The notes below the pieces were generated by a model. It searched no databases, was not told the origin of the DNA, and saw only the letters and a list, made by a program, of their open reading frames with translations. A program made the translations under genes and the position numbers. From contig CALGTK010000084.1 of NCBI GenBank assembly GCA_937904325.1, forward strand, positions 1 through 46,010: a stretch of DNA of 46,010 nt, in the 5' to 3' direction. Shown piece after piece: positions 1 to 46,010 of the stretch. The stretch's first letter is position 1. Every line of letters starts with the position of its first letter. Origin of the DNA: an uncultured Planctomyces sp. (GTDB lineage: Bacteria > Planctomycetota > Planctomycetia > Planctomycetales > Planctomycetaceae).

Positions 1-1282
1 CGTCTCCCGCCAGTTCTGCGTTTAGTTCTTCCAGCCGCTGCATCATGTCGAGACTGGCTCGAACCGCAGACCTGGCACTCGCCACCTGGTCATCGTCACT
101 CTGAGTTTCAGTACCGATTCCAAACAAGGCCATAAATCCGTCACCAAGAAACTTGTTAACGTTGCCGCCATGACGATCCTCAACAACTTCGACCATCATC
201 GTCAGAAATCGATTCAATAGAGGAACGATTCCGCTGGCTGGTGTGTGAGCACACCTCGCCGTGAAGTTTCGAATATCACAAAACATGACGGTGATACACT
301 GCTCGCTGCCGCCCAGGCCCGGGTCTTGAGCCAGGATCAGTTCAGCAGTCCGGCGTCCGACGTGTAAACCGAATCGTTGCCGCAACTCGCGTTTGGCCCG
401 CATTTCATCAATCATCCGATTGAACTCGTCGATCAACGGGCCGAATTCGTCGGCGCGTCGCAATTCGACTTTCGCATCCAGGTGCCCCGCTGCCACCTTC
501 CCTGCTGCACTTTTCAAGGCGTTGACAGGCACAACAACGTGGTTACTGGCCATCCAGGAACAAAACATCCCCAGTAGAATGCCGATCACGCCGACGTAGA
601 TCATGAACCAGTTGAATTCATCGAATGACTCAGCATCGATAAGCCCTAAAAGCACGAGCGACAGGATCGGGCAGACACATACCGCGATGGCGCTAAGCAG
701 GTTTCTTCGATTCAGCGGGAGGCTAATCGCTCCTGGAACATTTGCAGGACTTTGGTCGACAAACAGAAACGGGAACAACAGCCGTTCCGCAAGAAGTTCT
801 ACAATGAAAAATCCATGAGTGAGCGTGATCATCGCAGCAATAACAATCGATGCTGGCAAGTGAAAAAGTACACGTGAATCCACCTGATTCGAGCTTTCCC
901 GCAACGCTCCAATAAGTGCCGGAGCACTGAGCAACCATCCCAGACCAAGGATCGCTCCGAGAAACCACGGCAGATTAATCGAACGAACGCGAGCCCGGGA
1001 AATCCGATCGTCAGAAACAGGTTCGCCAGCCCTTAGCAATACAAAGGCTCGCTGAATTGGCCAGACCACTCCGAGCCAGATAACCATGAGTACTGGATAG
1101 GCAATCGCGTTGTAAGACATGATCGCACGGGAAAACAATTCTCGCTGTTCGCCAGTCAATAGCGGATCAATCTGGCTGACGTTGTACCATACGTTGAACA
1201 GACTACCGAGTACTGTGGCCCCCAATGGAGCAATTGCGACAATCGCGGGAGCATGGCGGACGCCGAAGCGATCGCTCATCAT
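1..1282 (-). CDS. Membrane HAMP-domain class III adenylate/guanylate cyclase (3' end beyond window)
   Basis: This frame makes cAMP or cGMP from a nucleoside triphosphate at the inner membrane. It stays open to base 1, giving 427 visible residues and no stop, so the C-terminus is cut by the window. About six hydrophobic segments (roughly residues 13-35, 55-75, 105-125, 140-165, 195-215, 225-245) precede a HAMP-like linker (about 248-295). The cyclase domain begins near residue 328. CDIRNF carries D336 and FLGDGFMALFG carries D381. Their 45-residue spacing is that of the two metal-binding aspartates of class III cyclases. The residues that choose between ATP and GTP are not all visible. Two adjacent ATG codons at 1282 and 1279 are possible starts. 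The gene is divergent from the M81 cassette. Confidence 0.9.
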   Translation of the reverse strand, partial: MMSDRFGVRHAPAIVAIAPLGATVLGSLFNVWYNVSQIDPLLTGEQRELFSRAIMSYNAIAYPVLMVIWLGVVWPIQRAFVLLRAGEPVSDDRISRARVRSINLPWFLGAILGLGWLLSAPALIGALRESSNQVDSRVLFHLPASIVIAAMITLTHGFFIVELLAERLLFPFLFVDQSPANVPGAISLPLNRRNLLSAIAVCVCPILSLVLLGLIDAESFDEFNWFMIYVGVIGILLGMFCSWMASNHVVVPVNALKSAAGKVAAGHLDAKVELRRADEFGPLIDEFNRMIDEMRAKRELRQRFGLHVGRRTAELILAQDPGLGGSEQCITVMFCDIRNFTARCAHTPASGIVPLLNRFLTMMVEVVEDRHGGNVNKFLGDGFMALFGIGTETQSDDDQVASARSAVRASLDMMQRLEELNAELAGD

Positions 1283-1395
1283 GTGGCATCCTGACCTGAT
1301 GAAGGAATCTTCAATGAAACGGTCTCGACCCGCGTGCCATATTCTGGCAACAGTGTTTCGAGGCCTCGATCATAGCATCATTCGCACGTATGCCG

Positions 1396-1406
1396 TCACA
1401 ATGTGA
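1396..1406. promoter_or_regulatory. Short palindrome in divergent intergenic region
   Basis: An 11-bp palindrome (TCACA, one base, TGTGA) lies between the divergent cyclase and M81 genes. The half-site CGTCACA recurs at about 1419-1425, 25 bp further on. This is the only symmetric sequence I see in the 170-bp divergent region, so it is a candidate operator for one or both directions. No regulator gene lies nearby, and the protein that would bind is unknown. Confidence 0.3.
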
Positions 1407-1452
1407 TGATTAATTAGACGTCACATGAACATCTTCGCTGCGCGGAACAAAC

Positions 1453-2943
1453 ATGACTAAACGAGTACTGCTAGCTGGACTCTTTCACGAGACGCATACC
1501 TTTCTCGAGTCCACGACGTCACTGAATGAATTTCATCAGCGACTGGGCGAGGAACTGTTCAATTCTCGTGGCGACGGCTCGCCGCTTGCAGGATTGCTCA
1601 AAGTCGCCGACGAGTCTGACTGGGTCGTCACACCAATCATCGATCTTCGTGCAACGCCTGGCGGTATCGTTGAAGACGAGGTCTTTGAACATTTCTGGCA
1701 CAACTTTGAGTCTGTCAGCTCGCCTCTACTCTCTGAGGACAATGTCGATGGCATCTTTCTCGTCCTGCACGGCGCGATGGTCACTCGATCGCTTCCGGAT
1801 GTTGAAGGCGAGTTAATTTCAAGGATACGGCAAATCCCCGGCGCTGAGTCAGTTCCGATTTGCGGGATTCTCGATCTGCACGGGAACATTTCACAACGAA
1901 CAATTGAGCTGACGCAGGGTCTCATCGCCTATCGAAATAATCCACACACCGATGCCTGCCAAACTGCGGAACGTGCAGCGCGACTACTTGACCAGATTCT
2001 GACAACAAATCATCAACCAGAATCTGTCTGGGCTCAACCGCCGATCATGTGGCCACCGACCGGGACTGGAACGGCCGATGATCCGATGCGAACTCTGGCG
2101 TCGATGGCGCGAGCAGTCGAAACGTCGCACAACGAAATCGCAGCGGTCAACGTCATGGGAGGATTCTCGTTTGCAGACACGCCAGACACAGGCGTCAGTT
2201 TTGCGGCGGTAACGTTCGGCAACGCCAAACATGCTCAACAGCAATTGCAGCTACTCGTTGACTGGTCGATTGAGCATCGGGAGAAAGGAAACAAAGTCGA
2301 CGCTCCACTTGAAAGTTTTCGTGACCAGATCCGCGAGGACGTAGCGGCCGACAGAACTCCGGTCATCGTCGTGGAACCAGCCGACAACATTGGCGGAGGA
2401 GCTCCGGGAGACACGACTGAACTCTTGAAATTTCTACTGGATGAACAATTCCACAAATCAGCAAGTATCATTAACGATCCGGGCTCCGTCGCGCGTCTCA
2501 CGGAACACCGATCTGGAGACAACGTCGAACTTTCAATCGGCGCCGTGGGCAGCTCAGCATTCTGCGAACCAGTCAAACTGACGGCCGAGTTATTATCGAC
2601 ATCGGACGGGCTCTTCGAACTCGAAGACCCTAACAGCCATCTGGCATCGATGTACGGCATCCACATCGACATGGGCCCTTGTGCTGTCGTTCGCAGCGGC
2701 GAGGTTGTCATTCTGCTGACATCAAAGAAAATGCCTCCCTTCGACCTTGGCCAGCTCCGCAGTCAGGGAATCGTCCCGGAAGAGTGCAGCGTCATCGCCG
2801 TGAAAGCCGCCGTAGCTCATCGTCGTGGTTACGATCCGATCACGAGCACAACATACACAGTTGGGACTGCCGGTCCGTGCTCAAGCGATGTCACAACCTT
2901 TCCGTGGGCGAGGATTCGAGAAAACGTTTATCCGTTGTCGTAA
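1453..2943 (+). CDS. M81 family metallopeptidase / MlrC-like protein
   Basis: This 496-residue protein has the length and motifs of the M81 (MlrC, microcystinase C-like, DUF1485) family. Visible markers are HETHTF at 12-17, LHGAM at 105-109, DLHGN at 141-145, NPHTD at 163-167 and the family glycine-rich stretch ADNIGGGAPGDTTE near 310-323. The aspartate and histidines in these motifs are the likely zinc ligands. The best known member, MlrC, cleaves a linear microcystin peptide, but most members come from small-molecule catabolic clusters and their substrates are unknown. No signal peptide is visible, so it is probably cytoplasmic. It opens a four-gene, same-strand cassette with a Gfo/Idh/MocA enzyme 48 nt downstream, then a permease and a DUF3604 protein. 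Its substrate is probably what the cassette imports. Confidence 0.9.
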   Translation: MTKRVLLAGLFHETHTFLESTTSLNEFHQRLGEELFNSRGDGSPLAGLLKVADESDWVVTPIIDLRATPGGIVEDEVFEHFWHNFESVSSPLLSEDNVDGIFLVLHGAMVTRSLPDVEGELISRIRQIPGAESVPICGILDLHGNISQRTIELTQGLIAYRNNPHTDACQTAERAARLLDQILTTNHQPESVWAQPPIMWPPTGTGTADDPMRTLASMARAVETSHNEIAAVNVMGGFSFADTPDTGVSFAAVTFGNAKHAQQQLQLLVDWSIEHREKGNKVDAPLESFRDQIREDVAADRTPVIVVEPADNIGGGAPGDTTELLKFLLDEQFHKSASIINDPGSVARLTEHRSGDNVELSIGAVGSSAFCEPVKLTAELLSTSDGLFELEDPNSHLASMYGIHIDMGPCAVVRSGEVVILLTSKKMPPFDLGQLRSQGIVPEECSVIAVKAAVAHRRGYDPITSTTYTVGTAGPCSSDVTTFPWARIRENVYPLS

Positions 2944-2991
2944 CTGCAGCATTGCCGGCAATTAACATGAACGCCAAATAGAACAACTCAC

Positions 2992-4239
2992 ATGATTCGA
3001 ATCGGCATAATCGGCTGCGGCCGGATTCTCGCAGCGCACTTGAAGGGCTACCGACTGCTTCGAGAGGCAGGCGTGGACAATTTTCGTATTACAGCGTTGT
3101 GCGCTCGAAACATCGACGACGCGCGGGCGTACGTCCAGCGTGACAAGGGACCGACACAGCGGCCTGCCGTCAGCAATATTCCCGGCGATGCGCTCGCTGT
3201 CGGTGACGAGTTTTTGTCCGACTTCCAGAACGACGTCGAGGTCGAGGTCTATGATGACTATCGCGAGCTGATCTCTTCGGATTCCGTCGACGCCATCAAC
3301 GATTACACGCTGCATGGCCTGCACCATGTCATCGCACAGCTTTCCGCCGCCCACGGAAAGCACCTTCTGACGCAGAAGCCAATGTCAGTAACCGTGGCCG
3401 GTGCGAGGTTGATGTGCAATGCGTTTGAGAAACACGGATTGACGCTCGGAGTCTTCGAGAACTGGCGGTTCCGACCAGACTCCATTCGCATGAAGGCTTT
3501 GCTTGAAGCTGGAATCCTCGGACAACCCCAGATCATCCATACGGGAGCGATTGGAGCGTGGTGGGCACCCAATCAGATTGTCGCCAGGACGCCCTGGCGA
3601 CACCGCACCGAGCAAGCTGGAGGCATAACGCTCGATATGGGGGTCCACCAGTTCGACTTCGTCCGCGTCGCTGGTGGCGAAGTCGCATCGATCGACGGGA
3701 GAGCCCATACGGTCGAACCCGTTCGCTATACATTTGACGATGCTGGCAATGTGACAAACGAAGTGCAGTGCGACGCCGACGACACCTACTTCGCCACGTT
3801 CGAAACCGTCAACAAGACGATCGGCAGTGTCCATGCAAGTTGGGCCGGCCAAGCGAAACCGACTGTCTGCGGCCCTGGTCCCGTTGTCTTCACAACAAAA
3901 GGCCAGCTTCGAGCAAACACTTTCACCAGCGGCGCAGGATCAGAATCATCTCTCGCCGAAATTTATGAACAGCACATTCCAAACGAACAAAGAGAACGTG
4001 AGATTCCGTCTGGTCTCGAAGACAGCTTCGCCCTCACGCAGATCGACTGGTTGAACGCAATCCGCGACAAGCGTGCTCCAATCGTCGATGGCCAGGAAGG
4101 TATGCGAGATCTGGCATGTGCCTGGGCCGTGCTTGAATCATCACGAGCCGGCCGTCGCATGAGTCTGGAAGAAATCCTTTCCGGCGAAGTCACTACCGTG
4201 CAGCGAGAGATTGCTCCACACTTCGGACTCGAAACTTAA
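2992..4239 (+). CDS. Gfo/Idh/MocA family NAD(P)-dependent oxidoreductase
   Basis: This 415-residue dehydrogenase has an N-terminal Rossmann fold starting GIIGCG at residues 5-10. The family EKP motif appears as QKP, with the catalytic lysine at 129. In the second domain, DMGVHQFD places D215 and H219 at the usual substrate-binding positions. An insertion at about residues 50-80, before the second half of the Rossmann fold, is longer than in minimal members. Family members oxidise or reduce sugars, inositols and related polyols, and the exact substrate cannot be read from sequence. No export signal is visible, so it is cytoplasmic. It lies 48 nt after the M81 gene and 40 nt before the transporter gene, so co-transcription is likely. 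Confidence 0.93.
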   Translation: MIRIGIIGCGRILAAHLKGYRLLREAGVDNFRITALCARNIDDARAYVQRDKGPTQRPAVSNIPGDALAVGDEFLSDFQNDVEVEVYDDYRELISSDSVDAINDYTLHGLHHVIAQLSAAHGKHLLTQKPMSVTVAGARLMCNAFEKHGLTLGVFENWRFRPDSIRMKALLEAGILGQPQIIHTGAIGAWWAPNQIVARTPWRHRTEQAGGITLDMGVHQFDFVRVAGGEVASIDGRAHTVEPVRYTFDDAGNVTNEVQCDADDTYFATFETVNKTIGSVHASWAGQAKPTVCGPGPVVFTTKGQLRANTFTSGAGSESSLAEIYEQHIPNEQREREIPSGLEDSFALTQIDWLNAIRDKRAPIVDGQEGMRDLACAWAVLESSRAGRRMSLEEILSGEVTTVQREIAPHFGLET

Positions 4240-4279
4240 CGATGCCGAAGTCGACGCACCGTGAAGGGACCCGCAACTG

Positions 4280-5590
4280 ATGAGTGAAGTTGAGACTGCA
4301 CCTCTGCCGTACAAAATTGCCAGACTCCGGATCATGATGTTCATGGAGTACGCCGCTCGGGGTGTCTGGATACCGATTGCCGGTAGGTTTCTCTCGGCAA
4401 AAAAAGATCAAGGCGGCCTCGAATTCACTGAAAATCAGATTGGATATACCCTCGGAGTCGCGCTGGCCATCGGCGCGATCTGCAGTCCATTTATCGCAGC
4501 GTCGCTCGCCGACCGCAGGTTTGCCACTCAGAAAGTCATGGCCGTCCTGCTGATCCTTGGCGGAATGGCTCAGCTCGTTACCGGGTATCAGACATCGTTT
4601 GCCGCGTGGTTTGGTTTGTCGATCGTTTATGCGATCCTCTTTGTCCCAACGATGTCGCTTAGCAATTCGCTCGCGATGTCTCACCTGGACGACCCGAAAG
4701 GTCAGTATCCAGGAATTCGCGTCTGGGGAACGATTGCCTGGATCGTTGTTTCCTGGCTCTTTCCCATGATATGGCTTCAAACCGATTTGAAATTTCAGGG
4801 GCTGCCACCGTTCTTCACAGGCGAAGACGTGCCGATGAAAATGGCGCGTATGATCGACTCAGTGAAAGTCGCTGGAGTCATCGGGATCACATACGGGTTC
4901 TTCTGTTGGTATCTGCTTCCAAACACGCTCCCCAGGAAGAAAGCCAAATCGCTTGCTTTGTGGTCGACGGTGAAAATCTATGGGCAGCGGTCGATGGCCA
5001 TTCTGCTCGTTTCGACGCTGATCGTCGGAACCGTGCACACTCTCTACTTCATTCAGGCCGGCAAGTTTCTGGCAGCGATTGGTTTGGGAGATGCCTACAT
5101 CATGCCAGCCATGTCGATCGGTCAATTCGCTGAGATTGGAGCGATGGCCGTGCTGGGGTTGTTGCTTCGTCGGATCGGCTTTCGCAATGTCATGCTCATC
5201 GGAGCCGGGTGCTACGTCCTGCGTTACTTGATTTTCGCATGCCATGAGTTGCTGCCTCTGTCAGTGATCGTCGCTTCTCAGGCACTGCACGGCCTCTGCT
5301 TTGCATGCTTCTATGCGGCTGGTTTTATTTACGTTGACCGCATGGCCCCGGCTGATGCGAAGCACTCGACACAGACAATCTTTGGATTGATGTGCTTTGG
5401 AATCGGTCCGCTGGCTGGTGGAATATTGACCGGAGCGCTCGCAAAATTATGTACATCCAACGACGTTCTGAACTACAGCCAGTTCTGGCTGGCGGCAGCG
5501 GCGATCGGGGTGACCGGATTTGGACTGTTAGCACTGCAGTTCAAAGATGAAACTTCTGAAGACACGCCGACGCTCAACGCGGATGCCTGA
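4280..5590 (+). CDS. MFS transporter, nucleoside:H+ symporter-like
   Basis: This 436-residue polytopic inner-membrane protein has about twelve hydrophobic segments. The stretch around residues 130-160 (SNSLAMSHL, then GIRVWGTIAW) is characteristic of the NupG/XapB-like nucleoside:proton symporter branch of the major facilitator superfamily, which is widespread and poorly defined in planctomycetes. Known relatives import nucleosides, but the planctomycete branch often sits beside Gfo/Idh/MocA genes and may carry sugars or polyols. Here it follows the oxidoreductase by 40 nt and is the only transporter in the cassette, so it probably imports the cassette's substrate. The start is the ATG at 4280; no strong ribosome-binding site is visible. 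Confidence 0.85.
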   Translation: MSEVETAPLPYKIARLRIMMFMEYAARGVWIPIAGRFLSAKKDQGGLEFTENQIGYTLGVALAIGAICSPFIAASLADRRFATQKVMAVLLILGGMAQLVTGYQTSFAAWFGLSIVYAILFVPTMSLSNSLAMSHLDDPKGQYPGIRVWGTIAWIVVSWLFPMIWLQTDLKFQGLPPFFTGEDVPMKMARMIDSVKVAGVIGITYGFFCWYLLPNTLPRKKAKSLALWSTVKIYGQRSMAILLVSTLIVGTVHTLYFIQAGKFLAAIGLGDAYIMPAMSIGQFAEIGAMAVLGLLLRRIGFRNVMLIGAGCYVLRYLIFACHELLPLSVIVASQALHGLCFACFYAAGFIYVDRMAPADAKHSTQTIFGLMCFGIGPLAGGILTGALAKLCTSNDVLNYSQFWLAAAAIGVTGFGLLALQFKDETSEDTPTLNADA

Positions 5591-5764
5591 TTCAGATGTT
5601 GGCTTCACATTCTGCCACGTCAGCATCGCTCCTCGGACCGTCTGACCAAGTGCACCTGCTGGCGGCGGCGGACGGGTACTGGGGACAGCGAATGTGTTAC
5701 TCGGAATCCAGATAGACCGTACTCGCCCGGCAGATCGTGAAATTTCTGATTTGAGGAAAACGCT

Positions 5765-7273
5765 GTGTTCAATCTGTACTGGGGAGACCTGCATAACCAC
5801 TGCTCGATCAGCTACGGGCACGGGACGGTCCCGCAGGCTCTGATGCGGGCGCGGCAGCAGCTCGATTTCTGCTCAGTCACCGGACATGCCTTCTGGCCGG
5901 ATATGCCGACTGATCGAAGCGTCTATGCCGAAATCATCGACTACCACAATGAAGGCTTCGCGACGCTCGCTCGAAACTGGGATCGGCTGATCGAATTGCA
6001 GCGTGCCGGAACCAGCCATGGCGAGTTCATCGCATTTCCCAGCTACGAGTGGCACTCGCTGAAGTACGGAGACCACAACGTCTACACAGCGACGCCTGAT
6101 CTGCCGTTGCGCGACGCGCTGAATCTGCCCGGCCTGCGGGAAGTCGTTTCAGACGCGAAGGGCATCGCCATTCCTCACCACATTGGTTATCGAGCCGGCT
6201 ATCGAGGGATCAACTGGGACGAATATCGTGAGGACATATCTCCCTTCGTCGAGATCTTCTCGCTGCATGGATGTTCGCTCTCTGAAGACGCTCCATACCG
6301 AATGCTGCACGACATGGGGCCGCGCGACTGGAACAGCACCGCCGAAGCCGGTTGGGAACGTGGTTTTCGATTCGGCATCGCCGGAGGCACCGACCATCAT
6401 GCAGCCTACCCCGGCAGTCACGGCGACGGTCGTATGGGGGTGTTTGCTAAGGAGCTGACGCGGGAATCAATCTGGGAAGCCTTCCTCGCGCGACGTGTTT
6501 TCGCCGCAACCGGTGACCGCATCGACGCTCGACTGTTTCTGAACGATGCGTGGATCGGTGACACTGTTTCTGCTCCCGGCGAGCGGCACTGCAAAGCTAC
6601 AGTGCGTGGTTCCAGTTCGCTCGACAAAGTCGAACTGCTCCGCAACGGGCAAGTTGTCCAGCGATTTTTTCCGGATCGAGTTGAACCGAATCCAGCGGGA
6701 CATCGATACAGGTTACGGCTCACGTGGGGGTGGGGCCGTAACACGGTTCCCGTTGAATGGTCAGGTAGTTTCACCATTGATCAAGGATCGATTGTCGAGA
6801 CCGAAACGTGTTTCTCCGGCCAGGCCGTCGTTGCACCAAAAGGCAGCAGCGTTACTGAGGTGCTGGACGAGGTTGATCTGCCTCACGAACTGCAGAATCA
6901 GTCTGAGCGATTCTTCGAGTGGCGAAGCATCACGCAAGGCAATCGAACCATGCGGCATGAGACGACGCAATCCATCTCGATGGAAATCGATGCACCTCTC
7001 TCTGCAAGAGTCAGTATCGAAATCAACGGCCAGCGTTACGAGCACTCGTTGGCAGAGCTACTCCGAAAAACTAATTCGCACTTCCTGCGAGGCTGGCTCA
7101 GCGAAGCAATCTGCATCGGTCCGCTCGTACCTGTCGAAGAATGTTCGGTCGAAGCCGACTGGACTGACACACCTCACTCAGACGTTGACGTCTATCGACT
7201 GCAGGCTGCACAGCACAACGGGCAGTGGGCATGGCTGAGTCCAATCTGGGCAGAACGACAGGCTCAGCAATAA
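5765..7273 (+). CDS. DUF3604 family protein
   Basis: This 502-residue protein matches DUF3604 (PF12228). The N-terminus has GDLHNH at residues 7-12 followed by a conserved HG and a GHAFW element. Further on are YEWHS, IPHHIGY and GGTDHH, a spread of histidines and aspartates typical of PHP-like metal-dependent phosphoesterase or hydrolase folds. The C-terminal third looks like a beta-rich accessory domain. No biochemical role is established for the family to my knowledge. The start is GTG at 5765, supported by GAGGA at 5753-5757 and by the family N-terminus beginning right there. It is last in the four-gene cassette, 174 nt after the transporter, a gap large enough to hide a promoter although I see none. 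I infer a metal-dependent hydrolase in the same pathway. Confidence 0.88.
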   Translation: MFNLYWGDLHNHCSISYGHGTVPQALMRARQQLDFCSVTGHAFWPDMPTDRSVYAEIIDYHNEGFATLARNWDRLIELQRAGTSHGEFIAFPSYEWHSLKYGDHNVYTATPDLPLRDALNLPGLREVVSDAKGIAIPHHIGYRAGYRGINWDEYREDISPFVEIFSLHGCSLSEDAPYRMLHDMGPRDWNSTAEAGWERGFRFGIAGGTDHHAAYPGSHGDGRMGVFAKELTRESIWEAFLARRVFAATGDRIDARLFLNDAWIGDTVSAPGERHCKATVRGSSSLDKVELLRNGQVVQRFFPDRVEPNPAGHRYRLRLTWGWGRNTVPVEWSGSFTIDQGSIVETETCFSGQAVVAPKGSSVTEVLDEVDLPHELQNQSERFFEWRSITQGNRTMRHETTQSISMEIDAPLSARVSIEINGQRYEHSLAELLRKTNSHFLRGWLSEAICIGPLVPVEECSVEADWTDTPHSDVDVYRLQAAQHNGQWAWLSPIWAERQAQQ

Positions 7274-7295
7274 GACCTCTCGCTCCGGGGCAGGT

Positions 7296-7327
7296 CGGCC
7301 TTTCAAGCCGGAGGGGATCCAAGGCCG
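7296..7327. terminator. Weak inverted repeat between convergent genes
   Basis: CGGCCTT (7296-7302) and AAGGCCG (7321-7327) form a 7-bp stem with an 18-nt loop in the 60-bp gap between the convergent DUF3604 and Lon-domain genes. There is no clear T-run on either side. It could end transcription in both directions, but the evidence is only the stem and its position. Confidence 0.25.
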
Positions 7328-7333
7328 CTTCAC

Positions 7334-8032
7334 TCAGTTCAAACTGAACCCGGGTGGAAAATCCCGGCCAACCGGCTCAAGCGTTCCACGGAACTGATTC
7401 TTGAGCATCTCCAGAACCAGGTCGCTGCGCTGATCAACGTCTGCCTGAGCGAGCAAACGCTGTGCATCTTCGGGAGGCAATTTCAGCGAATGAGCCAGAA
7501 CATCACAGAGTTCGCCAAGCTGCATTCCTGATCCGAGAGCGTGAACGACCTCGGCCTGGAACCCAAGTTTCGGATAGGCCTTGCCGAACCATTCAACCAA
7601 CTCTTCCTGCCGACGCTCGCGGTCGATCATTGGAGTCTGAGGGTAAAAATCCTCGACGACATCCAACATGCCCAACCGATACGGCAAATCAGTTTCAAGC
7701 TCTGTCACAAGTCTTGCTCGACGCAACCCCTGCAACATCAGGTAATGTCGACCGTCTTCTAACTGATCGTTCGCGATCACTTTCCCCAGACAGACTGTGT
7801 CGTGAATTTCGCAATCTTTCGTTTCGTAGGAAGCTTCCCAACCGCCTTTCAGCAATCCCATTGCCAGATAACCATCACCCTTCAGAGTGTCTTCGGCCAT
7901 GCAGCGATAACGAGGCTCAAAGATGTGAAGGGGCAGCATCACGTTGGGAAAAAGCGTGACGTTCGGAAGAGGGAAAATCGCAGCTCGTCCCTTAAAATCG
8001 GCTGTTATTTCGTTAGGGTCCGCTGACGTCAT
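7334..8032 (-). CDS. LON peptidase substrate-binding domain protein
   Basis: This 232-residue protein is a free-standing version of the N-terminal substrate-binding domain of Lon protease (PF02190). Its opening, FPLPNVTLFPNVMLPLHIFE at about residues 20-39, is the hallmark of the family, and LGLL- and GLRRARL-type elements follow as expected. There is no AAA+ or protease domain, so it cannot degrade proteins itself. Stand-alone members are thought to bind protein or ligand, but their role is unsettled. It lies five bases after the DUF309 gene on the same strand, so the two are almost certainly one operon. Confidence 0.92.
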   Translation of the reverse strand: MTSADPNEITADFKGRAAIFPLPNVTLFPNVMLPLHIFEPRYRCMAEDTLKGDGYLAMGLLKGGWEASYETKDCEIHDTVCLGKVIANDQLEDGRHYLMLQGLRRARLVTELETDLPYRLGMLDVVEDFYPQTPMIDRERRQEELVEWFGKAYPKLGFQAEVVHALGSGMQLGELCDVLAHSLKLPPEDAQRLLAQADVDQRSDLVLEMLKNQFRGTLEPVGRDFPPGFSLN

Positions 8033-8037
8033 TACTC

Positions 8038-8421
8038 TCAGCCCTGCCCAGCCAGATAGATCGTGGGAATTCGATCATCCTGTAATTCGACGTTGTCCGG
8101 ATAAGTCGTGCCTGCATCCAGCAGTTCCTGAAAACTGTGTTGCAAGTCCGTCTTGAACCGTTCCAGATCAATCGACATGTACGGCGACGGATAAAGTTCC
8201 AGTTTCTCCCTCGCTGAGATGTACATCTTGCGGGCGCCGCCGAGGTTTCCGTTTCCAAAATGGAACAGCCCCACAGCCGCCTGGATCAATCCCTGAATGA
8301 ACTTTCTTTCTTCGCCTTGTATCTGGGTCCAGAGTTCTTCCAGTTCGTCGTGACAGTCAAAGAACTCGCCTTCGTTAAAAAGCCAGATCCCTTTGAGATA
8401 AAGTTCGGGTAGTTCGTCCAT
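8038..8421 (-). CDS. DUF309 family protein
   Basis: This 127-residue protein belongs to DUF309 (PF03745), small all-helical proteins of unknown function. The diagnostic segment has FNEGEFFDCHDELEELW near residues 14-30, then KFIQGLIQAAVGLFHF and a closing GARKMY helix. An upstream in-frame start at 8523 exists, but the extra 34 residues look non-coding, and the family begins close to the ATG at 8421. It is upstream of and nearly contiguous with the Lon-domain gene, and divergent from endonuclease III. Confidence 0.88.
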   Translation of the reverse strand: MDELPELYLKGIWLFNEGEFFDCHDELEELWTQIQGEERKFIQGLIQAAVGLFHFGNGNLGGARKMYISAREKLELYPSPYMSIDLERFKTDLQHSFQELLDAGTTYPDNVELQDDRIPTIYLAGQG

Positions 8422-8569
8422 CCGTGAAGTCCCTTGTTCCGTAACGCCGGCAGTTCCGTAACAGCAGGCTGTTCCGCGTCGCAGGTGCATTGCGAAGAAC
8501 CAACTCGGACCTATCATCCACAAGCCGTCCGTTGGGCCATCGTCTCATTCCGAGACACTTTTTATCACC

Positions 8570-9322
8570 ATGACGCAGGCGGAGATTCTAGAACGTTTCG
8601 ATTCAGTTTCTCTACCGGAAACCCATTGGATTTTTGCAAACGCTATGACAGGACTCGATCAATCGGAACTTGCTGACAAAAAGAAACAAGCTCGGAGCGT
8701 CGTGCGAGTCCTCCGGAAGACCTACCCCGTGGCCGAATGCGCACTGACTCACAACTCAGCATATCAGCTGCTGACAGCGACAATCCTTTCGGCACAATGC
8801 ACCGACGAAAGAGTCAACTCAGTCACACCTGTCCTGTTTGACAAGTACCCGAATGCCGAAAACCTGGCGAAATCGACGCAGAAGGCCGTTGAAAAGATCA
8901 TCTATCCGCTCGGCTTCTTCCGCGCCAAGTCAGAGAACATTCGCGGCATGGCGAAGAAACTGGTTGACGAATTCGATGGCGAACTGCCGCAGACTCTGGA
9001 CGAAATGACGTCCCTGCCCGGCGTCGGTCGAAAGACGGCAAATGTCGTCCTTGGAACCTGGTACGGCATTGCCAGCGGAGTCGTCGTCGATACTCACGTC
9101 AAGCGAATCAGCAAACTGCTCGGTCTGACGGACTCCATTAACCCAGAGATCGCCGAGCGCCAACTGAAAGCCGTGCTGCCAAAGACCGAATGGATCCAAT
9201 ACAGCCACCGCCTGATCCATCACGGCCGACAAATCTGCATCGCCCGCCGCCCGAACTGTACCGAATGTCCTTTGCTCCGAATGTGCTCGCGGGTCGACCT
9301 GCCGCCGCTGAAAACTTCCTGA
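8570..9322 (+). CDS. nth: Endonuclease III (DNA glycosylase/AP lyase)
   Basis: Endonuclease III removes oxidised pyrimidines and nicks abasic sites in base-excision repair. The helix-hairpin-helix LPGVGRKTA is at residues 149-157, placing the catalytic lysine at 155. The catalytic aspartate is D174 in VVVDTHVKR. The C-terminus carries the [4Fe-4S] loop with the exact spacing C-x6-C-x2-C-x5-C. The frame gives 250 residues, longer than typical members at about 210-220. The ATG at 8645 would give 225 residues and a more usual N-terminus. Neither start has a convincing ribosome-binding site. It ends 17 nt before the end of the convergent DUF1552 gene. Confidence 0.96.
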   Translation: MTQAEILERFDSVSLPETHWIFANAMTGLDQSELADKKKQARSVVRVLRKTYPVAECALTHNSAYQLLTATILSAQCTDERVNSVTPVLFDKYPNAENLAKSTQKAVEKIIYPLGFFRAKSENIRGMAKKLVDEFDGELPQTLDEMTSLPGVGRKTANVVLGTWYGIASGVVVDTHVKRISKLLGLTDSINPEIAERQLKAVLPKTEWIQYSHRLIHHGRQICIARRPNCTECPLLRMCSRVDLPPLKTS

Positions 9323-9339
9323 CCGTATTCCTCGGTCAG

Positions 9340-10617
9340 TCAGACACCTGAAAGCTGCTCGGTTGCATTGCCAAAACCAGGCAGCCGAACTCCCATGCGG
9401 TCCATCAGACCGAGGTACAGCGACGACATTGATCGCTGTTTACTTTTCTCGAAATCCAGGCTGCGGCCTGTTTCCAGAGTTCCGCCGAGTCCGCCGCTTA
9501 GCAGCAGTGGAACTTTCGGGGCGTTGTGAGCAGTCCATTGTTCATTGGCCATCATGATACAACTGTTGTCGAGGACCGTGCCATCGCCTTCCTGCATCGA
9601 ATCCAGACGGCTGACAAGGTAAGCGTACTGCTCAACCCAGAAGCGGCTGATCGAAGCAAATTCTTTGTTCTGCCACCCGTGTGAAAAGCTGTGATGATCC
9701 TGACGAAGTCCAAGGAACGGATAGACCTGGCCTGACAGGTTGTTTGTCATGACCATCGTCGCAAACCGAGTGCGGTCAGCCTGGAACGCCAGAGCAATAA
9801 CGTCACACATCAATCTCGAATGTTCGTCAAGCTGAGTCGGTAATCCATCAGCAGGACGCTTCGACTTGATCATGTCGAGCTCTTCGCGTTCTTCTCCCTG
9901 CCGCTGCTGCATCTTTGAGATACGCTGCTCGACTTCGCGAACGGATGTCGTGTATTCGTCGATCTTTGACCGATCCGTAGCCGACACTTTGCGCGAGACA
10001 TCATTCAGCTGGTCCAGCACATGGTCGAGTACGCTGAGCTGCATCCGACTTCCACGACTTTCAAACAGACTATCGAAAGCCAGTGACGGGTACAGTTCCG
10101 ACGGGACAGGAGAAACCGGCGAACTCCAGGAAACGTGCGACGCATACATCATCGAATAGCCGGACTCGTGAAATCCGCTGACCGGACGTTCGCAGGCAAG
10201 CACGAGACTCGGAATCGCCGTGTCACCACCGAGCCGTTGCGCGAGTAGCTGATCCATGCTAGTCGAAGCAAGAATCTCTCGGCCCCCTTTCGGCTGCACG
10301 CCGGTCAGCATGCCCGCGGCCCCTTTGGCATGTCCACCGACAACGTTGCCCGGATGGGCCAGTCCGTTGATGAAGTTGACCTTATGCTTGACCGGTTTCA
10401 GCGATGAGAAAGCCGGACCGATCTCAAGCGTCGAGCCCTTGCCCTTTGCCCACCATTCTGCCGGATGAATTCCGTCACCAAAGAACAGACAGGCGAAACG
10501 CTTCGGCGGCGCCGCTTTGCCATTCGCCCGCCCCGCGGATTCCAGCCACGGAAGAGCGACCGTCGCGCCGATTGCCTTCAAAACATGCCTACGAGGTATC
10601 TGAGCTTTGGAATTCAT
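9340..10617 (-). CDS. DUF1552 family protein, Tat-exported
   Basis: This 425-residue protein matches DUF1552 (PF07586), a family abundant in planctomycetes and of unknown function. The N-terminus has a twin-arginine signal: RR at residues 9-10 followed by HVLKAIGATVALPWLES. Export as a folded, possibly cofactor-bearing protein is therefore likely. Internal family landmarks are FFGDGIHPAEWW, INGLAHPGN and QDHHSFSH. The overall fold resembles the DUF1501/alkaline-phosphatase-like set, but I cannot name active-site residues. It lies 64 nt downstream of the DUF1592 gene on the same strand. This gene order recurs in planctomycetes, so the two products probably work together in the cell envelope. 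Confidence 0.92.
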   Translation of the reverse strand: MNSKAQIPRRHVLKAIGATVALPWLESAGRANGKAAPPKRFACLFFGDGIHPAEWWAKGKGSTLEIGPAFSSLKPVKHKVNFINGLAHPGNVVGGHAKGAAGMLTGVQPKGGREILASTSMDQLLAQRLGGDTAIPSLVLACERPVSGFHESGYSMMYASHVSWSSPVSPVPSELYPSLAFDSLFESRGSRMQLSVLDHVLDQLNDVSRKVSATDRSKIDEYTTSVREVEQRISKMQQRQGEEREELDMIKSKRPADGLPTQLDEHSRLMCDVIALAFQADRTRFATMVMTNNLSGQVYPFLGLRQDHHSFSHGWQNKEFASISRFWVEQYAYLVSRLDSMQEGDGTVLDNSCIMMANEQWTAHNAPKVPLLLSGGLGGTLETGRSLDFEKSKQRSMSSLYLGLMDRMGVRLPGFGNATEQLSGV

Positions 10618-10681
10618 GAATTCAACTCAACTATCCTGGTTACTCAAACCTTGATCGACCGGAACATCCCTGCCATCTTGT

Positions 10682-13600
10682 TTATCGGCCAGTCAGCGAA
10701 AAATCTCGCCCGCGTTGATTTCGAAATTGCGGGCTTGTCACAACCATTTCGAATAAGACGGAAAACCGATAGTCATTCTTCCGCAATGCGTCTTCCATTT
10801 GTTCAAGCAGGATCGAATCGGACAGCATCACTGATCGTCCGAGTGCATAACCCAGAAACTTACGACACAGAGTCCTGACAAAATCCTGCTTTCGGTTCTT
10901 CTCAATGTATTGGATCAGACCGGGAATACCACTGGCAGTTTCGCCTCCCGGAAAATCCGCGGCGTCATTGACCACTCGGCCGGCCAGGTCTTTCAAGCGT
11001 CTTTGACCGATCGGATCGAAGCCTTCCATCGCCATGCCCAACGAATCGAAGTGGGTGTGACACATTGCGCAGCGAGGATCAGCCGTGTGTTCGGCCATCA
11101 TTTCACGAATCGTTTTTGGTGCATTCTGTTCATCGCCCGGCAACTCCGGAACATCAGCCGGCGGAGGAGGAAAGTGTTGACCAAGCAAATGGTGAACTGC
11201 CCAGAATCCTCGCTTGACTGGACTCGTTCGCTCTCCGGCTGAGTTGCTTGTCAAAATAACTCCCATGCCGAACAGTCCGCCACGGCCAGCGTCATGCAGA
11301 CCGCTGACTCGATGCCATTGCTTATCCGCGTCGTTCGACGAAAGTCCTCGTGCCCTTCGCTCATTCGTCCATTCGGAAACCCGGCTTCGATACGCGCGTT
11401 CGAAGTCGCCGCCATAATGCCGAGCAAGGATTCCGTTCACAAAGGTAGAATCGGTATTGAGTAACTCAGTGACTGGCCGATCATCCTGAATCAGCCGTGT
11501 TGCCAGTCGAGCGGGTTCTTCAAACATTGCCTGACGCAACTCGTCGGTGTATCCCGGAAACGCTTCGGCATTGATCGGATCCTTCGAAATGAAATCTCGA
11601 TATCGCAGCCATTGTCCGAAGAATTCTCTGGCGAACGCTTTCACGCGATCGTCCTTCAGCATTCGTCGGGCCTGAGCAACCACCTCGGCATCAGTCTGTA
11701 ATTCCCCAGCCAGCGATTTCGCGAGTAATTCTTCGTCCGGAAGAGACGACCACAGAAAATAGCTCAATCTTCCAGCAGTCGCACGTTCCGATAGCTGACG
11801 AACTTCGATTCCCGGATGCGAGTCCGTGTAGCGATAACAGAAGTCAGGCGACAAAAGAATCGCGGTCAGGACGCCACGCAGCGAACCCTCAACACCCTGT
11901 CCTTGCTCACGCATCGCGGCAAACAACGATCTCAACGACTTGCGATCCTTTTGCGCAAGTGGCCGTTGCCACGCCCGCGCCGCCAATACATCTAAATCGG
12001 CAAAGGCCCGCGACTCAGCCGTTTTCAAAAGATCGCGATGATGAGCCAGACCACGTCGAATCTGATCAAAGAATCTGTGAATAACGTGGAACTTTTCATC
12101 TTCCGGATTGGCCGGCGTGAATGCGGCCTGGGCCAGCTTCACTCCCAGGCGGTCCATGTAAAGCCGCTCAAACTTATGCAGCAGGTCGTCTTCGACAAGC
12201 TCTGGATCCTCAGCCCGCAGAAAATCAAAGCGTTTGTCATGTAAAACGTGCCGCTCCGAACGCTCAAACCAGACGAAACCGCGGATCAACGTCTCGACAC
12301 TTTGTGTCACGAAATTCAGCTCTTCCCATAGCAGATCCAACTCGATGCGTTCCTGATCAGTCAGCACCTGATCCACCAGAGGCTGATCGTCTCGGAAAAA
12401 TCCTTCCACCAGATGAAAGCCGGCAGCCAGCCCTCGGTTGCGATCGACATAGAAGAACCTGTTTGGAAACGTTCGACAAAACTGCTCGAAAAACCCGACA
12501 TACCTGCTGACGAAATCACTTTCAGAATCGATCAACAGGGCTGCTTGCTCTGCATACCGAATGTCCGGAACACGATTCGTGGCCGACTGAAGGATCACAC
12601 CTGAGCCGTGACTCTGTTCCTTGTCGAGCACGCAGTTTGCCAGCACGTGTCGGTGCTCGGCCGCTTCCTGCGCATCGCGTTCCAACGTAATTTCAATCAG
12701 CGACGACGTCTTGAGCACAAAGGAATCAGCATCAATCTCATTGCCATTCGGATCTCGCCCAAAGTTCAACTGATTCGCAACGGCTGGTGAATGCTCCGTC
12801 AGAAAATCACGAAGAGTGACAACCTGATTCTTCTCCGCCTGCTCATCATTCGAAGGAAGCTTGTCGGAATTACTGAGAATCGGACGCTCGACAACCACGT
12901 AACTCTCGGCGTCGCCGTCAAAAGCTGGATCGACTCGCAAATAGAGCGTGTGAGGTTTCGCGGCTTTGTTTTCCCGTGGCTTGCCTTCCCGTGGACGGGC
13001 CACTCGATCAAAACGGACGAACACCTGGTCGCGAAGATTGCTGGCAGTGAACTTGTCACGAATCGCCGCCTGCTTCGCTCGAAAGTCCAGTTGTCCAATC
13101 GGCCAGGTTCCGGCGTTAGGTCGAATCAATCGCTCGTCTTTTGTCCCGATATTTCGTCGGATAAACTCAATCAACTGTGCAACTTCACCCAGTTCCGTCG
13201 GCACACCGGCAGATGTTGCCGGAGACGGAACGGCGTCCCAGGCCTGCCGGACCTGCTTCAGAAAACCCGCCGACACAGATGTCCCACTCAGTGTCTCCCA
13301 AACGAGAGCCAGATATCTCTCGCTGAGTCCATGCAGCTTTGCCCAGTCTTCAATCGACGCCTCAATATTTTCATTCGGTCGATGACGATACTTCCAGGCA
13401 GCTTCCAGGTAGTCTCGAAGCCTGACCTCACGACTCTGGTAGAAATCGACAATCGCCTGTTCGGTCAGCTTCTTTCGTTCGTTGTAAGACGTGACGGGAT
13501 ACGGAGCGAAACTGATCCCGCTGGTTCTCAGCACGAGGTGGCTGGCAACGTGCTGCCCCGCGGCCATGTACTTTCGAAGCAGACTTGGAGAAATCGTCAG

Positions 13601-14146
13601 TGCCTCGCCCGTATTATCAAACCCTTCGCCAGCCGCTGGATCGGCAGGAAACTCAGCCGTCGCATGAATGTTGACGCCTGTCAGATGACTGACCGACAGA
13701 TCGTACTCCGTGTTCGATAAACGCCGTGGAAGCACAACGCCGGGATCGCCCGCGTTCCTGTTTGCTTCGGCAATCAGCATCGACTCGACAGCTTCAATAA
13801 CAACGTTCCGTTCGTCGATCGTCGGCTGCAGCTTTGAATTCTCCGGCGGCATTTCTCCATCACGAATGAATGCAATGATGTTCTGCCAGCGCCGAAAATG
13901 TCCTGTCACACTCTTTTCAGTTTCGTACTTCGTGAGATCCAGCTCGCCGCGAGCCTTCGCCGGATTGTGACACTCAACACAGTACTTCTTCGCAAAAGGC
14001 TGCACCAATTCCCGATACGAGTCTGCGGCGTCTACAGAACTGTCGACTCCGACAAACAACGCAAGCACCGGAATCATCCATCGTAGACAGCAGGATGAAT
14101 GTTCCTGCAGCGCAACCATCCGGTGGCGACATCCCGTATTGGTCAT
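10682..14146 (-). CDS. Planctomycete cytochrome c / DUF1592-family multidomain protein
   Basis: This large exported protein has 1154 residues from the ATG chosen at 14146. The frame opens at 14230, but those first 28 residues look non-coding. After a hydrophobic signal segment, KKYCVECHNP gives a CxxCH haem site at about residues 56-60 (PSCyt1-type, PF07635). Then come DUF1587 (LPRRLSNTEYDLSVSHLTG), a DUF1595-like part (WQRPLAQKDRKSLRSLF), DUF1592 (RLSYFLWSSLPDEELL), DUF1588 (GMGVILTSNSAGERTSP) and DUF1585 at the C-terminus. DUF1588 contains a second CxxCH in DPRCAMCHTHFD. Domain order and length are normal for the family, whose function is unknown. A periplasmic redox or haem role is inferred. 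It is the first gene of an operon with the DUF1552 gene. Confidence 0.92.
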   Translation of the reverse strand: MTNTGCRHRMVALQEHSSCCLRWMIPVLALFVGVDSSVDAADSYRELVQPFAKKYCVECHNPAKARGELDLTKYETEKSVTGHFRRWQNIIAFIRDGEMPPENSKLQPTIDERNVVIEAVESMLIAEANRNAGDPGVVLPRRLSNTEYDLSVSHLTGVNIHATAEFPADPAAGEGFDNTGEALTISPSLLRKYMAAGQHVASHLVLRTSGISFAPYPVTSYNERKKLTEQAIVDFYQSREVRLRDYLEAAWKYRHRPNENIEASIEDWAKLHGLSERYLALVWETLSGTSVSAGFLKQVRQAWDAVPSPATSAGVPTELGEVAQLIEFIRRNIGTKDERLIRPNAGTWPIGQLDFRAKQAAIRDKFTASNLRDQVFVRFDRVARPREGKPRENKAAKPHTLYLRVDPAFDGDAESYVVVERPILSNSDKLPSNDEQAEKNQVVTLRDFLTEHSPAVANQLNFGRDPNGNEIDADSFVLKTSSLIEITLERDAQEAAEHRHVLANCVLDKEQSHGSGVILQSATNRVPDIRYAEQAALLIDSESDFVSRYVGFFEQFCRTFPNRFFYVDRNRGLAAGFHLVEGFFRDDQPLVDQVLTDQERIELDLLWEELNFVTQSVETLIRGFVWFERSERHVLHDKRFDFLRAEDPELVEDDLLHKFERLYMDRLGVKLAQAAFTPANPEDEKFHVIHRFFDQIRRGLAHHRDLLKTAESRAFADLDVLAARAWQRPLAQKDRKSLRSLFAAMREQGQGVEGSLRGVLTAILLSPDFCYRYTDSHPGIEVRQLSERATAGRLSYFLWSSLPDEELLAKSLAGELQTDAEVVAQARRMLKDDRVKAFAREFFGQWLRYRDFISKDPINAEAFPGYTDELRQAMFEEPARLATRLIQDDRPVTELLNTDSTFVNGILARHYGGDFERAYRSRVSEWTNERRARGLSSNDADKQWHRVSGLHDAGRGGLFGMGVILTSNSAGERTSPVKRGFWAVHHLLGQHFPPPPADVPELPGDEQNAPKTIREMMAEHTADPRCAMCHTHFDSLGMAMEGFDPIGQRRLKDLAGRVVNDAADFPGGETASGIPGLIQYIEKNRKQDFVRTLCRKFLGYALGRSVMLSDSILLEQMEDALRKNDYRFSVLFEMVVTSPQFRNQRGRDFSLTGR

Positions 14147-14727
14147 GGGTATTTGAGAACGCGGAAACGCTTCAAATCTTCGTTGCCGAGGGGAAACTGA
14201 AATCGCAAATGGCATGCCGGTGAGTGTCACAACTGGCGGGAGGTTCAGATGAAGGGCAGAGAGCCCAGAGAGACGGATCAGTCATCGCCGATATTCTGAC
14301 ACAAATGCAGCGACCTGTGAAAGCGAGAACGGATCATCTCTGATTGAGACAGTCATTCCGAAGCTATGCGCGATCAACGCTATGCACGAATTCAACGGGA
14401 TTCGACATTGCAGTTAGAAGCCACCGACACCAAAGGCCGGTAGACCCCGGCAAACCGGACTCGCCAGATGGCAGTAGATCGTCAGGCAATGAAGCCGCCG
14501 AGCGAGGCCACAAACGTCGCAGGAGAACCAAAGTCATTGAAAATGCAGGAACGCCGGTTTGGCAGGATGCAACCCGGAATCATCCGGAAATGTGCCGAGG
14601 ATGCGACAACTGTCAAATTGCTGTTGGCGAAGCTTTCGATGGACCGAATACGCTCGGTACAATCATTAAGTGTCGAGTTTCCTGACCGTTGCTTTTAAGC
14701 GTTGCTCGCAGGTCCGCAGGTTTCCCA
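14147..14727. other. Intergenic region, nothing recognised
   Basis: This stretch separates the divergent DUF1592 and DUF2617 genes. Short open frames are present, but none has family motifs, a ribosome-binding site or a plausible start. I see no strong hairpin or clear promoter. It presumably holds the promoters of both flanking genes. Confidence 0.5.
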
Positions 14728-15270
14728 ATGAATGTAAGCTTCGTCCGACCAGCTGTCTCGGAACTCATGTTCCATCTGTTTGAAAGATCGCTCCATCCCG
14801 AGCTGTTCGACATTCGGAAGCACGACCAGATCCGCCAGCCTGATTACTCGGCTGATATCCGGATTTGCGACTCAGGTCATCTGGTGACGTTTCAGATCGG
14901 CGACTCGATCATTTCTGAAGCCGTGGCCAGCCGTGGTCAGCCACTTCCCGATCAAAACGAGCGGTTCCATCGACGCCTGAAGGGCAGCCGTGACGAGTCG
15001 ATCAAATGCGGTGACAAAATCACCTATCACATGAGCTATCAGGTCGAAAAGCTTTCGCCAGAAGTGTTCCTCAATATGCACGAGGAGCTGCAGAACGACT
15101 GCCAGCGGGCTCCCATTTCGCATTGCTTCAGTTCACCGAATCGGTTGTCGCCGGCTGCTCTAAGCTTCATGCAGACTGACGTGTGGCCTCACAGTCTTTT
15201 GATCCACGCCTTTCACACGTTTCCGGAAGACTGCGCGATCGTAAAAACTCAATCGTTGTTTGAGCTGTAG
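14728..15270 (+). CDS. DUF2617 family protein
   Basis: This 180-residue protein resembles DUF2617 (PF10936), a family of unknown function that I know from planctomycetes and actinobacteria. Recognisable landmarks are FVRPAVSELMFHLFERSLHP at residues 4-23, a central CGDKITYHMSYQVE segment, SPEVFLNMHEEL and the C-terminal FHTFPEDCAIVKTQSL. The frame is open from 14689, but the family N-terminus starts at the ATG at 14728. No signal peptide or membrane segment is visible, so it should be cytoplasmic. It stands alone, with more than 400 nt on either side, so the context does not suggest a role. Confidence 0.75.
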   Translation: MNVSFVRPAVSELMFHLFERSLHPELFDIRKHDQIRQPDYSADIRICDSGHLVTFQIGDSIISEAVASRGQPLPDQNERFHRRLKGSRDESIKCGDKITYHMSYQVEKLSPEVFLNMHEELQNDCQRAPISHCFSSPNRLSPAALSFMQTDVWPHSLLIHAFHTFPEDCAIVKTQSLFEL

Positions 15271-15684
15271 GCATCCTGGCGACAAACCGCTCCATGTGCC
15301 TGTCGCACAAATCGGATGTTTCTTTCGGTGTCACCAATTTTCTTCCGGATTGGGGTTTCATCAGTTTAGTGCGGGCATTATTGGTTCGCTCCTGCGCCGA
15401 ATTGCGGCTGACTGATCCTTACTATCAGGTCGAACCGACGTACGGATGCGGACTCAAAAAACAGCAGTAATTGTTCAATTCCCGCCCTGCCCCGCACAAC
15501 GGGACAATCCGCACAGCTCCGGACAGTCGATAGAACCCGTAGCGGCATCGAATTTCACCGTTCGCCGCCACCGGGAAGAATGTCATCATCCAACACAGCC
15601 AGCCCATACTGGGCGATTCCTCAGTTCCAGGAAGGTCCTTTCGGCTGACGGTTATTCCTCTGGAATGAGCAACTCTGGTCGTTC
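15271..15684. other. Intergenic region, nothing recognised
   Basis: These 414 bases follow the DUF2617 stop. I find no gene, no strong hairpin and no repeat. The frames present are short and lack family features. A promoter for the small gene pair that follows is likely to lie here, but I cannot place it. Confidence 0.4.
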
Positions 15685-15855
15685 ATGTTTCTGAAGAAAC
15701 TTCGCGATCGGTTCCGTTCAGAATACTTACTCGACACACACCTTCAATTTAACAGCTTCGATTGGGATTTTGGCGTGGTTGTCACTAAGACGGCAGACCA
15801 AACTCCTGGTATCGTGACTCGACGTTTCTCCAAGCCCTTCGTGGACGCATCATGA
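15685..15855 (+). CDS. Small protein, 56 aa, first of a coupled pair
   Basis: This short frame (ATG at 15685, TGA at 15853-15855) encodes 56 residues beginning MFLKKLRDRFRSEYLLDTHL. The N-terminus is basic, the middle has FDWDFGVVVT, and the end is RRFSKPFVDAS. An in-frame TGA a short way upstream fixes the longest possible N-terminus. The case for a real gene is its position: its stop overlaps the next start as ATGA at 15852-15855, typical of translational coupling, and a hairpin terminator follows the second frame. There is no clear ribosome-binding site and I recognise no family. Function unknown. Confidence 0.45.
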   Translation: MFLKKLRDRFRSEYLLDTHLQFNSFDWDFGVVVTKTADQTPGIVTRRFSKPFVDAS

Positions 15856-16070
15856 AAAACGCTCCTGGTCTTGTCGTAATTCTGGCAGGTGGATTGACCC
15901 TCTGGGTCATGGCCTGCTTCGCTGTACATGGTCCCGTGATTCTTGCTTACATCGCAATTCAGACCGCCACGTCAGGCATCTTTGCACTGGAAATGCGGCG
16001 CATCGAGAAGTCGATCCCCAAACGGGCTGCTGCAACAGTGAAGTCAGACCCAATGACGCGAGCAGCCTGA
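15852..16070 (+). CDS. Small membrane protein, 72 aa
   Basis: This frame encodes 72 residues with two hydrophobic segments, about residues 6-24 (LVVILAGGLTLWVMACF) and 28-46 (PVILAYIAIQTATSGIFAL), then a basic, polar tail. That is the look of a two-helix inner-membrane miniprotein with a short periplasmic or cytoplasmic turn. Its ATG overlaps the stop of the preceding 56-residue frame, so the two are probably translated in sequence. A hairpin with a T-rich tail begins 75 nt after its stop. I recognise no family. The pair could be a small membrane complex, but that is inference. Confidence 0.55.
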   Translation: MKNAPGLVVILAGGLTLWVMACFAVHGPVILAYIAIQTATSGIFALEMRRIEKSIPKRAAATVKSDPMTRAA

Positions 16071-16145
16071 GCAATCACTTTGCAGCGACTGCCTGGCACA
16101 TCAGCTAGCAGCGGATAAGAAGTCATCCGCAAGCACACATGCTCT

Positions 16146-16204
16146 ACGCCCGATTGACGCAGGTTCGGATCTCTGAACCGCCGGAATCGGGCGTTTTGCG
16201 TTTG
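16146..16204 (+). terminator. Branched hairpin terminator after small gene pair
   Basis: ACGCCCGATT (16146-16155) pairs perfectly with AATCGGGCGT (16185-16194). Inside it GGTTC (16162-16166) pairs with GAACC (16175-16179), giving a branched stem. The sequence runs straight into TTTTGCGTTT. Position and tail fit an intrinsic terminator for the two-gene unit at 15685-16070. Confidence 0.6.
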
Positions 16205-16639
16205 AAGCGTGACGATTGCGAATCAGCCTGGCCTTTCTCAGCATCGATTCGAACAACCAACCAACAAACCATCCGTTCTTTGGTAGCCGAATCCACACTG
16301 ACGACAGGCCGAAATGCGAATTCAAGCGTCCGCTGAGATCGCATTCAAAAGCATACGAACTGAATCAGCTACTCCTCAAACACCAACGGGCATCGAACGG
16401 GCTGCCGGAGAAACACTCAGGAATCACTGCTCGCCATAACTCTTACTAAATCAACACTTTGCAATGACATCTAAATCTTTTTCAACTTGCTAAGGGTCAC
16501 CAGGTGATCCAGATCGCTCAGTTCCGACAGCGCTGATTTTGACGATTTTTCCATTTTCTGGATTTCTCTAACTCCCATAGTAGCGGTGAGTTTCGGCGTC
16601 AATTACCGCCCCCCGAAGGATGCAATTCCGAACGGCGGG
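16205..16639. other. Intergenic region, nothing recognised
   Basis: No gene is supported here. Short frames on both strands lack starts with ribosome-binding sites or any family motif. The bases between about 16440 and 16600 are AT-richer than their surroundings, as expected just upstream of a promoter region. Confidence 0.4.
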
Positions 16640-16667
16640 TTGACAGACCGCAGGCGAGTTTTAAGAT
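16640..16667 (+). promoter_or_regulatory. Sigma-70-type promoter for nrdJ
   Basis: A perfect -35 TTGACA (16640-16645), a 16-bp spacer and TAAGAT (16662-16667) as -10 make the best housekeeping promoter I see in the window. Transcription would start near 16674. It faces nrdJ, and two NrdR-box-like sites follow at once. Confidence 0.55.
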
Positions 16668-16686
16668 TCCCTCCCTCGCTTCTGAG

Positions 16687-16733
16687 TCACTACATCTTGG
16701 GCTTCATTTCACCGGCAACACTACCGATAGTAT
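16687..16733 (+). promoter_or_regulatory. Pair of NrdR-box-like operators
   Basis: Two 16-bp sites resemble the NrdR consensus ACACTATATATAGTGT. The one at 16718-16733 matches 12 of 16 and the one at 16687-16702 matches 10 of 16. They are separated by 15 bp, so they lie on one DNA face, the spacing known for NrdR boxes upstream of ribonucleotide reductase genes. Part of the second site also belongs to an inverted repeat (ACACTACC 16718-16725, GGTAGTGT 16736-16743). NrdR would repress nrdJ when deoxynucleotides are plentiful. The nrdR gene itself is not in the window. Confidence 0.6.
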
Positions 16734-16743
16734 CTGGTAGTGT

Positions 16744-17220
16744 TTCCGACCTGGCTCGGTGTCCCGGATATCGTTCTCGTTTTCATGTTTAATCGCTCGG
16801 TCTTTCAGCCGGTCGGTTCATGAGAGTTCTCGGAGGAGAATTCAGTCGTCAGTCAGGTTTTTTCTGAACCTTCTGGCGGGGCTCACTTCTAAACGCTCTA
16901 GTCTCGGCAACCAAGGGAATGGCATGCGGCATTGTCGCCAGCATGTCGGGATTTCTTAAAGCACCCAATCAATTTCTGCGAGGATTTTGCGCGCAGATGA
17001 AACGCTCACGCATGGATGACTGAGCCGGTGGTTTCGCCTGTTCCCAGCGTCAGTCGCTGTTCTGTCGTTGACCCCGAAACAGAGAAGGATCGGATGAAAT
17101 GGATTATCAGACTGGATAAACGGCAGGAAGCTGAGCACGACGGTCCCATGACGGGACTGACTTTTAAGAACTCAAGATTAGTTCATTGATTTCGTGTGGT
17201 TTGAACAAGGAGAGTGCACG
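16744..17220 (+). other. Long leader of nrdJ with hairpin and strong ribosome-binding site
   Basis: About 480 nt separate the NrdR-like sites from the nrdJ start, and no convincing gene lies in between. A small hairpin (GTCCC 17143-17147, GGGAC 17153-17157) lies near the end. A strong ribosome-binding site, AAGGAG at 17207-17212, sits 8 nt before ATG 17221 and decides the start. I looked for a cobalamin riboswitch because the enzyme needs B12, but found no GCCACTG box and no convincing core. Confidence 0.5.
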
Positions 17221-20166
17221 ATGCACCGCAGCAAGGGATTCTTCGAGGATGATTTCGAAGCCCAGGATGGGCACAGTGGCACAGTCGTTTCCGAAGCCAG
17301 CCCGTTGGAGATCGAGGCTCATTTCTGCCCGGAAGGCGTCGACCCGTTTGACACAGTCGAGTGGGAAGCTCGAACGGCTCACATCAAGGACGAGAATGGC
17401 GGAATTCTGTTCGAACAGGAGAACTGCCAGATCCCAGAAGACTGGAGTCCTTTGGCGACAAACGTCGTCGTCAGCAAGTATTTCTATGGCGAGCCTGGCA
17501 CTCCAGAACGCGAAACCAGCATCCAGCAGGTAGTTCACCGAGTCGCTCGCACGATCGCCGACTGGGGAATTCAGGACGGCTACTTCGCCAGTCAGGCCGA
17601 CGGCGAAACCTACTACAAAGAACTCGCCTGGCTCTGTCTGCACCAGCACGGTTCGTTCAACTCGCCCGTCTGGTTCAACGTTGGTCTCTTCCATCAGTAC
17701 GGAGTCAAAGGCTCACGCGGCAACTACCGCTACGACGTCCAGACCCGCTCGATCCGCAGGCCGGAAACTCCCTACGAGTACCCGCAGGCGTCCGCATGTT
17801 TCATCCAGTCTGTCGAAGACAACATGGAAGACATCATGCGACTGGCTCGCAGCGAAGCCATGCTGTTCAAGTTTGGATCCGGCACGGGCACCGACCTGTC
17901 AACGATCCGCAGTTCTCAGGAAAAGCTGTCGGGCGGTGGTTCGCCTTCAGGCCCTTTGAGTTTCATGCGGGTGTACGACCAGATCGCTGCCGTTGTGAAA
18001 TCTGGTGGCAAGACTCGTCGTGCGGCCAAGATGCAGAGTCTGAAAGACTGGCATCCTGACATCATGGAATTCGTGCAGTGCAAGTCCAGGGAAGAAAAGA
18101 AGGCTCGCACGCTGATCGATTCCGGTGAGTACGATGCCAACTTCAACGGCGAAGCGTACAGCTCGATTATGTTCCAGAATGCGAACCTGTCGGTCCGCGT
18201 TTCGGAAGAGTTCATGCAGGCAGCCGAAGACGGTGGCAAGTGGCAGACGCACTGGGTAACTGATGCAGATAAGCAAGGCCCATCCTACGATGCCAAAGAC
18301 ATCCTACGAGAAATGGCAGAAGGAACCTGGTACTGCGGCGACCCTGGCGTTCAATATGAAACGACCATCAACCGCTGGCACACTTGTAAGAACACAGGTC
18401 CAATCAACGCCTCGAACCCATGCTCTGAGTATATGTTCCTGGACGATACCGCCTGCAACCTGTCGAGCATCAACCTGCGGAAGTTCCAGCAGGAAGATGG
18501 CACATTCGACGTTGCTCGGTTCCGCCGGGCATCCAGCATCTTCATCACAGCTCAGGAGATTCTGGTCGATCACGCCAGCTATCCGACGCCGTCGATTGCT
18601 GAAAACTCGCACCGCTTCCGTCCGCTGGGGCTGGGCTTTGCGAATCTCGGCAGCCTGCTGATGTCGATGGGAATCCCCTACGACAGCGAAGCGGGACAGG
18701 GTATCTGTGGTGCTTTGACGGCTCTGTTGTGCGGTGAAGGCTACCGCACATCAAGCCAGATCGCTGGCAATCTTGGTCCCTTCGCCGGGTACCAGGAGAA
18801 CGAGAAGCCGATGCTCGAAGTCATGGAAATGCACCGTGACGCGACTAACGAAATTAACCCGGAATGTCCTGAATATCTCCGAACTGCGGCTCGCGAAGTC
18901 TGGGACGAGTGTATCGAAACTGGACGCCGCTACGGATACCGCAATGCCCAGGCCACCGTGCTGGCTCCGACAGGAACGATCGCGTTCATGATGGACTGCG
19001 ACACGACTGGCATCGAGCCGGACATTGCCCTGGTTAAGTACAAGCAACTTGCTGGCGGCGGCATGATGAAGATCGTCAATAAGACGGTCCCACTGGCTTT
19101 AAAATCTCTTGGCTACACCGCAGCTCAGTCGAAAGAGATCGTCGCTTACGTCGATAAGAACGAGACCATAGAGGGTGCTCCGAATTTCAAAGACGAGCAC
19201 CTGGCAGTCTTTGACTGTGCCTTTAAACCCGCGAATGGAACTCGGTCGATCGCCTGGCGTGGCCATGTCATGATGATGGCAGCGGCTCAGCCGTTCCTGT
19301 CCGGAGCGATCTCCAAGACAGTCAACATGCCGTCTGATTCAACGGTTGAAGACGTAGAGGACGCCTATCGGGAAGGCTGGAAACTCGGTCTGAAAGCTCT
19401 CGCGATTTATCGGGACGGCTCGAAGCAGAGTCAGCCGCTGGCAACTTCGAAAGAAGGCGATCGCAACAAGGAAGGTGAAACCGTCACCGTCCAGTCCGGT
19501 CCGGTTCGTCGCCGACTGCCAGGAACGCGTCAGTCTCTGACTCACAAGTTCTCAGTCGGTGGCCACGACGGCTACACCACCGTCGGTCTGTTTGAAGACG
19601 GCACGCCAGGCGAACTGTTCATCACAATGGCTAAAGAGGGTTCAACCATCGGCGGACTGATGGACACGATTGGAACGCTGACTTCGATGGCTCTTCAATA
19701 CGGAGTGCCACTGGGTGATTTGATCAGCAAGTTCACTCACATGCGGTTTGAACCGTCCGGGTGGACCGGCAACTCTGACATCCCGAACGCGAAGAGCGTC
19801 GTGGACTATATCTTCCGGTGGCTCGGCATCGAGTTCCTGGCTGGCTACCGCGAAGCAAACACGCCCAGGGGTATCGCCGAAACTCAGGCAAAAACCGCGA
19901 TCTCCTCACCAGAGAAGTTGAGTGACGAAGTCGCTTCAATGATCAACGGGCAAGTCTCAGGCTTCGGAGACGCCACGTTAAACGGAGCGGCGGCTGACGT
20001 CGCAGTTACCCCACAGGAAGATGAAGACTCCCCAGCGGTTCGCAGCAAGCAGTTTGCTGAGTTCCAGTCAGACGCCCCGGCGTGTGATGGCTGCGGAGCA
20101 ATCACCGTCCGCAACGGAAACTGCTACCTCTGCCACAACTGCGGCAACAGCATGGGCTGCAGCTAG
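17221..20166 (+). CDS. nrdJ: Class II (adenosylcobalamin-dependent) ribonucleotide reductase
   Basis: NrdJ reduces ribonucleotides to deoxyribonucleotides using a radical from adenosylcobalamin, so it works with or without oxygen. The protein has 981 residues. C193 (SACF) and C412 (ACNLSS) are the redox pair, and C401 in NPCSE is the radical cysteine; the 11-residue gap from C401 to C412 is the family spacing. PTGTIAF with the following DCDTTGIEPD marks the barrel. A TSCPD-type domain (about 745-830) follows, and the C-terminus is a four-cysteine zinc motif (CDGC ... CYLCHNC) plus a final MGCS. An in-frame GTG at 17194 would add nine residues, but the ribosome-binding site lies inside that extension, so ATG 17221 is chosen. 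It is a single-gene unit with its own promoter, operators and terminator. Confidence 0.97.
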   Translation: MHRSKGFFEDDFEAQDGHSGTVVSEASPLEIEAHFCPEGVDPFDTVEWEARTAHIKDENGGILFEQENCQIPEDWSPLATNVVVSKYFYGEPGTPERETSIQQVVHRVARTIADWGIQDGYFASQADGETYYKELAWLCLHQHGSFNSPVWFNVGLFHQYGVKGSRGNYRYDVQTRSIRRPETPYEYPQASACFIQSVEDNMEDIMRLARSEAMLFKFGSGTGTDLSTIRSSQEKLSGGGSPSGPLSFMRVYDQIAAVVKSGGKTRRAAKMQSLKDWHPDIMEFVQCKSREEKKARTLIDSGEYDANFNGEAYSSIMFQNANLSVRVSEEFMQAAEDGGKWQTHWVTDADKQGPSYDAKDILREMAEGTWYCGDPGVQYETTINRWHTCKNTGPINASNPCSEYMFLDDTACNLSSINLRKFQQEDGTFDVARFRRASSIFITAQEILVDHASYPTPSIAENSHRFRPLGLGFANLGSLLMSMGIPYDSEAGQGICGALTALLCGEGYRTSSQIAGNLGPFAGYQENEKPMLEVMEMHRDATNEINPECPEYLRTAAREVWDECIETGRRYGYRNAQATVLAPTGTIAFMMDCDTTGIEPDIALVKYKQLAGGGMMKIVNKTVPLALKSLGYTAAQSKEIVAYVDKNETIEGAPNFKDEHLAVFDCAFKPANGTRSIAWRGHVMMMAAAQPFLSGAISKTVNMPSDSTVEDVEDAYREGWKLGLKALAIYRDGSKQSQPLATSKEGDRNKEGETVTVQSGPVRRRLPGTRQSLTHKFSVGGHDGYTTVGLFEDGTPGELFITMAKEGSTIGGLMDTIGTLTSMALQYGVPLGDLISKFTHMRFEPSGWTGNSDIPNAKSVVDYIFRWLGIEFLAGYREANTPRGIAETQAKTAISSPEKLSDEVASMINGQVSGFGDATLNGAAADVAVTPQEDEDSPAVRSKQFAEFQSDAPACDGCGAITVRNGNCYLCHNCGNSMGCS

Positions 20167-20219
20167 GCACAAACTGCTGGCATGGAAACTCCTTAGCCAG
20201 CAATTAAGCAAACTCAATA

Positions 20220-20260
20220 CCCCGATCGGTTCAACTGAATCGATCGGGGTGTTTTCTTTG
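20220..20260 (+). terminator. Intrinsic terminator of nrdJ
   Basis: Bases 20220-20232 (CCCCGATCGGTTC) pair with 20237-20249 (GAATCGATCGGGG) in a 13-bp stem with one G-T pair and a four-base loop AACT. TGTTTTCTTT follows directly. It starts 54 nt after the nrdJ stop. This is the strongest terminator in the window. Confidence 0.92.
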
Positions 20261-20867
20261 ACCTGCCTGCAAACCAATCGAACGAACGCGGAACTCTTCA
20301 AGAAGTGACCAGTTCCGCGCGTTAAGCCTGGGCTTGTGCATCGATCCCGGCAGCGTTGTTCTGAGCGGTCACTGGGCGCAGCCTGCTGGCACAGTTCGGG
20401 CTGACGCCGAAGTCCAGACGCGGGCTGGCTTCGAGGGAGGCGGGTCATGCGATGGAACCACTCGACGCGGTCTGACTGGCGATTTTCGTTCTGGAGAGGG
20501 GCAGGCGAGGTTCAGGACAGAGGCAGGAAATCACCGACCAGGCGGACACAGGCACACATGTCCAGGCAAACAGCACGGCAGAGTTTTTTGATGCTGCGGG
20601 AAGCAAAGCAGCTCAACTGGACTTTCCGGTAGCACGTGCGGATTCTGCGTAGTACGATTTTCTGCTCGCTGCTCCGTTTTTACTGCTCCGTTGATAACTT
20701 CACATTCTTCAAGTCATGGACAGCGGAGACCATCACATGTCGATCTCTGCAGTGTGACCTCTGCAACGCGAAATCAATCACTTCTCGACTGACAAAGACT
20801 GGTGACCTCAACGAACATTCTTAATCCGTCAAAGTAGTCTTCGAGCAACCATCTTCATCAGTCTGTT
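20261..20867. other. Intergenic region, nothing recognised
   Basis: Some 600 bases between the nrdJ terminator and the kinase remnant. One frame around 20510-20650 reads as protein-like for about 45 residues, but it has no start or family motif. Given the broken kinase next door, this may be decayed coding sequence. I cannot support a feature. Confidence 0.35.
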
Positions 20868-21379
20868 TTGACTTCATCTGCTTCGAAAATGTCGTTCGAA
20901 TATGAATGGCAAGTCCTCAGCCATATGCCGACTCCTGTATCCGCCGACGAATTTCTGCGTCTCGCCGAAGCGAATGGCGTCGTCGACAAACTCGAGCTTG
21001 AGAAGGCAATGAAGTCGCTGCCCGAACAAGGGGCGGATTTCAGCAATGCCAGCACGCTGGCGAACGCCCCCGTTTCGAATCAGACGTTGACTCGGTGGCA
21101 GGCAGGCAAACTGCTCGAAGGTCGCCATCAGAGATTTATGCTGGGCAAGTACCGGTATCTCAGCCTGCTCGGCAAGGGGTCGATGGGTACGGTCTACCTG
21201 GCCGAACATACGATGATGCGTCGACCTTCGACTGAGTTCTCACGTCGGAAGAAATCGCACACATTTATGAAGCCGGGACAACCGAACAGGTTTTACAAAA
21301 TGCTGAATGCGACCTGTTCACTGCCAACTGGTCAGTAAACACTATTTTTCACCCGAATATTTCTCAGAGCAATACATGA
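20868..21379 (+). pseudogene. Broken serine/threonine protein kinase with LamG-like C-terminal scrap
   Basis: The frame encodes 156 residues (149 from the ATG at 20889). It starts like a planctomycete Hanks-type kinase: a helical N-terminal region, the linker LTRWQAGKLLEGRHQRFMLG and the glycine-rich loop GKYRYLSLLGKGSMGTVYLA. After HTMMRR (about 21218) the kinase homology stops before the catalytic lysine. In another frame, from about 21244 to the TGA at 21377-21379, the sequence reads VLTSEEIAHIYEAG, which is the usual end of a LamG/concanavalin-like domain. The simplest reading is a kinase gene, perhaps once carrying a C-terminal LamG domain, that lost its middle through a deletion with a frame change. 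No kinase activity is possible from what remains. Confidence 0.7.
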
Positions 21380-21999
21380 CAGATCGGCCAGCAAAACAAG
21401 CACGCGGACCTCAACAGGCATCTCGCACTCCATCGCCAGTTCAGTCCGGGCCGTTCACCCCGCCTGACTCAGGGCAGGATTGGGAAATCGCTATCAACGG
21501 CGATCTCACCGACAAGCAGAGCGAGTTGGTTACTTCACTGGTTGAGGTCCCTCGTCGCAGTCGGGGAACCATCTGGTTCGACTCGGGCGGCGGCAGCATT
21601 TACGTCGGGCTCGCGCTGTGCTCGATCATTCGCCTGCGAGGCCTGCGAGTGACTGGCGTCGTCGCAGGAGAATGTTCGTCCGCAGCTATCCTGCCATTCG
21701 CGGCGTGTGAGCGACGATTTGTGACCGCGCATTCGACGCTTCTTTTTCATCCGATGCGGTGGCAAAGTGCTGAAGACGTACGGTTGGAAGAGGCGACCGA
21801 GTGGGCTCGTCACTTCAAAAACCTGGAACACGATCTGGACAAACTGCTGTCGCGACTGTTCGAGTTTACAGACGAAAACATCGCCGAGTGGACTCACCCC
21901 GGTCGTTTTGTCTCAGGCCAGGAATTGGTCGACGCAGGCCTGGCAAAACTCATCAATATGTTCGATGGCGATTTATGGTCACAGATAAGTCGACAATAA
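21376..21999 (+). CDS. ClpP/crotonase-fold serine protease-like protein
   Basis: This 207-residue protein has a ClpP-like fold. [14 protein letters not shown] (68-81) matches the ClpP oxyanion region NSPGG, GECSSAA (98-104) carries the nucleophile candidate S102, and LLFHPM (122-127) carries H125. The third catalytic residue is less clear: the region before [15 protein letters not shown] (176-190) has E171 and no aspartate where ClpP has one. The first 33 residues are proline-rich and disordered-looking. A longer frame starts at 21307, but the protein-like part begins at ATG 21376, which overlaps the stop of the LamG scrap as ATGA. Its end overlaps the convergent ATP-grasp gene by 21 nt. It is too divergent to call a canonical Clp subunit; substrate and partner are unknown. 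Confidence 0.8.
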
Positions 22000-23205
22000 G
22001 TCCTGCAAATCCGCTGGATCGTCGAGCACCAGCCCGACACGTTTTACATTCCGTCGGGCAACTGTACGCGGCGATGTCAGCCGCCTCAGTGGATTGTCAG
22101 GCGTGGCATCCCAGCCTCGATCATCAAGCCACTTGATCGGAGCCAGCAACCACGCGGGACGATTTGATGTGCCAAACCTTCTACACCACTCCAACGCAAT
22201 CCGCCCCATCGTTAATCGTGCATTGACGTCCTGGATCGACCTCAACAATGGCTCGCCATCCGGACCACGATAGACCATCGAATCCACGCTGATCGGCCCG
22301 TGGTATCCTAAAACCCCTGCAGCATCAGTTACCTGGCGAGCATCACGTAGAATCTGCTCGAACATTTCACTGGCGAGGTAGAATCCAGGACATCCGAACA
22401 AGGGCTTGTCGGTCGCCGCGTAGTCGATGGGGATACTGCCGACATATTGCCCTGACTGGTCAACAAGCAGCTGCGTCGTACCGATTAATTCAGATTCCTC
22501 CAGTCGACCCGTTTCGATCCTTCGACCGGATTTGGGGATAGAGAGACACCAATGCGAACTCAGCTCGCATATTGACCTGACACGCGGTTCGAAAAAAAGC
22601 TGGCCGCCCGAATCAATACGACGGCAAATCCAACTGGCCTGAGAGTCGTTCAGGCTTACGCCTCGACCTGCGACTCGCTCGCGCCCCGACATGCCAAATT
22701 CGGCCTTCAACAACCATTCAAATTCAGTAGTCGGAGCCTTCCAGATGTCAGCCGCTGTGATGATTGCCGACTCGAGCTGCTGCAAAGAATCGACTGCCGC
22801 CGCCCCCGGAATTGCTACAGCCCGGCGTTGCTCAATCTCGAACGAAAATTGACGGGAATTCGCTCTGGCTACTGATCTGGTCGCCGGAGCTTCGCATGAC
22901 CATCCGCATGAAGTCGCCAATTCAACGGCCGGCTTCGAGCAGCCCCACGGAACTAACCTGGCTTCAATCTGTCCTCGGCGACAGCCGTCGATCGTCCGAA
23001 CACCAGGAAAACCGGCTACCGAAGCGTCCACCAGAAACTCTTCGAGCGCCACGTCATCGCAAAACAAACGATCTCCGTCAGCAGCAAGAGCCAGTAAATG
23101 TACGATCAACTCAGCATTCATTCGTTCAAGTTGGCGGGATCGATTGTAGCCAGCGGTGGCGAGTCCATGCTCGAAATCAAAGTTTCCGTAGAAGACTCGT
23201 GGCAT
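21979..23205 (-). CDS. ATP-grasp domain-containing protein
   Basis: This 408-residue protein ends with an ATP-grasp-like fold. [13 protein letters not shown] at about 166-178 has the ATP-binding lysine and flexible loop, [13 protein letters not shown] is at 300-312, and DVNARLTMG at 326-334 matches the metal-binding E-x-N-x-R region with D326 and N328. The first 150 residues would be the pre-ATP-grasp domain. Such enzymes join a carboxylate to an amine, thiol or similar via an acyl phosphate. The substrate cannot be read from sequence. The ATG at 23205 (MPRVFYGN) is preferred over the upstream in-frame one at 23241. Divergent ATP-grasp proteins also occur in tetrahydromethanopterin-type C1 clusters of planctomycetes, but no C1 gene lies here. 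Confidence 0.72.
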
Positions 23206-23529
23206 GCTGATTAATCTTTTAATAACGGTAAGCCTGCCCAATCGCTTCGTGGCGGTTGAGTTGTTCGCGAAAAATGAGACACAAAAGCCCGTAGAATTCC
23301 GTCGCCGAGCGTACCACGGCTATTGCCAACTACGTGAAACATCGTACCTTACTGACATTCAGCTAGGAGTTGTGGGTCAACGCAGCTCCCAATTGGCTGA
23401 AAAGTGCGTGGGTAGATTGGGACTCTGCCCTCTACAAATGGGTCACAGGTGAATTCGTCTGGAGACGACCATTCGCTTCTTAAAATAAGGATCGGCCGAT
23501 AGCCGAGTATGCTGTCGGTCTGACCACGA
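23206..23529. other. Intergenic region, nothing recognised
   Basis: This region lies between the divergent ATP-grasp and membrane-protein genes. No gene or strong hairpin is seen. It presumably carries both promoters. Confidence 0.4.
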
Positions 23530-24870
23530 ATGGACTACATCCTTCAAGGATATCAGGTCAACGAAGCGACGTGGTTTTACCTGTCGCTCCTGCTGATCGT
23601 TGCCGTTTTCTTTCGCTTCAATCGACTCTGGTCGCTGCGCAATGCCGACCTGATTCTATTGCTGAGCATTTCTCCAGGATTGCTCCTGCTGAACAGCTCG
23701 CAGCCAACATTCGGCTATGCCTGGCTCTTTGTCTGCACCGGCTTGCTGCTGCTTCGTTTATTCCTCGATCCAGTATTCAAACGTCGGCCGCTTCTTGAGC
23801 AGAACCTGAACGCTTCAGGCCTCGCCTTTTTGTGCTTTGCAGCCTTTGCGTTCCAGGTGACCAAAGTTGCAACGGAGCCGCCAGCAGCCTCGACTGTGGC
23901 AACGGTCCGACAAGCCGATGAATTGCTCCGTCGTAAAGATGGTTCAACAGAACGTGAAAATTCCGAAATCGTCTCTGGCCCGGCCACCAAACTGATCACA
24001 GCAACGACAGCGGTGGCGCCTGCCCGGCTTGTTGCACACAATTCAGGTCGTGTCGTTTCCGCAGAACTAATCGCCGCGCGGATCATCGCCGGTATGTCGC
24101 ACCTTGCTGTCATCATCGGACTTATCTATCTCGGGAAACGCCACCTTGGCGATATCCGACTAGGTGTCGCCATGTCGACGATGTACCTGCTGTTGCCAAG
24201 CACTGCCTATCAAGTCAGCAATGTCGACCACGTCCTTCCCGCTGCACTGGTGATCTGGTCGTTGATCTTCTACTACAAGCCAATGATCGCGGGTGGTCTG
24301 ATGGGGCTTGCCTGTGGGACAGTATTCTTCCCGGCCTTTCTGCTGCCACTTTGGGTCGCGTTCTATGGACGCCAGGGATCCATCCGTTTTGTCGCGGCGC
24401 TTGGTATTGTCGCTTCAGTTCTTGTCGGCACACTGGCCCTGACAGCCGCGGACAGTCAGTCGTTCATCAGACAGATGATTGGTTCTATCGATTGGAGCAT
24501 TCTTCAGTTCCAGAACGGCGAGGGCGTTGGATTCTGGGCGGCCATCAGCCCCGTCTATCGCCTTCCGGTCATGGCTGTGTTTCTTGTAGGCGTGATCCTG
24601 ATGACGATTTTCCCTCGCAAGAAATCAATCGAACATCTAATGGCTCACTCAGCCGCCATCGTGGTCGCCACGCAGCTTTGGTACCCGCAACACGGCGGAA
24701 TCTATGTGATGTGGTATCTGCCGCTGGTTCTAGGGGTGGTGTTCCGACCGAGGCTTGCACACCTCGTTCCACCAGATTCAGCCCCACTACTCCGCGTCGC
24801 ACGAACGGCTCATACCGAAGGGCGTCAGGAACGAACATTCTCCAGCGTCAATCGGCAACAGCTCCGCTAA
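23530..24870 (+). CDS. Polytopic membrane protein, unknown function
   Basis: This 446-residue protein has about ten hydrophobic segments, the first at residues 15-30. A soluble loop at roughly 115-170 (RKDGSTERENSE...) interrupts the helices, and LIYLGKRHLGDIRLG, SNVDHVLPAALVIW and MAGGLMGLACG-like segments follow. The pattern of helices with a conserved VDH resembles integral-membrane glycosyltransferases of the GT-C type (DUF2029/GT87-like). I cannot identify the catalytic acidic loop, so this is a weak guess. The C-terminal 40 residues are polar. It is convergent with the lipoprotein gene, with 18 nt between stops. Confidence 0.75.
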   Translation: MDYILQGYQVNEATWFYLSLLLIVAVFFRFNRLWSLRNADLILLLSISPGLLLLNSSQPTFGYAWLFVCTGLLLLRLFLDPVFKRRPLLEQNLNASGLAFLCFAAFAFQVTKVATEPPAASTVATVRQADELLRRKDGSTERENSEIVSGPATKLITATTAVAPARLVAHNSGRVVSAELIAARIIAGMSHLAVIIGLIYLGKRHLGDIRLGVAMSTMYLLLPSTAYQVSNVDHVLPAALVIWSLIFYYKPMIAGGLMGLACGTVFFPAFLLPLWVAFYGRQGSIRFVAALGIVASVLVGTLALTAADSQSFIRQMIGSIDWSILQFQNGEGVGFWAAISPVYRLPVMAVFLVGVILMTIFPRKKSIEHLMAHSAAIVVATQLWYPQHGGIYVMWYLPLVLGVVFRPRLAHLVPPDSAPLLRVARTAHTEGRQERTFSSVNRQQLR

Positions 24871-24888
24871 AACCGGCACTGTTGTCTG

Positions 24889-25350
24889 CTACCGTGTCAG
24901 CAGAATCGCCAGTGAATCTCCGTCCCGAATCGCTCGTTGCAAGCGAGTCACTTTCGACGGTCCGGATTTTTCGTCGAATGCCGACAGCAGCCCGCTGCTC
25001 GCGACTTCTGAGCTCCGTACAACGATCCGACACTCGAGTGGTCTGGAACTGCTGTCCGCGGGCTCAATGACAGCTGAAAAATAACCACTATCGTCCGCGT
25101 AGGCGGTCGCTGAACGTCCAACCCGATTTCCATCGACGTCAAGTTGTTCGATCTGGATTTCGGCGGAAACGGGAACACCGTCGAGCCGCACATTGCCGTT
25201 GACCGCCACCGAATCTCCGACGTCGTTGCAACCAGTCATCAGCACGGCAGCTATCGTCAGCAAGGAGAACATCCGGCACGAGCCTGTCTTCGGAAGAATG
25301 AATGCTCGCATGTCAGTAACGCTTTGGGTGATATCTACCATGCAGATCAC
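24889..25350 (-). CDS. Small lipoprotein with carboxypeptidase-regulatory-like domain
   Basis: The frame encodes up to 153 residues. A lipobox LMTGC at about residues 37-41, preceded by the hydrophobic FSLLTIAAV, marks it as an exported lipoprotein. The mature part ([18 protein letters not shown]) resembles the beta-sandwich of carboxypeptidase-regulatory-like domains commonly found next to DUF1559 genes. The first possible start is GTG at 25350, which overlaps the DUF1559 stop (GTGA) and suggests coupled translation. ATG at 25341 and ATG at 25311 are alternatives, and the last gives the most usual signal length. It is co-transcribed with the DUF1559 gene. Confidence 0.75.
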
Positions 25351-26471
25351 AGCTCCGATACAGACACCGTCTCGTTGCCAGCGATCGTCGAGAGTGCCTC
25401 GTAGACTGGCTGATCGATCGTCTCGCTAACAAACTTCGTCCCACCATCCCCCATCAGAAACCACGCACCTTGAATGTGATGAGACTGAAACGAGTAAAGC
25501 GAGCGTTCGTCGCCGGTCACAGGAACTTTGACCGGCCGAGGATTCATCGGGAACGGAACTCCAAGAGCCGGGGAATCTGCAGGACAGTCTGGTAACCGAA
25601 GATCTCTTGTTGCTGCAAACGGTCCCGCCAGCCACACACTGTCATTGGCAGAATTGCCCGTCGCGGCGAAGTAAAGCACAGCGGCCATTGCCCATGGATA
25701 CTCGACGCTCGTTCTCGGCGACGCTCCTGCCCCCATGCCGAACGTCAGCCTGGCACCAGCTTTCTCACCCATGAAGATCGTCTGAGAACCACCGTCCGTA
25801 AGATTTGATAATCGGCATGTGCTATTGTAGCCAAATGCGCCTCTGGTAGCTGCCGGCCAACTATCCCAATAATGCCGCAATCCACCTGGGCACGACGCTT
25901 CGCCACTTCCCGGCAGAGCTTTCAAAATATCCATACCGTGACAGAAGGCATAGTCAGTCACCGCCCCCGACATCCAATGAAGCGAACTGCCGGGAACACC
26001 GGTCTCGCCAACCTGATTCGATCTGTGCGGGGCACTCGGACACATCAAACCATCGATCACAGTTCGGTTGAGCAGCCAGTGACCCCGGTCATCAGAGTTC
26101 GACATGCTGCTGAGCCACGTGCCTTCGAAATCGTACTGACCATGAAGATTCGCCTGGTCGAAGTACGGCAACAATAAGTGATAGCCTGTCCAATGGCTTC
26201 GATATCGCAGTGGGTCATTCAAAGGCGGAGGCGGCGGGGGATTGCCATCTTCCTGTCGAACGAAACTTGGCGGAAAAATCGAATGCGTCGATTCGTAGTT
26301 GTGAAGAGCGAGACCAATCTGCTTCAAATTGTTCATACACTGAATCGAACGGGCGCGTTCCCGAGCCTGCTGCACGGCAGGCAGCAACAACGCGACAAGC
26401 ACCGCGATAACCGCGATGACAACCAGCAGTTCAATCAGCGTGAAGCCTCGCCGATTTTGACTACGAAACAT
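25347..26471 (-). CDS. DUF1559 pilin-like protein (H-x9-DG type)
   Basis: This 374-residue protein begins with a type IV prepilin signal: [20 protein letters not shown], with cleavage expected after G9 and the conserved glutamate five residues on at E14. [18 protein letters not shown] then marks the DUF1559 domain (PF07596). Near the C-terminus H-x9-DG ([12 protein letters not shown]) is the signature of the planctomycete family, which is present in many copies per genome. These proteins are anchored pseudopilin-like in the envelope, and their function is unknown. The ATG at 26471 starts the family N-terminus; the frame extends five residues upstream. It is paired with the lipoprotein gene directly downstream. 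Confidence 0.95.
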
Positions 26472-26751
26472 GATTCCACTCGACAATCGAGAACTCGCTA
26501 AGCGTCCCAGGTCAAAAGGCTAACGCGGCGGCCAATTCCTTTGACGCAACCGTTGCAATCCGGGTTCCCCTTACAGCCAATGCATTCTGGTGAAGGGCTG
26601 TACGGGAATCTGTGCAATTCCGCTGGGCAACCCTACTCCATACAGGAATTCAGCCCGTTCCGAATTGTGCTCGCAGCGGCAGGTCGGTGAGAACCCCGGT
26701 TCTCAAATCGTCATAGACGGGAGAAGATGGGCAATGGAACCATACCTGATG

Positions 26752-27525
26752 TTAAGTTCTGGCACGCAGTTCCCACGGCACTTCCAGACCGTGCTTTCGG
26801 ATCAGTACCTCGTCCGACAAAACATTACGAACGGGTCCGTCCGCCTTGATCTCTCCTTCATCAAGAATAATGACCCGATCGCACAATTCGACCACGAACT
26901 CAAGATCGTGCGTCGCGATGACCTGAGCACCTGGAAATTCTCGAAGTACGTCAACCAACGATCGGCGAGCCCGCGGATCCAGATTTGCAGACGGCTCGTC
27001 GAGTACCAGAACTTCAGGATGACACGCCAGAACACCTGCCAGGCAAACTCGTTTACGCTCCCCCGTACTCAGTTGCAGTGTGCTGCGATTCTCGAATCCG
27101 CCCAGGCCCACCAGTTCTAAACTCTCGGATATCCGTCTAAAGACCTCGTCACGGGCGAGTCCCAGATTCAGGGGCCCGAATCCGACATCTTCTCGAACGG
27201 TCGGACAGAACAACTGGTCGTCCGGATCCTGAAAAACGAAACCGACCTGTCGACGAACTTCGACAACCGACAATTTCCGAATCGGAACGCCCGATACGAC
27301 AACCGAAGCGCGATCAGAATCAACTGGAAGGCGATCCGGAAGCAGCCCGTTCAGATGCATCATCAATGTGGACTTGCCAGCTCCACTTGGCCCAACAAGA
27401 CCAACTCGCTCGCCCTCTGCAACGTTGAATTCAATATCCGAAAGTACAGTCCGCCCCTCGCCATACGAGTAACTCAAGCCCTGGACCTGAATAGCAGCAG
27501 CAGTGACTGGAGTAGATTCTGACAT
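26752..27525 (-). CDS. ABC transporter ATP-binding protein (CbiO/EcfA-like)
   Basis: This 257-residue ATPase has all the ABC elements: Walker A GPSGAGKST (45-53), Q-loop at Q99, signature LSTGERKR (152-159), Walker B VLVLDEP (172-178) and the switch histidine H206 in ATHD. The segment VGFVFQDPDDQLFCPTV is typical of cobalt/nickel importers and ECF-type vitamin importers, which need a membrane partner (CbiQ/EcfT) and a substrate protein (CbiM/NikM or an S-component). None of these is in the window. The ATG at 27525 (MSESTP) is preferred over the frame start at 27597. A terminator lies between it and the upstream desaturase gene, so it forms its own unit. Nickel, cobalt or a vitamin is the inferred cargo. 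Confidence 0.88.
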   Translation of the reverse strand: MSESTPVTAAAIQVQGLSYSYGEGRTVLSDIEFNVAEGERVGLVGPSGAGKSTLMMHLNGLLPDRLPVDSDRASVVVSGVPIRKLSVVEVRRQVGFVFQDPDDQLFCPTVREDVGFGPLNLGLARDEVFRRISESLELVGLGGFENRSTLQLSTGERKRVCLAGVLACHPEVLVLDEPSANLDPRARRSLVDVLREFPGAQVIATHDLEFVVELCDRVIILDEGEIKADGPVRNVLSDEVLIRKHGLEVPWELRART

Positions 27526-27578
27526 GAACCCATTCGCGTTCTGAGACTTACAAAAATGAGGAAACCAGTTCAGCATAG

Positions 27579-27611
27579 AAAAAGCCTGACACCTCAATGG
27601 AGATATCAGGC
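27579..27611 (-). terminator. Intrinsic terminator of desaturase gene
   Basis: On the minus strand GCCTGATATCTC (27611-27600) pairs with GAGGTGTCAGGC (27595-27584), with two G-T pairs and a four-base loop CATT, then runs directly into TTTTTC. It lies 42 nt after the desaturase stop and isolates that gene from the ABC gene. Confidence 0.85.
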
Positions 27612-27653
27612 CTGATCGTAGATCAAATTCAGTAAGGAAACACTGGCAGCGAA

Positions 27654-28649
27654 TTACTTTGTCTGCTCAGGGATCCTGTCCTGGACGTTCGTCGCAATAC
27701 CGAGAATCTGCAGCGTGTGAATGACCATCCAGGTGACGTCAATTTCCCACCAACGGTGTCCATGACGAGCCAACCGCTGATACGCGTGATGGTTGTTGTG
27801 CCAGCCTTCACCATAACTCGCCAGAGCAACCCACCACAGGTTTCGTGAACGATCAGTCGTTTCGTAGTTACGGTAGCCCCAGATATGAGTTGCCGAGTTA
27901 ACAAACCAGGTACTGTGGTAACAAAGGACCGCTCGCATACAGACGCCCCACAAAGCAAGCGACCAGCCGAATCCCGGTTCCATTGCCTCACCAGCGATGA
28001 ACAGCCCGATCCCCAGCAGAATTGTGAACACCGGGAAAATCCTGTCGAACACTCGATGCCAGGGGTCTTTCCACATGTCCGGAGCCCAACGCGCGAAGAG
28101 GGCCTCTTCATCTTCCTTCGGAACCCTCGGTTTGAACCACAGGATGTGAGACCACCAGAATCCATCGTTTGGCGAATGCGGATCGCCCGGCAAATCGGAC
28201 AACACGTGATGTTTGCGATGAGTCGCGACCCAGAAGATCGGTGATCCTTCAGCGGAAAGCATCCCGCATACCGAAAAGAAGTACTCGATCGGCTTCGGAA
28301 CCTTGAAACTTCCATGTGTCAGCAAACGGTGGTATCCCAGCGTGACACCCAGGCAAGCAGTTACGAAGTGGAGCACAGCACAAATGGCAAGTCCTGTCCA
28401 CGAAAAATAAAACAACGACGCAACAGCACCAGTATGCATCACCAGCATCCAGGTGAAGTTGGTATAATTCAACCCATGTGGAAACCGATCTCTAAAACGA
28501 GTCGGAATCGGATGAGCAATCGGCTTACGACCACCTTTCGCCGTCGACTTTTCGTCAACAGAAGGCGTCACGATCAATGGATCGGCAAGAGGCGACTCAG
28601 CCACCAGCCCACCTGCTTCATCCGTTGTCAGCGGTGATTCAACACTCAC
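27654..28649 (-). CDS. Acyl-CoA (delta-9-type) fatty acid desaturase
   Basis: This 331-residue integral membrane di-iron enzyme introduces a double bond into fatty acyl chains. The three histidine boxes are HRLLTH (107-112), HRKHH (144-148) and HNNHH (284-288), in the order and spacing of stearoyl-CoA-desaturase-like enzymes. Hydrophobic segments lie at about 66-100, 205-240 and 245-255. The start is GTG at 28649, supported by GAGGAG about eight bases upstream; no ATG is available near the family N-terminus. The first 50 residues are polar. The gene has its own terminator and a palindromic element in the leader (28679-28695). Confidence 0.92.
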   Translation of the reverse strand: MSVESPLTTDEAGGLVAESPLADPLIVTPSVDEKSTAKGGRKPIAHPIPTRFRDRFPHGLNYTNFTWMLVMHTGAVASLFYFSWTGLAICAVLHFVTACLGVTLGYHRLLTHGSFKVPKPIEYFFSVCGMLSAEGSPIFWVATHRKHHVLSDLPGDPHSPNDGFWWSHILWFKPRVPKEDEEALFARWAPDMWKDPWHRVFDRIFPVFTILLGIGLFIAGEAMEPGFGWSLALWGVCMRAVLCYHSTWFVNSATHIWGYRNYETTDRSRNLWWVALASYGEGWHNNHHAYQRLARHGHRWWEIDVTWMVIHTLQILGIATNVQDRIPEQTK

Positions 28650-28678
28650 AAATTTATCTCCTCGGGAATTGATAAGAG

Positions 28679-28695
28679 GCGTGGAATCTCCACGC
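28679..28695. promoter_or_regulatory. Palindrome in leader of desaturase gene
   Basis: GCGTGGA (28679-28685) and TCCACGC (28689-28695) are perfect inverted 7-mers with a 3-base centre, 30-46 bp upstream of the GTG start. A flanking GAGGC/GCCTC pair extends the symmetry. It could be an operator for a repressor or a hairpin in the mRNA leader. Nothing else distinguishes the two. Confidence 0.35.
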
Positions 28696-28968
28696 TCTGG
28701 GCCTCAATGCCCCGATAGGAATGGCGTTCGCCGAAAACTGGACGACGTCACTATTCGCATGAATTCTGTTCGCTGAGGGTCAGCGGACACTTGAGAAACG
28801 CAAGCTGAATTCAACAGTCTTATGCGAGAAACTCTTTGAACGCCTCAACAGCCATCCCTGGGGAACAAAGCGGTCATTCGAATTGGCGGAGTATAGATGA
28901 GTATCGAACTTTCGGCTGTCAGGTCCGGGTCAAACTTCTGTCAAACTTCTGTCACCATTACGGCCAAC
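28696..28968. other. Intergenic region with a short tandem repeat
   Basis: No gene is supported. An 11-bp sequence TCAAACTTCTG is present twice in tandem at 28930-28951. Otherwise I see nothing notable in this part of the divergent region. Confidence 0.35.
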
Positions 28969-29226
28969 TCAGCCGTCAGAGTCTACCTGTTTTAAGCATT
29001 CAGACCCTTGCATCAGTTGCCGGAAGTCTTTTGGCAACAGTTGGTTGAGACTGCAAACATCCACGGGTATCCTCCGAAACCCTTCGCGATGCCTGCCGCA
29101 TGCACGGATGTTCTGAATCCTGGAACGGCCGATTACTTGCAGACTGACAGTCACACCGAGCAGTTCTTCGCGGACTTTAAGACCGTCGACTCCTGATTTC
29201 GAGATAGTGACTTCTTCCGTTGCCAT
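28969..29226 (-). CDS. Possible small protein, 85 aa
   Basis: The frame starts at ATG 29226 and encodes 85 residues, beginning MATEEVTISKSGVDGLKVRE. The first 30 residues have reasonable codon use and composition; the rest is less convincing. It is divergent from the MMPL gene, only 15 nt away. There is no clear ribosome-binding site, no membrane segment and no family I recognise. It may be spurious. Confidence 0.25.
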   Translation of the reverse strand: MATEEVTISKSGVDGLKVREELLGVTVSLQVIGRSRIQNIRACGRHREGFRRIPVDVCSLNQLLPKDFRQLMQGSECLKQVDSDG

Positions 29227-29241
29227 TTTAGTTTTGGAAAT

Positions 29242-31890
29242 ATGTACCGACTTCTAGGTAACTACGTTATTCGCCTATGGCCAGCAATTCTGCTCGGCTG
29301 GCTGATTGCGCTGGTTGCGTTGAAGCTTTCCGCACCAAACTGGCAGGATGTCATCGAAGAAGGGGAATTCGCTTTCCTCCCCGATGAAATGCCGAGCCTT
29401 GCTGGTGAACGGCAGTACGAAGAAGCCTGGGGCGAACCATTCGCCAGTAACATCGCACTGGTCGTTCGCCGTGAACGCACAAAGCTCAACGAACAGGACC
29501 GTGAATTCATCGTCAATGTCCTGAAGCCACGCCTGGTTTCGATCGTTGAAAGAATCGGGCTACCTGAACCCAGCACACAAACAACAAGAGATGACCAGAA
29601 AACTGCGTCACCTGATCCTGACGAAACTTCCGAAGCGAATGAAGAAAGCATTGACAAAAAAATCAAGACTTTTGCGACAACCGGCTGGCAAAAAATTCTC
29701 GATAGTTCCGACGGCACTGCGACCATGGTCGTCATCAATCTGAAGACTGAATTCTTCAATGCCAGAAACATCCCACTAATCGACGCAGTCGCAGACTTAA
29801 TTGAACGAGATGGCGAGCTTCATCAGAAAGATGCCAGCGGCAAAAGTCCAGTCCCTCCCGGCCTCGAATTAGCACTGAGCGGTTCAGCGACGGTCGGTCG
29901 TGACATTCTGCGGGCGGCGACAGAAAGTTCAAAGGCGACGGAAATCTGGACCATTATTCTTGTGGTCGCTCTGCTGCTGCTAATTTATCGAGCCCCCATT
30001 CTTGCGATAATTCCGCTCGCCACCGTCGCGGTCGCAACAGAATTCTCGCTGGCATTACTCACCATTCTCGCCGAACACGGAATTCTGTCTCTTTTCAACG
30101 GGATTGAAGTCTATGTCAAAATTCTGTGCTACGGCGCTGGGGTCGACTATTGCCTCTTTCTGATCGCTCGCTTCAAAGAAGAACTGGACGACGGAATTGA
30201 AACGGCAGAAGCTGTCTCCGGATCGATCGCAAAGGTCGGAGAAGCGCTTGTCGCCAGTGCCGGAACAGTGATCTGCGGAATCGGCATGATGATCTTCGCC
30301 GACTTCGGCAAGTTCAGGCAGGCAGGAATCGCCATCACCATTAGCCTCGTCGTTGTCCTCATTGCATCCCTGACGTTTACCCCCGCGATGCTGCGGCTTG
30401 CAGGTCGGTGGTCGTTCTGGCCACACGTGGCCACACGTCGAGTGCGAAGTTCGGGCGGCTGGGTATCCGCAACTGGCCTCATGGCGTCGCTGCTTCGCAA
30501 GAACGTCTTTCAGGTGATCTGGCAGAAAACCAGTGAAGTCATTCTGGAAAAACCGGCGTTCATACTGACTTTGAGCATTGCCCTCATGCTGCCTTTCGCC
30601 GTGGTTGCCATCGTCTGCTTCGACAATCTCAGTTATGGACTGCTGTCTGAACTTCCACCGGACAACACCAGCGTCCTGGGTGCCAAAGCCATACAGAAAC
30701 ACTATCCCGACGGCATTGCTGGACCAGTGACATTGCTGCTGCACAATCCGGACATGAATTTCGATGAAGAAGACGGTCGCGAATTCGTCAACAAACTTGT
30801 GGAATCGCTCTTCGAACGGAACAAAGAACTGGAACTTGCCGACATCCGCAGCGTCGTCCATCCGTTTGGAATCGCAATCGCGCGAGCAGAAGAGCAGGCC
30901 TTGAACGGTAATCTCGAAGCGCCGCCCAAACTAAGTTTCCTGGAAGCCAGCCTTAGGCGGGCAACACTTTTCAAGGCTCAACAGCACTACATAAGTCAGG
31001 CTGAATCATTCAACGGCTCGATGACACAGATTGACTTTGTTTCTTCCAACGATCCGTTTGCGCGGGACAGCATTCGCCAGTTCGAAGATTTGAAAGAATA
31101 CGTCAAGGCTGAGGCCCACAAGTTTCTGTCGTCGAATGCAAAACTCGACGTTTACGGCATTGGGCCTACGGCGAGCATCAGAGATCTTAAAACAGTCACC
31201 GACCGTGACCAGCTGGTTGTCGACAGTCTAGTCCTCATGGGGATCTTTCTGATTCTCGTCGCGTTACTTCGTCAGATAACGATTCCGGTTTACCTGATTG
31301 TCAGCGTGTTCTTCAGCTATCTTGTGACACTGGGCGCGACGTTCACTTTCTTTTACGCACTGGATCCGTCGGGCTTCACGGGGCTGGACTGGAAGGTGCC
31401 AACATTCCTCTTCACGATCCTGATCGCGGTCGGCGAGGACTACAACATTTTCCTGATGACTCGAATTCGCGAGGAGCAGGTTACGCACGGCCCGGTCAAG
31501 GGCGTAGCCATCGCACTCACTCGTACAGGCAGCATCATTTCCAGCTGCGGAATCATCATGGCGGGGACATTCTCATCTCTGATGGCGGGAACACTGGCCG
31601 GAATGCACCAACTGGGATTTGCACTGGCGTTCGGCGTGCTGCTCGATACTTTCGTTGTGCGACCAATCCTCGTGCCGGCCTTCCTGGTACTTTACTACGA
31701 AGGCCGTCTGGGCATCCTGAAGCCCCCCGGCGATCCAGTACCTGCTGGCGAAACTGAAAGTACAATGGCGGCGAACCCCGAGTCGAATGGCGAGCGACCG
31801 GATGCAACAGCAGCATCGACCGATGACTCTGAAGACGCGTCCGGCGCGCAAGATGCCAACGTCCTTCCATCGGTCGAGTCGAAGGACTGA
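29242..31890 (+). CDS. MMPL/RND family transporter
   Basis: This 882-residue inner-membrane protein has the duplicated RND layout of the MMPL family: one N-terminal helix (10-28), a large periplasmic loop, a block of helices, then a second half with the same pattern. GAGVDYCLFLIARFKEEL (about 295-312) and AVGEDYNIFLMTRIREE (about 728-744) are the two G-x3-D-Y motifs of MMPL proteins, and their aspartates are the likely proton-relay residues. The C-terminal 65 residues are acidic and low-complexity. Such proteins export lipids, hopanoids or peptidolipids; the substrate here is unknown. A polar insert near residues 110-140 lies in the first periplasmic loop. It is a single gene, convergent with the MFS gene. 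Confidence 0.93.
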   Translation: MYRLLGNYVIRLWPAILLGWLIALVALKLSAPNWQDVIEEGEFAFLPDEMPSLAGERQYEEAWGEPFASNIALVVRRERTKLNEQDREFIVNVLKPRLVSIVERIGLPEPSTQTTRDDQKTASPDPDETSEANEESIDKKIKTFATTGWQKILDSSDGTATMVVINLKTEFFNARNIPLIDAVADLIERDGELHQKDASGKSPVPPGLELALSGSATVGRDILRAATESSKATEIWTIILVVALLLLIYRAPILAIIPLATVAVATEFSLALLTILAEHGILSLFNGIEVYVKILCYGAGVDYCLFLIARFKEELDDGIETAEAVSGSIAKVGEALVASAGTVICGIGMMIFADFGKFRQAGIAITISLVVVLIASLTFTPAMLRLAGRWSFWPHVATRRVRSSGGWVSATGLMASLLRKNVFQVIWQKTSEVILEKPAFILTLSIALMLPFAVVAIVCFDNLSYGLLSELPPDNTSVLGAKAIQKHYPDGIAGPVTLLLHNPDMNFDEEDGREFVNKLVESLFERNKELELADIRSVVHPFGIAIARAEEQALNGNLEAPPKLSFLEASLRRATLFKAQQHYISQAESFNGSMTQIDFVSSNDPFARDSIRQFEDLKEYVKAEAHKFLSSNAKLDVYGIGPTASIRDLKTVTDRDQLVVDSLVLMGIFLILVALLRQITIPVYLIVSVFFSYLVTLGATFTFFYALDPSGFTGLDWKVPTFLFTILIAVGEDYNIFLMTRIREEQVTHGPVKGVAIALTRTGSIISSCGIIMAGTFSSLMAGTLAGMHQLGFALAFGVLLDTFVVRPILVPAFLVLYYEGRLGILKPPGDPVPAGETESTMAANPESNGERPDATAASTDDSEDASGAQDANVLPSVESKD

Positions 31891-31925
31891 TGATCAAGTC
31901 TCGCACTTAACGTATGCCATAGCTG

Positions 31926-33131
31926 TCACGTAACCGACTGACGATCTCGCACGATCAACGAGTACGTCGCAAACAGTCCAGCGGCAGTGGCCACAGCCGC
32001 AAGCCCTCCATAGACAGCGGTGTCCCCCATGAACTGTCCCGCGAAGTATGGGCCGAAAGCTCCGATTCCGAAGCACATCATATTGCTGAATCCGTAACCA
32101 AGACTTCGACGGGATGCCGGGATGTGTTGAGCGATCAAGCTGTTGTAGACTGGCTGGTTCATAAAATGGATCACCGCCAGAACGCACGCAGCAACAAATC
32201 GGCTGGGACCTTCCGCGAAGGCCATCCAAATTAGCGGCGGAACGTTTCCGAACAGGACCAGAACCAGCAATAATTCCAACCGCCCCGGTCGACATAGTCG
32301 GCCGGCAATCCCCTGCCCGACCGCACCACACGCAAGCACGACCGCCGCCAGCGCGTTTCGAAAACTGGCCGGAGTCCAGTCTTCCGGCCGAAGCCCTGCC
32401 GTATCCAGATATCTCGGCAGAAAGTGCATGAAGGCGCCGTAAACAAAACCTGAAAGCGCGCCGGCAGAAACGAGAAGCAGGTAGCGACTCCAGCGGATCG
32501 CTTCTTCCGGCATGACTTCACCTGCCGACATCGCTGGTGCGAACCGGGACTCCTTCCGATATCGCAATTCATCAAGCAGCAACCGCGCCGCAATCAACAT
32601 CGCCGGCAAGGTCAGAATCAGGTAGTAATCTCGCCAACCGAGATTCCCCGACGAAAACAGCAGCATGGCTCCGAAGGGTGCGCCAGCAATTCCCAGCGAG
32701 CCAATGATCCCGTGCAGCCCCAACGCTTTACCCCGCGTTTCCGGCGTCGTTTCGCGAGAAATCAGCGACAAGCCTGCCGGGTGATAGATACTGGCAAAAC
32801 ACCCCATCGCCAGCATCACCATGAACAGCGCATTAAACGTCGGAGCCCACCGTGCCAGTACAGCTGTGACCGAACACCCAACCAGATACACAATCAGCAA
32901 CGGCCGCGATCCATAGCGGTCAGCCAGGAATCCGGCAAGCACCGCTCCCAGTCCAAACGGCAGACGCCATACCATTCCCAAAGTGCCCGTCGCCGATTTC
33001 CCAACGCCATATTCATCACCGATCATCTGCTCGACGGCAGGCAACGCCAGCTCGAATGTATGTACAAGTGCGTGTGCACATGAAATCAGCAGTACAAGTC
33101 GAAATGTCGACGCAGGCAGCTTTGACATCAT
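31926..33131 (-). CDS. MFS transporter
   Basis: This 401-residue protein has about twelve hydrophobic segments and the MFS loop motif after helix 2 as AGFLADRYGSRPLL (near 62-75). A second copy appears between the halves. It resembles drug- or sugar-type 12-helix facilitators without a substrate-specific signature. The start is ATG 33131, with a second ATG next to it. It is divergent from the SGNH-like gene and convergent with MMPL, with 35 nt between stops and no terminator seen. The substrate is unknown. Confidence 0.88.
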   Translation of the reverse strand: MMSKLPASTFRLVLLISCAHALVHTFELALPAVEQMIGDEYGVGKSATGTLGMVWRLPFGLGAVLAGFLADRYGSRPLLIVYLVGCSVTAVLARWAPTFNALFMVMLAMGCFASIYHPAGLSLISRETTPETRGKALGLHGIIGSLGIAGAPFGAMLLFSSGNLGWRDYYLILTLPAMLIAARLLLDELRYRKESRFAPAMSAGEVMPEEAIRWSRYLLLVSAGALSGFVYGAFMHFLPRYLDTAGLRPEDWTPASFRNALAAVVLACGAVGQGIAGRLCRPGRLELLLVLVLFGNVPPLIWMAFAEGPSRFVAACVLAVIHFMNQPVYNSLIAQHIPASRRSLGYGFSNMMCFGIGAFGPYFAGQFMGDTAVYGGLAAVATAAGLFATYSLIVRDRQSVT

Positions 33132-33363
33132 TGGTTCCTTAGGGACAGCAGATCAGAGCGAATCTCCCTCCGGTTAGCAATTGGCCACCGGGAAGTTCAC
33201 GCGGGAGACACATTGAGCCCCTATAAAGCTCGAATTCGTTATCGTGGTCCGAATCCACAGGCAGCGGACCGTGGGTTGTGTATCAGGCCGTGAAACCAGG
33301 CTCAGAGTGACGTAGGATAATTCTGCCAATCGCCTCGCTTCGCCGCCTGCGAAGGAACAAGCA

Positions 33364-34209
33364 GTGTTTACAGAATCTGAAAATTCAGCCGGTCAGATCG
33401 GTGCATCGCGACGCGGGCGGCGCCGACGCATGCTTGTGATCCAGACCGCCGCAGCTCTTCGGACACCGGACACAGATTTCGCCGAAATCATCCACACGCC
33501 CGAGTCCGTCCCCGCCCCGGTCAATAAGTCCGCGTCACCTGCAAGTGGCCCCACAGTCGCGGACTCGCCAACATTGTCTGCAAATGACGGCGAACGAATT
33601 AAAGATCTGCTGGAAGACGTTCAACCTCACACCTGGGTCTTCACTGGTGACAATCTTGGTTTCCAGGCCGAGCAGGCTCGACGTGGATGGATCGAACACT
33701 TCTCCGATTTCATCCATGAGAAAATCGAACGGAAGCAGGACATCATCCTCAACTCGTCAATTGCTGATTCTTCGATTGAACACATCCTGAACGACGTTGA
33801 ATGGCGGGTCCTCCGGTTTCAGCCGGACGTCGTTCTACTCATGCCTTCTGCAGACGAATGTGCAAGGCACGGCGAAGATGTTGGTTTTCGCGACAAGCTC
33901 CAGCAACTGACAGAACGCCTGCACGACGAGGGCTGCACCGTCGTTCTCAATACGCCCCCCTGCCCGACCGGCGCCAATCATTCACAAACGAAGTCCATGA
34001 AGACGGCCGCCTCTCGAATTCGAACCGTCGCGACCAGAACCGGCGCCGTGCTCGCCGACCATTTCTCCCACTGGCAAGCATCACTTCAGCACGACGGCTC
34101 CAACGCGAACCTGCATGCCGAGTCCGGAAAGCAACCATCAGCTCGCGGCCATCGCGAACTCGCTCGAAGACTACTGAAATCGCTCAATATTCGAACTCGA
34201 AATTCCTGA
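33364..34209 (+). CDS. SGNH-hydrolase-like protein with degenerate active site
   Basis: This 281-residue protein starts at GTG 33364, preceded by AAGGA. After about 75 polar residues the layout follows SGNH/GDSL hydrolases: WVFTGDN at 91-97 (normally GDS), a block II-like NSSIADSS (130-137), VVLLMPSADE (156-165, normally G-x-N-D) and a closing GHRELA (262-267). The nucleophile serine position is N97 and block III lacks the canonical N-D, so ordinary esterase chemistry is unlikely. No signal peptide is visible. It may be a binding or regulatory derivative of the fold. It is followed by a DUF1990 gene on the same strand after 128 nt. Confidence 0.6.
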   Translation: MFTESENSAGQIGASRRGRRRRMLVIQTAAALRTPDTDFAEIIHTPESVPAPVNKSASPASGPTVADSPTLSANDGERIKDLLEDVQPHTWVFTGDNLGFQAEQARRGWIEHFSDFIHEKIERKQDIILNSSIADSSIEHILNDVEWRVLRFQPDVVLLMPSADECARHGEDVGFRDKLQQLTERLHDEGCTVVLNTPPCPTGANHSQTKSMKTAASRIRTVATRTGAVLADHFSHWQASLQHDGSNANLHAESGKQPSARGHRELARRLLKSLNIRTRNS

Positions 34210-34337
34210 GAGCTGCTCCACGGCGCCCCGCGCAGATTAAAACCCGGTAGACCGTCCGAAAAACCTCTCAAAAATCAGTCGTTAATCCGTCCCACGCCCT
34301 GCGGTCAACAACTTAGTATGTGACCGAAGGGGATCCA

Positions 34338-34931
34338 ATGAAATCGCTGATCAGGCCATCGACTGCTGCCGTCACTGACTGGCTATCCGAATGCCGTTCC
34401 GAGCGGCCGACGTTTGACATCACATCCGACGGCACCACACGTGGCTACTTCAAAGACGATTTTCGCATCCAGCTCGGAACTGGCGCCGACTGCTATCGAC
34501 ATGCGTGTTCAGCACTCAAAGAATGGAAGATGTTTCCTTCTACGATGGCAACGCTCATTCCATCACTTCCAACTGTCGAACAAGACACTGATCTCGCCGT
34601 GGCGTATCGAGCCGGTCCCCTATGGACAGTCAACCCCTGTCGCATTGTGGATGTCACAACGACAAAATCGACAAACGGCGAATCCTTCAGAATCACGTAT
34701 GCAACACTGCCTGGTCACGTCGAGCAGGGTTGGGAACAGTTCGCCGTCGAGCGACGGCACGAAGATGACACCATATGGTATATCATCCAGGTCTATTCCC
34801 GCCCGAAGTGGTGGCCGGTCTGGCTGGTCTTGCCATATGCACGCTATCAACAGCGAAGGTTTCAACATCTATCAGGCAAGGCGATAATGACGGCCATCCG
34901 CGATTCGCGATGTCAACCAGCTAAGCAATAA
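34338..34931 (+). CDS. DUF1990 family protein
   Basis: This 197-residue protein matches DUF1990 (PF09348), a family of unknown function. Visible landmarks are CYRHACSALKEWKMF (60-74), YRAGPLWTVNPCRIVD (98-113), ITYATLPGHVEQGWEQFAVE (126-145) and YSRPKWWPVWLVLPYAR (160-176). The chosen start is ATG 34338, preceded by the AGGGG-like site at 34326-34330; a GTG at 34320 would add six residues. No export signal is visible. Its stop abuts the stop of the convergent M28 peptidase gene with no gap. Confidence 0.85.
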   Translation: MKSLIRPSTAAVTDWLSECRSERPTFDITSDGTTRGYFKDDFRIQLGTGADCYRHACSALKEWKMFPSTMATLIPSLPTVEQDTDLAVAYRAGPLWTVNPCRIVDVTTTKSTNGESFRITYATLPGHVEQGWEQFAVERRHEDDTIWYIIQVYSRPKWWPVWLVLPYARYQQRRFQHLSGKAIMTAIRDSRCQPAKQ

Positions 34932-35957
34932 CTACTTGTCACCCAGTTCGATCGGCAACTCCGTCAGCCACTGGAGCAGTACACGACCGACCTTTGACAG
35001 ACTGGTCGCCGAACAACTTCGAGCCGTGTCGCGAGTCGTGTGCCAGTAGGGATAATCAAAGTCGATGATGTCGGTGGTCGGGATGCCGGCGATCTGGTTC
35101 ATCGCAAGGTGATCATCCCGCACTTCGTATTTCTGCTTGTAAATAAACTCTTTGACCCGCATGTTCCGAGCCGTGGCCCAAATACTTTGTGTCACCTTTG
35201 GCGCCATCTTCCAACTGTTCTTCTCGATGAACAGATTCAGATTTTTGTCGGCTACCATGTCGACGACCACACCGCATACATACTTGTACTCCGGAGGATT
35301 GTCGCGGTACCACCGAGCGAAATGCTCGGACCCATAGAAGTACTTGTCAAAATCAGCATAGACAAGTTCTTCCCCATCAAACATTACAAAGTCGACGCCG
35401 TAACGCGGTCGAATCGTCTTCATGTGATGCGCCATTTCCATAAGTAAAGCGACGCCACTCGCTCCGTCATTCGCACCAATAAACGGTCCACGAGGCCGAA
35501 CGCGGTCACGGTCTGGAAACGGGCGAGTGTCGTAGTGACATGCCAGAACGACTCGTTCCTTCGCCGTAGAATCAAATGAGATTACCAGGTTAGTCATTCG
35601 AACCGGTGCACCGGTTTGTGGATGAGGCACGTCGAAGGCCTGAGCACGAATCTCGCAGCCAGATTGACGAAAATGATCAATAATCATCGTCCGCTGTTTA
35701 ATCATTCCAGTCGTGCCGCTGACTCTTGGCCCAATCTCGCAAACCTTCTGCAGGTATCCGAATGCGCGACGACTGTCCCACTTAATATTAACGTTTTGTG
35801 CGGACGCAAACGTTGGAAACAAACCGAACGTCGACAGCAAAACCAGGCCGGAATGCAAGAACCGCAGGCTGGAGCGACGACGCGACTGATCCGACCTGCT
35901 CAATTCGTTTTTCAACCGCTTGCTAGTGCTGCTTGTATCGCGAGTAAAGGTGCGCAT
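34932..35957 (-). CDS. M28 family metallopeptidase, exported
   Basis: This 341-residue protein (from ATG 35957) has an arginine-rich N-terminal region and a hydrophobic signal (FLHSGLVLLSTFGLFPTFAS), so it is probably secreted. The M28 zinc ligands are visible: H141 in CHYDTRP, D164 in GANDGASG, the E196-E197 pair in FDGEEL, and a late histidine in YWHTTRDT. The motif set also fits glutaminyl-peptide cyclotransferase-like members. ATG 35957 lies inside the upstream PEPCK gene (stop at 35923), a 35-nt overlap. The TTG codons after 35923 are alternative starts. It follows PEPCK on the same strand. Confidence 0.88.
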   Translation of the reverse strand: MRTFTRDTSSTSKRLKNELSRSDQSRRRSSLRFLHSGLVLLSTFGLFPTFASAQNVNIKWDSRRAFGYLQKVCEIGPRVSGTTGMIKQRTMIIDHFRQSGCEIRAQAFDVPHPQTGAPVRMTNLVISFDSTAKERVVLACHYDTRPFPDRDRVRPRGPFIGANDGASGVALLMEMAHHMKTIRPRYGVDFVMFDGEELVYADFDKYFYGSEHFARWYRDNPPEYKYVCGVVVDMVADKNLNLFIEKNSWKMAPKVTQSIWATARNMRVKEFIYKQKYEVRDDHLAMNQIAGIPTTDIIDFDYPYWHTTRDTARSCSATSLSKVGRVLLQWLTELPIELGDK

Positions 35958-37788
35958 TCTGAATCCGTTTCCTGAGCGCGTCATTTTCGACCAGAAGTTC
36001 CTGAGGAAGCTTCGAGCTGAACCGTGACAGAAACTCCTCCCGCCGGTCAACCTCTTTGTACCACTCGTCAGTTTTAACCGCGAGCAATTCGTCAATGAAT
36101 TCGGGTGTCCAGCCGAAATCGCTTAGTTCCAGACTTTGAGGTTCAGGGATCATACCGATCGCTGTTTCCCTGGCGTCGCTCCGTCCACGGGTACGATCGA
36201 CGATCCACTTCAGAACTCGCATGTTCTCGCGGAAGCCCGGCCAGAGGTACCGATCGCCCCAGTCCTTACGAAACCAGTTGACATGATAGACACGCGGCAT
36301 GTCCGCCCCTTGACGCCGCCCCATTTTAAGCCAGTGCTGCCAATAGTCAGCCATGTGGTAACCGCAGAACTGCTGCATTGCCATCGGGTCAAAGCGAAGC
36401 GGGCCGACTGCCCCCGCGACCGTCGTTGGCATTTCACTGGAAAGTGTCGCGCCGATATAGGTGCCGTGTTGCCAGTTGAATGCTTCGTATATCAATGGCA
36501 TCGTCGTCGATCGTCGGCCGCCAAAAATGATCGCACTGATGGGAACTCCCTGCGGACTGTCCCACTCGTCAGACAACAATGGACAATTTGTGGCCGGGAC
36601 CGTAAACCGGCTGTTGGGATGAGCGGCCGGGCGACCGCATTCGGGCTCCCACCGCTTGCCCGTCCAGTCGACACAGGATTCCGGCACGTCGCCGTCGAGT
36701 CCTTCCCACCACACGCTACGTTCTTCAGTCATCGCGACATTGGTGAAGATTGCATTGGCCCTCAGCGTGTCCATCGCCGTCGGATTACTTTCCGAACTTG
36801 TACCGGTTGCGACGCCAAAGAATCCGGCTTCCGGATTCACGGCATAAAGACGTCCGTCATCGCCGAAGTGCATCCAGGCAATGTCATCGCCGATCACTTC
36901 CACCTTCCAGCCTTTTGCCAGATCAGCATCCGGCGGCAACAGCATCGCCAGGTTCGTCTTTCCGCAGGACGCCGGAAACGCTCCGGCCATAAACGTTCGA
37001 ACGCCGTCCGGCGACGTCACACCGAAAACAGTCATATGCTCGGCCAGCCAGCCTTCGTGACGAGCCTGCACACTCGCCAGCCTCAACGCATGACATTTTC
37101 TGGAAAGCATCGCGTCGCTGCCGTAATTCGTGTTCACGCTGATGATCAGGTTCTCTTCCGGAAACTGGCAGATGTAGCGATGTTCCGGATCCATCGTCCC
37201 GACGCTATGGATGCATTTCACAAAGTCAGCCTGATTCCCGAAGTGCTCAAGAGCGACGCGACCAATTCGATTCAGCAGACGAAGATTTGCAACAACGTAC
37301 GGACTGTCGGTGACCTGAACTCCAACGCGAGCAGCCGGACTTCCCGGAGGTCCCAGCAGGTAAGGCACGACGTACATCACGCGTCCCTGCATGCAGCCAC
37401 TGAACAATTGAGCCATCAGCTCCCGCATATAGACCGGGTCCATCCAGTTATTGCCTGGTCCGGCATCGTCTTCGTTCAGGCTGCAGATAAACGTTCGGTC
37501 GGCAGACCGTTCGACATCTTCGACATCGCCGCGGACGTAGTAGGAATTCGGATGGAGCAACGCATCAAGTTTCTCAACCGAACCATCGCGCAGCATCAAC
37601 TCAAATATCCGCTCAGCTTCATCCTCGGTACCCGTGCACCAGTGAACGATCTGAGGGTGCATCAGTCTGGCCACTGTCTCCACCCATGCAACCAGTTCCG
37701 GATTCAACAGAGACTGCTGCCCCCCTGCATCCTGTCCGCCGACATTAGTCTGAGACTTTGGCGGCAAAATAACTCCGGGACTCTCCAT
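35923..37788 (-). CDS. Phosphoenolpyruvate carboxykinase (GTP)
   Basis: This 621-residue enzyme converts oxaloacetate and GTP to phosphoenolpyruvate, the first committed step of gluconeogenesis, in the cytoplasm. GTP-type features are FPASCGKTNLAM (271-282, nucleotide P-loop with the reactive cysteine), GDDIAWM (300-306, metal site), KCHALRLAS (231-239) and GRRSTTMPLIYEAFNWQHG further on. The ATG at 37788 (MESPGV) is chosen because the preceding 60 residues look non-coding; 621 residues is near the family length of about 600. The GTP-type family is usual in planctomycetes. The gene overlaps the M28 gene start. Confidence 0.96.
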   Translation of the reverse strand: MESPGVILPPKSQTNVGGQDAGGQQSLLNPELVAWVETVARLMHPQIVHWCTGTEDEAERIFELMLRDGSVEKLDALLHPNSYYVRGDVEDVERSADRTFICSLNEDDAGPGNNWMDPVYMRELMAQLFSGCMQGRVMYVVPYLLGPPGSPAARVGVQVTDSPYVVANLRLLNRIGRVALEHFGNQADFVKCIHSVGTMDPEHRYICQFPEENLIISVNTNYGSDAMLSRKCHALRLASVQARHEGWLAEHMTVFGVTSPDGVRTFMAGAFPASCGKTNLAMLLPPDADLAKGWKVEVIGDDIAWMHFGDDGRLYAVNPEAGFFGVATGTSSESNPTAMDTLRANAIFTNVAMTEERSVWWEGLDGDVPESCVDWTGKRWEPECGRPAAHPNSRFTVPATNCPLLSDEWDSPQGVPISAIIFGGRRSTTMPLIYEAFNWQHGTYIGATLSSEMPTTVAGAVGPLRFDPMAMQQFCGYHMADYWQHWLKMGRRQGADMPRVYHVNWFRKDWGDRYLWPGFRENMRVLKWIVDRTRGRSDARETAIGMIPEPQSLELSDFGWTPEFIDELLAVKTDEWYKEVDRREEFLSRFSSKLPQELLVENDALRKRIQNAHLYSRYKQH

Positions 37789-38063
37789 CTCAAATCTCGC
37801 TTCCGGTGGCTGGCAGGCTCTAGTTTCGGACCGCCTCAACTTTTTGCCGCTTAACGGTTTGCGGACGTGAAAATCGCATCGACTCATTGCTGGGAAACGC
37901 ATCGCCTGCCTCGATCGCGACCAATTCAAAAGTAGCTTACAATCCACCCAATTCACGCGACGATTCACATCGGCGCGAAAGATGCGCAGTTCCAGTTAGA
38001 GGGCCCGTGAGGGTTCTTCCACCATTGCCAGATTGCTCAAGATCAATACGTCGGAGAACCCAG

Positions 38064-39503
38064 ATGCCCCGCGTCCACATTGCTCATGTTTTCGTCGTTG
38101 CCTCGACCATGGTTGCAGCTTTCTCTCCAGCCGCGAGTGCTGTCGATAAGCCAAATATCCTGCTGATCTTTGCCGACGATCAGGCATTTGACACGATCCA
38201 CGCGCACGGTAACTCGGAAATCCAGACACCGAACCTCGACCGGCTCTCCGCGCGAGCAACTACTTTCACACACGCCTACAACATGGGCTCGTGGAGCGGT
38301 GCGGTATGCGTCGCCAGCCGCATGATGATGATCTCCGGAAAGTACCTCTGGCACGCCCAGAAGGATCACGCCAAAACAACGCAGCTTTATCAGGAAAAAG
38401 GACGAATGTGGCCGCAGCTTCTGGAAGCCAGTGGCTACGACACTTACTTCACCGGCAAGTGGCACATTCGAGCCGACGCTGCAAAAACCTTTAAAGTCGC
38501 TGCCAACGTTCGAGGCGGCATGCCCAACCAGACAGAAGCCGGCTACAACCGCCCCATCGAAGGCCAAACGCTGAAATGGAAGCCGTGGGATAAGTCATTC
38601 GGTGGATTCTGGAAAGGCGGCAAGCACTGGAGCGAGGTCGTCGGCGACGACGCGTCTGGCTTCATCAAGACCGCAAAGAAGAGCGACAGCCCCTTCTTCA
38701 TGTACATCGCCTTTAATGCTCCGCACGATCCTCGTCAGTCACCCAGGGAGTACGTCGATAAGTACCCGCTCGACAACATCGCGATGCCAGCCAGCTTTGT
38801 CCCGGAATATCCGTTCAACGAAGCGATGAACTCAGGCCGCAAACTCCGCGACGAAAGACTCGCGCCGTTCCCTCGCACCGAATACTCAGTCAAAGTCAAC
38901 CGGCAGGAGTACTACGCCATCATTACACACATGGACGCGCAGATCGGCCGCATCCTCGACACACTCGAAGCCAGCGGGCAGGCCGACAACACGTACATCT
39001 TCTTCACCGCTGATCATGGGCTCGCCGTTGGACGACACGGACTGATGGGTAAGCAGAATATGTTTGACCATAGCGTGCGAGTCCCGCTGATGGTCGTCGG
39101 ACCGGACGTTCCAAAGAACACGAAGATCGATGCTCGAGTCTACCTGCAGGACGTCATGGCCACTTCACTGGAACTCTCCGGAAGCAAGAAACCGGAATAT
39201 GTGCAGTTCGAAAGTCTGCTGCCGCTGATCAACGGCGAAACTGACAGGGGCCGAGACGCGATTTACGGCGCCTATCTGCAAGGCCAGCGGATGGTGACTT
39301 ACGGCGACTACAAAATGATCCTTTACCCGAGCATCAGCAAAGCAATCCTCTACAACATCGCCAAAGACCCCCAGGAACTGAACGACCTTGCTGGCCAGAA
39401 GTCGCATCAGCCAACTCTGTCAAAGCTCTTTGCAAAACTCATGGAGTTACAACAGGAAACCGGAGACGAACTTGATCTCACGAAGGCATTTCCGAATCTT
39501 TGA
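38064..39503 (+). CDS. Sulfatase, exported
   Basis: This 479-residue type I sulfatase hydrolyses a sulfate ester outside the cytoplasm. A signal peptide covers residues 1-26, ending ASA. LLIFADDQ gives the metal aspartates D38 and D39. The formylglycine site is C82 in CVASR, a C-x-A-S-R variant of the usual C-x-P-S-R, so activation still needs a formylglycine-generating enzyme. FTADHGLAVGRHG carries further metal ligands. The frame opens at 37887, but the first 59 residues look non-coding; GGAG just upstream supports ATG 38064. The target is unknown, though marine sulfated polysaccharides are the usual substrates in this phylum. Confidence 0.94.
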   Translation: MPRVHIAHVFVVASTMVAAFSPAASAVDKPNILLIFADDQAFDTIHAHGNSEIQTPNLDRLSARATTFTHAYNMGSWSGAVCVASRMMMISGKYLWHAQKDHAKTTQLYQEKGRMWPQLLEASGYDTYFTGKWHIRADAAKTFKVAANVRGGMPNQTEAGYNRPIEGQTLKWKPWDKSFGGFWKGGKHWSEVVGDDASGFIKTAKKSDSPFFMYIAFNAPHDPRQSPREYVDKYPLDNIAMPASFVPEYPFNEAMNSGRKLRDERLAPFPRTEYSVKVNRQEYYAIITHMDAQIGRILDTLEASGQADNTYIFFTADHGLAVGRHGLMGKQNMFDHSVRVPLMVVGPDVPKNTKIDARVYLQDVMATSLELSGSKKPEYVQFESLLPLINGETDRGRDAIYGAYLQGQRMVTYGDYKMILYPSISKAILYNIAKDPQELNDLAGQKSHQPTLSKLFAKLMELQQETGDELDLTKAFPNL

Positions 39504-39530
39504 CCGAGTCGTTTTCTGAACATGATCTGG

Positions 39531-39604
39531 ATCACGAATTTCACACGAATAATGCTCTGTCTATCATAAAAACAGCCCCTGTCTCTTCGCGTGTATTTAG
39601 TGGT
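39531..39604. repeat. Short element with imperfect terminal inverted repeats
   Basis: The left end at 39531-39551 and the right end at 39584-39604 are 21-bp imperfect inverted repeats around a 32-bp centre. The wording (CACGAATTTCACACGAAT at one end, GTGTATTTAGTGGT at the other) resembles intergenic repeats common in planctomycetes and other phyla. It fills the gap between the sulfatase and M20 genes. Whether it is a mobile or RNA element is unknown. Confidence 0.5.
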
Positions 39605-39651
39605 CCACAAAGCTCCGTCATCCGAAAATCTCCCTGTGTCAGGCGTTCCTC

Positions 39652-40782
39652 ATGACGAACGACGAGAAAGAACTGGCCTCTCGGTTGACGGCTCTGACCC
39701 GAGATTTGATTCTGATTCCGACCACCGACTCCCACCCGACTGAACGGGAGCGGTGTTTTGAGTTCATTCATAACCACCTCGAAGGTCTCGCCGGAGTTCA
39801 GACCAACTATCACGAATCGAACGGATATCGATCCCTCGTGGCGGGGCCAAAAACTTCCACCGCACCAGAGATCCTTCTCTGCGGCCACATCGATGTAATT
39901 GAGCATCCCGACCCCGACTGCTATCACTCGACAATTCGTGATGGTCGGATCTACGGTCCCGGCGCCGGCGACATGAAGGGTGCCGACGCGGCGATGCTTG
40001 ACCTGTTCCGCACATTGCATGCGCAGCATCCGGGTATTTCGCTGGGACTGGCGTTGACTTCCGACGAAGAAATCGGAGGAACGGACGGAGTTCAATTTCT
40101 GATTCAGGAAGCAGGGCTGCAAGCTGGCATCGTCATCGTTCCCGACGGAGGCTCATTGAACGAAGTCACGATCGAAGAAAAGGGAGTGCTGCATTTGCGA
40201 GTCCGTCGCGAAGGACACTCAGCCCACGGAGCGCGGCCCTGGCTCGGAACGAACGCTCTTGAATTACTGCTTAAGCAACTGGATGCTCTTCTTGCTTATT
40301 TTACAGACAACTGGCCAGTAGACAGGGCCGCGGATCATGGCCACTGGTATCCGACGTGCTCGCTGAACGTCATCGAAACTCCCAACGAATCGGCAAACCG
40401 CATTCCTTCAGAAGCGTCAGCGACGTTGGATATCCGGTTTCCGCCGCCTCACACCGTCGGAGCAATGCTCGACAACATCTCCAGCATCCTCGGACCAGAC
40501 TGCTATCTCGAACCGTTAATGACCGCCGAACCGTGCCACCTCGATCCCGACCCGCTCTTCTGTGAAATCACGGAATCCATCACCGGCTCGCCAGTCAGAC
40601 TGATCCGAGCAGCCGGCGCAAGCGACTCACGTTTCTTCCGTCGGGCAGGAATTCCAGTCAACCTCTCGCGCCCCCTCGTTGGCAACCTGCACGCCGAAGA
40701 CGAATGGCTCGACATCGAATCGATGGTTACCTACTACCAAATTTGCCAGCGATACATTTGTCAGAAATTGATCGGCAACTGA
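39652..40782 (+). CDS. M20 family metallopeptidase
   Basis: This 376-residue protein is an ArgE/DapE/ACY1-type M20 metalloenzyme. The zinc ligands read as H79 and D81 in [10 protein letters not shown]107 in GAGDMKG and the E139-E140 pair in SDEEIGG. The dimerisation (lid) domain follows, starting near [20 protein letters not shown]. Such enzymes deacylate N-acyl amino acids or cleave small peptides; the exact substrate is unknown. No signal peptide is visible. It is 148 nt after the sulfatase, with the repeat at 39531-39604 between them, so it is probably a separate unit. Confidence 0.93.
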
Positions 40783-41264
40783 TCGCCGAAACAAGCATCG
40801 TGCCATCGTCGGGATCTTTATCAGACAAAATCTTCGGCTTTGATTTGTCGCGGATGCCGTTTCGACCGAGATACTAACGAGTGGCACTGGAGTCGTGCTC
40901 AGCCCTTGCGGCGAATACGCCGCAAAGGATCGACTTCGCTCGTTAACGGCGATTCTCTTTATGCCCTTCCCGATTTCTCAGATAAATCCGGGCGGTTACT
41001 GATTGAGTCGAAGCGAACTCGCAAAACAAATATGCATACGGAGGCGACGAATATTATTCTTCACCAGTTGCCCCTGGGCGATACAGGCGATTTCCCAATT
41101 GAACACCGACAAGCATGAAAAGTTCCGGGACCAGCCGCTTTCCTGTGATCATCTTCCGAATGCAGCAAGATTGACCCGTCAGTTGACCGTGGCAAACAGT
41201 GGTTCAACACTTTCAGCAAAATCACAGTTTGTCGATTCTGTTGCTTCCCGAGGATGCTCGTATC
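40783..41264. other. Intergenic region with a strong hairpin
   Basis: No gene is supported in these 482 bases. The one notable feature is a perfect inverted repeat at 40907-40926 (TTGCGGCG, loop AATA, CGCCGCAA). No T-run follows, so it is not a classic terminator. A 92-residue frame over it (40840-41118) has no family motif. Confidence 0.4.
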
Positions 41265-42269
41265 ATGAAACTGCTTATTCACCCTGCTGTCGAATCACCT
41301 CGTTTGCTGAAGGTTCAGGACGCGGCAGGCAAGATGAACGTGTGCAATGTTGCTTCGCCTGCCGATGCTCAACACGAGATCGTCGACTCTGACGCCTTCT
41401 TCGGGAAAATGACGCCCGAGCTACTCGCAGCCGCGCAGCAGTTAAAGTGGGTGCAGTCTCCCACGGCGAGTCTGGAGCATTATCTGTTTCCGGAACTGAT
41501 CGAACATCCGTGCCAGTTGAGCAACATGCGCGGTCTGTTTTCGGACGTCATCGCTGATCACGTGATGGGGTACGTTCTGTGCTTCGCTCGGAATCTGCAC
41601 CTTTACATTCGACGGCAGATCGATGCTCGCTGGGCTCCAGTTGGCAATGAAGCAATGACCGAGCAATCGTTTGTGATGGGGCCATCATCCGTTTCGCCGG
41701 TCGATCGATCCCACATTCACCTGGGCGACGCAACGCTGGGAGTTGTTGGAGCGGGCTTCATCGGGCAGGAAGTCTGCCGGCGTGCGGCCGCATTCGGAAT
41801 GAAGATTATGGCCGTCGACCCGATCTGCCGACAGATCGACGGAGTGGTCGACGAAGTCTGGATGCCTGACCGTCTGCCAGATCTACTGGCCGAAAGTGAC
41901 TTCGTCGTCATTGCCGCCCCGCACTCGCCAGACACTTATAAACTGTTTCGCACCGAACAATTCAACCAGATGAAGGACTCGGCATTCCTGATCAACATCG
42001 GTCGAGGAATCATCGTCGACCTGGAAAATCTGACCTCTGCATTGGACAATCGCCTGATCGCGGGAGCCGCTCTCGACGTTTTTGAGGTGGAACCTCTGCC
42101 GCCAGACCATCGACTTTGGCGCATGGACAACGCAATTCTGACACCGCATATCGCCGCCGCATCGCCGCGGATTGCTGAACGGCATCTGAACACACTACTT
42201 GAAAATATCCGCTGTTTTGTTAACGGAAAGCCTCCAGCGACACTCGTCGACAAGCGGCGATGGTTTTAG
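41265..42269 (+). CDS. D-2-hydroxyacid dehydrogenase
   Basis: This 334-residue enzyme belongs to the D-isomer-specific 2-hydroxyacid dehydrogenases. The Rossmann motif GVVGAGFIG is at 159-167, with D185 as the NAD-type acid. The catalytic triad is R247 in INIGRG, E276 in DVFEVEPLP and H295 in TPHIAAAS. The ATG at 41265 (MKLLIHPAV) begins the usual family N-terminus; the frame is open 22 residues further. Substrate candidates are glyoxylate, hydroxypyruvate and related 2-oxo acids. It is followed by the PQQ sugar dehydrogenase gene after 147 nt. Confidence 0.93.
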   Translation: MKLLIHPAVESPRLLKVQDAAGKMNVCNVASPADAQHEIVDSDAFFGKMTPELLAAAQQLKWVQSPTASLEHYLFPELIEHPCQLSNMRGLFSDVIADHVMGYVLCFARNLHLYIRRQIDARWAPVGNEAMTEQSFVMGPSSVSPVDRSHIHLGDATLGVVGAGFIGQEVCRRAAAFGMKIMAVDPICRQIDGVVDEVWMPDRLPDLLAESDFVVIAAPHSPDTYKLFRTEQFNQMKDSAFLINIGRGIIVDLENLTSALDNRLIAGAALDVFEVEPLPPDHRLWRMDNAILTPHIAAASPRIAERHLNTLLENIRCFVNGKPPATLVDKRRWF

Positions 42270-42340
42270 GACGTCGGTGTCGCGCGTCTGGTTTTCAGTT
42301 CGCCGAAGGTTCCGTTATCTTCCTCGCCCGTACGTATCAG

Positions 42341-42371
42341 TAATCGACCAGTCTGTACTGACGGTTGATTA
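42341..42371. promoter_or_regulatory. Interrupted palindrome upstream of PQQ dehydrogenase
   Basis: TAATCGACC (42341-42349) and GGTTGATTA (42363-42371) are inverted with one mismatch and a 13-bp spacer that contains CAGT and ACTG as a second pair. It lies 45 bp before the ATG at 42417. It could be an operator or a hairpin; no T-run follows, so it is not a simple terminator. Confidence 0.35.
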
Positions 42372-42416
42372 ACTCGCCCCGCTAATTCAATCGCCTTACA
42401 ACTTCAGAGGTGCCTC

Positions 42417-43625
42417 ATGCGAATGCTTTCTGTTTTCTCCGGAGCGGTCCTGCTGGCAGCGACGCTCCAGTCAGCATCGTCTGCCGACGTTAATACTTCT
42501 GAAATCAAGGTTGGCGTTCAACGAGTTTTCCCTGGAGTACAGATACGCCGTCCAATCGTGGTGACTCATGCCAACGATGGTTCGGATCGAATCTTTATCG
42601 CTTCACAGCTCGGCATCGTCCACATTCTGGAAAACGACGAAGAAGCTGAAGAGTCACTCACATTTCTCGATATCGAAGACCAGGTCGTCTACAACGACAA
42701 AAAGAACGAAGAAGGTCTTCTGGGAATGGCCTTCCATCCAAAGTACAAAGACAACGGCCAGCTCTTCATTTACTACACGACCAAATCGGCACCGCTGACG
42801 TCGGTAATTTCGCGATTCACCGTTTCTAAAAACGATTCCAATAAGATCGATCCGAAGTCCGAGCAGGAAATTCTTCGCATTCCGCAGCCCTACTGGAATC
42901 ACAATGGAGGCACAATCGCCTTCGGGCATGACGGTATGCTGTACGTCGCTCTCGGTGATGGCGGCAAGGGCGGCGATCCTCATCTCAACGGGCAGAACCT
43001 GAAGACCTGGCTCGGCAGTATCCTGAGACTCGATGTCGACCATCATGACGAAGGAAAAGCTTACGCCGTTCCGAAGGACAATCCTTTCGTTGGACGTCAG
43101 GATGCTCGCGGCGAAATCTACGCTTACGGTGTTCGCAACATCTGGCGAATGTCTTTTGACCGGGAGACCGGTCATCTGTGGGCGGGCGATGTGGGACAGA
43201 AACTCTGGGAAGAAATCGACATCATCCAGAAAGGTGGAAACTACGGCTGGAACCATCGCGAGGGTATGCACGCGTACGAAGGAGGCGGCAAGGCCATCTC
43301 AAAGACGATTGAACCGATCTGGGAGTACCCGCACGACCCGGCCACTCAGCCGACAGTCGGCGGTCAACACGGCAAGTCAATCACCGGCGGACACGTCTAC
43401 CGAGGCAAGGCCATTTCAAATCTCGGAGGCTACTATGTCTATGCTGACTACGTCTCAGGAATTCTTTACGCCCTGAAGTACGACTGGCGTCAAAAAGCGA
43501 CGACTGAAAACCGGACGATCCCAAGTTCTAAGTTGCCAGTCATGTCATTCGGGGAGGACCAGGGTGGCGAGCTTTACTACACGACTCCGATCGGTGCGAT
43601 CTTCAAACTCGTTCCGGGTGAGTAA
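42417..43625 (+). CDS. PQQ-dependent sugar dehydrogenase (soluble-GDH-like), exported
   Basis: This 402-residue protein has a signal peptide (residues 1-23, ending SSA) and the six-bladed propeller of the soluble glucose/aldose sugar dehydrogenase family. Landmarks are EGLLGMAFHP (99-108), the catalytic histidine H162 in WNHNGGTIAFG and RNIWRMSFDRETG further on. It would oxidise sugars at C1 in the periplasm, passing electrons to the respiratory chain. AGAGGTG just upstream of ATG 42417 supports the start. PQQ cofactor genes are not in the window. The family is diverse and the sugar is not determined. Confidence 0.92.
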   Translation: MRMLSVFSGAVLLAATLQSASSADVNTSEIKVGVQRVFPGVQIRRPIVVTHANDGSDRIFIASQLGIVHILENDEEAEESLTFLDIEDQVVYNDKKNEEGLLGMAFHPKYKDNGQLFIYYTTKSAPLTSVISRFTVSKNDSNKIDPKSEQEILRIPQPYWNHNGGTIAFGHDGMLYVALGDGGKGGDPHLNGQNLKTWLGSILRLDVDHHDEGKAYAVPKDNPFVGRQDARGEIYAYGVRNIWRMSFDRETGHLWAGDVGQKLWEEIDIIQKGGNYGWNHREGMHAYEGGGKAISKTIEPIWEYPHDPATQPTVGGQHGKSITGGHVYRGKAISNLGGYYVYADYVSGILYALKYDWRQKATTENRTIPSSKLPVMSFGEDQGGELYYTTPIGAIFKLVPGE

Positions 43626-43638
43626 TTCCCGATTTAAT

Positions 43639-43724
43639 GGACGCAGACATCACAGAGATAAAAAACGCAGATAAAGAGAAACCTCTCCTGACTCTCCATT
43701 AGTCCTCTGCAAACTCTGCGTTCC
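43639..43724. repeat. Short element with imperfect terminal inverted repeats
   Basis: The left end GGACGCAGACATCACAGAG (43639-43657) matches the reverse complement of the right end at 43705-43724 (CTCTGC...TCTGCGTTCC) over about 20 bp with one gap. An internal AACGCAGA (43664-43671) also pairs with TCTGCGTT (43715-43722). It fills most of the gap between the PQQ dehydrogenase and SRPBCC genes. The layout is the same as at 39531-39604, but the bases differ. Confidence 0.55.
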
Positions 43725-43752
43725 TTTTCCGTTATAGAATAAGGTGAAATGC

Positions 43753-44202
43753 ATGGAATCTTTCGAAGCCAGAGTCGAACTGCCCTGCTCGATTGAATCG
43801 GTGTTTGACCTGGTCTCCAGTCCTGAAGGCATTAAGAAAATCAGCCCGCCGGAAATAGGGCTGTTCTTCACGAATGCTCCCGACCGTTATGAACTGGGAA
43901 CAAAGGTCGACTTCAAAGTTCAGGCAATGGGGCTCGTGCGGCAACTTACGCACGAGATAACGGCATTTGACGAACCCAACTCATTCACTGAAGAGCAAAT
44001 CGACGGCCCATTTCGTCATTGGGTTCACGAGCATCATCTGGAAGTTCGGGAAGGCGGCGGATGCGTCGTCATCGATCGAATTCAATTTCTGCCACCAGGC
44101 GGAGTCGCAGGAATGATCATGACGGCGTCAAAGATCCTTGAAAATCTTGAGGACGGCTTCGACTACCGGCATGAGCAACTCGAACAGCACTTTAAGGAAT
44201 AA
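43753..44202 (+). CDS. SRPBCC family protein
   Basis: This 149-residue protein has the START/Bet v1-like SRPBCC fold. The N-terminus is FEARVELPCSIESVFDLVSS, and it ends with a long helix (MIMTASKILENLEDGFDYRH). It is a ligand-binding or polyketide-cyclase-like fold without conserved catalytic residues. The ATG at 43753, with AAGGTG at 43741-43746, is chosen; GTG 43744 would add three residues. No signal is visible, so it should be cytoplasmic. The role is unknown. Confidence 0.88.
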   Translation: MESFEARVELPCSIESVFDLVSSPEGIKKISPPEIGLFFTNAPDRYELGTKVDFKVQAMGLVRQLTHEITAFDEPNSFTEEQIDGPFRHWVHEHHLEVREGGGCVVIDRIQFLPPGGVAGMIMTASKILENLEDGFDYRHEQLEQHFKE

Positions 44203-44585
44203 TCCACCCTCGCTTACTATCGTGTTCACAATTACTTTCCGCTTTCTACGGCACGCGACTCCGGCGCGTCAGCCTGACATCGTCTAACGACTCGGCCTAT
44301 CGTGCCACGGTGGGGAATTAATTCCTGAGTACGCTCCTTAAAGGCTGACAAAGAACTACCGTAAAAAGCTGAGAGTTCCAGTGAACTACATCATCGAAAT
44401 TCGGTTATTTGTCGGCCTCTTAGCTAATTAAACAATCTGTAAAACAGAGATTGATAATTGCAAACATGACGCAAAGTCGCAAAGACGCGAAGGTTCGCAA
44501 AGAAGACGAATAAGACTCGCTGTTTTCGTTCTTTTATTTTTGTTGTGCCGCTGTTTTCTGGCTGCGGTTTTAAGACTGGTTGATC
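44203..44585. other. Intergenic region with a CGCAAAG-type repeat
   Basis: No gene is supported. At 44467-44504 the motif CGCAAAG or a close variant recurs four times (CGCAAAG, CGCAAAG, CGCGAAG, CGCAAAG) in a period of about 9-12 bp. It resembles common intergenic repeats in diverse bacteria. T-rich sequence follows at about 44521-44545. This is too few and too short to be a CRISPR array. Confidence 0.45.
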
Positions 44586-44825
44586 ATGCCGCAGGATCCA
44601 TACGAACAGCAGCGAAAAAACACAGCGACCTACATTGCCCTGGCTGGTGTTCTGGTTTGTGGACTGGCTTTGTTCGCGCTGGCAGCACTCGTCATCCCGG
44701 ACATTCTTCTCATCCTGCTTGTGATGGCTGGAGTTATGGCGATCGGCATTGTGCAATACGTGACATGGGGCTGGATGCTCGAAAAGTATCGAATCAAAGA
44801 CGACGATGATCAGCCAAAGTCATAG
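44586..44825 (+). CDS. Small membrane protein, 79 aa
   Basis: This protein begins MPQDPYEQQRKNTATYIALA and has two hydrophobic helices (about 14-36 and 38-58), ending in an acidic tail RIKDDDDQPKS. That is a two-helix inner-membrane miniprotein. The frame could also start at ATG 44580, two residues earlier. It lies 27 nt before the dehydratase gene on the same strand and is likely co-transcribed. I recognise no family and suggest no function. Confidence 0.6.
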   Translation: MPQDPYEQQRKNTATYIALAGVLVCGLALFALAALVIPDILLILLVMAGVMAIGIVQYVTWGWMLEKYRIKDDDDQPKS

Positions 44826-44851
44826 CCGAGCATCACCCCAAGGAGTGAACG

Positions 44852-46010
44852 ATGGACGCTGACTTTCAACGACTGGTTGAATCTGACGATATCAATGTTC
44901 TGGCCGTCGAAACCGTTGGCGACGGCCCCTCGGGATCGCTGCCGCTAACCGATAAGCTGTTGCGGGAAGCACCGAGCGGCGACTTGTTTGGTCTGACACA
45001 AAGCGCCGGAATGGGCTGGGATCCTCAGCAGCTTCTGTGGGACCAGGTTCTCATCCTGAGCACGATGGGCGGCATCCGCGGAGAAGACGGAAAGCCGATC
45101 GCGCTGGGTTATCACACCGGCCATTGGGAAGTGGGCCTGTTGATGCAGGCCGCGGCCGCAGAACTCGTTCAACACGAACGGTTGCCCTTCGCCGCTTATT
45201 GCAGCGATCCTTGCGACGGGCGTTCTCAAGGCACGACGGCGATGATGGACAGTCTTGCCTACCGCAACGACGCCGCCATCGTCATGAAACGTCTGATTCG
45301 ATCTTTGCCCCTGCGAACTGGAGTGCTCGGCGTCGCGACCTGCGACAAGGGACTGCCGGCGACGATGCTCGCTCTGGCCAGCCAGCATGACCTGCCATGC
45401 GTCGTAATCCCTGGCGGAGTCACTCTGCCAGCAAAACGAGCAGAAGACGCCGGCAAGGTTCAGTCAATCGGAGCAAGATTCGCGCATCAGGAAATCTCGC
45501 TTGAGTACGCAGCCGAACAAGGGTGTCGTGCCTGCGGAAGCGCTGGTGGTGGCTGTCAGTTTCTCGGCACAGCGGCAACAGCGCAGGTCGTCGCCGAAGC
45601 TCTTGGCATGAGCCTGCCACACAGCGCTCTGGCCCCGTCCGGACAACCAATCTGGCTGGATATCGCAACTCGATCAGCCCGAGCCGTCGTCGAATTGCAA
45701 AAGCAGAAGCTCACAATGCGCGACATCCTGACAGCAGACTCCATCCACAACGCGATGGTTCTGCACGCTGCGTGTGGTGGTTCTACCAATCTACTTCTGC
45801 ACATTCCGGCGACGGCGTTTGCAGGCGGCCTGGAACGACCAACTGTCGACGACTGGAGCCGCATCAATCGACAGGTTCCTCGATTAGTCGACGTGCTGCC
45901 TAACGGTCCCGTCGGGCATCCCACCGTACAGATGTTTCTGGCTGGCGGTGTACCAGAAGTCATGCTCCATCTTCGAACGCTTGGCCTGTTGAAACTCGAC
46001 GCACTGACCG
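44852..46010 (+). CDS. yjhG: YjhG-type sugar-acid (D-xylonate) dehydratase, 3' end beyond window
   Basis: This dehydratase of the IlvD/Edd superfamily is open to the last base, giving 386 residues. Features are [10 protein letters not shown] and PSGDLFG near the N-terminus, C121 in DPCDG, C164 in ATCDKG and C235 in GGGCQFLGT, the three Fe-S cluster ligands. [34 protein letters not shown] and [13 protein letters not shown] follow. The wording matches the YjhG/YagF branch rather than IlvD or Edd. It would turn D-xylonate or a related aldonate into a 2-keto-3-deoxy acid. The start is ATG 44852, after AAGGAG at 44840-44845. It suits the upstream PQQ sugar dehydrogenase, which would supply aldonate. 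Confidence 0.93.

Follow-up and report, generated by a model that had tools for sequence, protein, structure and literature searches.

A conserved small membrane-protein gene of planctomycetes with a terminator-like hairpin and an overlapping, apparently accidental open frame

A 72-codon gene, here called p72, lies in a 1.9-kb gap between a DUF2617 gene and the gene for NrdJ, the class II, B12-dependent ribonucleotide reductase, in an uncultured Planctomyces sp. Comparison with related genomes marks it as a real gene under protein-level purifying selection. We consider it probable, at about 80%, that the locus is a single-gene unit consisting of a short leader, p72 and a terminator hairpin, that a 56-codon frame overlapping the start of p72 is open by chance, and that the product has an accessory role at the membrane. 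According to this reading, the conserved stretch ahead of p72 would carry its start signals, the gene would encode a 72-residue membrane protein, most likely folded as a helical hairpin whose two termini lie in the cytoplasm, and transcription would end at the hairpin, which would set p72 apart from the downstream NrdJ gene with its own promoter. The protein would then probably belong to some membrane complex, as a small subunit with an accessory or regulatory role.

The window, meaning the whole stretch of DNA analyzed here, comprises 46,010 nt and is identical to contig C84 of an 8.0-Mb assembly in 488 contigs; its features are listed in Table 1. An earlier note on this DNA had described a transcription unit of two coupled small genes with their own terminator, both frames and the hairpin being contained in the gap. 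Of this description, p72 followed by a conserved, covarying terminator-like hairpin was retained, while the 56-residue gene and the coupling were not.

Table 1. Features of the window and of the paralog loci (stop codons included)
Feature	Position	Strand	Evidence or remark
Frame first read as a gene	14344-14685		conserved noncoding DNA ahead of DUF2617 is more likely
Strongly conserved DNA	14560-14700	+	immediately 5' of DUF2617; probably noncoding
DUF2617 gene	14689-15270		upstream flank of gap; PF10936, E 4.3e-15
56-aa open frame, judged not a gene	15685-15855	+	ATG to TGA; G003 comparison, 59-genome search
Conserved leader, probable promoter and ribosome-binding region	15812-15851	+	GGACGCATC before ATG
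p72, small membrane protein gene (72 aa)	15852-16070	+	ATG to TGA; orthologs, dN/dS, relatives
Intrinsic-terminator-like hairpin with interrupted T tail	16146-16203 (hairpin 16146-16194)	+	conserved position, covariation
NrdJ promoter-like site, TTGACA-16-TAAGAT	16640-16667	+	conserved in alignments
Two NrdR-box-like sites	16687-16702 and 16718-16733	+	15 bp apart
Conserved block in long NrdJ leader	16879-16998	+	candidate cis-acting RNA
NrdJ gene	listed from GTG 17194		downstream flank of gap
Paralog neighborhood (Rrf2, protoglobin, chlorite-dismutase-like, sodium:sulfate symporter)	L029 1697-6025; L074		Pfam

Coding evidence for the two overlapping frames

Both frames and the 4-nt ATGA overlap between them are present at the positions given in the earlier note. 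Neither length nor overlap says much about whether they are genes, as both are common in shuffled sequence. In 300 dinucleotide shuffles of the 1923-nt gap (15271-17193), frames of at least 56 aa numbered 10.5 on average (16 observed) and frames of at least 72 aa numbered 5.8 (4 observed), and a pair of frames of at least 50 aa each with a 4-nt overlap occurred in 39% of the shuffles. The two frames are told apart by conservation instead, which makes the locus a clean example of how real small genes can be distinguished from chance ones by conservation rather than by length or an ATGA.

Conservation of the 72-codon frame in related genomes, proposed earlier as a check, was borne out at the protein level. 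Orthologs were found in all five congeners (61 to 88% identity), and a genus-wide search recovered the p72 region in 6/6 genomes, the window's own included. The dN/dS ratio was 0.05 to 0.29 in all 15 pairs of these genomes, and third codon positions accounted for at least half of the changes in every pair (8/4/35 changes by codon position between G003 and G005; 18/16/34 at the low end, between G000 and G001). With a 17-member profile, p72 relatives were detected in 40 of the 170 genomes that make up the taxonomic family set, representing 11 of 58 genera (E<=0.001). Across the class, 27 of 297 genomes had matches (E<=0.01), 3 of them outside the taxonomic family, two of which (E 1.5e-5 and 4.2e-5) may be due to chance. 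Ten named contig records matching the family were all planctomycete MAGs. At 219 nt, p72 exceeds the usual minimum length of gene callers. Among the papers listed in literature searches, none is evidently devoted to this gene family.

Among 59 genomes searched for the 56-residue frame, only G003 matched besides the window's own (E<=0.01), with no match in the other 57. G003 is 66% identical over the frame; its copy has no start codon and carries an in-frame TGA at codon 9. Across the remaining 55 codons, 30 changes fall evenly on the three codon positions (9/11/10), with a dN/dS of 0.71. No protein match was obtained at the locus in G001, G002, G004 or G005, where likeness is confined to a terminal stretch of approximately 14 codons that overlaps the conserved DNA 5' of p72. 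Stops or frameshifts in relatives without protein-level conservation had been named beforehand as evidence against the frames, and by that test this one fails, since the only congener with a protein match along it, G003, has no start codon and carries the stop. Ranked among blocks of real genes, its codon score lies at the 19th percentile, and 5% of open blocks in a wrong frame score at least as high, an ambiguous result that by itself does not reject a gene. Overall, the 56-codon frame, which runs across the p72 leader, appears to be open by chance.

Two translationally coupled genes, with ribosomes finishing the 56-codon frame and re-initiating at the ATGA, would be compatible with the openness of that frame, with a codon score inside the range of real genes, with the identity of G003 over its length and with the TGA kept at the overlap in 6/6 genomes of the genus; a gene new to, or translated only in, the window's species would also escape this kind of comparison. 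We nevertheless regard coupling as highly improbable. The first frame is not conserved as coding, being interrupted and without a start in G003, free of codon-position bias, and recognizable in the remaining four congeners only by its tail. The ATGA itself is present throughout the genus because the ATG of p72 followed by A forces a TGA.

Leader, hairpin and the downstream NrdJ gene

In the preferred single-gene reading, the conserved DNA at the end of the 56-codon frame belongs to p72. Over positions -40 to -1 relative to the p72 start, the mean majority-base fraction was 0.84 to 0.98 per 10-nt block, compared with 0.52 to 0.66 from -200 to -41, in five of the six genomes of the genus (G001 was left out of this profile). 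The string GGACGCAT(T/C)ATG is kept in all six, G001 included. These approximately 40 nt are likely to hold the start signals of p72, probably a promoter and a ribosome-binding region. A leader peptide of about 13 to 14 codons (GTG 15814 to TGA 15855), translated so as to tune the p72 start, would explain why conservation of the longer frame is limited to about its last 14 codons. It draws further support from the presence of GTG or ATG, in 5/6 genomes, either at the position of the GTG codon or beside it, and from a stop overlapping the p72 start in 6/6. However, G005 has CTG at the start codon, the changes as judged by eye are not biased toward silent positions, and conserved promoter or ribosome-binding DNA accounts for the same pattern, so that such a peptide appears unlikely.

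A regulon sharing the p72 promoter was also considered. The pattern TGACTC-N17-21-CGTGGA had 9 matches in the window's genome versus 3 for the reversed control. Of the 8 matches other than the window's own, 7 lay inside open frames of 405 to 1009 codons and the eighth in a 79-codon frame, and none had an ATG at the p72 distance; no regulon was seen. A tighter version of the pattern matched the window's own site only.

The hairpin 3' of p72 is 49 nt long and begins 75 nt after the stop codon, as previously described, with a minimum free energy of -29.4 kcal/mol. It is followed directly by TTTGCGTTT, in which the T run is interrupted. A hairpin was found 73 to 75 nt after the p72 stop in 5/6 genomes of the genus. 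The exception, G001, has no homologous hairpin at this point and an unrelated strong one at +203. In the alignment of the other five genomes, 7 of 18 pairs were changed on both sides with pairing kept, and 93.3% of cells were paired, compared with 29 to 48% in slid controls. The covariation score of 0.339 (0.192 in shuffled alignments) was reached by 1 of 500 shuffles, and further pair types were at least as numerous in 42 of 500, the structure tested being derived from the same sequences. The 9 bases that follow the best hairpin contain 4 to 6 T in each of the five genomes, the hairpin of G002 being longer. A simple terminator scan limited to loops of 3 to 8 nt did not list this hairpin.

A dispersed repeat was rejected as the origin of the hairpin, of which the window's genome holds one full copy and none elsewhere. 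The second-best match extends over 27 nt, and inspection by eye revealed no such hairpin around it.

From its kept position and covariation, the hairpin is probably the terminator of p72. The interrupted T tail and the length of the hairpin would also suit an element acting in 3'-end RNA stability or processing, in a unit that continues to NrdJ. This alternative is unlikely, given that a conserved promoter-like site and NrdR-like boxes belonging to NrdJ itself lie approximately 450 nt downstream and that the p72 relative in G011 does not adjoin NrdJ.

The case for the NrdJ promoter rests on conservation, as a promoter scan of the region returned 1 site versus a mean of 1.9 in shuffled sequence. 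Within the region 16640-16743, the two boxes that follow resemble the NrdR consensus in their letters, and they probably are NrdR boxes. NrdR sites are described in PMC12051234 as pairs of 16-bp boxes, usually 15 to 16 bp apart. As NrdJ has a conserved promoter-like site and NrdR-like boxes of its own, p72 is probably a separate, single-gene transcription unit. The better start for NrdJ is ATG 17221, with an ATG at that point in 13 of the 14 leaders printed.

The long NrdJ leader contains a 120-nt conserved block, found across three genera (g1, g57 and g7) in 9 genomes (E<=8.1e-24), 8 of which were used to build its model. Matches were obtained in 22 genomes in total, those in the other 13 being weak (E 0.006 to 0.09). 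In an alignment of 8 of 11 leaders (the G002 fragment, G315 and G031 were left out), the block folds into a junction in which 4 of 23 pairs were changed on both sides. Its covariation score was reached by 1 of 500 shuffles, its number of further pair types was matched in 227 of 500, and no Rfam match overlapped it. We regard it as a candidate cis-acting RNA of the class II ribonucleotide reductase.

Predicted protein and its likely role

Residues ~6 to 47 of p72 (about 42) are mostly hydrophobic and are split by a central His-Gly-Pro, and basic residues occur at both ends. In the 17-row alignment, M1, L7, W18, H26, G27, Y33, G42 and F44 are invariant, and the motif W...C...HGP....Y......TSG.FA is typical of the closer members. 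The histidine is not kept across the whole family, as distant members (genus g51, G096, genus g4) have Asn-Gly-Pro or neither.

No family in Pfam or NCBIfam matched p72 at E<=0.1. PHROGs gave a single match, which at E 0.054 was not above the family cutoff. Searching the 17 alignment rows against Pfam yielded 8 families with one member each (best E 0.015), and the p72 profile matched solved structures only at chance level (E >=0.66). The result is a conserved planctomycete family of small membrane proteins that is nameless in the libraries searched. p72 is ordinary in kind and a modest addition to the small proteins without assigned function.

The earlier note had seen a two-helix membrane protein, a description that holds in part. 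The hydrophobic stretch divided by His-Gly-Pro makes two helices plausible, but AlphaFold2, run with 11 sequences, drew a single continuous helix over residues 7 to 54 (mean pLDDT 76.3, pTM 0.39; pLDDT 91 to 96 for residues 11 to 40). This model neither shows nor excludes a helical hairpin. Judged from the sequence, the likeliest fold of p72 is a helical hairpin that has both termini on the cytoplasmic side and its His-Gly-Pro turn outside.

Bacteria possess small accessory inner-membrane proteins such as CydX, KdpF and AcrZ. Like these, p72 is short, hydrophobic and alpha-helical, has no domain of known function and is easily overlooked. The resemblance need not mean a relationship; p72 has no Pfam match, and the closer members have a core motif of their own. 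CydX, KdpF and AcrZ have named partners. For p72, no neighbor was common to all carriers read. The likeliest role for p72 is that of a small inner-membrane protein with an accessory or regulatory task.

Gene order and a paralog beside protoglobin

Gene order around p72 is kept among close relatives. In genera g1 and g57 and genome G011, DUF2617 lies upstream of p72 in all 8 testable genomes (G000 to G003, G005, G011, G143 and G340; the G004 contig ends too early). NrdJ lies downstream in 7 of 8, G011 being the exception (G002 was left out because its contig ends too early). The conserved upstream neighbor is a 193-aa protein and not a p72 relative. A functional tie between p72 and the class II ribonucleotide reductase or DUF2617, as members of a shared pathway, would account for this order, which is kept in g1 and g57 and, for DUF2617, also in g7. 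However, neither gene was found nearby in 16 further genomes with p72 relatives, some of whose loci are cut by contig ends. The family is also independent of NrdJ, as five genomes of genus g51 (G059, G060, G100, G247 and G258) carry it with no NrdJ match at E<=1e-20 among the matches listed. Together with a paralog located elsewhere, beside protoglobin, these observations leave such a tie with a low probability.

The paralog is 38 to 41% identical to p72 and has the same core motif, but differs in its longer C-terminal tail and in a quite different neighborhood. It was found in 5/6 genomes of the genus, including the window's own, and not in G002, a genome of 59% completeness. In all five, it lies 3' of a protoglobin gene that is accompanied by a divergently oriented Rrf2 regulator. 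Genes for a chlorite-dismutase-like protein and a sodium:sulfate symporter occur beyond it in 4 of the 5; they were not found in the G004 locus. Pfam was applied to the G003 copies of these neighbors, and tblastn served to recognize the others. The Rrf2 and protoglobin matches of the window's own genome are split over two frames. A tree of 26 family members was discarded as a means of dating the duplication; 2 of its 23 inner branches were well supported, and several were very long.

With the paralog following protoglobin and p72 self-contained beside an oxygen-independent class II ribonucleotide reductase, the two could form arms of an undescribed planctomycete family of small membrane proteins serving redox or gas (nitric oxide, oxygen) stress. 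We hold this to be doubtful. If true, the link to protoglobin would offer a handle on gas sensing in planctomycetes.

Other neighborhoods were recorded alongside. In genus g51, DUF1559 adjoins members of the p72 family and was left uncounted, as it is a very common planctomycete family. In genus g4 (loci L084, L081 and L085), the p72 relative adjoins a protein of ~240 aa, the G008 copy of which had no Pfam match; by eye, this protein is membrane-like.

Upstream of DUF2617, a frame (14344-14685) was taken for a conserved gene in a first tblastn reading. It is broken in G002, and its codon score lies under the 5th percentile for blocks of real genes; conserved noncoding DNA is the more likely explanation. 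The strongly conserved stretch immediately 5' of DUF2617 is probably noncoding and may be the promoter or leader of that gene.
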